In this document: positions 1-64,000 of the stretch, piece by piece
Layout: every line of letters starts with the position of its first letter
Position numbering within the stretch: the first letter of the stretch is position 1
Assembly: GCF_002894645.1 (NCBI RefSeq)
Contig: NZ_NCQY01000002.1
Location: forward strand, 88,901 to 152,900
Reading direction: 5' to 3'
Origin: Salinibacter altiplanensis
GTDB lineage: Bacteria; Bacteroidota; Rhodothermia; Rhodothermales; Salinibacteraceae
DNA: 64,000 bases
Notes under the pieces: generated by a model
What the model was told of the DNA's origin: nothing
What the model saw: the letters and a program-made list of their open reading frames with translations, nothing else
Databases searched by the model: none
Position numbers and translations under genes: made by a program

Positions 1-1007
1 GAGGCGGCCATCTGCTCGCTGGAGGCGCTGATCTGCCCGGTGGCCGAGGCGGTGGAGGTGGCTGCCTCCCGCACCTGGCCGACGATGGAGCGGAGGCCGG
101 CGACCGCGTCGTTGAAGCCCTCAAAGAGGCGCCCAATCGCGCCCTCCCGGCCGGGGGGGAGGCGCACGGTGAGGTCTCCGTCGGAGAAGCGGCCGATTGC
201 CTCCAGCATTGTGTCGACGCTTTCCTCGAGGCGCTCGCGCTGCTGCTCGGACTCGCGGACTGCCTCCTCCACGCGCCGTTCGACGGAGGCCTTCTCCTCC
301 TCCAGCGCCTCTTGAGTGGTGCGAATGTCCCGGACCATCTCGTTGAAGCCCCCGGCCAGCTCTCCGATCTCATCGTCGGTCTCCATCGGAATCTCCACGT
401 CCAGGTTCCCCTCGCTGATGGCCTGGGCCCCGTCCCGAACCCGCCGAATGCGTCCGGAGATGCGCCCAGAGAGCCAGAGGACGACCCCGATGCCGAGCCC
501 CAGAATCAGGAGATTGATGAAAATGGTCAGCAGCGTCTCCGACCAAATTTCCGACATGGCCTCCTCCAGCGAATACGCCAAAACCACGTTTCCGTAGCTC
601 TCCCCGCCGTACTCGATCGGGTGTGAGGTGCGCAACAGCCCCCCCTCACGGATCGTGGACTCGGTCTGAAGCAATCGCGATGTCTCGACCTGAATCTCGT
701 CGGGATTGTGGTCGAACAGGGTCTCCTCGTCCTCGTCGAGAATCGCCACGTACCGCACCTTCGAATCGGCGGTGGCCCAGTCGAAGGCCTTCTTGACCAG
801 GTCGTAGTTCGAGTCGGCCAGGCCGGTCCCAACCGATAGGGCAACCATCTCGCTGAGCTCGCCGACCTGATTCCGGGCCGCATCCAGACTGTCCGTGCGC
901 TGGCTGAGCGGGTAGTAGATCGACACGAACAAAACGAGGACGACGAACGGAACGGCAAAGCCAACGATCAGCTTGGCCCGCAGAGATTCGCTTAGGCGGT
1001 TGAGCAT
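1..1007 (-). CDS. Methyl-accepting chemotaxis protein, 3' part missing at window edge
   Basis: Read from the minus strand with ATG at 1007, the frame stays open to base 1 (about 335 residues). It starts with a transmembrane segment (about residues 12-31), followed by a roughly 120-residue extracytoplasmic region, a second transmembrane helix (about 160-180) and a HAMP linker ending in the motif TDDEIGELAGGFNEMV. A second HAMP-like repeat follows (GDLTVRLPPGREGAIGRLF), and the visible end (ATSTASATGQISASSEQMAA) is the start of an MCP signalling helix. Known role of the family: a ligand-sensing receptor that controls CheA. It lies 51 bp downstream of a PstS-like gene on the same strand, so co-transcription is likely. 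The conserved signalling tip lies outside the window. Confidence 0.93.
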   Translation of the reverse strand, partial: MLNRLSESLRAKLIVGFAVPFVVLVLFVSIYYPLSQRTDSLDAARNQVGELSEMVALSVGTGLADSNYDLVKKAFDWATADSKVRYVAILDEDEETLFDHNPDEIQVETSRLLQTESTIREGGLLRTSHPIEYGGESYGNVVLAYSLEEAMSEIWSETLLTIFINLLILGLGIGVVLWLSGRISGRIRRVRDGAQAISEGNLDVEIPMETDDEIGELAGGFNEMVRDIRTTQEALEEEKASVERRVEEAVRESEQQRERLEESVDTMLEAIGRFSDGDLTVRLPPGREGAIGRLFEGFNDAVAGLRSIVGQVREAATSTASATGQISASSEQMAA

Positions 1008-1058
1008 AACCTGAAGAGCGTTGTTGCGGCGATGAGACGGAGAGGGAGGTACGGCGGG

Positions 1059-1478
1059 CTACTCAATGGTCGCGATCACCTTGACGGCATCCGTTACCGC
1101 GTCGGCCGATACGTACCCGATGGCCGCCGAGGTGGTGCTCACCTTATCGACAACTTGCCCCGGCGACGCCTTCTCCGGAGGCTGAGCTTCTCCCGAAAGC
1201 TTTTTCCGCAGCCACACCTTCTTTGCGTCACTCACCGACTGCCCGAGATGATCGTAAAAGGCAGTCTTGGTGTCGTTTTCAGCGTTCAGGTCAAAGCGTA
1301 CGATCTTCGACCCGTTGTCCCACTTGTTCTGCTCGAGAAGGTACACGTCTTCCAGGGTTTCGGCATCCGTCTGCTCCACGGGGACGTCCTCGTGTGCGAT
1401 GACGGCGACCTGAGCGTGGCTTGTCCCGGCCAAGCTCGCAAACAACAGGGCAGTACACAGAAAAAATAGGTGCTTCAT
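1059..1478 (-). CDS. Short PstS-like periplasmic substrate-binding protein (PBP-like)
   Basis: This encodes a 139-residue protein with a signal peptide (hydrophobic core FFLCTALLFASLAGTSHA, cleavage before QVAVI). The mature part resembles short phosphate-ABC-transporter binding proteins: a VEQTDAETLEDVYLLEQNKW segment (the usual 'I...LS..EL..IFLG....W.nG' pattern) and a C-terminal AIGYVSADAV, the typical GxIGYV element. I chose ATG 1478 rather than the upstream start at 1535 because it directly precedes the signal peptide. It is too short for a full two-lobed PstS. It lies between a porin gene and an MCP gene on the same strand, so it may deliver a ligand (phosphate or another anion) to the receptor rather than to an ABC transporter. 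No ABC permease is visible nearby. Confidence 0.82.
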   Translation of the reverse strand: MKHLFFLCTALLFASLAGTSHAQVAVIAHEDVPVEQTDAETLEDVYLLEQNKWDNGSKIVRFDLNAENDTKTAFYDHLGQSVSDAKKVWLRKKLSGEAQPPEKASPGQVVDKVSTTSAAIGYVSADAVTDAVKVIATIE

Positions 1479-1624
1479 GACTCTATCGATGGAATTTGCA
1501 GTGGTGGGAATGGCGAAGCGGAAGGCTCGAGACATGAGTCTCGATGTAGCTTGGAGAAGGGTGCAGCCAGGAAAAAGGAAGCCCTGATTGCTCGGCCACG
1601 CCCCGCCCGGTCACGGTCGTGCGC

Positions 1625-2797
1625 CTAGAAGGTGACGCTGGCGGCGAGACTGAAGAAGTCGCTGTTGAAGGCCCCGTCCCGAATCGTCGTGTACCGGTAG
1701 CCTGCTTTCAACCGTATAGGGAAGACGGGACGGTACGAGACGCCTGCTCCGTACGAATCAAGATCGGTGTCTGACCGGCTCTCTTCGACCGCGTTGTAGA
1801 GCACGTGGACATCGAACTTGTCGGTGATCTGGTACCCCGCCACGCCGTAGTAGAACAGCTGGTCCAGATCTTCTCCGAGGACGCCTGCAAAGGTCGGCTG
1901 TGCTCGCAGTCCGTCCCACTGGGCCTCCTGCTTGTCGCTCAGGTCGTATACGACAGAGATGACTTCCCCTTCGGCAAAGAAGTCGTTGACGTCGAACGAC
2001 AAGTCGGCCCCAATGCGGTACCGGTCTACATCCCCAAGCCCAGCGGGCACGGAGACATCGGCGATGGAGAGATTGACCTCGCGCATGTTGGCCTCGTCCA
2101 CGGTGCCCGACACCCCAGCCTTTACCCCCTTGTAGTTGACGCCAACCCGTCCCCCGAAGAGCTTCGAGTAGGTCGTGTCGGTTCCGGACACGGGATAGTT
2201 TGCGTCCCCGGAGACGAGGAACCCTGGGTCGCTGTTGCCTACGTAGGCCGCATAGTCGACCTCCACGTCCCCGACAGGGAGCGTGCCGTAGACCTGCCCG
2301 TAGGCCCGTTGTGGCACGTAGTCGCCGTTCTCGAAGAGGTTTTTGTAGGACTGCTCATAGACGAAGGGCCGGGTAATGTACGGCAGCAAGGGCGTCCGAT
2401 TTTTGATCTCGTTCAGGTTGTTGAACTTTGGAATTAGGAGCCCGCCCTTGACCTTCAGGGCCCGCCCGTATTCGTACTGAACCCATCCTTCCCCCAGACG
2501 AGCGATCCCGAAGTCTTCGCCGGAGTTGTAACTGTTAAGAAATTCAGTACTAACGAACGCCCCGAAGTCATCTCCAAACTCCTTCGCAAAAAACAGGTTG
2601 AGCTGGGGAAGTCGGAACGAACTGTAGCCGCCATCGCCGCTTGCGTCTTCCGAGTCAACGTATCTACCTTGTGCCTGAAAAAAGCCGTAGATGTTGAGGT
2701 CATCGGATTGGCCGAGTGCCGGCTCGGGAACGAACGCAAATGTCAGTCCGAATACGAGAAGACTGATGTACAGAGAAGAAATCCTACCAGTCGACAT
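1625..2797 (-). CDS. Outer-membrane porin-like beta-barrel protein
   Basis: This 390-residue protein has a clear signal peptide (hydrophobic LYISLLVFGLTFAFV, cleavage after ALG/Q). Its mature part is rich in alternating aromatic/polar strands and ends in SLAASVTF, with the terminal phenylalanine typical of BamA-recognised barrels. The N-terminal part (LNIYGFFQAQGRY, FAKEFGDDFGAFVSTEFLN) resembles porin families related to phosphate-selective OprO/OprP, but the substrate is not readable from sequence. It is the first gene of the porin / PstS-like / MCP cluster, 146 bp upstream of the binding-protein gene. The outer-membrane location is well supported; anion specificity is inference from context. 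Confidence 0.82.
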   Translation of the reverse strand: MSTGRISSLYISLLVFGLTFAFVPEPALGQSDDLNIYGFFQAQGRYVDSEDASGDGGYSSFRLPQLNLFFAKEFGDDFGAFVSTEFLNSYNSGEDFGIARLGEGWVQYEYGRALKVKGGLLIPKFNNLNEIKNRTPLLPYITRPFVYEQSYKNLFENGDYVPQRAYGQVYGTLPVGDVEVDYAAYVGNSDPGFLVSGDANYPVSGTDTTYSKLFGGRVGVNYKGVKAGVSGTVDEANMREVNLSIADVSVPAGLGDVDRYRIGADLSFDVNDFFAEGEVISVVYDLSDKQEAQWDGLRAQPTFAGVLGEDLDQLFYYGVAGYQITDKFDVHVLYNAVEESRSDTDLDSYGAGVSYRPVFPIRLKAGYRYTTIRDGAFNSDFFSLAASVTF

Positions 2798-2891
2798 GAC
2801 AATTGTCTGGTCTTATCGAGAAAAACAAGGGACGAATCTGCTGGAGCACTACTTCACTTATCGGCGAGGGGGACATGGCTTTAAGGTATAA

Positions 2892-2921
2892 TTCTTACTC
2901 TAGAAAAAATTCATTTGACAA
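2892..2921 (-). promoter_or_regulatory. Candidate sigma-70-like promoter for the porin cluster
   Basis: On the minus strand an AT-rich island in otherwise GC-rich DNA contains TTGTCA (2921-2916), an 18-nt spacer and TAAGAA (2897-2892). This would give a 5' leader of about 85 nt before the porin ATG at 2797. Matches to the consensus are partial and no transcript data exist. Confidence 0.35.
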
Positions 2922-3061
2922 CATCCACAAGAAACCAACGTAATAAAGCAACGAAAACTTTTGGAGAATGTCCTGGCGGTACGCTCCCCCTTTTTCCACT
3001 TGGGGTCCTGACACGCCAAAAGTTTTGTCGGTGTGAGATCCGTCTCGACCGCTCCGCAGTT

Positions 3062-3225
3062 GGTTATCCTGAGGAAGCCTGCGCCCGAAGGGCCGGGAAC
3101 GAAGTGCCCGAACGCTCTTGGGGGAATCTCTGCGGGGCCGGCGAAAGGCGGGGCCCTTCGGCAGTGCGCGTCGAAGAGGCCTCCGCCTCGTTCGGAGAGA
3201 TCCTTTGCTGGCGCTCAGGAGGACC
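3062..3225. repeat. Imperfect inverted intergenic repeat (REP-like)
   Basis: The left end GGTTATCCTGAG (3062-3073) is nearly the reverse complement of the right end CTCAGGAGGACC (3214-3225). Between them are further complementary blocks such as GGGCC/GGCCC and AACGAAG/CTTCG-type pieces. The right end, read on the minus strand, gives CCTGAGCGCCAGCAAAGGAT, which resembles the 'CCTGAGCGnAGCGAAGGAT' repeats scattered between genes in many environmental bacteria. This resemblance is from memory; copy number in this genome was not tested. Confidence 0.5.
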
Positions 3226-3833
3226 TGTAGTGAGATTTTTGTCGTGTAGTGTGGCTCGGAGCCACTGTCTCTTTTGCTGAATTACACGCCCCTATCGGGA
3301 GGCTTCACTCGTGGTGCGAAGAGAATCGAAGGAGGCCTGCCGATGGCCCCGATGGTTTGAGTTTTGCAGAGTCTCATTGGCTCTTCGGTGGTTTTGTCCT
3401 CGGGTGTGTTTTTTGATTGGCCTATAGGTGCCCTCCAAGGAAAGCAGACAAAAGAGTCTTTCCCGCGTACCGGCTTGCCTTCGGGTAAGACGATCAAGCA
3501 TTTCTTCTAGTGAACAGCGGCCCTTCTGGCGAGCGTGACCGCCCAGGCTGCGGACGAGGGCCCCTGTTGTTCATTGCCGCCTTCGTGCCCTCCTTGACGC
3601 TCGGCCAGTTGGTCGTTCAGGTGCCAACCGGGTACGTCCCTCTGGGCAGCCTCGCTACGGTCACTTGTGCCAGGCCAGGCCTGCGGTTCCTCCGGGGGAG
3701 GGCAACAGCGGTAGCGCCCGTCGCGGGGGACGACCCGGATCGGTTGCCCCTACGACAAGTTTTAGGGGTTCACAATCGAAAAAAGGACCTGCGCTCTCGT
3801 CTCTCGCTTCTCTTCGTCCTCGTCTTCGCCGTC

Positions 3834-6830
3834 ATGTCTGAAACACCTCCTGATGCCGCTCCGGACGCGCCCCGCACGTACCGCTTGCTGAAGTGGGGCG
3901 GCGGTCTGGTCGGGGGCCTTGCCGTTTTCGTTTTGGGGGCCGCGCTCGTGCTGCCCCGCCTCTTCACGTCCGAGCAGCTGAAGGGATACGTCGTCCCGCC
4001 CTTGGAGGAGGCCACCGGACGAGACGTGGACATCGACGCGATTGAGCTGCGTACACTGCCGACCCCTGCCGTTCGCGTTTCTGGCGTCCGGCTCGCCAAC
4101 GCCGAGGGCTACGGGCCGGCGCCCGCCCTGGAGGCCCGGGCGCTAACCGTGAACGTGGCCCTCTGGCCGTTGCTCCGGCTGACCCTCCGGCCGACGGCCG
4201 TGGCCCTGGAGGCGCCGGTCGTGCGCTACGAGGTGGCTGAGAACGGAGCGACCAATTTCGACGACGTGGGCACGACCGATACGACCGCGGCGACCTCCAG
4301 CGGGGCCCCGCTCGCCGGCATTCCGGTGTCGGACTTCCGCGTGTCGGAAGCGCAGGTGCACTACACCGACCGGTCCGCCGGGCAGGCCTTCCAGCTGGAC
4401 TTCGACGCCCAGCTCAGCGCTCGTCCTGAGGGGCCCGCCGTAACGAGTGCGGGAACGGTTGACCTGCGGTCCGTGCGGGCACTGTTGCCCAGCGTGGGCC
4501 CCGACACCCTCGCGGTGCAGGATGCCCAGGCCACGTACGACGTCCGCGTGGCGCCATCCGGAGGACGAATCGACCTCCGGACCGTTCAGCTCGACACGGC
4601 CCCGATTACGGTCTCGGTGGACGGCACGATCTCTGGGCTGAACGAGCGGCCCGCGCTTGACCTCACGTTTGAGACGGGACGGACGGACCTCGCCGAAATT
4701 GCGGCGTTCGCGCCGGCCGCGGCGGTGGCGGGCGTCAATCCACAGGGGACGCTCGCCCTTGAGGGGACGGTCGCGGGGCCCCTCTCCGATACGACAGAGG
4801 CCCTTGCCCTGTCGGCCACGGGCCAGCTCGCCGAGGCGGGCGTGGACTACAAGGGCACAGCCCTCCTCCGTGACCTGAGTGCCGACCTGTCGCTCGCGCT
4901 CGACTCGGTGGCCGCCACCTCCGTGGACGGGCGCCTGCTGGGCGCTTCGCTCACCGGCGACGTGTCGGTGCGCGACCTGTGGGGCGATCCGCGCCTCGCC
5001 CTCCAGCTGGAGACGGGCGCGATGAACCTGGCCGACCTCGCTGCCTTGGCCCCGCCCGAGCAGGCTGGCGAATACAACCCGCAGGGCACGCTCCGCCTGG
5101 ATGCGACGGCACAGGGCCCGTTGCCATCAGACGCGGCATCGGTCCAGCAACTCAGCATCAACGGGTCCGGGCGGCTCGCCGAGGCAGGCGTGGACTACAA
5201 CGGGGCGGCGCTCCTCCGCGGGCTCCAGGCGGGGCTTGGGTTTTCGGGCACGGCGGCCTCGGTCCAGGACCTCGATGGACAGCTTCTGGGGCGCCCGGTC
5301 TCGGGGGCAGTCAGCGTGCGCGACGTGTTCGACCGCCCGCAGGTCACGGGGCAATTGGCCGGAACGGCGGATCTTCCCCGTCTCGCGTCGATCACCGGCG
5401 CCGAGGCCATCGCAGAGTCCCTGGAGGGACGGGCGGACTACGACGTGCAGTTCGAAGGGCCGCTCGACGCGCCCGACGCGATTCGCCCTCGGGGCTCGGT
5501 GCGCCTCACCGGGGTACAGGTGCCCTACGAGTCGTTCCGGAATCCCGTCGAAATTCCCGATGCGACTGTACAGCTCACCGGCACGGGCCTTGCGATGGAT
5601 CTATTTCCGATTCGGTCGGGCGAGCAGGCCGTGTCGCTGCGGGCCAGCGCACAAGATCTCTTTCCCCTTTCGGAAGGCATGGCGGAGGCCGACCCGGCAC
5701 TGTCCGCGACCTTCACGCTCACGTCCGACCGCCTCGACCTCGCGTCCCTCTACCCGGAGGCCGACACGTCGGACGTATCCTACTCGCAGCTCTTTGCCGC
5801 GCACCTGTCTGGGGCGGCGGTGGGGGGAGAGCCGCCGGACGCGATCGCCGAAGAGGCGTACGGCGGCCTCGAGCTCCCGGCCTACACGGTGGACGGACGT
5901 GTCGAGATTGCTACGTTCCGCAATGATCCCCAGCGTGTCGACGACCTGGCGTTCGATGTCGAAATGGACGACCGGCGGCTGCGGGTGCAGAACCTGACGG
6001 GAACGACCTACGAGGGCACCCTTGCCGGCTCGCTGACGCTTGACCAGCGGACATCGACGTCCGCCTCTACTGTGCCGGCGTCCGGCTCCGTGTGGCTCGC
6101 CGCGGCGGCTCCGGGGCGGATTCCTTCAGCACACGCGGCTGCACCCGCATCGGCGCTCACGTACGACCTTGAACTGCAAGACGCGCAGGCCGGGGCGGTG
6201 CTCGACGACTGGACCACCCTGGGGCGTCTGGTGACCGGCACGCTCACCCTTAACGCCGACGGGGAAACGGCCCTGACGGAGGGCCTTCTGCCGCGGACGG
6301 AGGCCTTTACCGCCATCGGTCAGTCGCTCGTCGCAAACGGCGGGCTGTCGCTCGATGCAGGGCCGGCCCAGGCCCTCGCCGACGCGCTGAACCTGCCGTC
6401 GGCCTCGCTAAAGCAATTCAAACGCCTCGGCGGTCCGTTTGTCATTAAGGAAGGACAGTTCCGGCTGAAGACGTGGGACTTCGGAGGGGGGCGGTTCAAT
6501 GGCCAGGTGGACGGGGCGCTGGGCCTGACGGGCGGCATGGATCTCGAAATGACGCTGCAGCTCCCCCTCTCGGTCCTCGACGATTCGGGGGTGACCGGGC
6601 GTCTGGGAAGCGGAGACGGGCAGCTTGGATCGCTTCTCGACACGCTCGTGGGTGAAGACGCCGGTGCCGAGGCCGTGCCGGTGACGGTCCAGCTGGGCGG
6701 CACGATGCGCAACCCCTCCGTCGAGATTCTAAACAAGGACGCCATCACGTCGAAGATCCGATCCTTGGCGAAGGAGGAGGGCCTCAACCGCCTCCGAAAT
6801 CTGTTTGAAGGGGGCGGAGGCAAGAAGTAG
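3834..6830 (+). CDS. AsmA-family protein, envelope biogenesis
   Basis: A 998-residue protein with a short cytoplasmic N-terminus, one transmembrane helix (about residues 25-45, GLVGGLAVFVLGAALVL) and then the AsmA N-terminal signature: LKGYVVPPLEEATGRDVDID, followed by 'P..VRVSGVRLANAEGYGPA', typical of the 'v.l.n..gf' strand repeats. The central part contains three near-duplicate blocks (LAEAGVDYKG / LAEAGVDYNG and the NPQGTL motifs), consistent with repeating beta-groove segments. The C-terminal AsmA_2-like region ends in GLNRLRNLFEGGGGKK. The open frame extends upstream to 3510, but ATG 3834 directly precedes the plausible N-terminus. Family members act in the cell envelope and are thought to bridge inner and outer membranes for phospholipid transport. 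It is monocistronic and converges on the next gene. Confidence 0.88.
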   Translation: MSETPPDAAPDAPRTYRLLKWGGGLVGGLAVFVLGAALVLPRLFTSEQLKGYVVPPLEEATGRDVDIDAIELRTLPTPAVRVSGVRLANAEGYGPAPALEARALTVNVALWPLLRLTLRPTAVALEAPVVRYEVAENGATNFDDVGTTDTTAATSSGAPLAGIPVSDFRVSEAQVHYTDRSAGQAFQLDFDAQLSARPEGPAVTSAGTVDLRSVRALLPSVGPDTLAVQDAQATYDVRVAPSGGRIDLRTVQLDTAPITVSVDGTISGLNERPALDLTFETGRTDLAEIAAFAPAAAVAGVNPQGTLALEGTVAGPLSDTTEALALSATGQLAEAGVDYKGTALLRDLSADLSLALDSVAATSVDGRLLGASLTGDVSVRDLWGDPRLALQLETGAMNLADLAALAPPEQAGEYNPQGTLRLDATAQGPLPSDAASVQQLSINGSGRLAEAGVDYNGAALLRGLQAGLGFSGTAASVQDLDGQLLGRPVSGAVSVRDVFDRPQVTGQLAGTADLPRLASITGAEAIAESLEGRADYDVQFEGPLDAPDAIRPRGSVRLTGVQVPYESFRNPVEIPDATVQLTGTGLAMDLFPIRSGEQAVSLRASAQDLFPLSEGMAEADPALSATFTLTSDRLDLASLYPEADTSDVSYSQLFAAHLSGAAVGGEPPDAIAEEAYGGLELPAYTVDGRVEIATFRNDPQRVDDLAFDVEMDDRRLRVQNLTGTTYEGTLAGSLTLDQRTSTSASTVPASGSVWLAAAAPGRIPSAHAAAPASALTYDLELQDAQAGAVLDDWTTLGRLVTGTLTLNADGETALTEGLLPRTEAFTAIGQSLVANGGLSLDAGPAQALADALNLPSASLKQFKRLGGPFVIKEGQFRLKTWDFGGGRFNGQVDGALGLTGGMDLEMTLQLPLSVLDDSGVTGRLGSGDGQLGSLLDTLVGEDAGAEAVPVTVQLGGTMRNPSVEILNKDAITSKIRSLAKEEGLNRLRNLFEGGGGKK

Positions 6831-6863
6831 CCTGGGGCTCAAGGTCGCCCCTGATCGGGACGG

Positions 6864-8009
6864 TCACCAGCCAAACACGGGGTGGGGACGTGAGGGCCAT
6901 GGGGCAGGGCCGGGCGGGCCCTGCGCGGCCGGAAGGATGTGCTCCGCTAGCAGGCGCAAGATCTGCTCGTTGTGGTTGCTACTGCCGGATGGGCGGTTCC
7001 GAAGCGACGAGGTGCAGGCCACGACGAGACGAAGCCGGGGAACCACGAAGACGTATTGTCCGCCGTATCCCCAGGCAAAGGCCACGCGCTCCCCTCCGAG
7101 CTCGTGCATGAACCAAAGATACCCGTACTGGTGGCCGTGGTAGGTGGAGCGTACGTAGGTCCGCCACGACCGATCAACCCAGCCCGCCGGGAGAACCTGT
7201 CGTCCCCGAAAGCGCCCCCCGTTCAGGTACAATTGCCCGAACCGAAGCAGTCCGCGGGGCGTCAGGGCCAGGTTGTTGCCGCCGAAATAGCGGCCCGTGG
7301 GGGACTGTTGCCAGCTTCGGATGCGCACCCCGAGCGGGTCAAAGAGGTGCGCCTGCGCGAAGGCCCGGAGCGAGCGGCCGGTGGCCTCGGCGAGGACAGC
7401 TCCCAAGACGTGCGTAGTGCCAGTGCTGTAGATCATCTCGCCGCCGGGGCGGTCGATCATGGGGCGTCGCAGGGCGTCGGCCACCCAGTTGGGACTGGAG
7501 ACCCAAGCACCGTAGTTGCCGAAGCTCGTCGATTCGAGGCCCGCCTGTTGCGTGAGCAAATGATCGACCGTGATGCGCTGCTTGCGGGGGGCGTCGCCGA
7601 GGAGGTTGGGGAAAAACGGGCCGATGGGTTGGTCGACGCCGTCTAAGGACCCCTCCGCGAGGGCAATGCCAGTGAGGGCGCCGAGCACGCTCTTGCTGGC
7701 GGACTTGAGGTTGGCGGCCTGATCGGGCCCTCGTCCATTGAAGTAGACCTCCGCCACCGTCGTGTCGCCACGCGCCACGAGCAGGCTGCTGAGGGGCGCA
7801 AGGTCGGCGGCGCGGTCGACGGCCGCGGCGAGCGCGAAGACGTCAAAGCCGTACGACTCGGAGGGGTGTGCCCTCCATGTCTCCGTCGTCGTGTTGGGCT
7901 GGGCGTGTGCGGGCATCCCGAGGAGGCACATCAGGAGCAAGCCGCCCAGGGCCGTGTGACTGGTGACCCGGCGGAAGGCGCTGCGAAGTGTGGAGGGAGG
8001 GAAAGACAC
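6864..8009 (-). CDS. Serine hydrolase of the beta-lactamase class C / esterase family
   Basis: The mature protein carries the class C beta-lactamase/penicillin-binding fold motifs. SASKSV contains the catalytic S-x-x-K, YSTGT takes the place of the Y-x-N element, and a C-terminal WGYGGQYVFV takes the place of the KTG-type triad. The region following S-x-x-K (ITVDHLLTQQAGL) is typical of EstB-like and DD-peptidase-like serine hydrolases. I chose GTG at 8009 because it gives a standard N-terminus: Arg-rich start, hydrophobic LGGLLLMCLLG and AHA/Q cleavage site. The frame extends to 8249, with an ATG at 8090, but those extensions would bury the signal peptide. Size is about 381 residues. The substrate is unknown; a beta-lactam-resistance role is not implied. 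Confidence 0.85.
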   Translation of the reverse strand: MSFPPSTLRSAFRRVTSHTALGGLLLMCLLGMPAHAQPNTTTETWRAHPSESYGFDVFALAAAVDRAADLAPLSSLLVARGDTTVAEVYFNGRGPDQAANLKSASKSVLGALTGIALAEGSLDGVDQPIGPFFPNLLGDAPRKQRITVDHLLTQQAGLESTSFGNYGAWVSSPNWVADALRRPMIDRPGGEMIYSTGTTHVLGAVLAEATGRSLRAFAQAHLFDPLGVRIRSWQQSPTGRYFGGNNLALTPRGLLRFGQLYLNGGRFRGRQVLPAGWVDRSWRTYVRSTYHGHQYGYLWFMHELGGERVAFAWGYGGQYVFVVPRLRLVVACTSSLRNRPSGSSNHNEQILRLLAEHILPAAQGPPGPAPWPSRPHPVFGW

Positions 8010-8472
8010 ACCTACGAGTGATTTGAGAACGTCATGAACCCCCTGTGCATATTCCAACGGCAACGCTGCACCTGTGTCCCCAAAAGGCATATCCGCAGTG
8101 TAGATTCCCCCCGAACGCCGCGACCCAGTCGCCACGAAACGGGCCATCCATGCATGTGAGGCCCCAGGGCACGTTGTTCCCCTGGTTGCAGAGCCGGTCC
8201 AGAAGGACCGTGAGGCCCCTGCTCTGTTGGGCGAGATGTTCTTCGTCACCGACGCGGGGGCCCATCGTCCATCTCACGGCAAGGGGGGATGACCGCAATT
8301 GTGCCGGATCCATGGACCCTCAGTTGCCATGGCTGTCACAGTGGTCCTCTTGCTCTCCCCCGCCGTGACGATCGGGAAACTGTGCTGAGTCGGAGCGGGG
8401 ACGGGTTGCCATTCGAGTAGGGGACGCCTACGTTTTGAAATCCCCGTTCTCTCCCGGTCACTCCCCCGCACC
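8010..8472. other. Divergent intergenic region
   Basis: It separates the minus-strand serine hydrolase from the plus-strand ggt gene. Part of it could be coding if the serine hydrolase starts at 8090 or 8249. No convincing promoter, hairpin or additional gene was found. Confidence 0.45.
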
Positions 8473-10278
8473 ATGTCTGCCCGCTCGACGGCTCGCCTCC
8501 TTGGCTGCGCGCTTCTGCTCTTGATCGGTGTCTTCGGGGGCTCGGCCTGGACACCGGCCCCGAGTGCCCCCCGCTCCGCCGTGTCGTCCGGGGCGGCCGG
8601 CCCTGCTCCTGTCCCCGCTCCCGTCCCCGAATACGCGAAGAACGGAATGGTGGTGTCCGCAAAGAAACGGGCGTCCCGGGCCGGGGTGTCGATGCTGGAG
8701 AAGGGCGGCAACGCGGTCGACGCCGCCGTGGCGACGGGCTTCGCGCTGGCCGTGGTGCACCCCTACGCCGGCAACATTGGAGGAGGAGGCTTTATGGTCA
8801 TCCGCCGGTCCGACGGCTCAGTCACGACGATCGACCACCGCGAGGACGCGCCTAGCGGGGCCACGCAGGAGGTGTATCTCGACGACGACGGCACCGCCGT
8901 GCGCCAGCGCAGCCGGCGCGGCCATCTGGCCTCGGGGGTCCCCGGCACCGTCGCGGGGCTGCTGAAGGCCCTCGACGAGCACGGCACGCTCGACCGCGCG
9001 ACGGTGATGGCCCCGGCCATTCGGCTTGCGGAAGAAGGTTTTTCGCTCCCCCACACGATGGCCGAAGGCTTGAACGACCGCTACGAGGCCTTCGCCGAGT
9101 TTCCGGCGACGAAAGAGTACTTTACCAAGGGCCGTGCGTCGGCGGAATACCGACCGGGGGAACGGTTCGTGCAGGCGGACTTGGCCCGCACCCTCAAGCG
9201 CATTCGCGACGAGGGCAAGTCCGAGTTCTACGAAGGCGAGACGGCCTCCCTCATCGCCGAGCAGTTCCAGGCCAACGGGGGGCTGATCGACGAGCAGGAC
9301 CTGGCCGAGTACGAGGCGGTGGAGCGGGCGCCGGTGACCGCGTCGTACCGAGGGTACGAGGTCCACTCGATGGGGCCGCCTTCCTCCGGCGGTGTCGCCA
9401 TCGCCCAGCTCCTGAACGCGGCCGAGATGAAAGACATCGGCCGGATGGGCTTCAACTCCAGCGCCACGGCCCACTACCTCGGCGAGGCCATGCGCCGCGT
9501 CTTTGCTGATCGCGCCAAGTGGCTCGGGGACCCCGATCACGTACAGGTGCCCACGGAGGGGCTCGTGCAGAAGGACTACATGCGGGACCGGATGGCTTCG
9601 TTCGACTCCAGCCGGATCACGCCCACCGACTCGGTGCGGGCCGGCGAGCCCATGCTGGCGGGCGAGTCGATGGAGACGAGCCACTACTCGGTGGCCGACA
9701 GCAGCGGCATGGCCGTAAGCGTGACCACCACGCTCAACAGCGGGTATGGGTCGAAGGTCATGGTCGACGAGGCCGGCTTCTTTATGAACAACGAGATGAA
9801 CGACTTCGTGCTGAAGCCGGGCGTGCCCAATCAGTTCGGCCTCTCGGGAACGAAGCGCAACCTGGTGGCGCCGGACCGCCGCATGGTGTCCTCGATGTCG
9901 CCGACGATCGTCGAGAATCCGGACGGCGAGCTCTCCCTAGTAATTGGGGCGCCGGGCGGGTCGACCATCATCACGACCACGTTCCAGGTCATCATGAACG
10001 TGATCGACCACGGGATGGACATCGAGCAGGCGGTGACGGCTGGACGCCTGCACCACCAGTGGAAACCGCGTCACCTGAGCTACGAGGAGTTCGCCCTTTC
10101 GAGGGATGCGGTCCAGAATCTCCGGGCGCGCGGATGGGAGGTAACAGAGGGCGTCTTCGGGGGCATCCCGCGGTGGGGACGCGCGCAGGGCCTTCGTGTG
10201 ACGCGGTCGGGCGACGAGGGGCGGGTATTCTACGGCGGATCGGATCCGCGGGCCAACGGAGCAGCGGTGGGGCTGTGA
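8473..10278 (+). CDS. ggt: Gamma-glutamyltransferase
   Basis: A 601-residue precursor with a signal peptide (LLGCALLLLIGVFGG). It has the family hallmarks: VSAKKRASRAGVSMLEKGGN and NAVDAAVATGFALAVVHPYA near the N-terminus, and the autoprocessing site ETSHYSVAD, where the Thr becomes the N-terminal nucleophile of the small subunit. These are followed by VTTTLNSGYGSKV and the GG-containing oxyanion segment GAPGGSTIITTTFQV. The enzyme cleaves and transfers gamma-glutamyl groups from glutathione and related compounds in the periplasm. The length matches the family (about 580 residues). It is a single gene, with no operon partner on the plus strand. Confidence 0.95.
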   Translation: MSARSTARLLGCALLLLIGVFGGSAWTPAPSAPRSAVSSGAAGPAPVPAPVPEYAKNGMVVSAKKRASRAGVSMLEKGGNAVDAAVATGFALAVVHPYAGNIGGGGFMVIRRSDGSVTTIDHREDAPSGATQEVYLDDDGTAVRQRSRRGHLASGVPGTVAGLLKALDEHGTLDRATVMAPAIRLAEEGFSLPHTMAEGLNDRYEAFAEFPATKEYFTKGRASAEYRPGERFVQADLARTLKRIRDEGKSEFYEGETASLIAEQFQANGGLIDEQDLAEYEAVERAPVTASYRGYEVHSMGPPSSGGVAIAQLLNAAEMKDIGRMGFNSSATAHYLGEAMRRVFADRAKWLGDPDHVQVPTEGLVQKDYMRDRMASFDSSRITPTDSVRAGEPMLAGESMETSHYSVADSSGMAVSVTTTLNSGYGSKVMVDEAGFFMNNEMNDFVLKPGVPNQFGLSGTKRNLVAPDRRMVSSMSPTIVENPDGELSLVIGAPGGSTIITTTFQVIMNVIDHGMDIEQAVTAGRLHHQWKPRHLSYEEFALSRDAVQNLRARGWEVTEGVFGGIPRWGRAQGLRVTRSGDEGRVFYGGSDPRANGAAVGL

Positions 10279-10348
10279 TCTTCAGGGGCCGAGCCTTCAG
10301 GAGAGATCTATGCTCGGCCTCGAGATAGGCGCCCGTCTACAATGAATT

Positions 10349-10403
10349 GTGATGCGTGATGCATGAGGACGGTCGCTCTTGCTAATCACGCTTTACGCAT
10401 CAC
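10349..10403. repeat. Perfect 9-bp inverted repeat downstream of ggt
   Basis: GTGATGCGT (10349-10357) and ACGCATCAC (10395-10403) are exact reverse complements separated by 37 nt. Each arm is embedded in a degenerate GTGATGCGTGATGC-type repetition. It lies between the convergent ggt and purF genes. It has no T-tract, so it is not a classical intrinsic terminator and may be a small dispersed repeat. Confidence 0.5.
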
Positions 10404-10472
10404 GTTTCACGATCCGAAAACGAAGCGGGTATACTCTCAGGACACACGTTCCACTGGAGAGGGGTCCTACAC

Positions 10473-12002
10473 TCAAGCCCGCGGCGCCGGCGCTTGCCAG
10501 TCGAACTCCTCCTTGGTCATGTCCGTGTCGACCGGCACCGGGTAGTCGCCGGTGAAGCAGGCGTTGCAGTAGCTGAGGTCGCTGTGGTTCGCCCGCTTCA
10601 CGGCCGTCATGAGGCCCTCCACCGACAGGTACGCCAGCGAGTCGACGCCGAGATAGTCGCGCATCTCCTCAATGCTGTCAAATTTGTTGGCCAGCAGCTC
10701 GTCGGCGTCGGGGAAGTCCATGCCGTAGAAGCACGGGCTGATAACCGGCGGGGACGACACCCGGAAGTGAACGCTCTTGGCGCCGGAGTCACGCAGCATC
10801 TCCACAAGGTAGCGCGCCGTGGTCCCCCGCACGATCGAGTCGTCGAGGACCACGACGGTCCGGTCCTTCAAGAGGCCCTGGACGGTGTTAAACTTGCAGC
10901 GCACCTTCATCTCGCGGCGGTCCTGGCCGGGGGCGATGAAGGTGCGGCCCACGTAGTGATTGCGGATGAGGCCGAGGTCGAACCGGCAGCGCCGTCCCAT
11001 GTCCTGACACTCCTCCGCGAAGCCGAGCGTGGAGGTGTTGGCCGAGTCCGGCACCGGCACGACGATGGGGGTCTTCTCGTCGTCCTCCGCCTCCTCGGGA
11101 ATGGGGGCCTCCTGGGCCAGCTGGATGCCGAGCTGGCGCCGCACCTTGTCGACCATCTCCCCGAAGATTTGCGAGTCGGGCCGCGAGAAGTAGACGTACT
11201 CGAAGACGCACTGGCTGACCCCGTACTTCGTGGGGATCTCGTGGCTTTCGAAGTCGCCGTCGTCGACGCAGTCCTCGCGGTCGATCACTAGGATCTCGCC
11301 CGGCTCGATGTCCCGCACGTACTCCGCGTTGATCATGTCGAAGGCGCACGTCTCACTGGCTACGCAGTAGGCCGGGCCCTCGTGGTGCTGCGGCGTCTCC
11401 AGGCGGCCCAGGGCGAGCGGCCGGAACCCATTTGGGTCGCGGACGGCGATCATGTGCTCGTCCGTCATCAGGAGCAGCGAGTAGGCGCCCTCAATCTGCA
11501 TGAGGGCGTCGACAATCTGGTCGAGATGGTTCTGTCGTCGGCTCTGCGCCGTGAGGTGCAGGATGAGCTCGCTGTCGCTGGTGGTCTGGAAGAGGGTTCC
11601 CTGTTCGCGGAAGCTATCGCGGAGCTCCTTCGCGTTTGAGAGGTTGCCGTTGTGCGACAAGGCCAGGTTTCCCCGCCGGTGATGCACCACCAGGGGCTGG
11701 ATGTTGTCCCGGTTCGAAGACGCCCCGCTGGTGGAGTAGCGGTTGTGCCCGATGCTCACATCCCCCAGCAGCTGCTCGTTGAAGAGGCTTGGGTCGTCGA
11801 ACACGTCCAGCACGAGCCCGAAGTCCTTGTGGGCCGGCATCGTGGGCTGCTCCTGCTGCTCGTCGTAGGTGGACGTGACGATGCCCGCGGCCTCCTGGCC
11901 CCGGTGCTGCAGGGCGTGCAGGCCGTAGTAGGTGTGCCGGGCGGCCTGAGGGTGATTGCAGATGCCGAAGATGCCGCAGTGCTCTTGGACGGCGTCGCTC
12001 AT
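10473..12002 (-). CDS. purF: Amidophosphoribosyltransferase, PurF
   Basis: A 509-residue enzyme making the first committed step of purine synthesis: PRPP plus glutamine to phosphoribosylamine. It begins MSDAVQEHCGIFGI, so Cys9 would be the N-terminal nucleophile after removal of an 8-residue propeptide. The glutaminase domain continues with LHALQHRGQEAAGI; the phosphoribosyltransferase domain shows VVVLDDSIVRGTT, the PRPP-binding loop. Cysteines in CVFEYVYFSRPDS, CKFNTVQG and YCNACFTGDYPV match the [4Fe-4S] ligand positions of Bacillus-type PurF. I chose ATG 12002 although the frame stays open to 12239, because the Cys must lie near the N-terminus. A roughly 500-bp leader lies upstream. Confidence 0.96.
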   Translation of the reverse strand: MSDAVQEHCGIFGICNHPQAARHTYYGLHALQHRGQEAAGIVTSTYDEQQEQPTMPAHKDFGLVLDVFDDPSLFNEQLLGDVSIGHNRYSTSGASSNRDNIQPLVVHHRRGNLALSHNGNLSNAKELRDSFREQGTLFQTTSDSELILHLTAQSRRQNHLDQIVDALMQIEGAYSLLLMTDEHMIAVRDPNGFRPLALGRLETPQHHEGPAYCVASETCAFDMINAEYVRDIEPGEILVIDREDCVDDGDFESHEIPTKYGVSQCVFEYVYFSRPDSQIFGEMVDKVRRQLGIQLAQEAPIPEEAEDDEKTPIVVPVPDSANTSTLGFAEECQDMGRRCRFDLGLIRNHYVGRTFIAPGQDRREMKVRCKFNTVQGLLKDRTVVVLDDSIVRGTTARYLVEMLRDSGAKSVHFRVSSPPVISPCFYGMDFPDADELLANKFDSIEEMRDYLGVDSLAYLSVEGLMTAVKRANHSDLSYCNACFTGDYPVPVDTDMTKEEFDWQAPAPRA

Positions 12003-12518
12003 GGGACAACGGCGAAGGCGGGCCGCAGGCTGGTGGGACGGAGATGCAGCGGGGCATCCTGACAATGCAGAAGCCCCGATCACAATTGAAGAAACTGGGG
12101 GGGGCAATGGATGATCCCACCCCACGTGGGTCCGTCGGCACTGCCTTCGTAAAATTATCGCATAGCGGAAGACACCGGATCGGTTTCCCGACGTGCCCGC
12201 GTGGGGATGATCGTGATCCGTGCCCACCGTATCCGCCACGTCGACGATGGCGCCCGGATCGCGGGTCCCGCCGAGGTTCTACCTGCACAGGCCGGGGACA
12301 GAGATCGTCACCCTCCCCGAGTTCCGGCTCCAAGCCATGGGGCCGACGGGGGGACTTCGTAGCCGAGCGGGTCGTCTCCCCCCTGACCCACGAACGCGAC
12401 CGTCTGGGCAGTTCGCCTTTTGCCCTTTTGCACGGACGCGCACTGCGTGGAGAATGCCCACTGCTACGGCCGATCCTGAACACACGGTGCCCCAGACGCA
12501 TCGCCGGACCAGGAGCCT
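12003..12518. other. Intergenic region between purF and an NSS symporter gene
   Basis: Both flanking genes are on the minus strand, so this is the purF upstream region and the downstream region of the symporter. An AT-rich patch around 12145-12165 (minus strand GATAATTTTACG) could contain the purF promoter. No coding sequence or known riboswitch could be recognised. Confidence 0.4.
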
Positions 12519-13889
12519 CTAGATCGTGCCGGTCAGGTAGCCCACGACGATGCCGAAGACGACCACCGGGATGATGTATCGCATGCCGAACATCCAGACC
12601 CGCAGGAAGCCATCGCTCAGTGTCGTGCTGCCCCTGCGGAGCGCCTCGGCCGCCTGATCGGCCCCCCACACCCACCCGATGAAGATGCTCAGGAAGAAGG
12701 CGCCCATCGCCAGCCCCGCGCTTCCGATGAGGTAATCGAGGATGCCGAGCACGTTGTTCTGGCCGAACAGGCCGCCCTCGCCGAACAGGTAGCTCAGGTC
12801 ACTGAACGCGTCCACTGCCCCGAAGGAGAGGGCGGAGGGGAGCGCCATGAGAAACGTAATGACGCCGATGACGGCCACCGACTTGCGGCGCGACCAGTCC
12901 GTCTCGTCGACGAAGTAGGCCACCACGACCTCCAGCAAAGAGATGCTGGAGGTGAGTGCCGCGATCGACAGCAGGAGGAAGAACAAGAACCCGACGATTC
13001 CCCCGAGGGGCATTTGGGCGAAGACCTGGGGCAGCACGACGAACACGAGGGCGGGCCCCGTGGCCGGATCGGCGTCCATCGCGAACAGAGCGGGGAAGAT
13101 CATGAACCCGGCCATCAGGGCGATCATCGTGTTGAACAGAACCACGTAGCCACCGGATACGGCGATGTCCTCCTGCTTCGGCAGGTACGAGCCGTAGGTG
13201 ATCATGGCCCCCATGCCGAGGCTGAGAGTGAAGAACGCCTGCCCGAGGGCGGCGATCACGAGGTCGAAGGTAATCTGGGAAAAGTCGGGCACGAGGTAAA
13301 AGCGCAGCCCCTCCGCGGCCCCGTCGAGCGTGACGGCGCGGACGATGACGAGGAGAATCAGCACGAACAGGACGGGCAGCAAAATTTTGGCCCACCGTTC
13401 GATGCCCTTCTCCACGCCCCCGAGCACCACGAGGAGCGTGAGCGACAGAAAGAAGAGCACCAGCCCGACGTTGAGCCACGGGGCGGCCGCGAACGCCTCG
13501 AAGCCCATGGTGGGGGCCAGGACATCCTTCACTGCGTACCCCACGGCCCATCCGGCCACAACGCTGTAGTAGCTCAGAATAATGAAGCCGGCGAGCACAC
13601 AAAAGCCCCCCACCACGATCCAGGCGGAGCCCCCGCCCGTGATGGACTTGATCGCGCCGACCGGGTTTTTCTGGCTATTGCGCCCCAGCGAGAGCTCGGC
13701 GAACAGGTAGGGCATCCCGATGAAGAGGATGCACAGCAGATAGATGAGCACGAAGGCCCCGCCGCCCCCCTCGCCGGCCAGGTAGGGAAAGCGCCAAATG
13801 TTGCCCAGCCCGATGGCCGACCCGGCGGCGGCGAGGACGAAGCCGATCCGGGACGACCACTGCTCTCGGTCAGTCGAGGATGTGCTCAT
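12519..13889 (-). CDS. Sodium-dependent transporter of the neurotransmitter:sodium symporter (NSS/SNF) family
   Basis: A 456-residue integral membrane protein with the NSS signature at the N-terminus: REQWSSRIGFVLAAAGSAIG followed by LGNIWRFPYLAGEGGGGAF. This is the TM1 unwound sodium/substrate site known from LeuT. About 12 hydrophobic segments follow, including GPALVFVVLPQVFAQMP. ATG 13889 places the signature close to the N-terminus; the frame extends upstream without meaning. The family co-transports amino acids with Na+. It is one of two adjacent paralogues on the same strand (second copy at 14036-15418), a plausible adaptation to Na+-rich brines. The substrate is unknown. Confidence 0.93.
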   Translation of the reverse strand: MSTSSTDREQWSSRIGFVLAAAGSAIGLGNIWRFPYLAGEGGGGAFVLIYLLCILFIGMPYLFAELSLGRNSQKNPVGAIKSITGGGSAWIVVGGFCVLAGFIILSYYSVVAGWAVGYAVKDVLAPTMGFEAFAAAPWLNVGLVLFFLSLTLLVVLGGVEKGIERWAKILLPVLFVLILLVIVRAVTLDGAAEGLRFYLVPDFSQITFDLVIAALGQAFFTLSLGMGAMITYGSYLPKQEDIAVSGGYVVLFNTMIALMAGFMIFPALFAMDADPATGPALVFVVLPQVFAQMPLGGIVGFLFFLLLSIAALTSSISLLEVVVAYFVDETDWSRRKSVAVIGVITFLMALPSALSFGAVDAFSDLSYLFGEGGLFGQNNVLGILDYLIGSAGLAMGAFFLSIFIGWVWGADQAAEALRRGSTTLSDGFLRVWMFGMRYIIPVVVFGIVVGYLTGTI

Positions 13890-14035
13890 GAGAATCGTCG
13901 GGGGGGCTGGTGGAACAGAAAAGAACGGCGCGCCCGATGGGCGTGCCAGAGTGAACATCGCTCGAAGTTAAAGGGTAACGAACGTGATCGCAATCGCGCG
14001 CCGGAGAACGGCCGAGAGGTGAGCGGGCAGCCCCG

Positions 14036-15418
14036 CTACAGCACGTCGTAGAGAAGGTCAACGACCAGCACGGCCAGAATCGTGACGGGAAAGGCGTACC
14101 GAATTGCGGCGCGCCAGAGGGGCCCGGCCCACCGTCCCATCGCGTGGCCGTTGCCGGGGCGCACTTCTTCCAGGGCCTCGTCGGCGCCCCACACCCACCC
14201 CACGAATACACTTAGCAAGACGGCGCCAAGGACGAGGGCCACGCTTCCCCAGAGGAAGTCTACGAGGTCGAGCACGCCGGGGCTCGGCCCAAGAATCTGG
14301 TTCCCCACGAGCCAGGACAGGTCGCTGAGGGCTGGCACGGCGCCCTGGGACAGGGCTGACGGCAGGCCGAGAACAAACGCAACCCCGCCGGCGCTCAGGG
14401 CGGCCGTGCGGCGAGACCACGTCGTCTCATCGACGAGATACGAGACGAATACTTCCAGCAGTGGAATGCTTGAGGTAAAGGCAGCAATCGCGAGGAGGAG
14501 GAAAAAGAGCGTCCCGACGAACGACCCGAGCGGCATGGCCCCGAACACATCGGCCAGAACCACGAACACGAGCGAGGGGCCCTCCGCCGGGTCCTGGCCC
14601 ATCGCGAACACGGCGGGAAAGATCATCAGGCCCGCCATAAGGGCGATGAGCGTGTCGAAGACGGCCACGTACCCGCCGGCAACGACCAGGTTTTCGTCGT
14701 CGGGCAGGTACGAGCCGTACGTGACCATCGTCCCGACGCCGAGGCTGAGGGAAAAGAAGGCCTGCCCGAGGGCTTCCACGACCATCAGGCCCGACACCTC
14801 CGAAAAGTCGGGCGTCAGGTAAAACGCAAGTCCGGCGCCCGCACCGGGCAGCGTAACGGCCCGAAAGGTGACGAGGCAAAGGAGAACGAACAGCATCGGC
14901 ATCAGGATCTTGGCCCACCGCTCGATGCCCTGGCGCACGCCCCTGGCGACCACCCCCACCGTCGCGAAAAGAAAGCCGCCGAATAGGGGAACGACCCACA
15001 GCGGGTCGGCGGTAAAGCGGGCAAAGGCGACGTCTGAGGCCTCGGCAGTGGCGAGGTCCCGAAACACGTAGCCCACGGCCCAGCCGGCCACCACCGCGTA
15101 GTAGCTCAGAATGGCGAGGCCCGTCGCCACGCAGAGTCCCCCCACGAGAGACCAGGGGGAGCGGCCCCGAACGGCCCGAATGGCCCCCACCGGATTTCGC
15201 TTGCCGTTGCGCCCGAGGGCCAGTTCGGCAAATAGGTACGGGACGCAAAGAAGGAGGAGGCAGGCGAGGTAGATCAGCACAAAGGCCCCGCCCCCGTTGT
15301 CACCTGCCTTGAAGGGAAACCGCCAGATGTTGCCCAGACCGACGGCTGACCCCGCCGCCGCGAGGACGAAGCCGAGCCGAGAGCTCCACTGCTCCCGCTC
15401 CGGAGAAGGAAAGGCCAT
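14036..15418 (-). CDS. Second NSS-family sodium-dependent transporter
   Basis: A 460-residue paralogue of the neighbouring downstream gene, with the same start pattern (REQWSSRLGFVLAAAGSAVG, then LGNIWRFPFKAGDNGGGAF) and the same overall distribution of about 12 membrane segments. Internal matches include GMGAMITYGSYLP in the neighbour versus GVGTMVTYGSYLP here, and ALTSSISLLEVVVAYFVDET versus AFTSSIPLLEVFVSYLVDET. ATG 15418 fits the family N-terminus. It is transcribed in the same direction, 146 bp upstream of the other copy, so the two may share a transcript. This looks like an old tandem duplication with diverged substrate range. Function beyond Na+-coupled amino-acid uptake cannot be read. 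Confidence 0.92.
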   Translation of the reverse strand: MAFPSPEREQWSSRLGFVLAAAGSAVGLGNIWRFPFKAGDNGGGAFVLIYLACLLLLCVPYLFAELALGRNGKRNPVGAIRAVRGRSPWSLVGGLCVATGLAILSYYAVVAGWAVGYVFRDLATAEASDVAFARFTADPLWVVPLFGGFLFATVGVVARGVRQGIERWAKILMPMLFVLLCLVTFRAVTLPGAGAGLAFYLTPDFSEVSGLMVVEALGQAFFSLSLGVGTMVTYGSYLPDDENLVVAGGYVAVFDTLIALMAGLMIFPAVFAMGQDPAEGPSLVFVVLADVFGAMPLGSFVGTLFFLLLAIAAFTSSIPLLEVFVSYLVDETTWSRRTAALSAGGVAFVLGLPSALSQGAVPALSDLSWLVGNQILGPSPGVLDLVDFLWGSVALVLGAVLLSVFVGWVWGADEALEEVRPGNGHAMGRWAGPLWRAAIRYAFPVTILAVLVVDLLYDVL

Positions 15419-15602
15419 TTCAGAACAGGCGGTTGGGCAAAGGGGCAGACCGGGCCTGCGGCCCGACGTGCCGGAAGGCTGGAGAACGAGGGCAATCAGA
15501 ACGCGAAGATAAGAGGCACTTCCCCTGAACACAACGATGACCGGCGGGGGGCGAGCGCCTGTCCCCGGAAAATCACGGAAAACAGAAACCAACCGAGACT
15601 GC

Positions 15603-15851
15603 CTACGCGGTCCACGTGTCTGTGTCCGGATACTGATCGCGCTCGCAGTACGTCCGCAGGCGGGAAACGCCCTGCGCAAGGTAAAAGGGTGGACGGGCCG
15701 GCACCTCTTCGCCCGAGAGGCGCACCACTTCAATGTCCGCAGAGGCCTTGTACAGCTTGACGCGGCCGGCCGCTGCGTCTTCGCCGCCGAGGTCGTACAG
15801 GCAGTAGCGGGGCGTTTCGTCCACCTTCCGAAGGGTGACGGGAAGGGCCAT
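15603..15851 (-). CDS. Small uncharacterised protein
   Basis: An 82-residue frame starting MALPVTLRKVDETPRYCLYD and ending in DTDTWTA. It contains a basic-hydrophobic pattern (VKLYKASADIEVVRLSGEEV) and two cysteines. There is no membrane segment or signal peptide. It sits 29 bp downstream of the ald stop codon on the same strand, so it could be the second gene of an ald transcript. I do not recognise the family. Its independent start, its compact beta-strand-like composition and its position support a real gene; the longer overlapping frame reading into ald is an artefact. Confidence 0.6.
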   Translation of the reverse strand: MALPVTLRKVDETPRYCLYDLGGEDAAAGRVKLYKASADIEVVRLSGEEVPARPPFYLAQGVSRLRTYCERDQYPDTDTWTA

Positions 15852-15880
15852 CGGCGGGACTGAACTGTGGGGGGACTGGA

Positions 15881-17104
15881 CTAGATGCCCGAGGCGATGA
15901 GCAGTTCGATGTCGCGATGGCTCATGCCGAACATCGACGCTAGGTTTTGCTTCGTGAGGTGCTGCCGGTACACGTACGTCCCGTTGCGGAGCCCCTCGTC
16001 GTGCCACAGGGCCTCGTTGATGGAGCCGGCCTCGCCGATGCGGAGGAGGTAGGGGACGAGCACGTGGGTAAGGGCGTAGGAGGCGGTCCGGGCCGCGTTG
16101 GACGGCATGTTGGGCACACAGTAGTGGACAATGTCGTGCCGGCGATAGGTCGGAGCGGAGTGGGTGGTGGGGCGGCTCGTTTCGACGCAGCCGCCCTGAT
16201 CCATCACCGCGTCCACCACGACACCGCCCGGGGCCATGGACTGTACCATGTCCTCCGTCACGAGGAGGGGCGAGCGCTCGCCCCCGGTTACCATGGCCCC
16301 TACCACCACGTCGGCCGAGCGGACGGCCTGGCGGAGGTAGTGCTCGCTGGCAACGGCGGTGGTGACGCTGCGATCCAGTGTGTTTTCGAGGGTGCGAAGG
16401 GAGCCAAGCTCGGTATCGAGCACGATGACGTGTGCCCCGTAGCCGAGGGCGGTGCGGGCGGCCCACTGGCCAATTACGTCGGCCCCCAGAATGACCACCG
16501 TTGCGGGCGGGACGCCCGAGATGCCGCCGAGCATGACCCCTTTTCCCCCTTCATTGCTCTCCAGGTAGCGCCCGGCGATCTGGATCGATACCGATCCGGT
16601 GATCTCGTGCATCATGCGCACGAGGGGAAAGGTGCCGTCCGGGTCGCGGATGAACTCAAACCCGATGCCCGTCACCTTCATTCGCATCAGGTGATGAAGA
16701 AACTCGGGAGTCGTGCCCCCGAGGTTGAGCGCCGAGAGGAGAATTTGGCCCTCTTGGAGAAGATCCATTTCGTCCTCCACCGGCGGCCCCACCTTCACGA
16801 TGAGGTCACTCCGTTCGTAGAGGTCGTCGGGGGCGGATACGAGCTCGGCCCCGGCGTCGGCGTACTCATCGTTTTGGAAATGCGCCTCGATCCCGGCCCC
16901 CTCTTCCACGTACACCTCATGCCCATTGGCGACGAGGGCCCCGGTCCCACTTGGGGCCAGGGCCACGCGCTGTTCCTCGTTCCCCACCTCGCGGGGAACG
17001 CCAATGCGAAGGGACTCTTGCTCATCCTCCTGCGTGAGGGGCTTCTCCTGGGTCATGAGGCCATGCTCACGCTCAAAGCCCTGCTGTAGAGAAGGAATCT
17101 CCAT
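15881..17104 (-). CDS. ald: Alanine dehydrogenase
   Basis: About 407 residues. It contains the N-terminal alanine-dehydrogenase/PNT domain (RIGVPREVGNEEQRVALAPS) with the substrate-binding pattern VKVGPP. Next come MMHEITGSVSIQIAGRYLES and the NAD-binding segment VVILGADVIGQWAARTALGY, where the Rossmann glycines appear as GADVIG rather than the common GAGVVG. The C-terminal half has HYCVPNMPSNAARTASYALT, typical of the family. The enzyme interconverts alanine and pyruvate plus ammonia with NAD. ATG 17104 is preferred; a later ATG at 17056 (MTQEKPL) is also possible. A small unknown gene follows closely downstream. Confidence 0.93.
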   Translation of the reverse strand: MEIPSLQQGFEREHGLMTQEKPLTQEDEQESLRIGVPREVGNEEQRVALAPSGTGALVANGHEVYVEEGAGIEAHFQNDEYADAGAELVSAPDDLYERSDLIVKVGPPVEDEMDLLQEGQILLSALNLGGTTPEFLHHLMRMKVTGIGFEFIRDPDGTFPLVRMMHEITGSVSIQIAGRYLESNEGGKGVMLGGISGVPPATVVILGADVIGQWAARTALGYGAHVIVLDTELGSLRTLENTLDRSVTTAVASEHYLRQAVRSADVVVGAMVTGGERSPLLVTEDMVQSMAPGGVVVDAVMDQGGCVETSRPTTHSAPTYRRHDIVHYCVPNMPSNAARTASYALTHVLVPYLLRIGEAGSINEALWHDEGLRNGTYVYRQHLTKQNLASMFGMSHRDIELLIASGI

Positions 17105-17396
17105 ACGAACGGGTGGGCGGCAAGGTGTAGTTCGTTTGGAACCCAAGCACTTAGAAACTCGGGGTTGGGGCGTTCAAATACCATAATTTATGAAAGCAAT
17201 CTTGCTTTTGCACACTCGGAGGCCGGATGCGACACAGGACAAAGAGGTCCTTTCTCTCCTCCGCGGCAAGCGCGCCCTTGGGCATTGGGGCGCCGGCAAT
17301 GGGGCGGTGGACCTTTTCCGCCTTGGCACCTACATTTGGACTTCCACCGTGCCCCGGGGGCGCTCTCATCGGTCAGCGAATTTTCCTATGTAAAAA

Positions 17397-18329
17397 ATGC
17401 CTACTGCATCCCCCACAGGGCCGATTGCCATTGTTGGGGCCGGGGCCGTGGGGACGACCCTCGCGCGTGGCCTTTCTGCGAATGGGCGGCGGATCGAAGC
17501 CGTGGTGAGCCGACGGGAAGAAGCGGCCCGTGCCCTGGCCGACCGAGTCGGGGCCCCGGTGGTGGGCACGACGGGGGAGACGCTGCCGGACACCGTTCGA
17601 ATTGTGCTCATCTGCGTGCCGGACCACGCGATTGAAGACGTCGCGGAGGCCCTGGGGCGCTGCGATCATCCGTGGGCCGCCACCGTCGTGGCACACACGT
17701 CTGGGGCGCGGACGGCGGCGGCCCTCGCTCCGCTCGACCAGCAGGGTGCTGCCACAATGAGCTTCCACCCGTTGCAAACCTTTACGGAAATGACGCCTCC
17801 TGAGGCCCTTGAGGGCATCGTCGTGGGGCTTGAGGGCGACGCGCCGGCCCTTGCTACGGGGGAGGCACTGGCCAGAGCGCTCGGGGCACAGCCCCTCCGG
17901 CTGACGCCCGACGAGAAGGCCCGCTACCACTGCGCCGCCGTCCTCGCCTCGAACGGCCTCGTCGCGCTCCTGGCCGTCGTGGAGGAGGTGCTTGGGGACC
18001 TGAAAGGAAAAGAGGCGTCGGCCTCGGGCGCCGATCTCATGGGGCCACTCGTGGAGCACACCTGGTCCAATCTCAAGGGAGGACGCCCGCCGGAGGTGCT
18101 CACCGGTCCTGTCGTGCGGGGAGACAGTGGCACCGTTCAGGCCCATCTTGACGCCCTGGAGCACGGAGCGCCTCACCTCGTGCCCGTCTATGCGGCCCTC
18201 TCCACGGAAATGGTGCGCGTGGCGGTCCAAGGGGGGGACCTGTCCGCCGACCGGGCAGAGACAATCCTGTCTTCTCTGCGGACGGCCATGGACACCAACT
18301 CGGAAAGTTCATCCCATCCTTTACGTTGA
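17397..18329 (+). CDS. Rossmann-like, DUF2520 domain protein
   Basis: A 310-residue protein with an N-terminal NAD(P)-binding fold (IAIVGAGAVGTTLARGLSAN; the GxGxxG motif appears as GAGAVG). The next part fits an F420/ketopantoate-reductase-like fold (ICVPDHAIEDVAEAL, SFHPLQTFTE). The C-terminal helical region, including EKARYHCAAVLASNGLVALL, is characteristic of DUF2520. The reaction is unknown; the family is annotated only by domain in most genomes. It runs on the plus strand, ahead of an unknown gene and lysS. Start ATG 17397 is the only one giving the intact nucleotide-binding motif. Confidence 0.85.
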   Translation: MPTASPTGPIAIVGAGAVGTTLARGLSANGRRIEAVVSRREEAARALADRVGAPVVGTTGETLPDTVRIVLICVPDHAIEDVAEALGRCDHPWAATVVAHTSGARTAAALAPLDQQGAATMSFHPLQTFTEMTPPEALEGIVVGLEGDAPALATGEALARALGAQPLRLTPDEKARYHCAAVLASNGLVALLAVVEEVLGDLKGKEASASGADLMGPLVEHTWSNLKGGRPPEVLTGPVVRGDSGTVQAHLDALEHGAPHLVPVYAALSTEMVRVAVQGGDLSADRAETILSSLRTAMDTNSESSSHPLR

Positions 18330-18410
18330 ACATGCCGAATTCTCCGTTCTCCCTGATGCACGCAGGTCAAAATCTGGAACTCGTACGGGCCCTGTGATGT
18401 AGTGCGAATC

Positions 18411-18455
18411 TCCCCATGTGCGTCTCCTGCGTGTTCGTAAGAGGCGGCATGGGGA
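18411..18455. other. 8-bp inverted repeat between DUF2520 gene and unknown gene
   Basis: TCCCCATG (18411-18418) and CATGGGGA (18448-18455) are exact reverse complements with a 29-nt loop. The element sits 46 bp before the start of the next gene. It could be a dyad operator or a leader hairpin; no T-run follows. Confidence 0.35.
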
Positions 18456-18500
18456 ATGTTGTGGCCCCCACCACTGTAGTTTCATAACGAATCGCCCTGC

Positions 18501-19106
18501 ATGAGTGACGCGGCACGTGAGCGCGACGCCGGATCGTCGGCGGCGGAGCACGACCCCGAGGGAAGCCCAGAGCAGTTTTCGGGACGGGCGCTTCTTCTGA
18601 CAGACGAAGAAGAAACGCTGTCCGAGGTGCCGAACCCGGACGTAGAAGCCCTCCACACGCTCGTCGAGGAGGCCGACTGCGAGTGTGCCCCGTACCAGTC
18701 GGTGGCCGTGGCCGCCGTGCAGATCTTGGAAAAAGCACTCCACTACGAGCGACAGGCAGCGAGTGCGGCCCTGTCGCTCGGGCAGCAAGAAAAAATGAGA
18801 TCCATGGTGGAGACCGCGGAGCAGGCCGTGTCGGTGCTGCGCGACACGCTCACGACCCAGGGACACAAGGTAATGCACCTGTGCTCCACGAAGTCCCCAG
18901 CCGGCGCGGCTGACGCTGGAGAGCCCTGGTGGTTCACGCTGTCCAGCGCGCTGGAGATGCTGGAGCAAGGCACCGATCAGATGACCTCGCTCACAACGGG
19001 CCAGTCGCCGGGCAGCGCTGCCCGTGAGCTGAGTCAGCTCATTGCGCAACTTCTCCGGAGCCATCACGACGAATTGCTGCTGGAGGCCGAGGAGTGGATC
19101 TCGTAG
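18501..19106 (+). CDS. Uncharacterised acidic protein
   Basis: A 201-residue, strongly acidic protein starting MSDAARERDAGSSAAEHDPE. The N-terminal third looks disordered and is rich in Glu/Asp. The rest is predicted helical (VAAVQILEKALHYERQAASA; MRSMVETAEQAVSVLRDTL; ARELSQLIAQLLRSHHDELL). There is no signal peptide or membrane helix. It contains four cysteines, two in the pair CEC. I do not recognise the family. It sits between the DUF2520 gene and lysS on the same strand and keeps the acidic composition of the genome, so it is likely real. Its function is unknown. Confidence 0.7.
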   Translation: MSDAARERDAGSSAAEHDPEGSPEQFSGRALLLTDEEETLSEVPNPDVEALHTLVEEADCECAPYQSVAVAAVQILEKALHYERQAASAALSLGQQEKMRSMVETAEQAVSVLRDTLTTQGHKVMHLCSTKSPAGAADAGEPWWFTLSSALEMLEQGTDQMTSLTTGQSPGSAARELSQLIAQLLRSHHDELLLEAEEWIS

Positions 19107-19266
19107 GCCCTCCAGCACTCCGCTCGGGGCAGCACTCCGTTCGGGACAGTCCGGCGACGGACAGGTCCGTCGTGCTTCCCAGAGCGAGACCCCTCTGCGG
19201 ACAGCTGCCGTCTGAGCAGCTGCCTGCGTACGTCTGTTCTCTTCCATTGACGATTCCAATCTTCGA

Positions 19267-20811
19267 ATGTCCCCCGCATCTTCAGAGCTCAGTGAACAAG
19301 AACAGCGCCGTCGCGAGGAGCGCGAGGCCCTGGAACAGCGTGGCGTTGCCCCTTATCCCTATGCGTGGGACGTGGACGCCCACGCCGATGAGATTCTCGA
19401 TACGTTCGACGATGACCTCCACCAGCCGGCGGACGGAGACGTGGGGGAGTACAAGGTCTCCATTGCCGGCCGCATTACCGGCCTTCGAGTGATGGGGGGC
19501 TCGGCGTTCTTCGACCTGCAGGACGAGACCGGCACGATTCAGGTCTACGTGCGCTCGCAGGACCTGGGCGAAGACTTTTACGACGAGGTCTTCACGGAGC
19601 TGTTCGATATCGGAGACATCGTCGGTGTTGAGGGATTTGTCTTCCGCACGGGGATGGGCGAGGTGACCGTCCGGGCCGCCGCCGACTTTCAGTTGCTTGC
19701 GAAGGCCCTCCGCCCACTCCCGGTGGTGAAGGAGACCGACGAGGAGACCTACTACGAGGTGACGGACAAGGAATTTCGATACCGCCAGCGGTACGTCGAC
19801 CTCGCGGTGAACGAAGACGTGCGGGAGGTCTTCCGCCAGCGGTCCGAGCTTATCTCCACCATGCGTCGCTTTCTGGATGATCGGGGATGCCTGGAGGTGG
19901 AGACGCCCGTCCTCCAGCCCGTCTATGGGGGAGCGTCGGCGTCCCCGTTCAAGACGCACCACAACGCGCTCGACATGCCGCTCTACCTCCGCATTGCGGA
20001 TGAGCTTTACCTGAAGCGGCTGCTGGTGGGGGGCTTCGAGGGGGTGTACGAGATCGGAAAGGACTTCCGCAATGAGGGCCTGAGCCGGTTCCACAATCCG
20101 GAGTTTACCATGATGGAGTGCTACGTGGCCTACAAGGACTACCGGTGGATGATGGACCTGACGGAAGAGCTTCTCCGCACGGTGGCCACAACGCTCCACG
20201 ACACATCCACGGTGGAGTTTGAAGGGCACAAAATTGATTTGGGCGGAAATTGGGCACGGGTTCCGTTCTTCGAGGCCATTCAGAAGGAAACCGGGATCGA
20301 TCTGTACGGGGCCGACGCCGACCGTGTCTACGACGTGGCGGCGAATGAGCTGGGGCTGGAGGAGGTGGACGCCGACATGGGCCTCGGGGACCTCCTGGAC
20401 GAGGTCTTCAGCGAGACGGTGGAGCCGGAGCTCGTCCAGCCCACCTTCGTTACGGACTACCCGGTTGCGCTGAGCCCCCTTGCGAAGAAGCACCGCGAGA
20501 AGGAGGGGCTCGTGGAGCGGTTTGAACTCGTGGTGGCGGGGCGCGAGGTGGCCAATGCGTTTAGCGAGCTCAACGATCCGCAGGATCAGCGGGAGCGATT
20601 TGTGGCGCAGGCACGCCAGCGCGCCGCCGAGGTGGACGAAGATGTGGATCCGGAATCGCTGATCGATGAGGACTACCTCCGGGCCCTGGAATACGGCATG
20701 CCGCCCGCGGCCGGATTGGGCATCGGCATTGATCGTCTTGCTATGATCCTCACCGGGCAGGAGTCGATCCGCGACGTGATCCTCTTCCCCTTGCTCCGGC
20801 CGGAGCAGTAG
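19267..20811 (+). CDS. lysS: Lysyl-tRNA synthetase, class II
   Basis: A 514-residue enzyme charging tRNA-Lys. It has an N-terminal OB-fold anticodon-binding domain (VSIAGRITGLRVMGGSAFFD, GTIQVYV) and a class II catalytic domain. Motif 2 is visible as FRNEGLSRFHNPEFTMME and motif 3 as GLGIGIDRLAM. The segment YRQRYVDLAVN is also family-typical. The length matches bacterial LysS. Acidic substitutions throughout are in keeping with a halophilic proteome. It is followed by about 290 bp before the convergent OmpA-like gene. Confidence 0.97.
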   Translation: MSPASSELSEQEQRRREEREALEQRGVAPYPYAWDVDAHADEILDTFDDDLHQPADGDVGEYKVSIAGRITGLRVMGGSAFFDLQDETGTIQVYVRSQDLGEDFYDEVFTELFDIGDIVGVEGFVFRTGMGEVTVRAAADFQLLAKALRPLPVVKETDEETYYEVTDKEFRYRQRYVDLAVNEDVREVFRQRSELISTMRRFLDDRGCLEVETPVLQPVYGGASASPFKTHHNALDMPLYLRIADELYLKRLLVGGFEGVYEIGKDFRNEGLSRFHNPEFTMMECYVAYKDYRWMMDLTEELLRTVATTLHDTSTVEFEGHKIDLGGNWARVPFFEAIQKETGIDLYGADADRVYDVAANELGLEEVDADMGLGDLLDEVFSETVEPELVQPTFVTDYPVALSPLAKKHREKEGLVERFELVVAGREVANAFSELNDPQDQRERFVAQARQRAAEVDEDVDPESLIDEDYLRALEYGMPPAAGLGIGIDRLAMILTGQESIRDVILFPLLRPEQ

Positions 20812-21041
20812 TCGGCAACACAGGGAGGAGGCCTGCCCGCCCCCGTATCGCTGGCCGCGAGCGACGTGCCCCCTGCCGGAAGAGTCTTGTCTTGCCCGAC
20901 GGCACAGCGTCTGTTCGCCGTAGGGGGACACAGACGTTCGCCGCCCCGTCACGTCCCCACCGTCCGTTCGGCTCACGACGGCCGTGTCGGACCCACGAAA
21001 AGTGTGTGCGCCGTAGGACCGACGGTGAGGCCCATAAAAAA

Positions 21042-21071
21042 CGGGCGGGCCCCTGAAGAGGGACCCGCCCG
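21042..21071 (-). terminator. Intrinsic terminator of the PKD/OmpA gene
   Basis: CGGGCGGG (21042-21049) and CCCGCCCG (21064-21071) form a perfect 8-bp GC stem with a short loop. On the minus strand the stem is followed directly by TTTTTT, so it acts on the minus-strand gene ending at 21102. It could also slow plus-strand transcription coming from lysS. Confidence 0.85.
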
Positions 21072-21101
21072 AAGAGACGGTCCGCATGGACGGAGAGAAG
21101 A

Positions 21102-22073
21102 CTACATGCCGTCGTCTTCACGCTGGGGAAGCGAGTCCGCACGGCGGTACTGGCGCGTGCCGCCCTTCTTCGAGGTCACCCCTTCGACCTGGCCCTGCCC
21201 CCCGGTCATGACGCGGGAGCCGGGCACGCCGTTGTTCTGGTAGAAGTTGGACACCGCCTCGGCGCGGTCTTCCGAGAGCGACTGCACGTTGCGCTCACCC
21301 GGCGCAGCGAAGCCTTCAATCTGGACGCTCAGGTTCGGGCAGTCGGAGAGAATGTCGGCATTCTCCTGCAGGCTCTCCTCCGCCTCCTCCGTCAGCGTGC
21401 TGGAGTTGCGGTCGAAGAAGGTGGAGTTCATTTCGCTCACGGTGGTGCAGACCTCCGGAAGCACGCGGTTCACGCGGACAGTGACTGTCCGCGTATCCTC
21501 CCCGACGTCATTGGAAGCCTCAAGGCGCACGGTGTACTGCCCCGGGTCCTCGTAGGTGTGTGTGGGCGATTGGCTCATCGATGAGGAGCCGTCTCCGAAG
21601 CTCCAGCTTCGTGACACAGGGGAGTCGCCCTGCAGGTTGCTGCTGAAGCGCACCGACTCGCCTTCATCGACCGGGTTTGGCGTCGCGTTGATCGACGCAA
21701 TGGAGGCGGGCTGGGGCGGCGGGACGACGCGCACAGAGATGGTGTCCGCGTCAGAGCCTCCGTCGTTGCTCGCCTCAAACCGAATGGCGTACTGCCCCGT
21801 CGAGCCGTAACTGTGGTTTGCCAACAATCCGGATCCCGTTGCGCCGTCGCCGAACTCCCAGGTGTAGGTCAGGGGTTCGTCGGCCTCCTCACTGATCGAG
21901 GCCTCGAACGTGCCGGTCTCGTCGGTCTCAAGGGTGTCAGGGCCACTGACCGACTGTACAACGGGGGCCGTCGATCCACAGCCGGCAAGGAAGAGTCCTC
22001 CGGCGATGAGAAGAAGGGGGACCCAGAGTGAAGAGCGGAAGTGTGTACTTGAAGAAATATCGGATGTCATCAT
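21102..22073 (-). CDS. PKD-domain and OmpA-like outer-membrane lipoprotein
   Basis: A 323-residue lipoprotein. The lipobox is visible at LLLIAGGLFLAGC, after an N-terminus beginning MMTSDISSS. Two PKD-like domains follow, each with the pattern YTWEFGDG / RSWSFGDGSSS and (T/Y)xHxYxxPGQYTVRLEASND. The C-terminus is an OmpA/MotB peptidoglycan-binding domain (FFDRNSSTLTEEAEESL, VQIEGFAAPGERN, LSEDRAEAVSNFY). It probably tethers the outer membrane to peptidoglycan. The start is ATG 22073 or 22070; the frame open to 22196 is not used because the lipobox would be too far inside. Confidence 0.9.
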   Translation of the reverse strand: MMTSDISSSTHFRSSLWVPLLLIAGGLFLAGCGSTAPVVQSVSGPDTLETDETGTFEASISEEADEPLTYTWEFGDGATGSGLLANHSYGSTGQYAIRFEASNDGGSDADTISVRVVPPPQPASIASINATPNPVDEGESVRFSSNLQGDSPVSRSWSFGDGSSSMSQSPTHTYEDPGQYTVRLEASNDVGEDTRTVTVRVNRVLPEVCTTVSEMNSTFFDRNSSTLTEEAEESLQENADILSDCPNLSVQIEGFAAPGERNVQSLSEDRAEAVSNFYQNNGVPGSRVMTGGQGQVEGVTSKKGGTRQYRRADSLPQREDDGM

Positions 22074-22414
22074 AGGGTTGATGGTGTGTTGGAAGAAGCA
22101 AAGGCCGAGAGAAGAGACGATGGCTCCCCGGAGCCACTCACGTGGAGAGTGAATGTTTTCTGTACCCTTATAAGGTACAGAACGTGGTTCGGACACGCAA
22201 TTCCCTCCCCAGGGATAAATCCGAGGTCTTCAAGAAGAAGGAGCCTGCAGGAGGGAGCCGGCGATTTTATTTCTCACCCCAAAGACGGAAGCGTGTGGGC
22301 AAGGACGCCGGGGGGCACTGAACGGCCCCCTGAAACGAGTGCTCACGATGCACCTGGGAGCACAGAACTGTCAGGGAAAAAGGCAGAATGGAGAGGCAGA
22401 GGGCACTACCCCGA

Positions 22415-22669
22415 CTACTCCAGGGTGTCCACGTGCTTCTCCAGCTCGCTCTTTCTGTTGGCCGCCTTGTTCGTGTGAATGGTTCCCTTGGCGGCAAGAC
22501 GGTCCAGATCGCCCTTCACGTCGTTGAGCAGTTCCTCGGCCTCTTCTTTGTTGTCCAAGGAGCGGAGCTTCTTGATCTTCGTGCGGACGCGGCTCTTCTG
22601 CGACTTGTTGCGCTCGTGGCGCTTCTCGTTCTGTCGCATCCGCTTCTTTGCAGATTCGTGTCGGGGCAT
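22415..22669 (-). CDS. rpsT: 30S ribosomal protein S20
   Basis: An 84-residue, Lys/Arg-rich protein starting MPRHESAKKRMRQNEKRHER, with the S20 patterns NKSQKSRVRTKIKKL and TIHTNKAANRKSELEKHV. The length and charge are normal for S20, which binds 16S rRNA in the 30S body. It is one of the few basic proteins in the window, as expected for a ribosomal protein. It is divergent from the M23 peptidase gene, with a 309-bp spacer. Confidence 0.95.
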   Translation of the reverse strand: MPRHESAKKRMRQNEKRHERNKSQKSRVRTKIKKLRSLDNKEEAEELLNDVKGDLDRLAAKGTIHTNKAANRKSELEKHVDTLE

Positions 22670-22978
22670 GGTTTGGGGAAGTGGTGGTCGGTGGCGAGAG
22701 AGCAGTGACTGGGGGCAGAGCGGGGGCGAGGCGATCCGAAACGCTGTGCCCGACCCGTTGCCGAGTTCCGCACGCCCGCAGAAGGAAGATTGCGTAAATC
22801 GTTCTGGGAGGCCTGATCGGAACCCTGTTGGAAACCACTCCAGAAACTGAAAATACGTCGATCCGTTCCCCGTGCAAAATGTGACTTGGAGAGGCCAGGC
22901 CCCAAAGCTCGAGTTCCACACCGGTGGGGCCTGTACTGTGTGCTGCGTCCCTCATGCAACAGAGGCAGAGACGGTGTC
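22670..22978. other. Divergent spacer between rpsT and the M23 peptidase gene
   Basis: A 309-bp region expected to hold both promoters. It contains no convincing hairpin or additional gene; the open frames running into it are extensions of the two flanking genes. Confidence 0.5.
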
Positions 22979-23878
22979 ATGTGGTCGTTTTTCGCGGACC
23001 TCATTCAAAATGTGGGCACCGACCATACCATCGTCGTGATGGACGCGGATGGGATGGGCAAAACTCGGCGATACCAGGTTCGTCCGTCACGCATGATGAT
23101 GACCTGGGGCGGAAGCCTGTTGGGGGTCGGGGCCACGGTGGCCGTATTGATTGCATTCACCCCGCTGCGCACGCAGGTCCCTGGCTACGGGACAGAAGAA
23201 ATGCAGGAGAATGCTCGCCTCAATACCCTCCGTGTGCAGGCGCTTCAAGACTCGCTCTCTGCACAGCGACACTACATCCAGCGCCTCCGTGGGCTCATTA
23301 CCGGCCGGGTCGACTCCACGCCTCTTTCGGAAGAGGGGCGTCCGGAATCCAGGGGAGCGAGAGGGGCACGGTCGCCCAACGAGGAAGGGGGGGCGCCGGG
23401 TGGAGAAGCCACCGAATCCTCTGCTCGAAACGCCCACCGGCAACCGGCCTTCGCGCCGACGGTCGGCGTGGAGGGAAATGCCCCAGCCGCCCTCACAGGA
23501 CTTTCATTTCCCCTCTCTCCTCCGGTCACGAATGGGTTTCCCACCCGAGACTTCGATGTAGAGTCTGGGCACTACGGGGTCGATGTAGCGGTGTCCGAGG
23601 GGGAGTACATCCGAGCAGTGGGGGAGGGATACGTCGTGTGGGCCGATTGGGCGCAGGACGGAGGGTACACGATTGCAGTTCAGCACGCCGGTGGATACCT
23701 TTCCGTGTACAAACACAGCAGGCGTTTGCTTAAGCAACTGGGCGACCGGGTAACGACACAGGAGCCACTTGCCGTGACCGGAAACACCGGTGCGGTAACG
23801 ACCGGCCCGCACTTGCACTTTGAGCTTTGGCGAAATGGCCTCGCCCAAGGGCCGGACGCCTACATCGCAGGCTGGTAG
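22979..23878 (+). CDS. M23-family (LytM) peptidoglycan endopeptidase, membrane-anchored
   Basis: A 299-residue protein with an N-terminal cytoplasmic stretch, a transmembrane segment (WGGSLLGVGATVAVLIAF) and a short coiled-coil-like region (ENARLNTLRVQALQDSLSAQ). The C-terminal LytM domain shows the Zn motifs HYGVD (H-x3-D) and HLHFE (H-x-H). The usual glycine-rich turn GNTGAVTTGPHLHFE is present. ATG 22979 starts just before the membrane anchor; the open frame from 22886 is not used. Such proteins cut peptide cross-bridges or activate amidases. It is followed 49 bp later by a bactofilin gene, a recurring pair linked to cell-shape control. Confidence 0.9.
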   Translation: MWSFFADLIQNVGTDHTIVVMDADGMGKTRRYQVRPSRMMMTWGGSLLGVGATVAVLIAFTPLRTQVPGYGTEEMQENARLNTLRVQALQDSLSAQRHYIQRLRGLITGRVDSTPLSEEGRPESRGARGARSPNEEGGAPGGEATESSARNAHRQPAFAPTVGVEGNAPAALTGLSFPLSPPVTNGFPTRDFDVESGHYGVDVAVSEGEYIRAVGEGYVVWADWAQDGGYTIAVQHAGGYLSVYKHSRRLLKQLGDRVTTQEPLAVTGNTGAVTTGPHLHFELWRNGLAQGPDAYIAGW

Positions 23879-23927
23879 CTTGCGCCGGGACGACCGCCAT
23901 ACCTTTTTGCACCTCCATCCTTCTCTG

Positions 23928-24431
23928 ATGGGTCTCTTTGGAAACTCGCAAACGGACGACGCTTCATCCTCTATGGCTAGCCAGACAGGTACTGTTCAGG
24001 ACCAGGTCAATCTCGTCGGTGAGGGCACTGTCTTTGAGGGAACCGTGCGGGCGAACAGCGATGTCCGCGCCAGCGGTCGCATCGAAGGAACCCTGAAGGT
24101 GGAAGGGAAGACGATGATCGCGGAAGAAGGGGAGGTCGAGGGAGAGATTATCGCGACCAACGTTGAAATTGCTGGGCAGGTGCAAGGCGAGATTTACGTC
24201 GACGAACGTCTTGTGCTCAAAAGTACGGCTCGGGTAGACGGGACGATCGAAACGGATCGCCTGGTCGTGGAAGAAGGGGCGGAGTTTACGGGCGAGTGCG
24301 AGATGGGCACGACGGTTTCCGAAAGCAGAGCGCCCTTCGCCAGCGAAGAGGGGGGAGACCGCAATTCTGTTCGCTCTGAGCGACCTGAGGCGGCGGACGC
24401 AGAGCTGTCCGAGGAGGCGACTGAGGCGTAG
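23928..24431 (+). CDS. Bactofilin (polymer-forming cytoskeletal protein)
   Basis: A 167-residue protein with the bactofilin beta-helix core of short repeats: VNLVGEGTVFEGTV, SDVRASGRIEGTLKVEGK, EGEVEGEIIATNVEIAGQV, ARVDGTIETDRLVVEEGAEF. The flanks are disordered and acidic. Start ATG 23928. Bactofilins form filaments without nucleotides and often scaffold M23 peptidases encoded next to them, as here. The gene lies just ahead of the atp cluster on the same strand, so the two modules may be co-transcribed. Confidence 0.93.
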   Translation: MGLFGNSQTDDASSSMASQTGTVQDQVNLVGEGTVFEGTVRANSDVRASGRIEGTLKVEGKTMIAEEGEVEGEIIATNVEIAGQVQGEIYVDERLVLKSTARVDGTIETDRLVVEEGAEFTGECEMGTTVSESRAPFASEEGGDRNSVRSERPEAADAELSEEATEA

Positions 24432-24497
24432 GTCCCGGGCCGTGAGGGCTCTGTTGCTCAGACCCTCATGCCGTCCAGACATCGGTGCACAGTGACG

Positions 24498-24728
24498 ATG
24501 GCTCACGAGGGGAACGACGGGCCCTGGAAAAGTGCCCTTCGAGACATTGCCCCATACCTCGATCTGGGATGGCGCATCGTGGGCGTGGCTGCGTTTCCGC
24601 CCCTCCTCGGGGCGCTCGTCGACGTCCAGCTCCAGTCTACCCCATGGGGGCTGTTTGTGGGGGCAACGGTGGGACTTGTAGGCGCTGGGCTTCAGCTCTG
24701 GCGACTTCAGCAAGAATTTCCTTCTTGA
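24498..24728 (+). CDS. AtpZ/AtpI-like small membrane protein
   Basis: About 76 residues from ATG 24498 (an upstream start at 24468 is possible). Two hydrophobic helices (RIVGVAAFPPLLGALV and GLFVGATVGLVGAGLQL) fit the 'putative F0F1-ATPase subunit' AtpZ family. Members sit ahead of ATP synthase operons and have been proposed to help assembly or Mg/Ca handling. The position directly before the other atp genes supports this. Confidence comes from context plus topology, not from a catalytic motif. Confidence 0.7.
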   Translation: MAHEGNDGPWKSALRDIAPYLDLGWRIVGVAAFPPLLGALVDVQLQSTPWGLFVGATVGLVGAGLQLWRLQQEFPS

Positions 24729-24936
24729 CGCCGCCCCGAGCCATCGTCCCAGAGGCGCTTCCTCCTCGACGTGTCCCTGCGAGATTCTTTCATGCACGAT
24801 TCACCGCTTCTCATAAGTCCTGCACCGCCCCGATGCGTAGCTTCAATGCTGGTGTGAGAAGGTGAAGGCGTGAGGAGCAGAGTGCCACGTTGTGTTGCAC
24901 ACATTCTCCCTCCGCTGAGCAACCGGTACCATCGCG

Positions 24937-25233
24937 ATGACAACTGGGGTGTGGCTGGGGATTGCGACGGTGGGAGTGCACGCTGCGGCACGTGTTTTGA
25001 CGCATCGCACGGCCCTGCGGGCGTCGAGCCGAAAAACATTCTTGGTCATCGAGTTGGGCGGGCTTGGGGTACGAATGGGCCTCGTCTTCGTAGCGATGAT
25101 CCTGGTTCTCCTGTATGCTCCGGTGCACGTGCCGACGTATGTGGGAGTCCTCCTCGGGTTGCTATTCGTGAGCATCGCATTTGAGATCTGGATAATCATC
25201 CGGCGGATGAGGCAGGATGGCCTTACGGCCTGA
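24937..25233 (+). CDS. AtpI-like assembly protein
   Basis: A 98-residue protein with about three to four hydrophobic helices, including VWLGIATVGVHAAARVL, RMGLVFVAMILVLLY and TYVGVLLGLLFVSIAFEIW, ending in a basic tail IIIRRMRQDG. AtpI proteins are small, poorly conserved and encoded just upstream of atpB; they help assemble the c-ring. It lies 57 bp before atpB on the same strand. The family is assigned mostly from position and topology. Confidence 0.68.
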   Translation: MTTGVWLGIATVGVHAAARVLTHRTALRASSRKTFLVIELGGLGVRMGLVFVAMILVLLYAPVHVPTYVGVLLGLLFVSIAFEIWIIIRRMRQDGLTA

Positions 25234-25290
25234 ACGTGACGGCTGCCCATTCGTCGTGTATGTGATTGCCATTGCACAAACAAAGGCCTT

Positions 25291-26547
25291 ATGATCGGTC
25301 GGGTTCGTCCCCTTTACATTGTCGCGCTCGCCGTGCTGGGAGTGAGCCTGGCGCTGCCCACCGCTCCCGCGAAGGCGTCTGTGCCCGCGGGGGAAGCGGG
25401 AGAGGAGGTAACGCTTGAGGGCATCGTCAACAACACGATTCTCGGGCACGCAGAGGACGGCTACTACCTTAACTTCAAGCCGTTCGCGCAGGTTGAGCTC
25501 CCGCGCATTATGCTCGTCCGCACTGCGGACGGCGCACTCACGCTTGAAGCATATGGGAGCACGAAGGGGCTTCTCCGGGGCGGACCGTACGGGCTGACTG
25601 CCCATGGCGACGAGGGGGAGGGACACGCCGACCCGATCACGGCATCGGCGGAGCTCAGCGAGGCCATCGGGGCGAAAGAGCACCTTCATAGCCCAGTGGT
25701 CCGGACGAGCGGGCAGGTCGTGGCGGATCTCTCCATCTCGCGACACCTCATCTTTGGCCTGCTGGCGATGCTCATCGTGCTGGGGATCTTCATCGCCCTG
25801 GCACAGCGCTACAAGAAGGGGCACGACCAGCCGGAGGCCCCCCAAGGCATCTTTCAAAACATGATGGAGGTGCTGGTCGTCTTCGTCCGCGATGAAATTG
25901 CGAAGCCCAACATCCCGGACGGGAAGTGGCGTACATTTTTGCCCTACCTGCTGACGGCGTTCTTCTTCATCCTTGTCGCCAATATTCTGGGCCTCGTGCC
26001 GTTTGCGGGGGCGGCGACGTCCAACATCGCGGTCACGGGGGTGATGGCCGTCATGACGTTTGCGATCGTGCTGCTCTATGCTTCGACGGACTACTACAAG
26101 GAGCTGCTGACGGGCCCCCCAGACGCGCCTGTTCTCATCCGAATAATTCTGGTGCCCATCGAGATCATCGGTCTCGTGATGCGGCACCTGGCCCTCGCGA
26201 TTCGTTTGTTCGCGAACATGATGGGCGGGTCCCTCATCATCTTCAGCCTCATTGGGCTGGTGTTCATGATGAACGTGATCATGGGGGAGGCGGCGGCCTG
26301 GTCGACCACCATCATTAGCATAGGATTCACCGTCTTCATCTTGCTGCTGAAGCTGCTCGTTGCCTTCATTCAAGCGTACGTATTCACAATTCTCTCGGCC
26401 CTCTTTATCGGAATGGCCGTGGAAGAGCACCACTCTGGCGGCGAGCAGGAGGTGGAGTCCGGTTCCGGCCTGGATGGCCGGGCCGAAGAGCGCCTCGACG
26501 CCGTGGAAGACAAGGTGGAACGACGCGCACAGCCAACGACGGCCTAG
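25291..26547 (+). CDS. atpB: F-type ATP synthase subunit a
   Basis: A 418-residue Fo subunit forming the proton half-channels next to the c-ring. It is much longer than the usual 240-290 residues. An N-terminal signal-like sequence (ALAVLGVSLALPTAPAKA) is followed by about 115 extra periplasmic residues before the first core helix (HLIFGLLAMLIVLGIFIAL). The essential-arginine region reads MRHLALAIRLFANMMGG. The C-terminus adds an acidic tail (EEHHSGGEQEVESGSG). Extended subunit a with a signal peptide is typical of the Bacteroidota lineage. Next gene is atpE. Confidence 0.95.
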   Translation: MIGRVRPLYIVALAVLGVSLALPTAPAKASVPAGEAGEEVTLEGIVNNTILGHAEDGYYLNFKPFAQVELPRIMLVRTADGALTLEAYGSTKGLLRGGPYGLTAHGDEGEGHADPITASAELSEAIGAKEHLHSPVVRTSGQVVADLSISRHLIFGLLAMLIVLGIFIALAQRYKKGHDQPEAPQGIFQNMMEVLVVFVRDEIAKPNIPDGKWRTFLPYLLTAFFFILVANILGLVPFAGAATSNIAVTGVMAVMTFAIVLLYASTDYYKELLTGPPDAPVLIRIILVPIEIIGLVMRHLALAIRLFANMMGGSLIIFSLIGLVFMMNVIMGEAAAWSTTIISIGFTVFILLLKLLVAFIQAYVFTILSALFIGMAVEEHHSGGEQEVESGSGLDGRAEERLDAVEDKVERRAQPTTA

Positions 26548-26648
26548 CCCCAGTACCGACTGTCGGGAAGCGCCCTGAGGCTCTGCCACGACATAACTTC
26601 TGCACGACCACTCGTATCCTGTACACATTACACTCGGAGAAGAACACT

Positions 26649-26879
26649 ATGGACCCCGCTGCTCTTGCATACCTCGCCGCCGGTCTCGGAGCCGGCATCT
26701 CTGCCGTTGGCGCCGCGATTGGGATTGGCCGACTGGCCAGCTCCTCGATGGACGGAGCGGCCCGACAGCCCGAAGCCGCCGGAGACATCCGAGGCCTGAT
26801 GATTGTCTCGGCCGGTCTCATTGAGGGTGTGGCTCTGTTTGCCCTCATCATTTGCCTCCTTCTGGTCCTCTTCGTCTAG
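26649..26879 (+). CDS. atpE: F-type ATP synthase subunit c
   Basis: A 76-residue hairpin of two helices joined by a polar loop (DGAARQPEAAGDI, with the RQPE-type loop typical of subunit c). The ion-binding carboxylate is Glu59 in SAGLIEGVALFALII. The segment lacks the extra Ser/Thr next to the Glu that marks Na+-binding c-rings, so proton coupling is the simplest reading despite the likely high-Na+ habitat. Ring size cannot be inferred. Confidence 0.96.
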   Translation: MDPAALAYLAAGLGAGISAVGAAIGIGRLASSSMDGAARQPEAAGDIRGLMIVSAGLIEGVALFALIICLLLVLFV

Positions 26880-27121
26880 GGCCGTCCGAAAACGGAACGA
26901 GAGGGCATGAGTGCAGCGCACCCGGGGCCCTTCGACAACGGCCCACGACCTGGTGGCGCCGTGCCTCGTCGTCGTGACTGCCCGTTTTAAGTAATGAGGG
27001 GTCACGGTGCCGGGGCCCTGGAGCCTCCTGAACGGAGGCGAAAGGACACCTGGGCCTGTCCCGCTGCGCTTGTGTCTGCCCTCTCCGCAGCTAGATTCGT
27101 CGTCCGGTTTGTCCCTTGCCC

Positions 27122-27631
27122 ATGACTGCCCTATTTGCCCAGAGCCTCGTCACGCCATCGGTGGGGCTTATCTTCTGGAAAACCGTTGCCTTCCTCATCT
27201 TCCTCTACATCCTCTACCGGTTTGGGTGGGGGCCGATTACTGAATCGCTGGAGGCGCGAGAGGAAGACATTGAGCAGTCCATCCGGCGGGCTGAAGAGGC
27301 GCTTCAAGAGGCCAAGGAGATCCAGGCCGAGAACGAACAGGCGCGCCGTGACGCAGAGCAGAAGGCCCAGAGGATTCTTCGAGAGGCCCGCGATTCGGCC
27401 GAGGAACTGCGCGAAGAGCAGAAGGCCCAGACGCGACAGGAGATCCAAGAGATGAAGGAGCAGGCCCAGGCCGACATTGAGCGTGAGAAACAGGCGGCGC
27501 TCCAGGAGCTTCGAGATGAGGTGGCCGACCTGGCCATTGGGGCGGCCCAGAAAATCATCGAGAACGACCTGGATGCGGACCGGCACCGCCAGCTCGTGAA
27601 CGACGCCCTCGACGATCTCCCAACAAACTGA
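27122..27631 (+). CDS. atpF: F-type ATP synthase subunit b
   Basis: A 169-residue peripheral stalk subunit. One N-terminal transmembrane helix (VGLIFWKTVAFLIFLYILY, followed by RFGWGPI) is followed by a long charged coiled coil (EEDIEQSIRRAEEALQEAKE and onward), with the usual ARDSAEELREEQKAQ pattern. A TTG six bases earlier is in frame, but ATG 27122 is preferred. It lies between atpE and atpH in the standard order. Confidence 0.95.
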   Translation: MTALFAQSLVTPSVGLIFWKTVAFLIFLYILYRFGWGPITESLEAREEDIEQSIRRAEEALQEAKEIQAENEQARRDAEQKAQRILREARDSAEELREEQKAQTRQEIQEMKEQAQADIEREKQAALQELRDEVADLAIGAAQKIIENDLDADRHRQLVNDALDDLPTN

Positions 27632-27688
27632 CGCGCGAGACGAACAGGGTCCCATCCGCGCGCCCAATCCTCAATCCCGAACAGTTGT

Positions 27689-28261
27689 ATGAGCCAGCGC
27701 ACGGTCACCCGGCGGTACGCCGCCGCGCTATACGAAGAAGCCGATGCGACCGGGGTCCTCGAGGCCATCGACGAGGATGTCCGGATGCTTCTGGAGAGTC
27801 TTGACGCCAACCGTCCGCTGGAGCGGGTCTTCGAAAGCCCCGTCATTCCGCAGGACAAGAAGGACTCGATTGTCCGCGAGCTTCTGGACGATCGGGTCGA
27901 AGGCCTCACGGTACAGTTTCTTCGCCTGCTGATTCGGAAAGACCGCGAGACGCTGACCCAAGAGATCCTTGCCCAGTACCAGTCCCTTCGCGACGAGCAG
28001 CGCGGCATCGTCGACGCGGACGTCACGGTGGCTCGACCCCTGGCCGACGAGGCCCGTACGGCCTTGGTGGACGCCCTTGAAGAAAAAACAGGCAACGAAA
28101 TTCGCTTGCATCTGGACGAGGACCCGGACCTGATCGGAGGGCTCGTGGTCCGAATTGGCGACCGCGTCTTCGATGCCAGTGTGCGCAACCAGCTCGGCGT
28201 CCTCCACGATCGACTCCGCGACGCACCCCTCTCGGAAAACGCCCTTGACGAGGGGGCATAG
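27689..28261 (+). CDS. atpH: F-type ATP synthase subunit delta
   Basis: A 190-residue subunit connecting the stator to the alpha3beta3 head. It has the N-terminal helical domain (TVTRRYAAALYEEADATGVL) and the characteristic C-terminal segment DLIGGLVVRIGDRVFDASVR. The length is typical (175-190). It is part of the atp operon, 59 bp before atpA. Confidence 0.95.
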   Translation: MSQRTVTRRYAAALYEEADATGVLEAIDEDVRMLLESLDANRPLERVFESPVIPQDKKDSIVRELLDDRVEGLTVQFLRLLIRKDRETLTQEILAQYQSLRDEQRGIVDADVTVARPLADEARTALVDALEEKTGNEIRLHLDEDPDLIGGLVVRIGDRVFDASVRNQLGVLHDRLRDAPLSENALDEGA

Positions 28262-28320
28262 CCGATCCCGGCCCGCCACCATCCCACTTGTTCTTCACGA
28301 TTTGATCTCTCGATCCCTTC

Positions 28321-29976
<1,656 letters not shown>

Positions 29977-30034
29977 CTCCGTCTCAACCGTCGACCGCAT
30001 CGACTTCCCCCCCGTACGACCCCCTGCTTGATCC

Positions 30035-30958
30035 ATGGCGAACCTTCGTGACATTCGGAACCGGATCGACTCGATCGAGAACACCAAGCAGGTGACTCGG
30101 GCCATGAAAATGGTGGCGGCGGCGAAGCTACGGCGGGCCCAAGAGCAGATTTTTCAGGCACGGCCCTACGCGTACAAAATCGGGGAGCTGACCAACCACC
30201 TCAAGCAGAAGCTCGACCCCACGGCCCATCCGTTCTTTCAGGCGCCCGAGGAATCCCCCGGCGCCCTGGTCATTGTGATAACGGCCGACCGTGGGCTCTG
30301 TGGGTCCTTCAACAGCGACGCCATCAAGACTGCGGAGCACCTGGTCGAGACCTCCCACGCGGAGATGCAAGCGGACGACGATCTGTTCTTGCTGTGTGTG
30401 GGAAAGAAGGGACACAAGCACTTCCAGAAGCGGGACTATCGTCTGGTCGGGGACTACCGGGACGTCTTTGACGGGCTTCATTTCGAGGTGGCCCAGCAGA
30501 TCGTGGAGGACGCCGTGGAAGGCTTTGAGCGTGGCCTTTGGGGCGAGGTGACCCTTGTCTACAACGAGTTCAAGAACACCATCGTCCAGAATCAGATTGT
30601 AGAGCCGCTGCTGCCCATTCCGGAGGAGCGGTTCGAGACCCCGGTAATGAAAGAAGAGACCGACGGGCTTGACCTGCCCGAGAACGGCCGGGCGATCGAT
30701 TACATCTTCGAGCCGGGGGCTCGCGACCTGCTCGACGAACTCGTCCCGCGCTACCTGTACTACCAGGTGTGGCGGGCGCTGCTCGAGTCGAATGCGGCCG
30801 AACAGGGGGCGCGGATGGTGGCCATGGACAATGCGACCTCCAATGCCGAGGAGCTGATTGAGGACCTGACCCTCGAATACAACCGGGCTCGGCAGAGTGC
30901 CATCACCCGCGAGTTGCTGGACATCACCAGTGGGGCGGAGGCGCTCGAAGAGTCTTGA
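30035..30958 (+). CDS. atpG: F-type ATP synthase subunit gamma
   Basis: A 307-residue rotor shaft with the conserved N-terminal helix (RNRIDSIENTKQVTRAMKMV, then AAAKLRRAQE), the core element ITADRGLCGSFNSD and the C-terminal helix NAEELIEDLTLEYNRARQSA ending with ITRELLDITSGAEAL. The length is at the upper end of the family. It is the last atp gene here; a tRNA gene follows 99 bp downstream. Confidence 0.96.
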   Translation: MANLRDIRNRIDSIENTKQVTRAMKMVAAAKLRRAQEQIFQARPYAYKIGELTNHLKQKLDPTAHPFFQAPEESPGALVIVITADRGLCGSFNSDAIKTAEHLVETSHAEMQADDDLFLLCVGKKGHKHFQKRDYRLVGDYRDVFDGLHFEVAQQIVEDAVEGFERGLWGEVTLVYNEFKNTIVQNQIVEPLLPIPEERFETPVMKEETDGLDLPENGRAIDYIFEPGARDLLDELVPRYLYYQVWRALLESNAAEQGARMVAMDNATSNAEELIEDLTLEYNRARQSAITRELLDITSGAEALEES

Positions 30959-31057
30959 TGACGGACGCAAAGAGGCCTGCTGTTCGCAGACAGTAGTGAG
31001 CGGTTGGAGTCCCGTGCAACACTGTCCGCGGCGCAACATACCACAAGACCAGAAGAC

Positions 31058-31147
31058 GGAGAGGTGGCCGAGCGGTCGAAGGCGCTCCCCTGCTAAGGGA
31101 GTAAACGGTGATGAGCCGTTTCGGGGGTTCGAATCCCCCCCTCTCCG
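31058..31147 (+). tRNA. tRNA-Ser (anticodon GCT)
   Basis: A 90-nt cloverleaf. The acceptor stem GGAGAGG pairs with CCTCTCC, followed by discriminator G. The D-arm region is TGGCCGAGCGGTCGAAGGC. The anticodon stem CTCCC/GGGAG surrounds CTGCTAA with anticodon GCT. A long variable arm (TAAACGGTGATGAGCCGTTT) marks a class II tRNA, and the T-arm contains GGTTCGAATCC. It reads AGC/AGU codons. CCA is not encoded. Confidence 0.97.
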
Positions 31148-31241
31148 CTGTCCGCGCCGGTCCCGATGCTCTCGGGGCGGGCCTTTTCTTTTTCGGGCCC
31201 CCTTGCCCTGCGCGGCTTGCTCCTCACGACGCCGCTCTCCG

Positions 31242-32714
31242 ATGGTCGAGTCTATGTCTAGTCGTCCCACCGTCGCCGTCGCCGGGGCCACCGGCTCTGT
31301 GGGAACAGCGCTCCGGGAGGCGCTTCGAGAAGAGTACGACGTGGTCGGGCTTACGCGATCTCCGGTGCGGGCGCGTGCCAACGCCACCGCCAGTGAAGAG
31401 TGGCGGCACGCCGACCTTTTCGACCCCTATGCGGTGCGGGAGGGCCTGGAGGGGGCCGACTATGCCATCTACCTGGTGCATTCGATGCTCCCGTCGGCCC
31501 GCCTCACACAGGGGCAGGCGGCCGACCTCGACCTTCTACAAGCCGATAACTTTGTGCGTGCGGCCGAAGCGGAAGGCATCGAACAGATTCTGTACCTGGG
31601 GGCGCTCGTCCCGAAGGACCAAAGTCCTCTGCCGGCCCCGCTCCGCCGTCGGCTGGAGATGGAGCAGGTCCTGGCCTCCACGTCTGTTCCCCTCACGACG
31701 CTCCGGGCGGGGCTGGTCGTGGGGGCGGGCGGCACGTGGCTGAGCATGCTGCTCAACCTGGTTCGGCGGCTCCCGGTGATGGTCCTGCCGTCCTGGACCC
31801 GGGCCGAGACCCAACCGATCGCGCTCCGGGACGTGGTGCGGGGGCTGAAGAAAAGTCTGGGCACCCCCTCGACATACGAGGCCACCTACGACGTCGGCGG
31901 GCCGGACGCCATGAGCTACCGCGAGATGCTGCTTCGCACCGCCGACGTACTGGGGCTCCGGCGCCGGACCACGACGGTGCCGATGGAGTCGCCCCGCCTC
32001 TCGAAGCTCTGGATCTGGCTCTTTGGGAGCGTGCCCTGGGCCCTCGTGACGCCTGTGGTCGACAGCCTGCGGTTTCAGACGCGTGTGCAGCCGAACGAGA
32101 TGCACCAGTGGCTCCAGAACGGCGCCCTCTCGTTTGAGGAGGCCCTGGAGGCCGCGGTGGACGACACGGGGCATCCCCTCCCCAATCCGCGGGACGAATT
32201 GCGAGAGCGCGAAGATGCTGTCATCCGCGACCAGAGCGTGGTCCGCTCGGTGCAGCGCATGCCGTGTCCCCCCGAGTTTACGGCGCGGGACGTGGCCGAT
32301 GAGTACCTGCGGTGGCTGCCCCGTCTGGGGTGGCCCGCGCTCCGGGTGCACGTAGAACACGGACGGGTTGCGCACTTTGAGCTGCGCCCGGTGGGCACCC
32401 TCCTCCGGCTCCGGTTTGCGGCCGATCGCAGTCCGGAGGGGCGGCAGCTCTTCTTCGTGACGGGGGGAATGCTGGCAAAAGGGGAAGGCGAGCGGTCTGG
32501 ACGGCTCGAATTTCGGCAGGTGCTGGGCGGGACGTCCGTGCTGGCTGCCATCCACGACTTTTCGCCCCGGCTGCCATGGTACGTGTACAACAGCACGCAG
32601 GCCCTCGCCCACCTCGTGGTGATGTGGGGCTTTCGGCAGCACCTGGAGCGCCTCACGGCACAGCAGTCCGAAACGGGCTCCGTCTCGTCCGCCCTCCATG
32701 GGCCCTCCTCGTAG
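31242..32714 (+). CDS. SDR / NmrA-type NAD(P)-binding protein with C-terminal extension
   Basis: About 490 residues. The N-terminal Rossmann motif is AVAGATGSVGTALREALREE, typical of atypical short-chain dehydrogenases (NmrA/NDUFA9-like, as in E. coli YbjT). Further matches are LYLGALVPKD and LRAGLVVGAGGTWLSML. From about residue 330 a second region (PEFTARDVADEYLRWLPRLG and GTLLRLRFAADRSP) resembles the DUF2867 domain found fused to such proteins. Start is ATG 31242 or 31254; the frame open from 30897 runs through the tRNA and is not coding. The substrate is unknown. The helicase gene lies 63 bp downstream. Confidence 0.82.
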   Translation: MVESMSSRPTVAVAGATGSVGTALREALREEYDVVGLTRSPVRARANATASEEWRHADLFDPYAVREGLEGADYAIYLVHSMLPSARLTQGQAADLDLLQADNFVRAAEAEGIEQILYLGALVPKDQSPLPAPLRRRLEMEQVLASTSVPLTTLRAGLVVGAGGTWLSMLLNLVRRLPVMVLPSWTRAETQPIALRDVVRGLKKSLGTPSTYEATYDVGGPDAMSYREMLLRTADVLGLRRRTTTVPMESPRLSKLWIWLFGSVPWALVTPVVDSLRFQTRVQPNEMHQWLQNGALSFEEALEAAVDDTGHPLPNPRDELREREDAVIRDQSVVRSVQRMPCPPEFTARDVADEYLRWLPRLGWPALRVHVEHGRVAHFELRPVGTLLRLRFAADRSPEGRQLFFVTGGMLAKGEGERSGRLEFRQVLGGTSVLAAIHDFSPRLPWYVYNSTQALAHLVVMWGFRQHLERLTAQQSETGSVSSALHGPSS

Positions 32715-32777
32715 GGCCGTTCGCTTTGTTCTGTGAACACTGCCTCGCCCGATCTGGTCGGGGGGTATTGCCCTGCG

Positions 32778-34043
32778 ATGTCTACCTTTGCCGACGCGCC
32801 GTTTACCGAGGACCAAGAGGAGGCGTACGATCACGTGTACGACCGCCTCGCTCAGGGAGACCGATTTACGGGGCTTCGCGGATACGCGGGGACCGGGAAA
32901 ACGTACCTCGTGAGTCGCCTCGTGGAGCAGCTGCTGGACGAAGACTGTACAGTCACCGTCTGCGCCCCGACCCACAAGGCCGTACAGGTGCTGAGTGAAG
33001 AGCTCGGGGACGCTCCTGTGCGGATGCAAACGCTCCACTCCTTCCTGGGCCTCCGGCTAACGCCGAAGGAGGACGGGGAGTACGAATTGGTGGCGGAGGA
33101 GGAGCGCGACTTTGCCGAAGGGGTGGTCATCGTCGATGAGGCCTCTATGATCGGGCGCGAGGAATGGTCGCACATTCAGGAGGCGCCCTTCTGGGTGCAG
33201 TGGCTCTTCGTGGGCGACCCGGCCCAGCTGCCCCCGGTGAACGAAGACCCGTCGCCCGCGCTTGACGTGCCCGGCCCCACTCTGGAAACGATCCATCGTC
33301 AGGCGGCCGACAACCCCATCCTCGAGCTTGCGACCAAAATTCGCACTGGTGCCGACGGCCGTTTCGGGAGCACGTTCGAGGACGGGAAAGGGGTGGCCGT
33401 TACCCGCAACCGGGATGAGTTTCTGGATAGCATCCTCCGGGCCTTCGACGCCGAGGCCTTCGCCGAAGACGCCACCCACGCCCGCGTGCTGGCCTACCGC
33501 AACAAGACGGTCCGCCGCTATAACCGCGAGATCCGCGCCGAACGGTACGGGGCGGACGCGGACCGCTTCGTGGAAGGAGAATGGCTGGTGGGCACTGAAA
33601 CCTGGTACCACGACGGCGTGCAGCGGCTAACCAACAGCGAAGAGGTGCGTGTCAAGCAGGCGGGGGTGGAGACGTTTGAGGCCGACGATCAAAGCGAATG
33701 GACTGTTTGGGAACTGACGGTGCGCACGCCGGGACGGGGTCTCACGCGTACGATTCATGTGCTGCACGAGAAGGAGCGTGAGCGGTACGAGAACGCGCTG
33801 GCCCGCCGCCGCACGAAGGCCGAGGATGACGCCTCCAAGTGGGATCGGTTTTTTGAGCTTCGGGAGCGCTTCGCCCGCGTCGATTACGCGTACGCCACGA
33901 CGGTGCACCGGGCACAGGGCTCCACCTACGACACTGTGTTTGTGGACCACCGCGATCTGCGCGTGTGCCGGGGCGAGGAGCAGGGGGCGCTGTTGTACGT
34001 GGCCGTTACGCGCCCGGCCCGCCGCCTCGCGCTGCTGGTGTGA
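32778..34043 (+). CDS. SF1B DNA helicase related to Dda/RecD
   Basis: About 421 residues with ordered helicase motifs: Walker A GYAGTGKTYLV, motif Ia VCAPTHKAVQVL, Walker B VVIVDEASMI, motif III LFVGDPAQLPPV, and near the end the UvrD-C2 segment YATTVHRAQGSTYDTVFV with LLYVAVTRPARR. The order and spacing fit single-polypeptide Dda/Pif1/RecD2-like 5'-3' helicases, without RecBCD partners nearby. I chose ATG 32778 (MSTFADAPFTEDQ) over the upstream frame start at 32733. It probably acts in replication or repair of stalled forks; the specific role is unknown. Confidence 0.9.
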   Translation: MSTFADAPFTEDQEEAYDHVYDRLAQGDRFTGLRGYAGTGKTYLVSRLVEQLLDEDCTVTVCAPTHKAVQVLSEELGDAPVRMQTLHSFLGLRLTPKEDGEYELVAEEERDFAEGVVIVDEASMIGREEWSHIQEAPFWVQWLFVGDPAQLPPVNEDPSPALDVPGPTLETIHRQAADNPILELATKIRTGADGRFGSTFEDGKGVAVTRNRDEFLDSILRAFDAEAFAEDATHARVLAYRNKTVRRYNREIRAERYGADADRFVEGEWLVGTETWYHDGVQRLTNSEEVRVKQAGVETFEADDQSEWTVWELTVRTPGRGLTRTIHVLHEKERERYENALARRRTKAEDDASKWDRFFELRERFARVDYAYATTVHRAQGSTYDTVFVDHRDLRVCRGEEQGALLYVAVTRPARRLALLV

Positions 34044-34176
34044 GTTGGTAAGAAGCTGTACGAAGAGCGTATGAGTTGGGATGAATCATCGATGAGGGCG
34101 TTGATCTCGTCGGCCTGGACCGCTATCTGTAATCAGTCCAAATAAGCAAAAACCAGAATCAACGTCCATTCTACTG

Positions 34177-36534
34177 ATGCGCATCGCGACGACCCTTCTT
34201 TTCGCCATTCTGTTCCCGGTGCTCGGCGCGTTGTCCCCCGTCCACGGACAGGCCGCTGAGCTGCGGGGCTCCGTCACCGATACCCAGGACCGTCCCGTTT
34301 CGAGTGTAAATGTTGTCCTAGAACGGGCAGACGACGGAGAACGGGTGGCGGGGACGAGCACGGCCGTAGACGGTACCTTTCGCTTTGCGGACGTAGCCGC
34401 GGGGGCGTACCGCCTGGTTGCTTCGGCCGTCGGATACACGAAAGCCAGCACAAACGTGACGGTGGAGGAAGAGGATCGGCTGTCCATTTCTCTGCGAATC
34501 CGGACAAAGAAATACGACCTCGACGAAGTGGTCGTGAGTGCCACTCGGAGTCGTGAAGCGGTCGGCAATCTCGCGTCGTCGGTTTCCGTCCTGGGGGCTC
34601 AGGACCTGGAGGCACAGAGCAGCATTACGGGGGACCTTGGAGACATTTTGGCCCAGGAGGTGCCCGGTCTTGCCCCCAGCAACGGCTCCCTCAGCAACTT
34701 CGGGCAGTCCCTGCGGGGACGAGATCCCCTCGTCATGATTGACGGGGTGCCGCAAGCCACGCCTCTGCGAGGCGGCGGCCGTTCGCTTCGAACCACGAGC
34801 CCAGAGGTCATCAAGCGCGTCGAGGTGAAGCGAGGGGCCAGTGCCCGCTACGGCTTCGGGGCGACCGGTGGTGTCATCAACTTCATCACCAAAGAGCCCA
34901 CGTCAAGCCTCAATGCGACGACGGATGTCGGCATCGGTGGATCCTCGGCGGACGTCCAGGAAAGCTTTGCCGGTCACTTTCACCAGACGATTTCTGGGCA
35001 GGTAGACGGAGTTGGTGTGGTTGCCAGTGGAGGATTTGGGCAGTGGGGGCAGTTCTACGATGGTCGCGGAAACCTGACTCCCCAGAATCCGCGCGGCCAG
35101 GGAGGGCTCGCCGGCGCTGATGATGTGAGCCTGTTCGGAAAGGCCACGGTGCCCGTCGCAGAGTCGCAGCAGCTTACCGGTATGGTGCAGTACTACTCGC
35201 TCCGACAAGAGCTGGAGTACGGACGTGAGCCCGGCGTGTACGACGAAACGCCGACGTCTCCCACCTCGGACCTCGGAACCATTCCGCGGGAAGACCCCGG
35301 GACCGAAAACGTTGTCGGTCAGGTCGGCTACGAGCACAACGATGTTCTCGACGGTCGAGTGACGGCTCAGGCGTACATCCACGACTTCGAGACGTACTTT
35401 GGGTTCTCCCGGTTTCTCCCAGGGGGCGGGCAGAGTTTCGTCGAGTCGACCAAGTGGGGCCTGCGCCTCGACGCGACAACGCCGCTCGGAATAACGGAGG
35501 AGAGTCAAGTCTTTTGGGGGACCGACGCGCTGCGCGACCGAACAGCGCAGCCCCTGGTCGACGGACGCATCTTTGCGCCGGAGATGACGCAGTCGAGCGT
35601 GGCGCCGTTTGTCCAGCTCCGGGTGCCGGTGGGGGATCGACTCACGTTCCGCGGAGGGGCGCGGTATGAAGGGCTGATGGTTGACGTGGACGACTTTACG
35701 ACCCTCCGGGAGGAGCTCGATACGGACGGGGACGGCACCGCCGATGCCCGAAATGATGTGGAGGGCGGTACGCTTACCTACGGCGACCTCGCCTTCAACG
35801 CGGGCGTCGTGGTTACGGTCTCGGATCCGGTGGATGTGTTCATGTCCTTCGAACAGGGCTTTTCGGTGAGTGAGGTTGGGCGCGTACTTCGTGGCACTGC
35901 GGCCGCGTCGGTTGAGCAGCTCGACCCGGAAGCCAAGACCGTCAACAGCTACGAAACGGGCCTTCGCCTGAATACGGGCCGCGTGAGTGCCACCGCCACG
36001 GGGTATTACACGACCTCCGATCTCGGCAGCTCGTTTGGGAACGACCTCGAAATTGTGCGATCCCCCGAACGCATCTACGGCCTCGAACTCACGGCCGACG
36101 TGCAGCTCCGCGATCCGGTCGCCGTCGGCGGTTCTTTCTCGTGGCTCCAGGGCAAGAACGACGCCGATGATGACGGTAGCTTCGGCACGCATCTTCCCGG
36201 CCAACGCATTCCCCCCGAGAAAGCCACCGGATACGTGGACGTGACGCCGATCGACGGCTGGACAAGCCGCATTCAGATGATGTATTCCGGCGAACGGGAT
36301 GTCTTCGACGATACGGCCCCCTTCGGACGAGGAGATGTGTCGCCATATGTCGTGTTCGACCTGACGAGCCAAATCAAGGTCGGAACCGGAGCTCTGGAAG
36401 TAGGCATTGAGAACTTGTTCGACAACTACTACTTTCCCGTCCGATCGCAAATTCCCGGTGGCAACTTCGGTGATGATTCCTACACGCCGGCTCGCGGTCG
36501 CAATTTCAGTCTCTCCTACTCGGTCAGGTGGTAG
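34177..36534 (+). CDS. TonB-dependent outer-membrane receptor, probably for an iron chelate
   Basis: 785 residues with a signal peptide (LLFAILFPVLGALSPVHG). An N-terminal carboxypeptidase-regulatory-like domain follows (about residues 28-105, LRGSVTDTQDRPVSSVNVVL, DGTFRFADVAAGAYRLVASA), as is common in Bacteroidota receptors. Then come the TonB box region (DEVVVSATRS), a plug domain (SLRGRDPLVMIDGVPQ, VEVKRGASARYGFGATGGVI) and a 22-strand-type barrel ending in GRNFSLSYSVRW. The barrel resembles ferric-siderophore receptors more than SusC. A PepSY membrane protein follows 48 bp downstream, a pairing seen in iron uptake loci. No clear Fur box was found in the 133-bp upstream region. Confidence 0.9.
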   Translation: MRIATTLLFAILFPVLGALSPVHGQAAELRGSVTDTQDRPVSSVNVVLERADDGERVAGTSTAVDGTFRFADVAAGAYRLVASAVGYTKASTNVTVEEEDRLSISLRIRTKKYDLDEVVVSATRSREAVGNLASSVSVLGAQDLEAQSSITGDLGDILAQEVPGLAPSNGSLSNFGQSLRGRDPLVMIDGVPQATPLRGGGRSLRTTSPEVIKRVEVKRGASARYGFGATGGVINFITKEPTSSLNATTDVGIGGSSADVQESFAGHFHQTISGQVDGVGVVASGGFGQWGQFYDGRGNLTPQNPRGQGGLAGADDVSLFGKATVPVAESQQLTGMVQYYSLRQELEYGREPGVYDETPTSPTSDLGTIPREDPGTENVVGQVGYEHNDVLDGRVTAQAYIHDFETYFGFSRFLPGGGQSFVESTKWGLRLDATTPLGITEESQVFWGTDALRDRTAQPLVDGRIFAPEMTQSSVAPFVQLRVPVGDRLTFRGGARYEGLMVDVDDFTTLREELDTDGDGTADARNDVEGGTLTYGDLAFNAGVVVTVSDPVDVFMSFEQGFSVSEVGRVLRGTAAASVEQLDPEAKTVNSYETGLRLNTGRVSATATGYYTTSDLGSSFGNDLEIVRSPERIYGLELTADVQLRDPVAVGGSFSWLQGKNDADDDGSFGTHLPGQRIPPEKATGYVDVTPIDGWTSRIQMMYSGERDVFDDTAPFGRGDVSPYVVFDLTSQIKVGTGALEVGIENLFDNYYFPVRSQIPGGNFGDDSYTPARGRNFSLSYSVRW

Positions 36535-36582
36535 GTCGCACGCCCTCGGTGCTGATGTCCTGAACAACTCTTGCCCTGCGGC

Positions 36583-37779
36583 ATGTCGGTGCTTCGTCGC
36601 ATCTCGTCCTGGGTTCACCTGTACGGCGGCCTCGCACTGGGGGGCCTCCTTGTTGCCATCAGCGTGAGTGGGAGCGCACTCGTCTTCGAGGATGCGCTCG
36701 AGGCATGGTTGCATCCCAGCTTGCATCACGTTACGCCCTCCGACACGCGGGCGCCTCTTGACGAGGTGTTCGGCGCTGTCGAGGAGGTCCATCCCGAGGC
36801 GAAGCCCTGGATCGTCGGTCTTCCGACGGCCCCCACCGAGCCCGCAGTGGTGCGGCTGGGGCCGGAGGCGCCGAGCGTATACGTGGATCCCTACCGGGCC
36901 GTTATTCTCGGAGAACGACCCTCGGACGAGGGGCTGGTGAATACGGCGGTGGACCTGCACGTGCAGCTGCTGGCCGGCCGCACGGGCAGTCTTGTCGTTG
37001 GGGCAAGCGGCCTACTGCTCGTACTGCTCACGGTCACGGGCCTCGTCCTGTGGTGGCCGCGGCGCCTGACGGCATTGGGAGAGGCACTGCGGGTGATGTG
37101 GCGGCAGGGAGCAGTGCGGTTCAACTACGACCTGCACCGGGCAGGCGGGTTCTACACAGCCCTTTTCCTGCTGCTCACCGCCCTTACGGGCAGTGCCTTC
37201 ATCTTCTACCCTACGACCCAACAGATCTTTGCCACGGCGACGGCCACCGCCCCGTGGCCGCCGCCTGCGCCCACGACGCCCGAGCGCGGCAGTGATGAAT
37301 CCGAAGCCGTCTCGTACCAGGTCGCGATGCGTGCCGCAACCGAGGCCCTTCCCGAGGGGGAGCCGACGTTTCTGTACGTCCCCCAAGAGCCCGATGCGCC
37401 GGTGACCATCCGCCTACGGACACCGCCGGAGTGGCACCCCAACGGCAGTAGCTTTGTCTACACGCGCCCGAGCAACGCGTCGGTTCTTCGGGTGGACGAC
37501 GCCCGGACAGCCCCGTGGAGCGCGCGGGTGCTCCAGACGTTCTATCCGCTCCACATCGGGGCGGTGGGGGGGCTCTTCGTGAAGTGGCTGTACGTGATCT
37601 TGGGACTGGCACCTGCGGTTCTCTCCGTCACGGGGACCATGATCTGGTATCAGCGCTGGCGCACGGTGGCGCCCGCTGAAGCCACCCCCAACGCCACGGA
37701 GGAGAACACACGCCCCGTTGTGCTGCCGGCGGACCGCCCGTCCCAAGATGACCCGTCGCCGATTCCCCGACGCCCCTGA
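36583..37779 (+). CDS. PepSY-associated TM protein (iron-uptake reductase-like)
   Basis: A 398-residue membrane protein with PepSY_TM features: an N-terminal helix (WVHLYGGLALGGLLVAISVS followed by GSALVFEDAL), a periplasmic PepSY-like region, a central helix (LLLVLLTVTGLVLWWPRR) with the WWP motif, LHRAGGFYTALFLLLTALTG, and a final HIGAVGGLFVKWLYVILGLA segment. Conserved His residues in LHVQL, LHRAGG and LHIGA suggest haem coordination. Such proteins lie next to siderophore receptors and are thought to reduce or release iron from chelates. Start ATG 36583. It converges on the dipeptidase gene. Confidence 0.86.
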   Translation: MSVLRRISSWVHLYGGLALGGLLVAISVSGSALVFEDALEAWLHPSLHHVTPSDTRAPLDEVFGAVEEVHPEAKPWIVGLPTAPTEPAVVRLGPEAPSVYVDPYRAVILGERPSDEGLVNTAVDLHVQLLAGRTGSLVVGASGLLLVLLTVTGLVLWWPRRLTALGEALRVMWRQGAVRFNYDLHRAGGFYTALFLLLTALTGSAFIFYPTTQQIFATATATAPWPPPAPTTPERGSDESEAVSYQVAMRAATEALPEGEPTFLYVPQEPDAPVTIRLRTPPEWHPNGSSFVYTRPSNASVLRVDDARTAPWSARVLQTFYPLHIGAVGGLFVKWLYVILGLAPAVLSVTGTMIWYQRWRTVAPAEATPNATEENTRPVVLPADRPSQDDPSPIPRRP

Positions 37780-37821
37780 CCGGGGGGCTCAGCGAGGAGC
37801 GGCGGCACGCCATGGGGCCCT

Positions 37822-39039
37822 TTATTCCTGACGCGTCTCCGCGGTGGCCTCGACCGCCGCCCATACGCGCAGGATGTTCTCCCCGAGGATTTGAGCAATG
37901 TCGTCTTCCGTGTAGTCGCGGCGGAGCAGTTCGGCCACGAGGGTGGGGTACTCCGACGCGTCCTGCAGGCCCTCCGGCAGCGCAAAGACGCCGTCGAAGT
38001 CGGAGCCGAGGCCCACATGCTCAGCCCCCACGAGGTCCACGGCGTGGTCGATGTGATCGGCCACATCCTGAACCGTCCCGATCGGGTGCGCCCGACGGGT
38101 CTCTTGTTCGTAGACGACCGCCTCGCGCGAGTCCTCCGCCCAGCCCATCGAGTCGATGTGGGCCTGCATCTCGTCGCGAATGGGGGCGTCCCGGTCCCGG
38201 TACTCGTTTTGGAGGAAGGAGGAGCCGAACGTAATCATTACGACGCCGCCGGTGTCGGCAACCTCTTGGATGAGCTCGTCGCTCACGTTGCGCTCCCAGC
38301 CGGGGGTGAAGTGGCGGCACGACGAGTGAGAGGCGATGACCGGGGCCTCGGACTGTTCGATTGCGTCCATGGCGGTTGGGTCCGTGGCGTGGGACACGTC
38401 GACCATGAGGCCGAGGCGATTCATCTCCGCGACGACGTTTTTCCCGAAGGGACTCAGTCCGTTCCACCGCGGCTCGGCGTCGTCGTAGGACGAGTCGCCG
38501 AGCCGGTTGTGCATGCCGTGCGTAAGGGTGATGTAGCGGATGCCGCGGTCGTAAAAGTGCTTCACGTTGTCGATCTCGCCGCCCAGGCCGGCCCCGTTTT
38601 CCATGCCCAGGGGAAGGGCCACGGCCTCCGTCTCGGCAATCCGCCGCACCTCGTCCGGCGAGGTCGCCCCCGAGAACGCATTCGGGTGCTCTGTTGTGAT
38701 CTTCTCCATGAGGTTGATAAGCGCGTCGGCCCGGTTCGTCGCGGCGGCGGGGTTGCTTTGGAGATACGTCGGAATGTAGACGGACATGAAGGGCGCATCG
38801 AGGCCACCGGCCCGGGCCCGGGGGTAGTCAAAGTCGCCCCCTACCGTGGTGGCCGCCGGGTTTTCGTAGATGTCGTTCAGGCGGTGGGGAAGGTCGACGT
38901 GGCCGTCCACGAGGAGGACGGCCTGGACGAGGCTGTCGGCCCGGGCCTCCACCGAGGCGGGTTGTGCTTGGGCGGCCTGCACCCCCGCAAGAACGAGCAC
39001 GAGGGAGAGGGCCATCAGAGAGGAAGTGGGCATGGCCAT
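37822..39039 (-). CDS. Membrane dipeptidase-like metallopeptidase (M19)
   Basis: About 405 residues with a signal peptide (LMALSLVLVLAGVQAAQA). The M19 metal-site elements are visible: LLVDGHVDLPHRLNDIYE (H-x-D), ENGAGLGGEIDNV with the bridging Glu region, VDVSHATDPTAMD, PVIASHSSCRHFTP, and HVGLGSDFDGVFAL near the C-terminus. The family hydrolyses dipeptides, often including D-residues, using two Zn ions. ATG 39039 or 39033 starts the signal peptide; the frame open to 39252 is not used. It is on the same strand as the BtuF-like gene 76 bp upstream. Confidence 0.91.
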   Translation of the reverse strand: MAMPTSSLMALSLVLVLAGVQAAQAQPASVEARADSLVQAVLLVDGHVDLPHRLNDIYENPAATTVGGDFDYPRARAGGLDAPFMSVYIPTYLQSNPAAATNRADALINLMEKITTEHPNAFSGATSPDEVRRIAETEAVALPLGMENGAGLGGEIDNVKHFYDRGIRYITLTHGMHNRLGDSSYDDAEPRWNGLSPFGKNVVAEMNRLGLMVDVSHATDPTAMDAIEQSEAPVIASHSSCRHFTPGWERNVSDELIQEVADTGGVVMITFGSSFLQNEYRDRDAPIRDEMQAHIDSMGWAEDSREAVVYEQETRRAHPIGTVQDVADHIDHAVDLVGAEHVGLGSDFDGVFALPEGLQDASEYPTLVAELLRRDYTEDDIAQILGENILRVWAAVEATAETRQE

Positions 39040-39115
39040 AGCGGAAAAGAGATGCGATCGAGGGACGGGGCTTCCAAAGAGCCGAGGGTAGAAGAGAACC
39101 AGGCCGTGCGGGCCC

Positions 39116-39922
39116 TCAGCCACGTGGCGCGGGGGTTGGCAGGCGCTCCCGAAGGGACCGCAGGTACGACGGGGTGTCGAGGAGCCGCGGGCCATACCAC
39201 GAAAAGGGCTGTCCGTCCACGATTTCGATCGGTGTGTCGGGAAAGGCGGCACGGAGATCGGCCGTGAACGTGTCTTTTTCGTGGAAGGGAAAGGGCTCGC
39301 TGGAGCAGAGAACGACGTCCAGGTCCTGCCCGGCCAGTGCGTCGATCGTCACCTTCGGGTACCGGGTCTGGTCGCCGTAGACGTTCTCAAGACCGCCCCA
39401 CCGCATCACGTCGTGGATGAACGTATCGCTTCCGACGGTCATGTACGGTTCGCGCCAGATGAGGTAAGCGGCGCGGAGAGGCACAAAGTTGGGCAGGGCC
39501 TCGAAGCGAGAAATTATTTTGCCGACCAGAGTGGACGTCCGGTCGGACGTATCCGTGAGGCTGCCCACCGTGCGGATCATCCCGAGTGCCTCCTCGACGG
39601 TTTTTACCTCCGTGACGAACACGGGGGCGATCTCGTCGAGCGCCTCCACGTCCTCGGCCGTGTTCTCCTCGTGGTTCGCGAGGATGAGATCCGGGTCCAG
39701 GCCGCGAACGATGTCGAAATCAACCTGCTTTGTACCGCCCACGATGGTCTTTTCCGAGTGCCAATGCTCGGGTCGCTCGCAAAAGCGGGTGATGCCAACC
39801 ACCTCTGCCCCCAGGTTCAGATGCGCCAGCAGCTCCGTCTGGCTGGGCACCAGGGACACAATACGGCGGGGCCGGGAGTCGAGCGTAACGGTGTGGCCGC
39901 GGGCGTCGGGGGCGGTCGGCAT
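39116..39922 (-). CDS. BtuF-like helical-backbone substrate-binding protein without signal peptide
   Basis: A 268-residue protein of the cobalamin/siderophore-binding type (class III SBP). It has RIVSLVPSQTELLAHLNLGA and EVVGITRFCERP at the N-terminus, GLDPDLILANHEENTAEDVE in the middle and SSEPFPFHEKD towards the end. Unlike transported BtuF, it has no signal peptide or lipobox: the sequence starts MPTAPDARGHTVTLDSRPRR, immediately at the fold. It may therefore be cytoplasmic, or an unusual start lies upstream. No ABC permease is encoded nearby. It is divergent from a MetE-like gene, with a strong palindrome between the two. Confidence 0.83.
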   Translation of the reverse strand: MPTAPDARGHTVTLDSRPRRIVSLVPSQTELLAHLNLGAEVVGITRFCERPEHWHSEKTIVGGTKQVDFDIVRGLDPDLILANHEENTAEDVEALDEIAPVFVTEVKTVEEALGMIRTVGSLTDTSDRTSTLVGKIISRFEALPNFVPLRAAYLIWREPYMTVGSDTFIHDVMRWGGLENVYGDQTRYPKVTIDALAGQDLDVVLCSSEPFPFHEKDTFTADLRAAFPDTPIEIVDGQPFSWYGPRLLDTPSYLRSLRERLPTPAPRG

Positions 39923-39979
39923 TGGAGAGGGGACCGGTCAGAAAGAAAGGGACTGTAAAACGACGGGTTGAACCGGGTT

Positions 39980-39999
39980 GATTCCTCCCCGGAGGAATC
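39980..39999. promoter_or_regulatory. Palindrome between divergent BtuF-like and MetE-like genes
   Basis: GATTCCTC (39980-39987) and GAGGAATC (39992-39999) form an exact inverted repeat around CCCG, with one more C/G pair possible. It lies in the 134-bp divergent spacer, 57 bp from both start codons. It may be a shared operator or a hairpin in either leader. No cobalamin riboswitch features could be recognised. Confidence 0.5.
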
Positions 40000-40056
40000 G
40001 TTTCCGTCTGCGTGGCGTGTGGGCTGTCCATTCTTCGTGTCCAACTCGCCCTGACC

Positions 40057-41124
40057 ATGCCCCTTCCCACCGAACCCATCGGCAGTATTCCCCGGCCGGA
40101 AGAGGTTATTGAGGGCCTGGAAGCGTACCGACAGGGCGACCTGAGCCGGCAGGCCCTCGCCCAAATTGCCGACCGAGCCCTTCGGGCCACCATCGGCGCG
40201 TTCGAGGACACCGGGTCGCCCGTCATCACGGACGGGGAGCAGGCCAAACCCAGCTTCTTGACCTACCCGGTCGAGGGGGCCGACAACATCGAGCCCGGCG
40301 GCGTTGAGATTCCGTTCGAGGCGGGGCACACCCGCACTCTGCCCCGGCTCACCGAGGGCCCCTTTCGGTATGAGACCTACGCGGTGGAGTACCTAGAGCG
40401 GGCGCAGTCCTACGCGAGCGTGCCGGTGAAGCAGAGCGTCATTTCGGCCTCGGCCCTTAGCTTCCTCTACCCGGACGACGGGCTCGACGGGTACCCGCGG
40501 GAGGCCTTCCTCGAAGACCTGGTCGACGAGGTCGAGACCGACATTCGTCGATGCCTCGACGCCGGAGCACACGCCGTCCAGATGGACTTCACGGAGGGGC
40601 GGCTTGCGGTAAAGCTCGATCCCTCGAAGGGCCTGCTCCGCGAGTGTGTTGCGCTCAACAACCGCGTCCTCGATCGCTTTTCCGACGAGGCCCGCCAACG
40701 GATTGGGGTCCATACGTGTCCGGGGGGCGACAAAGACTCCACCCACAGTGCCGACGTGGACTACGCGGAGCTCCTGCCACTGCTTTTCGAGATGAACGCC
40801 GGGCGCTTCTACATGCAGTTCGCGAGCGAAGAAGACCCCGAGCGTGTGCTCGACATCGTCCAGCAGTGCAGTCACGACGACCAGACGATTTTCCTGGGGG
40901 TCATCGACGTGAACGATCCCCGGGTGGAGTCGGCTGAAGACGTGCGCGACACGGTCCTGCGGGCGGCGAAGCATCTTCCGCCCGAGCGACTCGGGACCAC
41001 CGACGACTGCGGGTTTTCGCCGTTCGGGGACGACCGCTCCACGGCCCGACGCACCGCGTTCGAAAAGATTGAGGCGCGGATAAAGGGGACACGACGGGCG
41101 CGGGACGCGCTGGGACTCGAATAG
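40057..41124 (+). CDS. Cobalamin-independent methionine synthase-like (MetE C-terminal domain) protein
   Basis: A 355-residue single-domain protein similar to the catalytic C-terminal half of MetE and to archaeal core enzymes. It starts PLPTEPIGSIPRPEEVIEGL. Zn-ligand positions are visible: HTC in GVHTCPGGDKD, a Glu in MQFASEEDPE and Cys in TTDDCGFSPFG. IQMDxxEGR-type sequence appears as VQMDFTEGRLAVK. It lacks the N-terminal duplicate domain, so it may use a methyl donor other than folate-polyglutamate. Start ATG 40057 rather than the upstream in-frame start. It converges on mpl with only 4 bp between the stops. Confidence 0.88.
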   Translation: MPLPTEPIGSIPRPEEVIEGLEAYRQGDLSRQALAQIADRALRATIGAFEDTGSPVITDGEQAKPSFLTYPVEGADNIEPGGVEIPFEAGHTRTLPRLTEGPFRYETYAVEYLERAQSYASVPVKQSVISASALSFLYPDDGLDGYPREAFLEDLVDEVETDIRRCLDAGAHAVQMDFTEGRLAVKLDPSKGLLRECVALNNRVLDRFSDEARQRIGVHTCPGGDKDSTHSADVDYAELLPLLFEMNAGRFYMQFASEEDPERVLDIVQQCSHDDQTIFLGVIDVNDPRVESAEDVRDTVLRAAKHLPPERLGTTDDCGFSPFGDDRSTARRTAFEKIEARIKGTRRARDALGLE

Positions 41125-41128
41125 GCGC

Positions 41129-42604
41129 CTATTCCGCCTCGGCCAGGGCCTCCGGCAGGCGCTCGGGCAGGCCGCCGAAGCTGCCGTTGCTCATGAGGAG
41201 CGCCACGTCCCCCGGCTGGAGCGCATCCGTGAGGCCGGAAAGCACGTCGTCTACGTCCTCGAACACCTCTGTGGGGACGCCGCGGCCACGGATCGTACGG
41301 GCCACGGCCGCCGCATCGAGCATCGCGTCGGGGTCATCGTTGTGGCGCACCGGGGGCGCCTTCAAAAACACGCGGTCGGCGGCGTCAAAGGCAGCTCCGT
41401 AGGCGTCCTCGAAGCGCGCGCGTCGGCTCGTGTTGGAGCGGGGCTCGAAAATGGCGACGAGCCGCCGGTCCGGGTGGGCTGTATTGAGGGCCTGTACGGT
41501 GGCCTCCACGGCGGTGGGATGGTGGGCAAAGTCGTCCACCACGAGCACGTCGTTGGGGCGGCCGCGCACCTGCTGCCGTCGCTTCATGCCCCCAAACGAC
41601 GCCAGCCCCGCCGCAATGGTGGAGGGCGACACCCCCTCGTGCCGGGCGAGCAGGGCGGCTCCCAGCGCATTTTGCACGTTGTGCCGCCCCGGGAGGAGAA
41701 GCCGCACGTCTTCGCTGCGGGATCCCATTCGCAACGTGAATGACAAGCCGCCATCGGTCGGCGCCAGGCCCTCGGCGTGGACGTCGTTGTGAGGGGCAAG
41801 TCCGTAGGTGTGCACCGATGCGCTCGTGTGATCGGCGAGGGCCCGCACGGCCGGGGCGTCGCCACAGAGCGCCAGGTGTCCGTCGCTCGGAAGGAGGCCG
41901 ACGAAGGCCTCGAAGGCGCCGCGGTAGTCGTTCCGATCCACAAAAATGTCCGCGTGGTCGAACTCCAGCGACGTGACGAGGGCCGACTGGGGCCGGTAGT
42001 GCAAGAATTTGGGCCGTTTGTCGAAGTACGCACTATCGTACTCGTCGCCTTCCACCACGAAGGGCGCGTCGGTTCCCAGCGCGTAGCTCTGGTCCGTGTC
42101 TTCCATGACGCCCCCGATGAGGAAGCCGGGATCGACGCCCGCGTGTCGGAGGAGATGCACGAGCAGGCCCGTGGTGGTGGTTTTCCCGTGCGTGCCGGCC
42201 ACCACGAGGGGGCGCCGGTCCCGAAGAAAGTGGTGGCTGAGGGCCTCCGGGAACGACTGCTGGGGCAGGCGCTCCTCACGGGCGACAGCGGCCTCCGGGT
42301 GGGTAGGCGTACAGGTGTTGCCGACGACCGTCAGGTCGGGCGCCGGGTCGAGGTGGGCCGGATCATAGCCCTCCTGCACCGAAATGCCCCGCTCGGCGAG
42401 GTGGGTGCTCATGGGCGGGTACACGCCGTCGTCGCTCCCCCGAACGTTGAGCCCGGCCTCATGGAAGAGGCCCGCCAGGGCGCCCATGCCCGTGCCGCAG
42501 ATGCCAATGAGGTGGACGTCTTCGGTCTGGTCGGGCGGGGGCACGTCGGGGCGTGGGAACTGCCGGAGCGACGCGTCCGGCAGGGCGTCGAGGGGACGGG
42601 GCAT
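41129..42604 (-). CDS. mpl: Murein peptide ligase, Mpl
   Basis: A 491-residue Mur-ligase-family enzyme. The N-terminal domain has LIGICGTGMGALAGLFHEAG; the ATP site is VVAGTHGKTTTTGLL. The element EGDEYDSAYFDKRPKFLHY distinguishes Mpl from MurC. The C-terminal domain contains FAHHPTAVEATVQAL and FEPRSNTSRR. Mpl joins recycled L-Ala-gamma-D-Glu-meso-DAP tripeptide to UDP-MurNAc, so the cell recycles its wall. Length is slightly above the E. coli enzyme (about 457), with a 28-residue N-terminal extension. Confidence 0.93.
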   Translation of the reverse strand: MPRPLDALPDASLRQFPRPDVPPPDQTEDVHLIGICGTGMGALAGLFHEAGLNVRGSDDGVYPPMSTHLAERGISVQEGYDPAHLDPAPDLTVVGNTCTPTHPEAAVAREERLPQQSFPEALSHHFLRDRRPLVVAGTHGKTTTTGLLVHLLRHAGVDPGFLIGGVMEDTDQSYALGTDAPFVVEGDEYDSAYFDKRPKFLHYRPQSALVTSLEFDHADIFVDRNDYRGAFEAFVGLLPSDGHLALCGDAPAVRALADHTSASVHTYGLAPHNDVHAEGLAPTDGGLSFTLRMGSRSEDVRLLLPGRHNVQNALGAALLARHEGVSPSTIAAGLASFGGMKRRQQVRGRPNDVLVVDDFAHHPTAVEATVQALNTAHPDRRLVAIFEPRSNTSRRARFEDAYGAAFDAADRVFLKAPPVRHNDDPDAMLDAAAVARTIRGRGVPTEVFEDVDDVLSGLTDALQPGDVALLMSNGSFGGLPERLPEALAEAE

Positions 42605-42633
42605 ACGGAACGAGAGGGCAGACAGTCGATCAA

Positions 42634-43821
42634 CTACTCATCCGTCGTGGACTCTGGCGAGGAGCGACGAGACATCTCGGCGGCCACTTGGGCCTCCTCC
42701 TCAGCGGTGGTGTCGCTTTCCAAGACCGTTTCGCTGCGTGCCTCCGAGTCGGCATCGGTGGGGGCCTCCAGGGCCTCGTCGGACACCATGCCCAGCTCGC
42801 GGGCCCGCTTGAACCATTGCTTCCGGGCAAGCGCCTGCATGTCCTCCACAGAGTCGGCTTCGTCCACGATCTCCAAGCCCAGAAGGGTCTCGACCACGTC
42901 TTCCATCGTGACGACGCCCGCCACGCCGCCGTACTCGTCCACCACGAGTGCGATGTGCTCCAGGCGATCGAGCAGACGCTCCAGCAGGTCGGGAAGGGGC
43001 AGGGTCTCGTGCACCACCAGCACGTCGCGTGAGATCTCCGACAGGGACACGTCGAACTCCTCCTGGGCAGCCCGCAACAGCATTTCGTCCTTCAGCACGT
43101 AGCCGGTGATGTCGTCCGGATTGTCGTCGTAAACCGGAATCCGGGAAAAGCGGAACTCGCTGCGCTCCTCCACCACGTCGCCGATTGTTTTTTGCTCCGC
43201 GAGCTGGAAAATCACGGTCCGGGGCGTCATCACGTCCTTCACCCGCAGAGAGTTGAAGCGGAAGAGGTTTCGCAGAATGCGAGATTCTTTTTCCTCGAAG
43301 ACGCCCTCTTCCTCCCCCAGCTCCGCCATTGCCGTAAATTCCTCGCGGCTAAACGCGGCCTTGTCCTCGTCCCGCGAGAGCAGGTACGTCAGGCCCTGTG
43401 ACAGCTTGACGAGGGGCCACATGGCGAGAATCGTTGCCCTCAGCAGGCGGACAATCGTGGGGGTGAGGGTTCTCCAGTAGACGGCCCCGAGCGTCTTCGG
43501 GATGATTTCCGAGAAAACGAGGATGAGAAGGGTGAGGACCCCTGCGATGATGCCGGTGTAGGCCTCCCCAAAGACGACTGTGGCCTGGGCCCCAACCCCG
43601 GCGGCCCCCACGGTGTGAGCGATCGTATTGAGGCTCAGGATGGCCGCCAGCGGGCGGTCAACGTCTTCTTTGAACTGATGTAGTTGCGCGCCGACCGCGC
43701 CCCCTTCGCGCTCCAGCGCCGCCACGTACGAGGGCGTCACGCTCAACAAGACGGCCTCCATCATGGAGCACAGGAAGGAGACCGCGATTGCCAGTGCAAC
43801 GTAGAGGAGGAGTAAGCCCAT
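42634..43821 (-). CDS. CNNM/CorC-type membrane protein with CBS domains
   Basis: A 395-residue protein. The N-terminal CNNM membrane domain (about residues 1-170; AIAVSFLCSMMEAVLLSVTP, LTLLILVFSEIIPKTLGAVY) is followed by a linker FSREEFTAMAELGEEEGVFE. Two CBS domains come next (VKDVMTPRTVIFQLAEQ; ALVVDEYGGVAGVVTMEDVV), and the tail is acidic. The family mediates or regulates Mg2+/Co2+ transport; older annotations call it hemolysin. The CorC-HlyC C-terminal domain is not visible, making it shorter than CorC-type relatives. It is on the same strand as mpl, 29 bp upstream. Confidence 0.92.
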   Translation of the reverse strand: MGLLLLYVALAIAVSFLCSMMEAVLLSVTPSYVAALEREGGAVGAQLHQFKEDVDRPLAAILSLNTIAHTVGAAGVGAQATVVFGEAYTGIIAGVLTLLILVFSEIIPKTLGAVYWRTLTPTIVRLLRATILAMWPLVKLSQGLTYLLSRDEDKAAFSREEFTAMAELGEEEGVFEEKESRILRNLFRFNSLRVKDVMTPRTVIFQLAEQKTIGDVVEERSEFRFSRIPVYDDNPDDITGYVLKDEMLLRAAQEEFDVSLSEISRDVLVVHETLPLPDLLERLLDRLEHIALVVDEYGGVAGVVTMEDVVETLLGLEIVDEADSVEDMQALARKQWFKRARELGMVSDEALEAPTDADSEARSETVLESDTTAEEEAQVAAEMSRRSSPESTTDE

Positions 43822-43872
43822 TCGCGGTCAGCGGGGAGCTCGAGAACGTTCAGTTGGATGGGACCACAACCT

Positions 43873-43933
43873 GGGGCCCGAGTGTCCGCAGCGTGTCCGA
43901 AGTGCTTGCCGGAGCGTATTGCGAGCGGGCCCC
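43873..43933. other. 8-bp inverted repeat downstream of the efflux operon
   Basis: GGGGCCCG (43873-43880) and CGGGCCCC (43926-43933) are exact reverse complements with a 45-nt loop. It lies between the RND gene stop (44033) and the next minus-strand start (43821). It could end efflux transcription, but there is no T-run. Confidence 0.3.
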
Positions 43934-44032
43934 GTAAATGCGGACGGTTCCGTTCGGTTTCTTCAACGAAGCGGGGGCGGCTGGTATGAGCAGGGAGGGC
44001 GACGGGAGGCACGGCCGACCGGGGCGGGCGAA

Positions 44033-47000
44033 TCACGACGGCGAGTCTGCCGCCGGAGCGGAGAGCTCGTCGGGCCGGCCGTTTCCGCCCGGCAGGTCCG
44101 GGTCAGGCGCATCGGCCTGGTCCGGGGCCGAGGCCGTTTCCCCTTCGGTCGTGACGGCGTCGGTTACGATGCTGCCGGCCTTGGGGGCTGCGCCGAAGAG
44201 GGCCGCTACCCGTGTGGATACCGAGTCGAACGTCGAGTACATCACCGGGACGACCACGAGGGTGAGAAACGTCCCGAACGTGAGCCCGGCGATGATGGCG
44301 GTGCCCATCGGGCCCCAGAACTGTGTGTTCTCACTGCCGAATTGGAAGTTGGGCGCAAAGTCGGTCAACAGGCCCACGAAGTCGATGTTGATGCCGAACG
44401 TGAGGGGCACGAGGCCCAGGATGGTGGTAAAGGCCGTCAGAAGCACCGGGCGCAGGCGCGTGGCCCCGCCCTCCACGATCGCCGCCTGCTTGTCGGTGCC
44501 CTTCTGCCGCAGCTGCATGATGTAGTCGACCAGCACGATGTTGTTGTTGACCACGATGCCGGCCAGGCTGATGACGCCGATGAAGGTGAAGAGGCTGAAC
44601 GGCGTGCGGGTCAGGATGAGCCCCAGTAGCACCCCGATGAGGCTGAGGCCCACGGCGGCCATGACAATAAAGGGAGCGCTCACCGAGTTGAACTCGGTAA
44701 TCAGGACGAGGAGAATGAGGGCCACGCCGATGGCGAGGGCCGTAAAGAGGAAGCCGAAGCTCTCCTGCTGGTCTTCGTTCTGCCCGGTGTAGGTGAGCTC
44801 GTACTGCGGAGAGAGCCCCTGCTCGTAGTCGCTCAGCTCCTGCTGCACCTGCTGGAGCACCGCGTTGTCGTTGTAGCCGGGCGCGGCGCCGCCCTGGACG
44901 GTCACCACGCGCTGCTCGTCGAGTCGCGTAATGGACCCAAACCCGCTGGTCTCCCGCAGGTCTGCCACCGACACGACCGGAATCTGGTCGCCAGACGGGG
45001 TGGTGAGGGTCAGGTTGCGGAGGCTCTCGAGGGTCTGCCGGTCTTCCTCTTGCAGCCGCACCGTGATGTCGTACTCGTCCTCCCCGTCCCGGAAGGTGCT
45101 GGCCTCCCGCCCCTGGATGGCGGCTCGTACGGTGGAGGCGACCTGCTCGGTCGACAGGCCGAACTGATTGGCCCGCTCGCGGTCCACGTCCACCTGAAGC
45201 TCGGGCCGGCCCGCATTCAGGTCGTCGGTAATGTCGACGAGGCCGGGAATGGTGCCGTCGCTGGCTGCTTCGTTGAGGCGGGCCTTGATTTCGCGACTGA
45301 TGGAGACAATCCGGTCGAACTCGGGCCCCGACACCTCGATGTTGACGGGCGGACCCGTCGGGGGCCCCTGCGTTTCTTGCTGGAAGTCAATCTCGGCGCC
45401 CGGGATGCCTCTGAGCTGGCTCCGCAGTTGGTCGAGGGTGCGGGTCGAGGACTCGACCCGGTCGTCGTAGTCGACCATATTGAGGCTCAGCCGCGCGCGC
45501 TCCTCGCGGTCCGCTCCGCCGCCGAACTGGGAGTCGCCCCCGACCCCTACGTTCGTGAGGATATTTTCGATGTTGGCCGCGACGCTGGAGGTCTCCTTCA
45601 TCAGCGCGTCGAGGCGCTCCTCGGCGGTCTGGGCCGTTCGGTTGGTGGTCTCGACGTTGGTCCCGACGGGGTTGTCGAGAATAATTTGCACGCGGTTCGG
45701 ATCGGTCGACGGGAAGAAGGAGACCCCGGTGGGAGCGAGGGCATAGAGCCCGCCAATAAGGAGGAGGGTGCCGAGGATGCCATTGAGGAGAAGGGCCCGC
45801 CGGTCCGTGAGGAGCAAGTGGTGGCGGCCGCCCCGGGTGAATGCACCGACCCCCCCGACGAGTGCAATCAGGGCTGGGGCGGCCATCATGAGGGCGACGG
45901 TAGACGGGGCAATCCGTCCCAGCCCCAAGGCGATGCCTAGAAAGAGAAGCATAAGGGCGCCCAGCAGGCCTCCAATCCACACGCTGGCCCGGCCCGCCAG
46001 GTACATCCCCTCGACGGTATGCACGACGATGCCGAGCACGCCCAGGGCGATGAGCAGCCCGCCGGGCACCAGGAGCACACTTCCGGCGGTGAGGGAGGCG
46101 AGGGCCGCGACGCCGCCGCCGAGGACGCACAGGGCGATGCCGACCGAGAAGGCCCCGAGGGCACCGGCGTTACGGAGCAGTGCCCAGGGGCGCGCGTAGT
46201 CCCGCTCCAGCATGAAGGTGAGGAAGTCCCGGTACCACGCGATGATGCGGGGCAGGCCCTCCTGCGCAAACCGGTCCCCGATGGGCTTCAGCAGGTACGT
46301 GTGGAGGACGTAGAGGGTGGGCACCGCCACGGCCACCACCACGAGGGTTTTCCAGTTTGCCAGGCCGAGCACCAGGCCCAGAAGGAGAATGCTCGCGCCG
46401 CCCAGGTATCGGGCCACAGACGACTCGGACTCGGACCCATCGCCCGCTTCCCCATCCTCGTCGACCTGGATAAACATGCCCGACACCACCGGGTTGATGA
46501 CGAGCGCCACGAAGAGGGAACAGGTGAGGGTGATGATCAGCGTGAGGGGCAGGAAGCTCATGAACTCGCCAATCACGCCGGGCCAGAAGAGCATGGGCGC
46601 GAAGGCCGCGACCGTCGTCGCCGTCGCCGCCACCACAGCCCCGCCCACTTCGGCCGTGCCGCGCTTGGCGGCCTCCCACCGCGAGTAGCCCGCCTCCATG
46701 AAGCGGTAGATGTTCTCCACGACCACCACCGCGTTGTCCACCAGCATGCCCAGCGCGATGATGAGCGAAAAGAGCACCACGAAGTTGAGCGTGTACCCGA
46801 ACGCCTGAAAGTACAGGAACGTCGTAAACATGGACAGCGGAATGGCGATGCCCACCAGCGTGGCGTTGCGGACGCCGAGGAAGAAGAGCAGCACCGCGAT
46901 CACGAAGAGGAGGCCGCTGATGATGTTGTTTTCCAGGTCCGTGACCAGCGATTGCACGTTCTCGCTCTCGTCGGACGTGATCGTCACGCGCGTGCCGCTC

Positions 47001-47983
47001 GGAAAGTCGAAGCCGCTGAGGGTCTGCTTCACCGACTCGACGGCCTCTAAAATGTTGTCGCCGCCGCGCTTCGTCACGTTTAGCGAGATGACGGGCACCG
47101 ACGTGTCATTCCGGGGGGCGGAGACGAGCTGCCCCTCCTCGTTTTCTTCCTGCAGGACGCGGAGCCGCGCGTAGGTGCTGCGGTCCTCGAACCCGAAGAC
47201 CACGTCCGCCACGTCCCGAACGTACACGGGGGTGCCGTTGGGGGCGCCCACCACCAGGTTGGGGATCTGCGCCTCCGGATCGTCGAACCGGCCGTCGATG
47301 CGGACCAGATAGTTGAGGCGGTCCACGTCGATGGAGCCGCCGGGGATGTTGCGGTTCTCACTCTGGATTGTGCTCACCAGGTCCTGGAACGTGAGGCCGT
47401 AGCCCTTCAATGCCGTCAGGTCCACGTTCACCTGGACCTCACGGGTGAGGCCGCCCACCAGGTTGGCCTCCAGAATGCTCGGAATGCCCTCAATCTCGTC
47501 CTGCAGCTCCTTGCCAACCTCCTTGAGGCGGGCCAGCGAGTAGTCCGCCCCCAGGTTTACCGTCAGGATGGGGAAGTCCTCCGTGTTGATCTCGCTGACG
47601 ATGGGGTCCTCCTCAATGCCGCTCGGAAGATCGGCCTGGGCGCGGTCGGCGGCGTCCTTGACGTCCTGGTAGGCCTTGTCGTTGTTTATGCTCGGGGCGA
47701 ATTCGGCCACGATGGTGGACACCCCCTCCGTGGAGGTGGACCGGAGCTCGTCGATGTCGTTGACGCTGCCAATCTCCTGCTCCAGCGGCTGGGTGACGAC
47801 CGACTCGATGTCGTCCGGGCTGGCCCCGGGATAGATCGTCGTGACCACGACCGTCGGGATCTCGATGGAGGGGGCCGACTCCTTCGGAATGGTGAGGTAG
47901 CTGTACAGCCCCCCGCCCACGATGAGCAGAGTGAGGACGAAGACGGCCGTCCGGTACTTGATCGACAGGTTGGTGATCGTCAT
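44033..47983 (-). CDS. RND-family multidrug efflux permease with extra internal membrane segment
   Basis: 1316 residues, versus about 1030-1050 for most HAE1/AcrB proteins. It has TM1 (AVFVLTLLIVGGGLYSYL), a first porter domain, the proton-relay helix LGMLVDNAVVVVEN with Asp416, and a second half with VGTNVETTN and FIGVISLAGIVVNNNIVLVD. Between residues about 525 and 728 there is an inserted stretch containing roughly seven further hydrophobic segments (for example ILLLGLVLGLANW, GALGAFSVGIALCVLGGGV, LLGALMLLFLGIALGLG), normally absent between TM6 and TM7. It is the last gene of the tetR-tolC-MFP-RND operon, 54 bp after the MFP gene, and forms the inner-membrane pump. The substrate is unknown. 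Confidence 0.94.
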   Translation of the reverse strand: MTITNLSIKYRTAVFVLTLLIVGGGLYSYLTIPKESAPSIEIPTVVVTTIYPGASPDDIESVVTQPLEQEIGSVNDIDELRSTSTEGVSTIVAEFAPSINNDKAYQDVKDAADRAQADLPSGIEEDPIVSEINTEDFPILTVNLGADYSLARLKEVGKELQDEIEGIPSILEANLVGGLTREVQVNVDLTALKGYGLTFQDLVSTIQSENRNIPGGSIDVDRLNYLVRIDGRFDDPEAQIPNLVVGAPNGTPVYVRDVADVVFGFEDRSTYARLRVLQEENEEGQLVSAPRNDTSVPVISLNVTKRGGDNILEAVESVKQTLSGFDFPSGTRVTITSDESENVQSLVTDLENNIISGLLFVIAVLLFFLGVRNATLVGIAIPLSMFTTFLYFQAFGYTLNFVVLFSLIIALGMLVDNAVVVVENIYRFMEAGYSRWEAAKRGTAEVGGAVVAATATTVAAFAPMLFWPGVIGEFMSFLPLTLIITLTCSLFVALVINPVVSGMFIQVDEDGEAGDGSESESSVARYLGGASILLLGLVLGLANWKTLVVVAVAVPTLYVLHTYLLKPIGDRFAQEGLPRIIAWYRDFLTFMLERDYARPWALLRNAGALGAFSVGIALCVLGGGVAALASLTAGSVLLVPGGLLIALGVLGIVVHTVEGMYLAGRASVWIGGLLGALMLLFLGIALGLGRIAPSTVALMMAAPALIALVGGVGAFTRGGRHHLLLTDRRALLLNGILGTLLLIGGLYALAPTGVSFFPSTDPNRVQIILDNPVGTNVETTNRTAQTAEERLDALMKETSSVAANIENILTNVGVGGDSQFGGGADREERARLSLNMVDYDDRVESSTRTLDQLRSQLRGIPGAEIDFQQETQGPPTGPPVNIEVSGPEFDRIVSISREIKARLNEAASDGTIPGLVDITDDLNAGRPELQVDVDRERANQFGLSTEQVASTVRAAIQGREASTFRDGEDEYDITVRLQEEDRQTLESLRNLTLTTPSGDQIPVVSVADLRETSGFGSITRLDEQRVVTVQGGAAPGYNDNAVLQQVQQELSDYEQGLSPQYELTYTGQNEDQQESFGFLFTALAIGVALILLVLITEFNSVSAPFIVMAAVGLSLIGVLLGLILTRTPFSLFTFIGVISLAGIVVNNNIVLVDYIMQLRQKGTDKQAAIVEGGATRLRPVLLTAFTTILGLVPLTFGINIDFVGLLTDFAPNFQFGSENTQFWGPMGTAIIAGLTFGTFLTLVVVPVMYSTFDSVSTRVAALFGAAPKAGSIVTDAVTTEGETASAPDQADAPDPDLPGGNGRPDELSAPAADSPS

Positions 47984-48037
47984 GGAGGGACCGGTCCGGA
48001 AGGCGAGAGAACGAGACGCAGGGACGCAGGCTGCGAG

Positions 48038-49237
48038 CTAGGGGGCGTTGCTGTCGGCGGGCGACATCGGGGCGTCCGGGGCGGCGTTCTGCGTGGCATC
48101 GGCGGCCGGGTCGGCGGTGTCGACGTCGTCGTGCCGCTCGACGACCTCCACCCGGTCGCCCGTGGCCACATCCGACTGGCCGACGGTGATGAGTTCGTCG
48201 CCGGGCGAGAGGCCGGAGCGGACGACCACCCGATTGCCACTGGCGGGGCCGAGGGTCACGGGCCGCGACTGGACGACGGCGCCCGAGTCCGTGCGGGCCA
48301 CCGTATAGGCGTCGAGCCCGCCCTCGTCGCGACTGATGGCCGAGCGGGGGGCGACCAGCACGTCGTCGAGCCGCTCCCGCACCACGAACACCGTCGCCAC
48401 CATCTCGGGCTTGAGGCGACGCTCCGGGTTGGCGATTTTGACCTCGATGGGAAAGGTGCGGCTCGCCGGGTCGATGGTGTTGCCGACGAATGCGAGGCGC
48501 CCCCAGCGGTCGTCGAGGGGGGCGGACTGGATGCGGACGCGAACGGAGTCGCCCTGCACCAGGTCGTTGGCGTACCGCTCGGGCACGCCGGCCTCCACGC
48601 GCACCTGGCGTGTGTCAACGAGCCGCACCACCTCCTGCCCGGGAGAGGCCTGCTCGCCCGGCTCCTGTAGCTGCTCCTCCACGATGCCGGAAAAGGGGGC
48701 GTCGATGCGCGTGCTGGCCAACTGCTCCCGGGCCTGGCTCAGGTTGGCCTCGGCCTGGCTCAGGGACGCGAAGGCCTGGGTCCGCTGGGACCGCACGCTC
48801 TCGAACTCGGAGGCGCTAATGATCGAGTCGCGGTACAGGGGGGCCTGCCGGTCGTAGGTGTCCTGGGCGAGCTCGTACTGGGCCTGAGCGGATTCGACCT
48901 GGGCCCGGGCCTGCTCCACGGCGGCACGGGCGCTGCGGGGATTGACGCGGGCGACCAGAGAGTCCGCTGGCACACGGGTGCCCCGCTCGGCCACGTGGAC
49001 GAGCGTGCCGGCGGCCTCGGCCGAGAGGCGGGCATCGTCGAGGGCCTCCACGCTTCCGGTGACCTCCACCACGTCCTCGAACGACTGGGGCTGCAGCACG
49101 AGGGCTTCAACCCGAGTACGGGTTCGGTCTTGGGCCGTGGCGGCCTTCGTGGTCTCCTCGTCCCCGCACCCGGCAAGGAGGGCCGCCAGCCCCACGAGCA
49201 ATGACACCCATAGCGAGACGAAGCGAGAAGCACGCAT
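48038..49237 (-). CDS. Periplasmic membrane-fusion (adaptor) lipoprotein of RND pump
   Basis: 399 residues. It has a lipobox LLVGLAALLAGC, an N-terminal barrel/lipoyl half (VTGSVEALDDARLSAEAAGT), an alpha-hairpin (QARAQVESAQAQYELAQDTY) and the second lipoyl half (RIDAPFSGIVEEQLQEPGEQ). Beta-barrel and membrane-proximal regions follow (VRVEAGVPERYANDLVQGDS). The start is ATG 49237, directly ahead of the lipobox region. The protein bridges the RND pump to TolC. The gene lies 51 bp after tolC in the same operon. The C-terminus is acidic and proline/aspartate-rich. Confidence 0.94.
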   Translation of the reverse strand: MRASRFVSLWVSLLVGLAALLAGCGDEETTKAATAQDRTRTRVEALVLQPQSFEDVVEVTGSVEALDDARLSAEAAGTLVHVAERGTRVPADSLVARVNPRSARAAVEQARAQVESAQAQYELAQDTYDRQAPLYRDSIISASEFESVRSQRTQAFASLSQAEANLSQAREQLASTRIDAPFSGIVEEQLQEPGEQASPGQEVVRLVDTRQVRVEAGVPERYANDLVQGDSVRVRIQSAPLDDRWGRLAFVGNTIDPASRTFPIEVKIANPERRLKPEMVATVFVVRERLDDVLVAPRSAISRDEGGLDAYTVARTDSGAVVQSRPVTLGPASGNRVVVRSGLSPGDELITVGQSDVATGDRVEVVERHDDVDTADPAADATQNAAPDAPMSPADSNAP

Positions 49238-49288
49238 CGAGAAAAGAGGCCCAATGAGAAGGACGAAAAACAAAGCACTATTGGAGCG

Positions 49289-50941
49289 TCAGGGCCGCGG
49301 GGACCCGGCCACGCGCTGGAACGCACTGTCCTCGGAGAGGGGCACGCCCATGGCACGCTCCAGGGCGCTCCGGGCTCGGAGATAGTCGTGGATGGCCTGC
49401 AGGCGGTTGAGGCGGCTCTCGTCGAGCTGGCTTGACGCCTCCCGGAGCTCCAGCCGGCTCGACACCCCGTTCTCGACGCGACGGCGCGTGTACTCGTAGT
49501 TGAGCTCGGCGGTCTCCACGTTTTGCTCCTGGGCCTGCAGCCGTTGGTACGCGGCACGCAGGGTCCGGAGGGACTGCTCGATCCCAAGCTGCACGGCCGC
49601 CCGCTGTTGCTCGCGCTGGAGCTCAGCCCGCCGCACGGCCACCTCACGCTGCTGGATTTGGGACTCGCGTTGAAAGCCGTCGAAGAGGGTCCAGCTCAGC
49701 TGGAGGCCCACGTTCAGGGACGGATTCCAGAAGTCAGTGTGGAAGAAGCCGCGCTCCCGCACCGAGAAGTCGAATGGATCGGTGGGGTTGGAGAGGGTTT
49801 GCGAGCGGTCGTCGGGCACGCCGCCTGTGTAGTCGAAGTTGGCCACGGCCGAGACGGTGGGCAGGTACTGCGCCCGGACGGTGTTTTTGTCCACCTCGCG
49901 CAGCTCTATGTTTTGGCGTGCCTGCTCCAGGTCGGGTCGGTGCTGGAAGGCCTGTTGTGTGGCCCGGGCCACCGTGAGATCGAGCCGAGGGTCGGGATTT
50001 TCGACGGCGAGGGAGCCCTCCAGGGCGATGGGACGGTCCATCGGCAGGGCGAGGGCAAGCTTCAACTGTTCCCGGGCGAGGTCGGCCCGGTTTTCCGCCT
50101 GCACCCGCTGGGTTTGCAGGTTGGAGAGCTCCACGTCGGTGCTCAGGCGCTGATATTTGGGGGTGGTGCCCTCCTCGACCTGGCGTCGGATGTCCGCGAG
50201 CGTCTTCTTCGTGCGCTCGACGCTCTGGCGAGCCACGCGGGCCTGTTCCTGGGCCAACAGGGCCCCGTAGAAGGCCCCCCGCACGCTGTCGACGAGGGCC
50301 TGTCGCTCCCGGTCGAGGCCGAGCTGATTGACATTCTGGAGCTGACGGGCGCCCTGCACAGCCGCGAAGGCGCTCTGGCTGAAGAGGGTCTGCCGTAGGC
50401 TGAGCCCACTGCTGAACTGGTTGTCAACGCCGAACGGGTTTCCGCCGCCGCCCGGCGTTACGCCGGCCGCCTGTCGCCCCTGCTGCCGCCGCCGCTGAAA
50501 TTCCCCGAACGAAATGGTCTCGGCGCCCGACTGCCGGGCGCGTTCGTTGAAGGCGACCCAGCTGGTGGCGTTGCCGCCGCCGAAGAGTCCTGTTACGTCG
50601 CTGCCGGCGAAGGGGTTGGCGGTCTGAACGTTGCGGGTGTAGCTGCCACTCAGGCTCAGTTCCGGGTACAACTGGCCCCAGGCCTCACGAATCTGTGCGT
50701 CGGCGTTCTGGATGTCGAGACGCGCCCCGCGAAGGCCATAGCTGCGCTCCAGGCCCACCCGGAGGGCATCGTCCAGCGTCAGGACGAGTGTGGAGTCCGT
50801 TGTGGACTCGGAGGCGCCCGTGGGTTGGGCGGTCGCCGGGGATCCTGCCCCTAGAAGGCCCAAGATCAGCAGGGCCGCCGCGGGCCCCCAGCGGAACAGT
50901 TGAGTCAGCAGATGAGGCATCAAGGACCAGTACTTATTCAT
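49289..50941 (-). CDS. TolC-family outer-membrane efflux protein
   Basis: 550 residues with a signal peptide (LLILGLLGAGSPATA/QP) and two OEP repeats of long amphipathic helices (for example YTRRRVENGVSSRLELREAS; QQRAAVQLGIEQSLRTLRAA). A Gln-rich insertion (FGEFQRRRQQGRQAAG) lies within the first half. It forms the outer-membrane channel. Start ATG 50941 overlaps the end of the tetR gene by 8 bp (ATGAATAA), so translation of the two may be coupled. Confidence 0.94.
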   Translation of the reverse strand: MNKYWSLMPHLLTQLFRWGPAAALLILGLLGAGSPATAQPTGASESTTDSTLVLTLDDALRVGLERSYGLRGARLDIQNADAQIREAWGQLYPELSLSGSYTRNVQTANPFAGSDVTGLFGGGNATSWVAFNERARQSGAETISFGEFQRRRQQGRQAAGVTPGGGGNPFGVDNQFSSGLSLRQTLFSQSAFAAVQGARQLQNVNQLGLDRERQALVDSVRGAFYGALLAQEQARVARQSVERTKKTLADIRRQVEEGTTPKYQRLSTDVELSNLQTQRVQAENRADLAREQLKLALALPMDRPIALEGSLAVENPDPRLDLTVARATQQAFQHRPDLEQARQNIELREVDKNTVRAQYLPTVSAVANFDYTGGVPDDRSQTLSNPTDPFDFSVRERGFFHTDFWNPSLNVGLQLSWTLFDGFQRESQIQQREVAVRRAELQREQQRAAVQLGIEQSLRTLRAAYQRLQAQEQNVETAELNYEYTRRRVENGVSSRLELREASSQLDESRLNRLQAIHDYLRARSALERAMGVPLSEDSAFQRVAGSPRP

Positions 50942-51653
50942 CGGAGTCCGTGTCGGGGAGCGAAGGGCTCGACGATGGCAGGGCGAGGCCGTCGAAGAGC
51001 AGGGCCGTCAGGACGTCCGCTGCCTGGTCGGGGTTTTCTAGGGGCCGCATCGCACCGTCGGACGCATCGGGGGAGGCCCGCTGGCGTTCCAAAATGTGGT
51101 GTGTGCCCATGCTCCGAAGACTGGTGAACAGGACGTTTGCAACGAGAGCAGGGGGAAGGCAGCGAATGTCCTCCTGGTCCATTGCCTCCCGCAGTACAGG
51201 CACCAGCGTGCCGAGCACGCGCTCCTGTTGCTTCTCAAAGAACCGAGTGCGCTCGGCCTTCTCGCTGAACGCGATGGCGTGAATTTCCTTCACCAAGACG
51301 AGGAACAGATCCTGCTGGTTGCGGACCGTCTCGAAGTAGTGCTCCACAAACTCGTGGACCGTGCTCCGGAGCGGGCGGTCGTCCGCGGACGCGTGAAAAA
51401 CGGTCTGGATGAGGGCTTCCAGCTCCCGGGTCGCCTCGTCGAAGACCGCGAGGAAAAGCTCCTCTTTTCCGCCCTCAAAGTAGTTGTAGAGCGTGCCCTT
51501 CCCGAATTCGGCCCGCCCCGCAATTTCGTTGAGCGTAGCGTCGGCGTACCCTTTGTCCGCGAAGACGGCCCGGGCGGCATCGAGCATGGCCTGTCGCCGT
51601 CGCTTTTGCTCGCGTTCGCGGCGGGACAGGGACGAGCTGGGGGCGTCGGACAT
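50934..51653 (-). CDS. TetR-family repressor of the efflux operon
   Basis: 239 residues. The N-terminal TetR HTH is clear: RRRQAMLDAARAVFADKGYA, then ATLNEIAGRAEFGKGTLYNY and FEGGKEELF. The C-terminal ligand domain is divergent, as usual. It is the first gene of the tetR-tolC-MFP-RND operon, and a TetR-type operator lies 37 bp upstream of its start, so autorepression and control of the pump are likely. The C-terminus ends in an acidic tail (SLPDTDSDE). The inducer is unknown. Confidence 0.93.
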   Translation of the reverse strand: MSDAPSSSLSRREREQKRRRQAMLDAARAVFADKGYADATLNEIAGRAEFGKGTLYNYFEGGKEELFLAVFDEATRELEALIQTVFHASADDRPLRSTVHEFVEHYFETVRNQQDLFLVLVKEIHAIAFSEKAERTRFFEKQQERVLGTLVPVLREAMDQEDIRCLPPALVANVLFTSLRSMGTHHILERQRASPDASDGAMRPLENPDQAADVLTALLFDGLALPSSSPSLPDTDSDE

Positions 51654-51685
51654 GAACGGACGCGTCCGGATGGACGCCGCGTCAG

Positions 51686-51726
51686 GATCTGACTAGTGAG
51701 TCACTCGATGACCATGTAGTCAGATC
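51686..51726. promoter_or_regulatory. Candidate TetR operator of the efflux operon
   Basis: Two overlapping dyads lie upstream of tetR. TGACT-AGTG-AGTCA (51690-51703) has the classical TetR half-site spacing. A perfect 10-bp inverted repeat, GATCTGACTA (51686-51695) / TAGTCAGATC (51717-51726), is separated by 21 bp. The two halves are about 31 bp apart centre to centre, near three helical turns, so two dimers could bind side by side. Confidence 0.72.
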
Positions 51727-51885
51727 CCGGGCGAATCGTTCGCCTTGTTTGGGAAACACCCCATGAAGACTGGAGGGAGTCCCGCGAATTGGGCCCTGCG
51801 GAGGTGACCCGGCGGGTTGAGAGTCGGGCACAGGGGCCAGAAGCGCGGAGGACGGGGGCGCAGAGGGAAGGGACGTGCCCGGAGG

Positions 51886-53241
51886 TCAGCGCCCCACCGG
51901 GGAGCCCCCGAGGTCCGCCAGCGCCTCATTCAGAAGCGACAGGCTTTCGGTGGTGTCCACACGGGCCCCGAGCTGGGTCAGCAGGTTGAGGGTCCCGACC
52001 AGGGCCTTATTGAGAAAGATAAAGTGGGGAGAGCCCGTGGCGGCGCGGAGGTGGGAGGCCTGTTCGAAGCAGTCTTGCAGGCGGCTTCGAAAGTCCGGGT
52101 CGCCGAAATCGAAGGAGGACCGACGGTAGGGTTCTACGATGAGCGAACCGTACTCGTCAAAGAAGTGGCGCAGCTCCTCCTGGGTATCTGCTGGGAGGTC
52201 GTCGTGGAGGATGTCGAGGGTGTAGAGGAGGCGGCTGATCGCGTCCTCGTCGTTCGCCATGCGGGCCCGGAACAGGCGCAGCATGTCGTCGCGAAACTGC
52301 TGGGGAAAGGTCTTCACGCACCCGAAGTCGATGACCCCGAGCCGTCCGTCCTCCCGGAAGAGAAAGTTGCCGGGATGCGTGTCGGCGTGGAGGGTGCGGG
52401 CGTTGCCCGCCACCTGCTCGTGAAGGAAGTCCCACAGCAGCTGCCCGAACTGATTGCACTCGCCCTGGCTCGGTGCCGCGTCGAGGAATGAGTCGAGGTG
52501 CCGGCCGTCCACATGCGTCATCGTCAGGACCGTCTCGGCCGTTCGGTCGGGGACCGGGCGGGGGACGACGAGTTTTTCCCCGTCGTACTGATCCGCGAAG
52601 TGGTCAATGTTCTGCGCCTCGTTCAGGTAGTCCGTCTCCTCCTGAAGTCGGGCCTTCACTTCCTTGAAATGGGCGTCGATGCCGTCGCCCTGGATCAGGC
52701 GTTCGAACAGGGTGCGGGCCACCGACAGGTCGGATTCGATGGTCTCTCGCACGTTGGGATACTGCACCTTGACCGCAACCTCCCGGCCGTCGTCCAGGCG
52801 CGCCCGGTGGACCTGGCCGAGGGACGCAGCGGCCATTGCCTCTGGCTCGAAGTCATCGAAGAGCAGCTCGGGGAAGCGCCCGAGCCCGTCTCGGATCCGC
52901 TTGCGCACCAGCGCCGCGTTCATCGGCGGCACGCTGTATTGCGCCTCCGCCATTACCTCCATGAACTCGTCCGGCAGCAGGCCGGTGTCCATGCTCATCG
53001 ACTGGGCCAGCTTGAGGGCCGTGCCGCGGAGCCGGGTAAACTCCTCGAAGAGATCGCGGGCGTTCTGTGTGTTGAGCTCCCGCTTTCGGGCCGCCGGATC
53101 GTCCGCCCCTGTGGCCCGGTCCATCAGGTACTGCGCGTAGTTCTTGCCCACCTTTAGTCCCGTCTTGGCAAAGAGGCCGCCCCGTTCCAGCTTGGAGGCC
53201 GGGAAGTCGTCGGAGGCGGGAGAGTCGTCGGAGGCACTCAT
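51886..53241 (-). CDS. ABC1/UbiB (AarF) family atypical kinase
   Basis: A 451-residue protein. It has the N-terminal extension motif LRGTALKLAQSMSMD (K-x-x-Q), the Ala-rich loop AAASLGQVHRA that replaces the usual P-loop, a lysine in EVAVKVQYPNV, the catalytic region HADTHPGNFLF and the metal site VIDFGCV. Known members support ubiquinone or other isoprenoid-lipid synthesis by ATPase activity. The protein lacks an obvious C-terminal membrane helix. It lies 130 bp downstream of a TetR-like gene on the same strand, so it is likely regulated by that protein. The organism probably uses menaquinone, so the precise role is open. Confidence 0.93.
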   Translation of the reverse strand: MSASDDSPASDDFPASKLERGGLFAKTGLKVGKNYAQYLMDRATGADDPAARKRELNTQNARDLFEEFTRLRGTALKLAQSMSMDTGLLPDEFMEVMAEAQYSVPPMNAALVRKRIRDGLGRFPELLFDDFEPEAMAAASLGQVHRARLDDGREVAVKVQYPNVRETIESDLSVARTLFERLIQGDGIDAHFKEVKARLQEETDYLNEAQNIDHFADQYDGEKLVVPRPVPDRTAETVLTMTHVDGRHLDSFLDAAPSQGECNQFGQLLWDFLHEQVAGNARTLHADTHPGNFLFREDGRLGVIDFGCVKTFPQQFRDDMLRLFRARMANDEDAISRLLYTLDILHDDLPADTQEELRHFFDEYGSLIVEPYRRSSFDFGDPDFRSRLQDCFEQASHLRAATGSPHFIFLNKALVGTLNLLTQLGARVDTTESLSLLNEALADLGGSPVGR

Positions 53242-53371
53242 ACCACGGGGGAGCTACTACAGGGGAGCGTTCAGCGAAATGGCTTGTGCAGTGCGTGCTC
53301 TGCATCAGGGCACCTGCGCACGAAATGTACGATGCGCTCTCTCGGCGGGGGGCTCGGCCCGGACACGGGGG

Positions 53372-54097
53372 CTATCGCCCGGACAAAAACCGTCCGACCC
53401 CCGGCAGCCGCCCGAGACCCAGGGAATCGTGCCGCACGATGTGCCAGGCCAGGTTCAGTCCACTGGAGACGCCGCGGAACGTCACCAGTTCGGCCACGAA
53501 TGCGACGAGTTTGTCAACGAGGGCCGTGGTGGCTGCCTGGGCCTCGGTTTCGTCGTGAATCCAGTGGCGGACGATGGCGAATGAGACTTCAGTCAGCACT
53601 TCGTGCACCGGCCAGAGTCCCGTGACGAGCTGGTTCGTTCCCGGCACGAGGTCATCCTCCGTCAAGAGGTCGCGGAGGGTGGCTCGCACCTCTGCCCGGA
53701 ACGACGATTGGGAGCGAATCCGGCCGTCAAAGGTGTCTTGGACGAAGGCACGCTGCTCCCCGAGCGCATCGAGCAGGATGTAGTAGAAGGACGCCAGCCG
53801 TTCTTCGAACGAAAAGTCCTCGTAGCCGGTCGTGGCGCTCGTCAGCATTCGGTACTGCTCCAGCGTGAGGGTGTAAAAGGCCGGGGGGAGTTCCTCGACC
53901 GCCTCGAAGTGGGCTTCGAAGAGGGGCTGTTCCACGCCGGCCTCGGCACACACCTCCGCAATGGTCGGCGAGGCGTCCGGCTTTCGCCGAAGCCGAAGGG
54001 CGGCTTCGACCAGCTGCTTTTTCTCAGCGAACGCGTCGGGGGTAGAAATCGGGCTGAGAGGCCTTGGGACAAAAAACGAGCGGTGTCTCCTACGCAC
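53372..54097 (-). CDS. TetR-like regulator upstream of the UbiB-type gene
   Basis: 241 residues. The N-terminal part resembles a TetR DNA-binding domain (KKQLVEAALRLRRKPDASPT, IAEVCAEAGVEQPLFEAHFE), though the second half of the HTH (QPLFEAHF) is less canonical than TLYNYF. The rest is helical (ASFYYILLDALGEQRAFVQD). It is on the same strand, upstream of the UbiB-like gene, which suggests a local two-gene unit. The exact start is uncertain; ATG 54097 is the only ATG before the domain. No operator was found in the short upstream spacer. Confidence 0.72.
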   Translation of the reverse strand: MRRRHRSFFVPRPLSPISTPDAFAEKKQLVEAALRLRRKPDASPTIAEVCAEAGVEQPLFEAHFEAVEELPPAFYTLTLEQYRMLTSATTGYEDFSFEERLASFYYILLDALGEQRAFVQDTFDGRIRSQSSFRAEVRATLRDLLTEDDLVPGTNQLVTGLWPVHEVLTEVSFAIVRHWIHDETEAQAATTALVDKLVAFVAELVTFRGVSSGLNLAWHIVRHDSLGLGRLPGVGRFLSGR

Positions 54098-54184
54098 ACC
54101 GCCGTGAGATTTTCCGTGGGCCGACGTGTTGGCCAGGCAATCCTCACTGGTGGGCGTCTGCTCTGGGAGGCACGCAGGTGTTTC

Positions 54185-55489
54185 TTACGCCCGGACGCCC
54201 TCCTCGGGCACCCCGGTGGCCGTCTCGGTCTCAGGGTGGTTGCTCCACTCGTACCAGCCGCCGTCGTAGACCGAAATGTTCGGCCACCCCATCAGGTACG
54301 CGTTCATGAACGCCTCGCTGCCCCGCCAGCCCGTGCCGCAGTAGAAGGCAATGTGCCGGTCCGGCGTGATCCCCATTTCGGCCCACTTCTCGGCGATTTC
54401 CGAAAACTCCCGCGTCGTATAATCGAAATTGCGGTAGTTCTCCATGTGGTAGGCGTCGCTTCCACAGTTGCCGAACACCGCCCCCGGAATGCGCCCGGTC
54501 TTGTCGATGTAGTGGTAGCCGCTCCGTTCGCCAATAAACTCCGCCCAGCTCCGCACGCTGACGAGGTCTCTGTCGTCGGCATCCAAGAACTCCCGGGCCC
54601 CGTCGAGGGTCAGCATGTACTCCGGGTGGGCCGGCACTTCCGCCCCAAAGTCCCCCACCGGCTCCGGCTCTGCGTCCGTGGTCGACACGTCGTACCCGGC
54701 GGACTCCCACGTGTTGATGCCGCCGTTGAGAATCCTGACGTCTTCGACGCCGGCGTAGAGCATCAGGGCCGCACACCGCATGGCCCCGAGGTGGCCTGCG
54801 CTCTGGGCGGGGTAGTCTTGGTCGTACGTCGGGTACGAGAAGCGCCCGTAGAGCACCACGGTGGTGTCGTGGCGAATGCCGTGGTCCTCGAGGGCGCGCT
54901 TCAGCTCCGCCGGTGGGCGCCGATTCCAGGTCTCGGGCGACTCCAGGGCATTTGTGTTGAGCGGGATGGCGCCGGGGATGTGGCCGTCCTCATAGTCCTG
55001 GCGGTACCCGAAGTGGGTGTGACACAGGACGTACTCGTCGCCGTTCATCTCAGGGGGCTCCGTGCCGGAAATGAGGCCCTGCACCCACTCCGGGTAAACG
55101 AGCTGCCGGTACCGCTGCATGCGCCGAAGAGGCCGATCTGGATCGGATGTCCACTCGTCCAGAAAGCCGCCGTAGACGCCGACGGCCTCAAAGCCGAGTC
55201 GCGAGAGCTTGTTCGCCATCTCCGCGGCGGCGTCTGCGGTGTAGCCGTATACCGTCACGGGCATGTCCCGCGACAGGCCCTTCTCGTCGAGCACCTCTAC
55301 CCAGTCCATGTACTGCGTCCACTGGAGCGGCAGGCTCTTGGCGCCCGGCACGTGTCCACTCCGGGACGCGTCTCGGAGCGGCCATCCATTGTACGCCGCG
55401 ATGGGGCGAACGTCCAGGATGGTGTGATCGGGGTCCTCGGCCTGCAGGGCGAAGGTGTCGGTGGAAACGGTGGAGATCGTTTCTTCCAT
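54185..55489 (-). CDS. Three-domain rhodanese-type sulfurtransferase
   Basis: 434 residues with three rhodanese modules. Domain 1 (about 1-140; ILDVRPIAAYNG, HVPGAKSLPL) has VYGYTADAAAEM where the active-site Cys should be. Domain 2 (about 145-290; DGHIPGAIPL) has VVLYGRFSY, again without Cys. Domain 3 (about 305-430; VSVRSWAEFIG, GRIPGAVFGN) has the intact loop YCGTGWRGSE. Two inactive modules probably stabilise or recognise partners. It resembles thiosulfate sulfurtransferases but is longer than the usual two domains (about 280). Start ATG 55489; the frame to 55645 is an extension. Confidence 0.88.
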   Translation of the reverse strand: MEETISTVSTDTFALQAEDPDHTILDVRPIAAYNGWPLRDASRSGHVPGAKSLPLQWTQYMDWVEVLDEKGLSRDMPVTVYGYTADAAAEMANKLSRLGFEAVGVYGGFLDEWTSDPDRPLRRMQRYRQLVYPEWVQGLISGTEPPEMNGDEYVLCHTHFGYRQDYEDGHIPGAIPLNTNALESPETWNRRPPAELKRALEDHGIRHDTTVVLYGRFSYPTYDQDYPAQSAGHLGAMRCAALMLYAGVEDVRILNGGINTWESAGYDVSTTDAEPEPVGDFGAEVPAHPEYMLTLDGAREFLDADDRDLVSVRSWAEFIGERSGYHYIDKTGRIPGAVFGNCGSDAYHMENYRNFDYTTREFSEIAEKWAEMGITPDRHIAFYCGTGWRGSEAFMNAYLMGWPNISVYDGGWYEWSNHPETETATGVPEEGVRA

Positions 55490-55904
55490 CAGTATGGAGA
55501 GCGAAGCGTGGGAACGGCGAATATTGCGTCCACGAACTTGAGGAAATCGACGACAAGACGCAACTTCCCAGAGCGATTCCTGACCGTCGGAAAGCGGAAA
55601 AACCCGCAACGACCTTTGGGGCGAAGGGGCGGCGCCGCTCCTCAAATGGAGATCTAGAACTCAGCTTCGGCGGCGCTTCAGTGGGGGGCGAGTCTGTTGC
55701 TCGTGGGATATTTCTGGCATCGTGTCCGTCCCAAATGGGCCCTCCGGCCTCATGGCTCAAGTAAGCGTGTGGTACGTACGAGCGGTCCTCTTGCACGTCG
55801 CCCTCGGGGCAACAGCGGGGGCGTGAAGGTTGGCGGCTTCAGGAGGGCCTGGGCTGGCGTTCCCCTTGCCGATCCGGCCGCTACACCTGGAGGTCATGCT
55901 CCTC

Positions 55905-56200
55905 GGGTGGCGTTTCTCATGACTATCGGTTCTGGGCGGCCTGGGGGCTGCTGAACACAGGCATCGCCCGGGCGGTGCTGGGGCACTGGCGCGCCGTTCA
56001 TCTTCCCGAGCCTCGGCCCCACGGCCTTCCTGCTCAGTGATCGAAGATCGGGCCATCCCCTCTCCGCCTGGACCGTCGTCGGGAGCCACACTTGGGGGAC
56101 AGGGACGGGACTGATAAGCCACCACCTGCTGGTCTCGGGGGGCACGTTGATGACCCTGCAGGAGAGCGGGTCCGGATTGGGGGCTCGTCCGGTGAGGCCT
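55905..56200 (+). pseudogene. Remnant of an HPP-family membrane protein
   Basis: From 55988 the plus strand reads GAPFIFPSLGPTAFLLSD, the signature of HPP-family (often CBS-linked) membrane proteins. GHPLSAWTVVGSHTWGTGTG and LISHHLLVSGGTLMTLQ follow in the same frame. The sequence just upstream (YRFWAAWGLLNTGIARAVLG, from about 55921) fits the preceding helix but in another frame; an extra G in the GGGG run near 55980 would explain it. Neither a start nor the C-terminal HAPACATT-type motif is seen, so this is a broken fragment. Confidence 0.5.
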
Positions 56201-56558
56201 CTTGCTCATCCGTATCGTCTACGATCCTCCATCTTTCGATGCCATGCGCTTGATTTTGAGCAGTGCTGCCCTCCCCGACGAGCCGCCGGGCACGGGACCT
56301 CATCGACGGGCGGTGCGACCGCGCGCCGCCCTTCCTCTTCGCTCTCCTTCAACGCTGCACTCGAAACCGGGAGGATTCGAACGGCGCCTCTGGAAGAGGC
56401 AAGAAGGACCGGATTGATCCTGCTTAAGGGGCCCCGGGTGTGCCCGCCTGAGGGGCGCTCCGCCGGTCCCCTAACGTCCACGGAATCTTCATTGCGGTAG
56501 AGCGGGAGACGGCCTTGCAAGTGTGACCCTAGATCGGTAAGGTAGAATTGCGGCATTG

Positions 56559-56577
56559 ATTTAGAACTGATCTAAAT
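56559..56577. promoter_or_regulatory. Candidate operator (ATTTAGA-N5-TCTAAAT)
   Basis: A perfect 7-bp inverted repeat, ATTTAGA (56559-56565) and TCTAAAT (56571-56577), lies in an AT-rich patch 99 bp upstream of the CxCC protein gene. It is reminiscent of Fur-superfamily boxes (Irr-type sites have TTTAGAA-N3-TTCTAAA), but the spacing differs and the regulator is unknown. Confidence 0.5.
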
Positions 56578-56675
56578 AAGGATAGAGCTTAAGTGGTGAC
56601 GCCGCCGTCCCTCGCCCAGGTTCCCACCGACACGACCGCTTATCTCTAGATACCTCCCCTACGCCCTCCACACTC

Positions 56676-57083
56676 ATGTCCCAAACCACGCACAACCTCC
56701 ATGGACCTGACCGCCTGTCCGAAACCCGCTACGGGTATGTTCTGCAATGTGAGTGTTGCGGGCGCATCCAGATCATCTTCCGCGAGCACACCCTGCTAAT
56801 GTATGAGGACGAACTGGAGGTGCTCGCTGACACAGTTAAACACGCTTTGAAGCAGGTGCGCAGCACTGAAAGTCAGGACCGTTGGACCCTTCAGGCCGAA
56901 ACTGACGCTGGCCCCGTCGCGATTACGCTGACTGAGCCGTCGCTCTGTGCCCTGAATACATTGCTCCAGGGCGCCTGGTCAATGTATGTGCTTCGGGAGC
57001 GGGTGGCTGCCCTGTCCTCAGAAGAAGATGGAAATCCCGAGGACGTGCTCCGGGACCATCTTCCCCGCCCCAGCTCGCGGTAA
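56676..57083 (+). CDS. Small CxCC-motif protein, uncharacterised (DUF6686-like)
   Basis: A 135-residue soluble protein starting MSQTTHNLHGPDRLSETRYG. A CECCGRIQIIF segment (residues about 25-35) offers three closely spaced cysteines, as in small metal-binding or redox proteins found in many Bacteroidota (DUF6686-like; assignment from memory of that pattern). The middle has LYEDEL-type helices and the end is acidic. There is no signal peptide or TM. It stands alone on the plus strand behind the palindromic site at 56559-56577. Function is unknown; metal-linked regulation is a testable idea. Confidence 0.68.
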   Translation: MSQTTHNLHGPDRLSETRYGYVLQCECCGRIQIIFREHTLLMYEDELEVLADTVKHALKQVRSTESQDRWTLQAETDAGPVAITLTEPSLCALNTLLQGAWSMYVLRERVAALSSEEDGNPEDVLRDHLPRPSSR

Positions 57084-57638
57084 ATTTGCGCGTCCAGGGG
57101 GCTTTTCGGGATACATGCAATTTGTGAACGTACGTCCACTGTCCAAAAAAGAGGGACCGAAATGAGAGGCGAAACCGACCTTTCAGGCTTCTGAGAGCGG
57201 CTTGCGCACTTGAGAAATGCGTGACGGAAACCCTCCTTCAGGACGACCTACCGATCCGTGAGAACGTACGCAAACGATTTTCTTCAGCCTGGTGGAGATC
57301 AGCCGAACCCGTCCGGCAAGATGCTGGGAATCCCAGATTCTGGAGATCCTAGATCGCCTGAGCCGTGCTCAGTCATGAGCACAACCGAACGTATTCACGG
57401 ATCGGCATGGCCGATTTGTGTCCCCTGCATTGACATTTTGCACGGACCCCGAAAGCACCTCAACTACGACACCATCTTGAGCCCAGACCAGAAGCGACAC
57501 ACCAGAAGCGACACAAGTGCTGGGAACTCGTGATGCTCTCGTGTAACGAGCCGATCCGCACGACAACTCCAGTGCCTCCGATATGACTTTAGTGAGCAGA
57601 CATCACCGAATCGCGTTTTCGAATCAATCTTCGACGCC
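57084..57638. other. Intergenic region with short repeats
   Basis: No gene was recognised. It contains a hairpin ATCGGC-ATG-GCCGAT (57401-57415) and a tandem duplication of the 14-mer ACCAGAAGCGACAC (57487-57500 and 57501-57514). The right part should hold the promoter of the MmgE/PrpD gene. Confidence 0.5.
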
Positions 57639-59009
57639 ATGCCCATCGTCCATGACCTCGCCAATTTCGTCGACACCGCCACGTACGACGACCTCTCCGA
57701 CGAGGCCAAGAAGCAACTGAAAGTGCGCGTCCTCGATTCCCTCGGGTGTGCCATCGGTGCCCTCGATGGCGGGCCGATCCGTGCGCTCCGCGAGCACCTC
57801 GCTGACTTTGGTGGGGCCGAGCACGCCACCCTCGTCGGTGGCGGGCGAACAGCGCCCGACCGCGCGGCCCTTTACAACAGCGCGCTCGTTCGCTACCTCG
57901 ACTACAACGATAGCTACCTTGCGGAGGGCGAGACGGGTCACCCCTCGGACAACCTCGGCTCGGTACTGGCCGCGACCGAGTACGCGGGCGGCTCCGGCGA
58001 AGACCTCCTCACGGCCCTCGCGGTCGCGTACCAGGTGCAGTGCCGCCTCAGTGACGAGGCGCCGGTGCGGGCCAAGGGCTTCGACCACACGGTGCAGGGG
58101 CAGTACGCCGCGGCGGCCGGGGCGGCGAAGGCCCTCGGCCTCGATCCCGAACAGATTGCCAATGCCATCGCCATTAGCGGCACCGCCCACAACGCCTTGC
58201 GCGTGACCCGGACCGGGGAGATTTCGAACTGGAAGGGATTGGCCTACCCGGAGACCGGGTTCACCGCCACCCACTCGGCCTTCCTCGCGATGCGCGGCAT
58301 TACCGGCCCGCCCGAGGTGTTCGAGGGCAACAAGGGCTTCAAGCACTCGATTGCGGGCGACTTCGCGCTCGACTGGAGCGAGGAGGATCTGGAGCGGGTC
58401 ACCGGCACGATCATCAAGAAGTACAACGCCGAGATCCACTCGCAGGCCACCCTGGAGGGGGCACTGGAGCTGAAGCGCACCCACGGCATCGACCCGTCGA
58501 CCATCGACGAGATTGAGGTCGATACCTTCGACGTGGCCTTCCACATCATCGGCGGGGGCGAGGAGGGAGACAAGACGATCGTCCGCCGCAAGGAGGAGGC
58601 CGACCACAGTCTGCACTACATGACGGCGGTGGCGCTTCTGGACGACCAGGTGCTGCCTGCCCAGTACGAACAGGACCGCATCGAGGCGGGCGACGTGCAG
58701 TCGCTTCTCCGGAAGGTGCATGTCACGGAGAATCCTCAGTACAGCGACCGCTTCCCCGATCACATGGTGTGCGACGTGCGCATCCATGCCGACGGGCAGG
58801 TCTACGAGATGCACAAAGAGGACTACGAAGGCTTCCACACGAAGCCGATGACGTGGGACACGGTGTCAGAGAAGTTTGCACGGCTGGCCGAGCCCTACAC
58901 CGATGCTGCGCTCCGACAAGACCTGATCGACGCTGTGCAGGAGCTGGAGACATTTCCCGCCGGCGACCTCTTCGATCTCCTGTCCCGCGTGCAAACGCCC
59001 GAAATGTAG
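57639..59009 (+). CDS. MmgE/PrpD family protein (2-methylcitrate dehydratase-like)
   Basis: A 456-residue protein. Family features: VRVLDSLGCAIGALDGGPIR near the N-terminus, LVRYLDYNDSYLAEGETGHP followed by SDNLGSVLAA, and the helical-domain segment AIAISGTAHNALRVTRTGEI with SNWKGLAYPE. The C-terminal alpha/beta domain contains SLHYMTAVALLDDQV. PrpD dehydrates 2-methylcitrate in propionate catabolism, but no prpB/prpC lies nearby, so another substrate (as in cis-aconitate decarboxylase-like or MmgE relatives) is possible. It is followed 72 bp later by a ComA-like gene on the same strand. Confidence 0.91.
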   Translation: MPIVHDLANFVDTATYDDLSDEAKKQLKVRVLDSLGCAIGALDGGPIRALREHLADFGGAEHATLVGGGRTAPDRAALYNSALVRYLDYNDSYLAEGETGHPSDNLGSVLAATEYAGGSGEDLLTALAVAYQVQCRLSDEAPVRAKGFDHTVQGQYAAAAGAAKALGLDPEQIANAIAISGTAHNALRVTRTGEISNWKGLAYPETGFTATHSAFLAMRGITGPPEVFEGNKGFKHSIAGDFALDWSEEDLERVTGTIIKKYNAEIHSQATLEGALELKRTHGIDPSTIDEIEVDTFDVAFHIIGGGEEGDKTIVRRKEEADHSLHYMTAVALLDDQVLPAQYEQDRIEAGDVQSLLRKVHVTENPQYSDRFPDHMVCDVRIHADGQVYEMHKEDYEGFHTKPMTWDTVSEKFARLAEPYTDAALRQDLIDAVQELETFPAGDLFDLLSRVQTPEM

Positions 59010-59033
59010 CGAAGACCTCTCATCCTCACGCAA

Positions 59034-59054
59034 AGACGCGGCGCCGCCGCGTCT
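59034..59054. other. Perfect intercistronic hairpin between PrpD-like and ComA-like genes
   Basis: AGACGCGGC (59034-59042) and GCCGCGTCT (59046-59054) form an exact 9-bp stem with a 3-nt GCC loop, 27 nt before the next start codon. No T-run follows, so it is more likely an mRNA processing or stability element than a terminator. Confidence 0.55.
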
Positions 59055-59081
59055 CAATGCTCACAACCAAGCAACCGTACC

Positions 59082-59927
59082 ATGAGTGACCAAACGACCG
59101 GCGATCCCCGACGTGCTTTTCAATTTCTCGACCTCAACGACCGCGGCGAGAAGCCCCGCGACGTGGGCATTACCGAGATCCGCGGCCCCTACTACAGCCC
59201 AATGGGCCCCAACTACTTGGACGATGTCCTTTCTACAATGGGGCACTATGTCGACAGCCTCAAGTTTGCGGGCGGCTCCTTCAGCCTGATGCCGGAGGCG
59301 GAGGTGCAGGCTCTGCTCGACAAGGCCCACGACCACGACGTACTGGTCTCCACGGGCGGCTTCATGGAGTACGTGCTCACGCAGGGAGACGATGCGGTGC
59401 ACCAGTACATCGACGAATGTGCCCGCCTCGGCTTTGACATCATCGAGATCTCTGCGGGCTTCATCACGCTCCCCACGGACGACTGGGTGCGCCTGATCGA
59501 GCTCGTGCAGGAGGCCGGCCTGAAGGCCAAGCCGGAGGTGGGCGTGCAGCACGGTGCCGGCGGCGGGGCCACCACGACTGAGGAGCTGGAGCAAATTGGC
59601 CAGCAGGACCCGTCGCAGGCCATCACCCGGGCCAAGCGCTTTCTGGAGGCGGGCGCCTACCAGATCATGATGGAGAGCGAGGGCATCACCGAAAACGTGC
59701 CGGAGATGCGGACCGAAATCCCGGCGCAGTTTATCGACGAGCTTGGCCTGGAGAACCTGATGTTCGAGGCGGCCGACCCGCATGTCTTTCCGTGGTACAC
59801 CCAGAACTACGGCCCGGAGGTGAACCTCTTCGTGGACCACAGCCAGATTGTGCAGCTCGAATGCCTGCGCAGCGGCATCTGGGGCCCGCACGACCTCTTT
59901 GGCCGCGTTCAGACGTTCAAAGGCTAG
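59082..59927 (+). CDS. Phosphosulfolactate synthase-like (ComA family) protein
   Basis: A 281-residue TIM-barrel protein. Family features: KPRDVGITEIRGPYYSPMG at the N-terminus, VDSLKFAGGSFSLMP, VLVSTGGFMEYVLTQG, FDIIEISAGFITLP, and EAGAYQIMMESEGITEN. ComA joins sulfite to phosphoenolpyruvate to give phosphosulfolactate, the first step of coenzyme M synthesis in methanogens. The family also includes plant HSA32-type proteins of other function. In a sulfonolipid-containing lineage the reaction could supply sulfolactate or sulfopyruvate, but neighbouring comB/comC were not found. It is encoded after a PrpD-like gene and ended by a strong terminator. Confidence 0.88.
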   Translation: MSDQTTGDPRRAFQFLDLNDRGEKPRDVGITEIRGPYYSPMGPNYLDDVLSTMGHYVDSLKFAGGSFSLMPEAEVQALLDKAHDHDVLVSTGGFMEYVLTQGDDAVHQYIDECARLGFDIIEISAGFITLPTDDWVRLIELVQEAGLKAKPEVGVQHGAGGGATTTEELEQIGQQDPSQAITRAKRFLEAGAYQIMMESEGITENVPEMRTEIPAQFIDELGLENLMFEAADPHVFPWYTQNYGPEVNLFVDHSQIVQLECLRSGIWGPHDLFGRVQTFKG

Positions 59928-59992
59928 GGCTTTCACCCACATCGGCGATGGCGGGTTGATGTCCGCCGTTGAAAGACGTGAGCAGGAAATGA

Positions 59993-60028
59993 GGGCGGGA
60001 GGAATGTTCTATCCTCCCGCCCTTTCTG
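59993..60028 (+). terminator. Intrinsic terminator after the ComA-like gene
   Basis: GGGCGGGAGGA (59993-60003) and TCCTCCCGCCC (60012-60022) form a perfect 11-bp stem with an 8-nt loop. TTTCTGTG follows on the plus strand. The position, 65 bp after the stop codon, fits a rho-independent terminator of the PrpD/ComA-like unit. Confidence 0.88.
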
Positions 60029-60624
60029 TGTCTTCTCCGGCCTGGATGCGACGCCCCGGGTGCAGTGGACAAAGATGGGATTCAGCGTCGCACGGGGCTG
60101 CACCGGCAACTCTCGCCGAAGCTGCTCACGCTGTGCACCGCAGAGCCCCTCCTTGAATCTTGGGGCAGGAAGAGGCCTCACTCGGAAGTGACTGACGAAG
60201 GAAAAGGGGCCCGTTGACGCCGCCCATCTCTCTCCTCGGTCGTTACGACCACGACCAGAAAGAGAGAGGCAACGACGGGGAGGGCTTCTCACACTTTCGC
60301 TGTGCCGCGGGCCACCAGGCGTGGAGCACGAAGGTTCACTAGAGTTTGAGTGTGGGAAGGAGGCCAGTCCATGTGCGCTCCGCAACCGACCGAACGAAGG
60401 CCTCAGCGTGACAGACGCCGGGCTGGGTAGGGCAGACGTTCGGTGTACTCGTCCCGGCACCAGGAGCGAGCCCGATGTTGCTCGCGAGTGTGTGGCAGGG
60501 CCACGGCCGTTCCTCCGTCCCTACACCGCTCTTTCGCACGCAGTGGTCGATCAGCTCGGCGGGACAGTGGCCCAGGAGGCGGCTCGTGTCCTCCTAAAGG
60601 ATAAGAGAGAACAGCCAGAAGCGG
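60029..60624. other. Gene-free region before the decayed thiO/RIC segment
   Basis: About 600 bp with no recognisable gene, domain or RNA. Short open frames on both strands translate to low-complexity Arg/Ser/Pro sequence unlike the acidic proteins of this genome. Confidence 0.5.
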
Positions 60625-60885
60625 CTACGAGGCGACCGGAGACGTCTTGGCGAAGCGGGACGGCAGGAAGGGCGTGAGCCGGTCGGAGCTGTCCCCGGTC
60701 GGGATCTGCTCCGCAATTTCCTGGGCCGTTACCGGCGTCAACAAGATCCCGTGGCGGTAATGGCCCGTGGCGAAGAGCACGCCGGGGGCGCCACTGGGAC
60801 CCAGCAACGGAGCATAGTCGCGGGTGTCGGGCCGCAGGCCCAGGTCGCTGGTGTGGACGGCAAGCTCGCGGAGGCCCGCCGCAGA
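60625..60885 (-). pseudogene. 3' fragment of a glycine oxidase ThiO-like gene
   Basis: The minus-strand frame ending at 60625 translates to LAVHTSDLGLRPDTRDYAPL, LGPSGAPGVLFATGHYRHGI and LLTPVTAQEIAEQI. This is the C-terminal FAD/substrate region of ThiO (typical GLRPxTxDxxPxxGP and ATGHxRxGILLxP). Nothing of the N-terminal FAD-binding part (GxGxxG) is found upstream. Sequence similarity begins around 60885, directly beside the end of the RIC remnant, so the 5' two-thirds of the gene are missing. ThiO oxidises glycine for thiazole synthesis in thiamine production. Confidence 0.75.
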
Positions 60886-60895
60886 CCCCGGGCCC

Positions 60896-61586
60896 TCAGG
60901 CCCTCGTGCGGGCGTGAGGAAAAAGAATGTTGTTTTCCTTGTGCACGTGCTGGTGCATGTCGGCCTCCAGTTCGTGGAGGCCTTTCAGGGCCGAACGAAG
61001 TTTGGGGCATGCGCTCTCTGGGAGGGGACATAGTCGTTCGTCGGCTCTCGAAGACGGTCCAGGGCGACTCGGGAGTCGTCGTGCTCGCGGATCATTTTGT
61101 CGACGCCGTTCTCGTCTAGGAAAGCGCCCGAGGCTTCTTCTTTGAGGGCCCGAATTGAGGGAAAAATGCGCTCCTCCTCGCTCACCATGTGCGTGCTGAG
61201 GTCCAGCTTAAGGGTTTGGAAGACCTCCAGTGTGGGGGCGAGCCAGGAGTGCCCGTCGCCGTGTGCCTCCACTACCTGGATCAACAGGTCCTCGAGCCGA
61301 GGGAGCTCACGGCACAGGCAGGAGGGATGGGGGGAAACGATGTGGTCGATCAAGGCGGCGAGAGACTTCTCCGTTCAATCGACGGCTCGGCAGGAAGGAG
61401 AGGCCCTGACGGTCACGTCCAACATCTCGGTGACGGTGGCCGGGTCGAGGTTCTTCTCGCGGCACGCAGTGGCCAGGGAGTGATCGCCTCCACAGCAGTA
61501 ATCGAGGCCGAGGTGTTCGAAAATGTGGGCCCGGCCGGGCCGGTCGATCACGAGTTGGGCGACGGGGGAGTGGGGGAGATGCTCAT
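60896..61586 (-). pseudogene. Broken RIC/ScdA (YtfE-like) di-iron repair protein gene
   Basis: The minus strand encodes AQLVIDRPGRAHIFEHLGLD followed by YCCGGDHSLATACREKNLDP, the ScdA N-terminal (DUF542) domain. An in-frame TGA follows at 61377-61375, where a Trp codon is likely. The same frame then continues with the hemerythrin-like domain (LIDHIVSPHPSCL, HGDGHSW, HMVSEEERIFPSI, REHDDSRVALDRL). Near 61014-61020 an AG dinucleotide repeat shifts the frame; after a 2-base correction the sequence goes on to LHELEADMHQHVHKENNILF and stops at 60896. The only ATG (61586) is also out of frame with the DUF542 part. RIC proteins repair Fe-S clusters after nitrosative stress; this copy appears recently inactivated. 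Confidence 0.82.
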
Positions 61587-62213
61587 GGGACGTCGGGACT
61601 GGTGAGGAAACGTTCCGAAAGTGGAGCGAAAGGGAGGAAGCGATTCAGAAGCTGTTGGGCGGACGTTCTGTGGCCCCCCGATGAGTACTTGGTCGTTTTG
61701 CCCCCAGCGCTGTGCCTTCGCGGGCCCTGTCTGAAAAAGCCCCCCAGCAGCGTCTCAGTGTTCAATTTTCAGAACCCCTTGTCCGAAGTACGGTGAGGAA
61801 ATCGTGTCCAGTCGGGCACGGCAGAGCGGCCGCTTGGGCGACGGGCGTTGTGGACCGTTGCGTCTGCCTGCGTGCGCCCTCCGGACCGCCACTTGCGGCT
61901 AAAGCATTGAGGGACATGGTGGAGTATAAAACTATTTCAGATGCTTTTGTATTAACTACTCAGCGGGTATGGGTTTTGGCCGGCTCCTGGGCCGTCGGGC
62001 ACCCCGCCGGGACCGACTCCGAGGGGGAGCACCGAGGGATGAGTCGCGCGCCCCCACGGTGGTTTGACGGCGCGGACGACGGGGACTGTGAGGTCGGGCG
62101 TGCAACGCCGTGGCGTTCACGGGGCGATGTTTACGGCACCTTTTCTCACGGGCGCTCTCTTGGTTGGAGCGCTGGGAAGGAGGCTATGTGTTGCTTCTTC
62201 TGACGCACCGCCG
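61587..62213. other. Gene-free region between the RIC remnant and the CoA-binding gene
   Basis: No gene was recognised. A 10-bp direct repeat GGTGAGGAAA occurs at 61601-61610 and 61792-61801. Between 61920 and 61963 there is an AT-rich patch (AGTATAAAACTATTTCAG and onward) unlike the surrounding GC-rich DNA. Confidence 0.5.
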
Positions 62214-62648
62214 CTATGCAAACAGCCGGTCGTACTCAATCTTGATGCATCGGTTGCGTACGTAGGGCAGCTCCGCCTCCTCGGCCAGTGTGTTCGCCTC
62301 CGAGCTCGACACCCCGAGCTGAGTCCAAATCACCGGCTGCTCGTCCGTTTGTTGGACGCGTGCAATTGCCGAGCGGACCATGTCGGCCGTGTGGGCGGGG
62401 GCCCGGAAGATGTCAACGATGTCGAGCTCTACGTCCGTTGGGATGCTCGGAAGATCCGGATAGCATGATTCGCCAAGCACCCGGTCGTGGTTTGGGTTCA
62501 CCGGCACGATGCGGTAGCCGCGTGCCTGCAAGTACCGGCCAATCTTGTGGCTCGTGCGTGTCGGTGTGGCTGAGCAGCCGACCACCGCGATCGTGTCGGC
62601 GGTTTCGAGTACACTGTGAAGGTCGGGGGAGAGACCGTCGTCGGGCAT
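62214..62648 (-). CDS. CoA-binding domain protein (YccU-like)
   Basis: A 144-residue protein of the CoA_binding_2 family. It has the Rossmann start TIAVVGCSATPTRTSHKIGR, followed by YLQARGYRIVPVNPN, DIVDIFRAP and WTQLGVSSSEAN, and ends NRCIKIEYDRLFA (the usual 'xxRCxxxEhxRL' ending). Small cytoplasmic members bind CoA or acyl-CoA; their physiological role is unclear. ATG 62648 gives the standard length; the frame to 62831 is an extension. It is divergent from leuS, with a 189-bp spacer. Confidence 0.9.
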   Translation of the reverse strand: MPDDGLSPDLHSVLETADTIAVVGCSATPTRTSHKIGRYLQARGYRIVPVNPNHDRVLGESCYPDLPSIPTDVELDIVDIFRAPAHTADMVRSAIARVQQTDEQPVIWTQLGVSSSEANTLAEEAELPYVRNRCIKIEYDRLFA

Positions 62649-62837
62649 AGAACGATTGAATTCGTGTGCAGGCAGTGGAGAGGTGGCGAGTCGGTACTTA
62701 CCCTGTGTCGGCACGCAAAGTCTTCTCCTTTGTTGGTCTCGTACCCCGCAAGGGTCGTTACGACCCGTAGCGAGAGCGAGACGCAGCGGGCGCCCTCCCC
62801 ACCACAACCCACTAGATTGTTCAATCGCCATCCGCCA

Positions 62838-64000
62838 TGGCCTATCCGTTCCACGACATTGAGACGAAGTGGCAAAAGCACTGGGAGGAGCACCAGACCT
62901 TCCGCACCCCCGATGAGGTGCCGGACGACACGGACGAGTTCTACGTGCTCGACATGTTTCCGTACCCCAGCGGCGCGGGCCTCCACGTGGGCCACCCGGA
63001 GGGATACACGGCCACCGACATCGTGGCCCGCTACAAGCGCAAGCAGGGATTCAACGTGCTGCACCCGATGGGATGGGACGCGTTCGGCCTGCCCGCCGAG
63101 CAGTACGCGCTGAAGACAAACACCCATCCGCGGGAGACCACAGAGGAAAACATTGCGCAGTTCAAACGTCAGCTCAAGCGCCTCGGCTTCTCGTACGACT
63201 GGCAGCGGGAGATCAACACCACCGACCCAGACTACTACAAGTGGACGCAGTGGATCTTCCTGCAGCTCTACGAAAAAGGGCTCGCCTACCAGTCCGAAGA
63301 GCCGGTGTGGTGGTGTGACGAGCTGGGCACCGTCCTGGCCAATGAGGAGGTGATCGACGGCAAGAGCGAGCGGGGCGGGCATCCCTGCGAGCGGGTGCCG
63401 ATGCGGCAGTGGGTGCTCAAGATCACCGAGTACGCCGATCGGCTGCTGGAGGGGCTGGAAGACCTCGACTGGCCGGAGAGCACGAAGGAGATGCAGCGCA
63501 ACTGGATCGGCCGCTCGGAGGGCGCGAACGTCTACTTCGACCTTGCGGGCGTGGACGATTCGTTGGAGGTCTACACCACGCGGCCTGATACCCTCTTCGG
63601 GGCCACCTACATGGTGTTGGCGCCCGAGCACGAGCTGCTCGACGAGGTCACGACCGAGCCGCACCGCGAGAAGGTGGAGGAATACTGCACGCAGGCCCTC
63701 CGCAAAAGCGAGCGCGAGCGCCAGCAGCAGGGGGACAAAACCGGCGTCTTTACCGGGGGATACGCGGTGAACCCGGTCACCGGCGAGGACATCCCGATTT
63801 GGGTGGCCGACTACGTGCTTGTCTCCTACGGCACCGGTGCCATCATGGCCGTCCCGGCCCACGACGAGCGCGACCATGCCTTCGCTGAGAGGTACGACCT
63901 GCCGATCCGGACGGTCGTGGAGGGCGGCGACGTGGACCAGGAGGCCTACGTCGGCGACGGGCCGCACGTGAACTCCGCCAACGAGAACGTGAGCCTCAAC
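62838..64000 (+). CDS. leuS: Leucyl-tRNA synthetase, 5' part (runs off the window)
   Basis: The frame is open from ATG 62838 to the window end (about 387 residues). The N-terminus has [15 protein letters not shown], then the class I signature in [20 protein letters not shown] (HxGH as HVGH), [20 protein letters not shown], and the zinc-region/editing-domain elements [32 protein letters not shown] and [18 protein letters not shown]. All are typical of bacterial LeuRS, which charges and proofreads tRNA-Leu. The KMSKS loop lies beyond the edge. Confidence 0.97.

Follow-up and report, generated by a model that had tools for sequence, protein, structure and literature searches.

A conserved, laterally spread gene pair coding for a PrpD-type protein and a divergent ComA-fold protein in Salinibacter, haloarchaea and methanotrophs

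Two neighbouring genes of Salinibacter altiplanensis, one coding for an MmgE/PrpD-family protein and the other for a divergent relative of phosphosulfolactate synthase (ComA) that is here called ComA2, form a pair that is conserved and has spread between bacteria and archaea. Both are genuine, intact genes that evolve under purifying selection. The best reading of the pair, to which we give a probability of about 0.5, is a module spread by lateral transfer whose two enzymes, a dehydratase of PrpD type and a lyase or conjugate-addition enzyme with the ComA fold, would act on one small carboxylic acid.

The gene pair in the window

The window is the whole stretch of 64,000 nucleotides that was analysed. 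Both open reading frames were recovered on one strand, separated by a short gap with a hairpin (Table 1), as a preliminary description of this DNA had reported. The first protein carries both Pfam domains of the MmgE/PrpD superfamily (MmgE_PrpD_N, 249.5 bits; MmgE_PrpD_C, 141.8 bits) together with its conserved H/K positions and is thus a member of it. The second scores 261.4 bits against PF02679, for which the cut-off is 25.2, and belongs to that family. In comparisons with five relatives, Ka/Ks was 0.09-0.12 in PrpD and 0.05-0.13 in its ComA-like neighbour, and these low values indicate that both members of the pair are functional genes.

Table 1. Features of the gene pair (positions in the window)
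Feature	Position	Strand	Details
MmgE/PrpD-family hydro-lyase gene, first of the pair	57639-59009	+	456 aa; PF03972/PF19305
GC-rich hairpin, perfect 9 bp, inside the 72-bp intergenic gap	59034-59054	+	fold; one occurrence in the window
ComA-fold protein gene, ComA2 (possibly HSA32-like) subfamily, second of the pair	59082-59927	+	281 aa; PF02679
Terminator-like hairpin 3' of the pair	59991-60024	+	13 pairs, T-rich tail

The strong terminator that had been described behind the pair does correspond to a site, listed in Table 1, but the region holds three such sites against 4.4 expected in shuffled sequences, so that the terminator scan is by itself no evidence. As for the hairpin in the gap, a counterpart was present in one relative locus (L047) and none was found in six others (L046, L048, L049, L050, L051 and L054). 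Its candidacy as a conserved regulator was rejected, since it is missing in most relatives and lies outside the conserved unit.

Few clear genes flank the pair on either side. A short gene of the RIC/YtfE type, known for Fe-S repair, lies 1 kb downstream on the opposite strand (window 60985-61353); its product scores 74 bits, below the cut-off, and apparent gene remnants are found close by. Upstream, also on the opposite strand, a protein with three rhodanese stretches is encoded at window 54185-55645.

Conservation and lateral spread

Among 244 genomes of the class, 33 were found to carry ComA2, and in 26 of these the gene is immediately preceded by PrpD in the same orientation. The seven others are six Rhodothermus-like genomes (group g2), one of which (G289) was viewed with a 1.5 kb flank only, and a genome of Salinibacter type (G312); they indicate that ComA2 can stand alone. 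Four of the six Rhodothermus-like genomes were searched and each has another PrpD elsewhere, 31% identical. In G312 (L140 6486-7208) the first 39 residues of ComA2 are missing or replaced and no PrpD is nearby. The pair was also present in 8/8 further loci, which come partly from the same genomes as the class survey.

Full-length ComA2 at 56% identity or above was found in 20 plasmid records, namely Salinibacter ruber pSR116, haloarchaea and methanotrophs, two of the records being from the same Methylosinus strain. Carriers of the pair include haloarchaeal megaplasmids and methanotroph plasmids. Eighteen of the 20 records also hold a PrpD that is about 42% or more identical, against a background in which a PrpD match at this cut-off (about 42%) occurs in just 273 of 72,556 plasmid records. 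The two genes lie within 200 bp of each other in ten of the 18 records and at 0.7-34 kb in the other eight, all of them haloarchaeal. The preliminary view that the two genes form a pair is thus borne out by both surveys. Viral contigs yielded no relative.

Several loci retain one half of the pair. In Natrinema halophilum, ComA2 is kept next to a decayed PrpD, and in Halorussus pelagicus it is PrpD that is kept and ComA2 that is reduced to a fragment. In Natrinema gelatinilyticum no PrpD was found within 8 kb on either side of ComA2. The Halorussus pelagicus remnant adjoins a gene for the RNA-guided protein TnpB (L078 5001-6926), which suggests that a mobile element disrupted this ComA2. Over 25 loci, the distance matrices of PrpD and ComA2 are correlated with r = 0.95, a raw value that is uncorrected for the species tree.

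Divergence of ComA2 from canonical ComA

The same genome holds a second, canonical ComA (G000:C19; 289.5 bits), whose closest solved relative is the ComA of Bacillus subtilis (E 3.6e-58). The canonical enzyme is common in many genomes of the phylum, including genomes without ComA2. The window protein is 25-29% identical to canonical ComA and about 21-29% identical to the ComA of Methanocaldococcus jannaschii (1qwg) and B. subtilis (1u83), which are its closest solved structures and with which it shares the PF02679 family model, the TIM-barrel fold and acidic residues. A predicted model of the window protein, built with 9 rows (mean pLDDT 72.7), matched 1qwg best, with Z 23.9 and rmsd 3.2 over 227 residues. 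Other TIM barrels, namely PEP mutase, methylisocitrate lyase and HMG-CoA lyase, tie at Z of about 14 and reflect the common fold only. In the tree, ComA2 is split from canonical ComA with 100/100 support and long branches, and it does not cluster with characterised ComA.

Residues were compared in an alignment of 47 ComA2 rows and 32 canonical rows, the latter comprising M. jannaschii, B. subtilis, Xanthobacter and 29 sequences from the phylum, a few of which are the same gene twice. In M. jannaschii numbering, K137, R170, K209, Q212, N227 and R244 occur without exception in the canonical rows (32/32), and 47/47 ComA2 rows have Q, E, P, F, F and W at these sites. The five basic or polar residues K137, R170, K209, Q212 and R244, which we take to be catalytic, K137 being presumably the active-site lysine, are therefore retained in none of the 47. 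Moreover, the RE.G loop is lost and residues are inserted behind the EVG strand in every ComA2 row. On the other hand E79, E103, E133, E168, E205, E237, K43 and R240 are kept in 47/47 ComA2 rows, and these retained residues argue for a working active site in ComA2. As the ComA fold is kept and the basic and polar sites are replaced, ComA2 appears unlikely to join sulfite to phosphoenolpyruvate (PEP). Such a fixation of sulfite had been proposed in the preliminary description, which let the matter turn in part on the catalytic residues of sulfite-using enzymes, and it is on these residues (0/47 against 32/32) that the proposal founders.

Against TIGR03849, for which the cut-off is 280, ComA2 scores 85.9, the genome's own canonical ComA 229.4 and the Xanthobacter enzyme 325.7. 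Because the canonical ComA of the genome also falls under it, this cut-off was not used as a sole argument. The coenzyme M cluster of Xanthobacter likewise has a ComA-fold gene beside the gene of a lyase-type enzyme. Unlike in the window pair, however, its ComA is canonical and over the cut-off, and its partner belongs to the fumarate-lyase family and not to PrpD.

On nearly every plasmid record, ComA2 is annotated as phosphosulfolactate synthase. Public records thus name both genes of the pair after enzymes that they probably are not, and haloarchaea and Salinibacter may in consequence be wrongly credited with a sulfonate pathway.

The PrpD partner

The window PrpD is the sole PrpD homologue found in its genome. 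It belongs to the same family as the 2-methylcitrate dehydratase PrpD 1szq (E 1.5e-26) and cis-aconitate decarboxylase 7br9 (E 9.2e-18), and the HPSDN, DH, K and H.Q positions of these enzymes are conserved in it. It differs from them by a signature of its own (APVR, LRVTRT and IIGGG.EG) and stays far under the NCBIfam prpD equivalog cut-offs, with 122.5 bits against 458, 147.8 against 575 and 154.3 against 950. The LRVTRT motif is present in 40/40 paired PrpDs and is missing in four PrpDs of Burkholderiales or Bradyrhizobium whose records lack ComA2. In two haloarchaeal PrpDs from plasmids that carry no ComA2, the motif reads LRVTRT or LRVART.

Sulfonate and methylcitrate pathways

ComB, for which the preliminary description had proposed a search, was found in 6/6 genomes tested, with or without ComA2, and canonical ComA and ComB already supply the sulfolactate route in this genome. 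No archaeal-type cysteate synthase scored over the cut-off in six genomes searched with an archaeal-type query. According to PMC11211663, Bacteroidota begin the synthesis of sulfonolipids with phosphoserine and use cysteate synthase, not ComA. The earlier idea that the pair supplies C3-sulfonate to sulfonolipids was rejected, given the loss of the ComA residues in ComA2 and the separate canonical ComA and ComB.

A methylcitrate cycle was rejected as well. PrpB (methylisocitrate lyase) had no match in the genome (G000), which argues that the pair does not form such a cycle, and the PrpD scores point the same way; PrpB was found over the cut-off in genomes G003 and G008. The preliminary remark that the pair falls outside the known routes stands: we know of no pathway that matches the combination of PrpD and ComA2, and no paper in the literature collection searched mentions both phosphosulfolactate synthase and PrpD.

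A possible link to plant HSA32

A provisional, non-database sequence of the plant protein HSA32 shares 35-44% identity with ComA2 rows and, in full-length alignments, about 20-27% with canonical ComA rows. In the tree, this provisional sequence groups inside ComA2, together with the methanotroph proteins. That plant HSA32 has its nearest prokaryotic relatives in ComA2 is therefore a lead that depends on the provisional sequence. To our knowledge, no PrpD partner of the plant protein has been described. HSA32 is termed a phosphosulfolactate synthase-related protein in a passage of PMC3162933, and a passage of PMC11840417 describes it as a plant protein that stabilises HSP101 and prolongs heat-acclimation memory; these passages mention neither an enzymatic activity nor bacterial relatives of HSA32.

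A wider proposal is tentative. It sees in the pair a mobile metabolic module, so far undescribed, of halophilic bacteria, haloarchaea and methanotrophs and in ComA2 the prokaryotic source group of HSA32, so that the heat-memory protein of plants might be, or descend from, an enzyme working beside a PrpD-type dehydratase. If the link to HSA32 is true, the biochemical role of the plant protein becomes testable.

Genomic setting

In 16 loci from genomes that we take to be Balneolaceae-type, the pair lies in islands with genes for RIC-like Fe-S repair proteins (13/16), ferredoxin (12/16), DUF2249 proteins (11/16) and nitrite-reductase-like proteins (6/16). Heme-copper oxidase genes also occur there, and each island family was found in 3-13 of the 16 loci. 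The searches used queries taken from the same loci. None of these families was found in 40 control stretches, a small set placed at round coordinates in a few ComA2-bearing genomes, or in 12 haloarchaeal loci. A NorB-type gene lies near the Methylosinus pair. A nitric-oxide island as the general setting of the pair was rejected, as it is a lineage feature, mostly Balneolaceae-type, that is absent from the haloarchaeal loci.

In a Salinibacteraceae MAG (L051 1-2238), a PEP synthase gene (TIGR01418, 1041 bits) ends 31 nt upstream of PrpD. It is a possible hint at the substrate, and its candidacy as a third gene of the module was rejected because it occurs at one locus only. Island, NorB and PEP synthase neighbours are all taken as hints only.

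Proposed reaction of the pair

PrpD-family enzymes, which are not known to use iron-sulfur clusters, form alpha,beta-unsaturated acids or hydrate them. In the ComA reaction, a nucleophile is added across the double bond of an enol, a conjugate-addition-type step on PEP. Taken together, the two chemistries suggest a dehydration plus a conjugate addition, or the reverse. PrpD would remove water from, or add water to, a small hydroxy-polycarboxylate, and ComA2 would probably add a nucleophile to, or cleave, the unsaturated acid that is the product or the substrate of PrpD. We infer in this way that both proteins are catalytically active and share a pathway, as well as the type of reaction.

The reading of the pair as a module draws on its adjacency in the class, its co-occurrence on plasmids, the correlated distances, the broken halves, the low Ka/Ks, the LRVTRT motif of paired PrpDs, the retained acidic residues of ComA2 and the PEP synthase of L051. 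Against it speak the seven genomes in which ComA2 has no adjacent PrpD, the wide spacing in eight of 18 plasmids and the single-locus occurrence of the PEP synthase neighbour. The pair offers a tractable bacterial and archaeal system for finding the chemistry of the ComA2 fold.

Alternative explanations

ComA2 could still be a genuine phosphosulfolactate synthase and provide the C3-sulfonate of sulfonolipids, being of the same Pfam family as ComA and having the M. jannaschii and B. subtilis enzymes as nearest structures; sulfonolipids were also reportedly described in Salinibacter by Corcelli in 2004. We consider this very improbable in view of the five lost invariants, the low TIGR03849 score, the canonical ComA that is present in this genome and widespread in genomes without ComA2, and the occurrence of ComB regardless of ComA2. 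Even less credit is given to an accidental adjacency of the two genes or an artefact of plasmid hitch-hiking. Many copies do sit on plasmids and flanking genes vary by locus, yet order and strand are constant across class genomes, methanotroph plasmids and haloarchaeal plasmids despite these changing flanks, and the plasmid co-occurrence and class-wide adjacency counts already contradict such an origin.

Two other explanations separate the roles of the proteins or dispense with catalysis by ComA2. Under stress from oxidants or nitric oxide, PrpD may take over from aconitase or 2-methylcitrate dehydratase as an enzyme without an iron-sulfur cluster, the role of ComA2 being separate. The LR..R element of paired PrpDs that is also found in E. 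coli PrpD, the Balneolaceae-type islands, whose genes did not occur in the control stretches, NorB near the Methylosinus pair and the RIC-type gene close to the window pair are in line with this. It is nevertheless rather unlikely, because the genome is without PrpB, PrpD is far under the equivalog cut-offs, the island genes are missing from the haloarchaeal loci, the control stretches are few in number and drawn from a handful of the same genomes, and the tie to ComA2 is left unexplained. Somewhat less likely again is a ComA2 that acts as a non-enzymatic stabilising partner, with PrpD as its possible client or partner, in the way that HSA32 stabilises the chaperone HSP101 and prolongs heat-acclimation memory (a passage of PMC11840417). 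The position of the provisional HSA32 sequence inside ComA2 fits this idea. However, acidic and aromatic barrel residues are strictly conserved across two domains of life, which is more typical of catalysis, and the annotations of the neighbouring genes, as far as they were read, showed no ClpB/HSP101.

Further copies of the two genes

Two additional arrangements were observed. A decayed second copy of the C-terminal part of ComA2 is found in the same genome as the window, at G000:C29:279827-279985 (L040 7828-8139), where 53 residues are 92% identical. Finally, a Halalkalicoccus plasmid carries four consecutive MmgE/PrpD genes (L065 2495-8350).

Follow-up and report, generated by a model that had tools for sequence, protein, structure and literature searches.

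RIC proteins normally help bacteria to repair iron-sulfur proteins that have been damaged by nitric oxide. In the described di-iron repair proteins of this family, RIC, YtfE and ScdA (TIGR03652; PDB 5fnn and 7bha; Staphylococcus aureus ScdA, 9r7j), a DUF542 domain is followed by a hemerythrin-like domain. Escherichia coli YtfE binds Fe1 through His84 and His204 and Fe2 through His129 and His160; without His129 its restoration of aconitase is abolished, and its E159L variant gave a crystal structure with one iron (PMC9268430). The iron site can also receive electrons from the Cys30/31 pair, depending on the conditions (PMC9052748). Closer to the DNA considered here, three Salinibacter/Salinivenus genomes (G009, G007 and G001) carry an intact Rrf2-RIC-HemN-ThiO-NPD cluster, which in G009 continues past the NPD-like gene with a rhodanese gene.

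The window, a stretch of 64,000 nucleotides from Salinibacter altiplanensis, contains a damaged RIC gene. A literature search on Salinibacter with pseudogenes or nitric oxide turned up nothing about it. We consider it very likely that the locus is a non-functional remnant of an ancestral Rrf2-RIC-HemN-ThiO-NPD-rhodanese cluster in the Salinibacter-like group. The parts of the broken gene are as follows.

60896..61586, minus strand: RIC pseudogene (YtfE/ScdA-like, type A), DUF542 part and then hemerythrin-like part (TIGR03652, Pfam, codon alignment)
61570..61586, minus strand: former start; owing to one missing base, its ATG is in a different frame from the body (codon alignment)
61375..61377, minus strand: nonsense TGA replacing a conserved Trp codon (codon alignment)
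61324..61326, minus strand: proline codon CCC where E. coli YtfE has the iron ligand His84 (mapping onto YtfE)
61010..61032, minus strand: region with a 2-base frameshift, exact spot ambiguous (alignment; tblastn pieces of two frames meet here)

Similarity to RIC extends across both domains, in the expected order: PF04405 matches the DUF542 part (61590-61375, E=8e-20) and PF01814 the hemerythrin part (61353-60985, E=8e-7), as the first-pass annotation had proposed from the letters. In a genome-wide search, TIGR03652 found the locus as a piece at 8e-41 with one internal TGA and a further piece in a different frame at 3e-10, so that the resemblance is well above chance, each piece scoring below the curated cut-off of 204.7 bits. 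Pieces in two frames are 61-76% identical to the intact G009 RIC by tblastn, and a protein tree places the pseudogene together with the RICs from the clusters of G009, G007, G001 and G012 (support 97/98). The codons for the DYCCGG motif and for His105, His129, Glu133, His160, His204 and Glu208 can still be read, as in RIC, YtfE and ScdA; unlike in those proteins, a nonsense codon and two frameshifts break what would be a single frame of about 220-235 codons, proline stands in for the His84 ligand, and the promoter-proximal regulator gene is gone.

All three lesions were recovered in a MAFFT codon alignment of the pseudogene and six intact copies from the genus. The TGA falls where 19 of the 20 intact RICs compared have Trp. 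Loss of one base within the first few codons has put the ATG at 61586 out of frame; a GTG at 61551 is in frame, although starting there would remove the first dozen residues. The 2-base frameshift, which takes away the helix bearing His204 and Glu208, is real, and its proposed site in an AG repeat (61014-61020) is not the one favoured by the alignment: MAFFT prefers two extra bases a few bases upstream, beside a TAT codon at about 61032-61030, with placement ambiguous within about 61010-61032.

The surroundings of the pseudogene are those of a cluster in pieces.

60631..60876, minus strand: remnant of the 3' end of thiO (glycine oxidase ThiO), 82 codons (similarity to G009 ThiO)
60468..60593, minus strand: remnant of the NPD-like flavin oxidoreductase gene, in relatives the next gene after thiO (protein and DNA similarity)
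57639..59927, plus strand: PrpD-like and ComA-like genes, between the relic and the rhodanese gene (Pfam)
54206..55495, minus strand: rhodanese-type sulfurtransferase gene (72% over 430 aa)
61641..61723, minus strand: non-coding dispersed repeat, some 55 bases before the former RIC start (copies across the genome)
62214..62831, minus strand: gene for a CoA-binding domain protein, an intact flank marking the site (PF13380, 1.6e-34)
62837..64000, plus strand: gene that we take to be leuS (leucyl-tRNA synthetase), an intact flank that runs past the window end (open frame of 388 aa)

The thiO relic begins 19 bases past the RIC stop; it shares 69.5% identity with the C-terminal 82 residues of G009 ThiO (E=4e-30), a gene assigned to ThiO by TIGR02352 in the relative, and 76% identical to the G001 protein. 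The NPD relic is short, with 50% identity over 44 aa (E=5e-7), and its DNA is 86.8% identical to that of G001 over 53 nt. The rhodanese gene matches the intact G009 cluster in order and strand. The window thus has RIC, ThiO, NPD and rhodanese in the order and strand of the Salinibacter/Salinivenus clusters; it differs from them in that Rrf2 and HemN are missing, with no scrap of either detected anywhere in the window, that ThiO and NPD are reduced to scraps, and that the PrpD-ComA pair lies between the NPD scrap and rhodanese. On the other side, 12 of the 13 genomes of the genus have the CoA-binding gene (E<=8e-66), and the leuS homologue in L094 is 863 aa long and falls in the same cluster in relatives.

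The PrpD-like/ComA-like pair occupies other sites in six relatives, and thus appears to have moved as one unit. The 3' end of the ComA-like gene (window 59773-59920) is duplicated on contig C29 of the same genome, G000 (L114:7829-7976), over 148 bases at 99.3% identity, and a short ComA 3' fragment is carried by G005 as well. The dispersed repeat upstream of the RIC gene has about a dozen copies in the genome, 77-94% identical (L153-L166), with a conserved end, GGCCACAGAACGTCCGCCAAACAGCTTCT, and other internal modules that vary; shorter matches occur in four other genomes of the genus. It could have separated the RIC gene from its promoter. No insertion-sequence ends were found around the relic among the inverted and direct repeats in 59930-62215.

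The equivalent site in relatives places this damage in a wider setting. In G003, G010, G004, G005 and G006, the gap between rhodanese and the CoA-binding/leuS genes measures 307-899 bases. No recognisable piece of the RIC cluster is present in that gap in G003, G010, G005 or G006; the gap of G004 (L097, 5554-5996) holds an Rrf2 relic on the expected strand, with 55% identity over 49 aa (E=4e-13). The window and G004 therefore hold different relics at one site, which argues for an ancestral cluster there that was lost stepwise; that the cluster was ancestral rather than inserted is based on gene order and on this one further relic. Taken with the intact clusters and the empty sites, the relics make the locus look like a late stage of a clade-level cluster loss, not a strain-specific accident. 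The loss was first read as limited to one strain, a view that does not survive five related genomes also lacking the cluster at the site, one of them with the Rrf2 relic. Among the named genomes that were scanned, none was a second strain of the species.

Two observations concern the cluster where it persists. In G012 (L082, C85) a RIC-HemN-NPD cluster is otherwise intact and thiO is nearly lost (56 residues, 46%), a remnant that is a further erosion step. G009 and G007, and only these, have genes for a CuA subunit II and a heme-copper subunit I (L083:4514-6780 and L092:1896-4179), near a canonical RIC gene in both; in subunit I, GHGTQQ or GHGSQQ replaces the GHAVVY of oxidases, which removes the active-site Tyr and suggests a putative NO-reductase-like protein.

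Alternatively, the window copy might stem from a type-A cluster that reached this genome later by horizontal transfer and was never functional in it. Such an origin would suit the location of the nearest intact copies in congeneric species and the fact that the closest ruber-like relatives retain no type-A RIC; it is harder to square with rhodanese, the next gene of the G009 cluster, which all six genomes of the group have at the site, or with the G004 Rrf2 relic in the same gap. Because an old resident cluster fits these two facts better, we regard import as unlikely. Under stepwise loss, the cluster would have sat in the ancestor between the leuS/CoA-binding pair and the genes beyond rhodanese, would have turned redundant or useless, and would have decayed by point mutation and deletion, with any remaining RIC-like role perhaps carried by a paralogue elsewhere in the genome.

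Changes within the pseudogene also bear on its state. Mapped onto E. coli YtfE, with ligands assigned as in PMC9268430, the set of His84, His129, Glu133, His160, His204 and Glu208 is incomplete: the His84 position reads CCC (61326-61324), and the other ligands are still readable, though spread over two frames. Changes unique to the pseudogene fall on codon positions 1, 2 and 3 in the numbers 23/23/21, against 7/4/22, 7/6/10 and 14/13/27 for lineage-unique changes in three intact copies (Fisher p=0.005 for the pseudogene versus the intact copies). The pseudogene counts are compatible with a neutral 2:1 expectation (p=0.80) and incompatible with the pooled intact pattern (p=0.0003). By these lineage-unique counts, coding constraint has been lost; the full likelihood test is weaker, giving a tree likelihood-ratio statistic for the codon-position pattern of about 17.4 (10 d.f., p about 0.07), with third positions close to saturation. 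The tree ratio of positions 1+2 to position 3 is 0.23 on the window branch and 0.12-0.14 on the two nearest sister branches. Together, the counts, branch ratios and likelihood test suggest that the branch was probably only partly spent under selection and partly without it. The first-pass annotation had judged the metal ligands intact and the decay recent; neither judgement can be kept, given the lost iron ligand, the unique changes without codon-position bias, and the deletion or truncation of neighbouring cluster genes.

The same features bear on whether the pieces are still used, either as separately made short DUF542 and hemerythrin proteins or through recoding that bypasses the TGA and frameshift. 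DUF542-only proteins exist, as do hemerythrin-only RICs, and the Neisseria gonorrhoeae RIC has no N-terminal domain (PMC9268430); the window offers the in-frame GTG at 61551 and a TTG at 61353 as possible starts. However, the helix that carries His204 and Glu208 is lost through the frameshift, His84 has become Pro, and the locus evolves without codon-position bias, which led us to reject TGA recoding as the main explanation; a recoding element was not found by Rfam, which gave zero matches at gathering thresholds over 54000-64000. Continued use of the pieces is accordingly very improbable. Assembly error was likewise rejected as the main explanation, and an intact RIC gene broken merely by sequencing or assembly errors is scarcely credible: C-rich or short-repeat DNA, which is most prone to errors, does contain two of the three lesions, both of them indels, and a single assembly of the species is at hand, but a few miscalled bases cannot yield the TGA substitution, the change of His84 to Pro and the absent codon-position bias, the colinear loss of hemN and of most of thiO and NPD is not attributable to base-calling, and the flanking genes are open.

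If the cluster was lost in this way, attention turns to what else the genome encodes. Searches with three models, in a genome that is 99.75% complete, found exactly one other RIC homologue.

G000 contig C21, L088:8289-8990, minus strand: C21 RIC paralogue, open frame of 234 codons

Its neighbours are hemN, NPD and Rrf2 genes, and it has orthologues in G003, G010 and G004 (loci L016, L017 and L018). Values of dN/dS of about 0.21-0.27 for the paralogue and its orthologues indicate that it is maintained by purifying selection. TIGR03652 scores it at 136.4 bits (E=1e-39), under the curated cut-off of 204.7 bits. An AlphaFold2 model (mean pLDDT 83.4) has the YtfE fold; its best PDB matches are all YtfE and ScdA, with TM 0.73-0.82 to YtfE.

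The full di-iron ligand set and the DfCCgG motif are, however, not present. In the C21 protein the Cys30/31 pair is RR, His129 is Gly, His105 is Ser and Glu159 is Gln, while His84, Glu133, His160, His204 and Glu208 are retained. Its three orthologues also lack equivalents of Cys30/31, His105, His129 and Glu159, and the Cys pair, His105 and His129 are kept in the RICs of 12 other relatives' genomes. The C21 protein resembles the one-iron E159L variant of E. coli YtfE (PDB 7bhb) in that the Fe2 ligand His129 is out of play and the Fe1 ligands are retained; unlike E159L, it is a natural variant known from sequence, without the His129 side chain and the Cys30/31 pair. With these residues lost and the Fe1 ligands kept, the protein probably has at most a one-iron (Fe1) site and may have taken a role other than standard di-iron repair, a weaker suggestion than those made for the pseudogene. 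The proposal that repair had moved to another copy is thus half borne out: another RIC gene exists, and takeover is uncertain because the paralogue lacks equivalents of the Cys pair, His129, His105 and Glu159. Judged by their residues, both RICs in the genome are non-canonical. It is possible, if somewhat doubtful, that the clade has lost its ordinary di-iron RIC and that the sole RIC left to it would be a naturally occurring one-iron form, devoid of the Cys pair and altered in function, which purifying selection maintains next to hemN, NPD-like and Rrf2 genes.

The pseudogene itself is ordinary gene decay. It belongs to a clade-level loss of a nitrosative-stress cluster, and adds a further case of stepwise loss of a stress-response cluster with intermediates visible across relatives. 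The lead of greater interest is the divergent C21 paralogue. This genome and three relatives have no standard RIC, only a conserved variant that, as read from its sequence, lacks the residues thought to govern iron donation (His129) and electron supply (Cys30/31). Genomes with only this variant may thus provide a natural test of which RIC activities require those residues.
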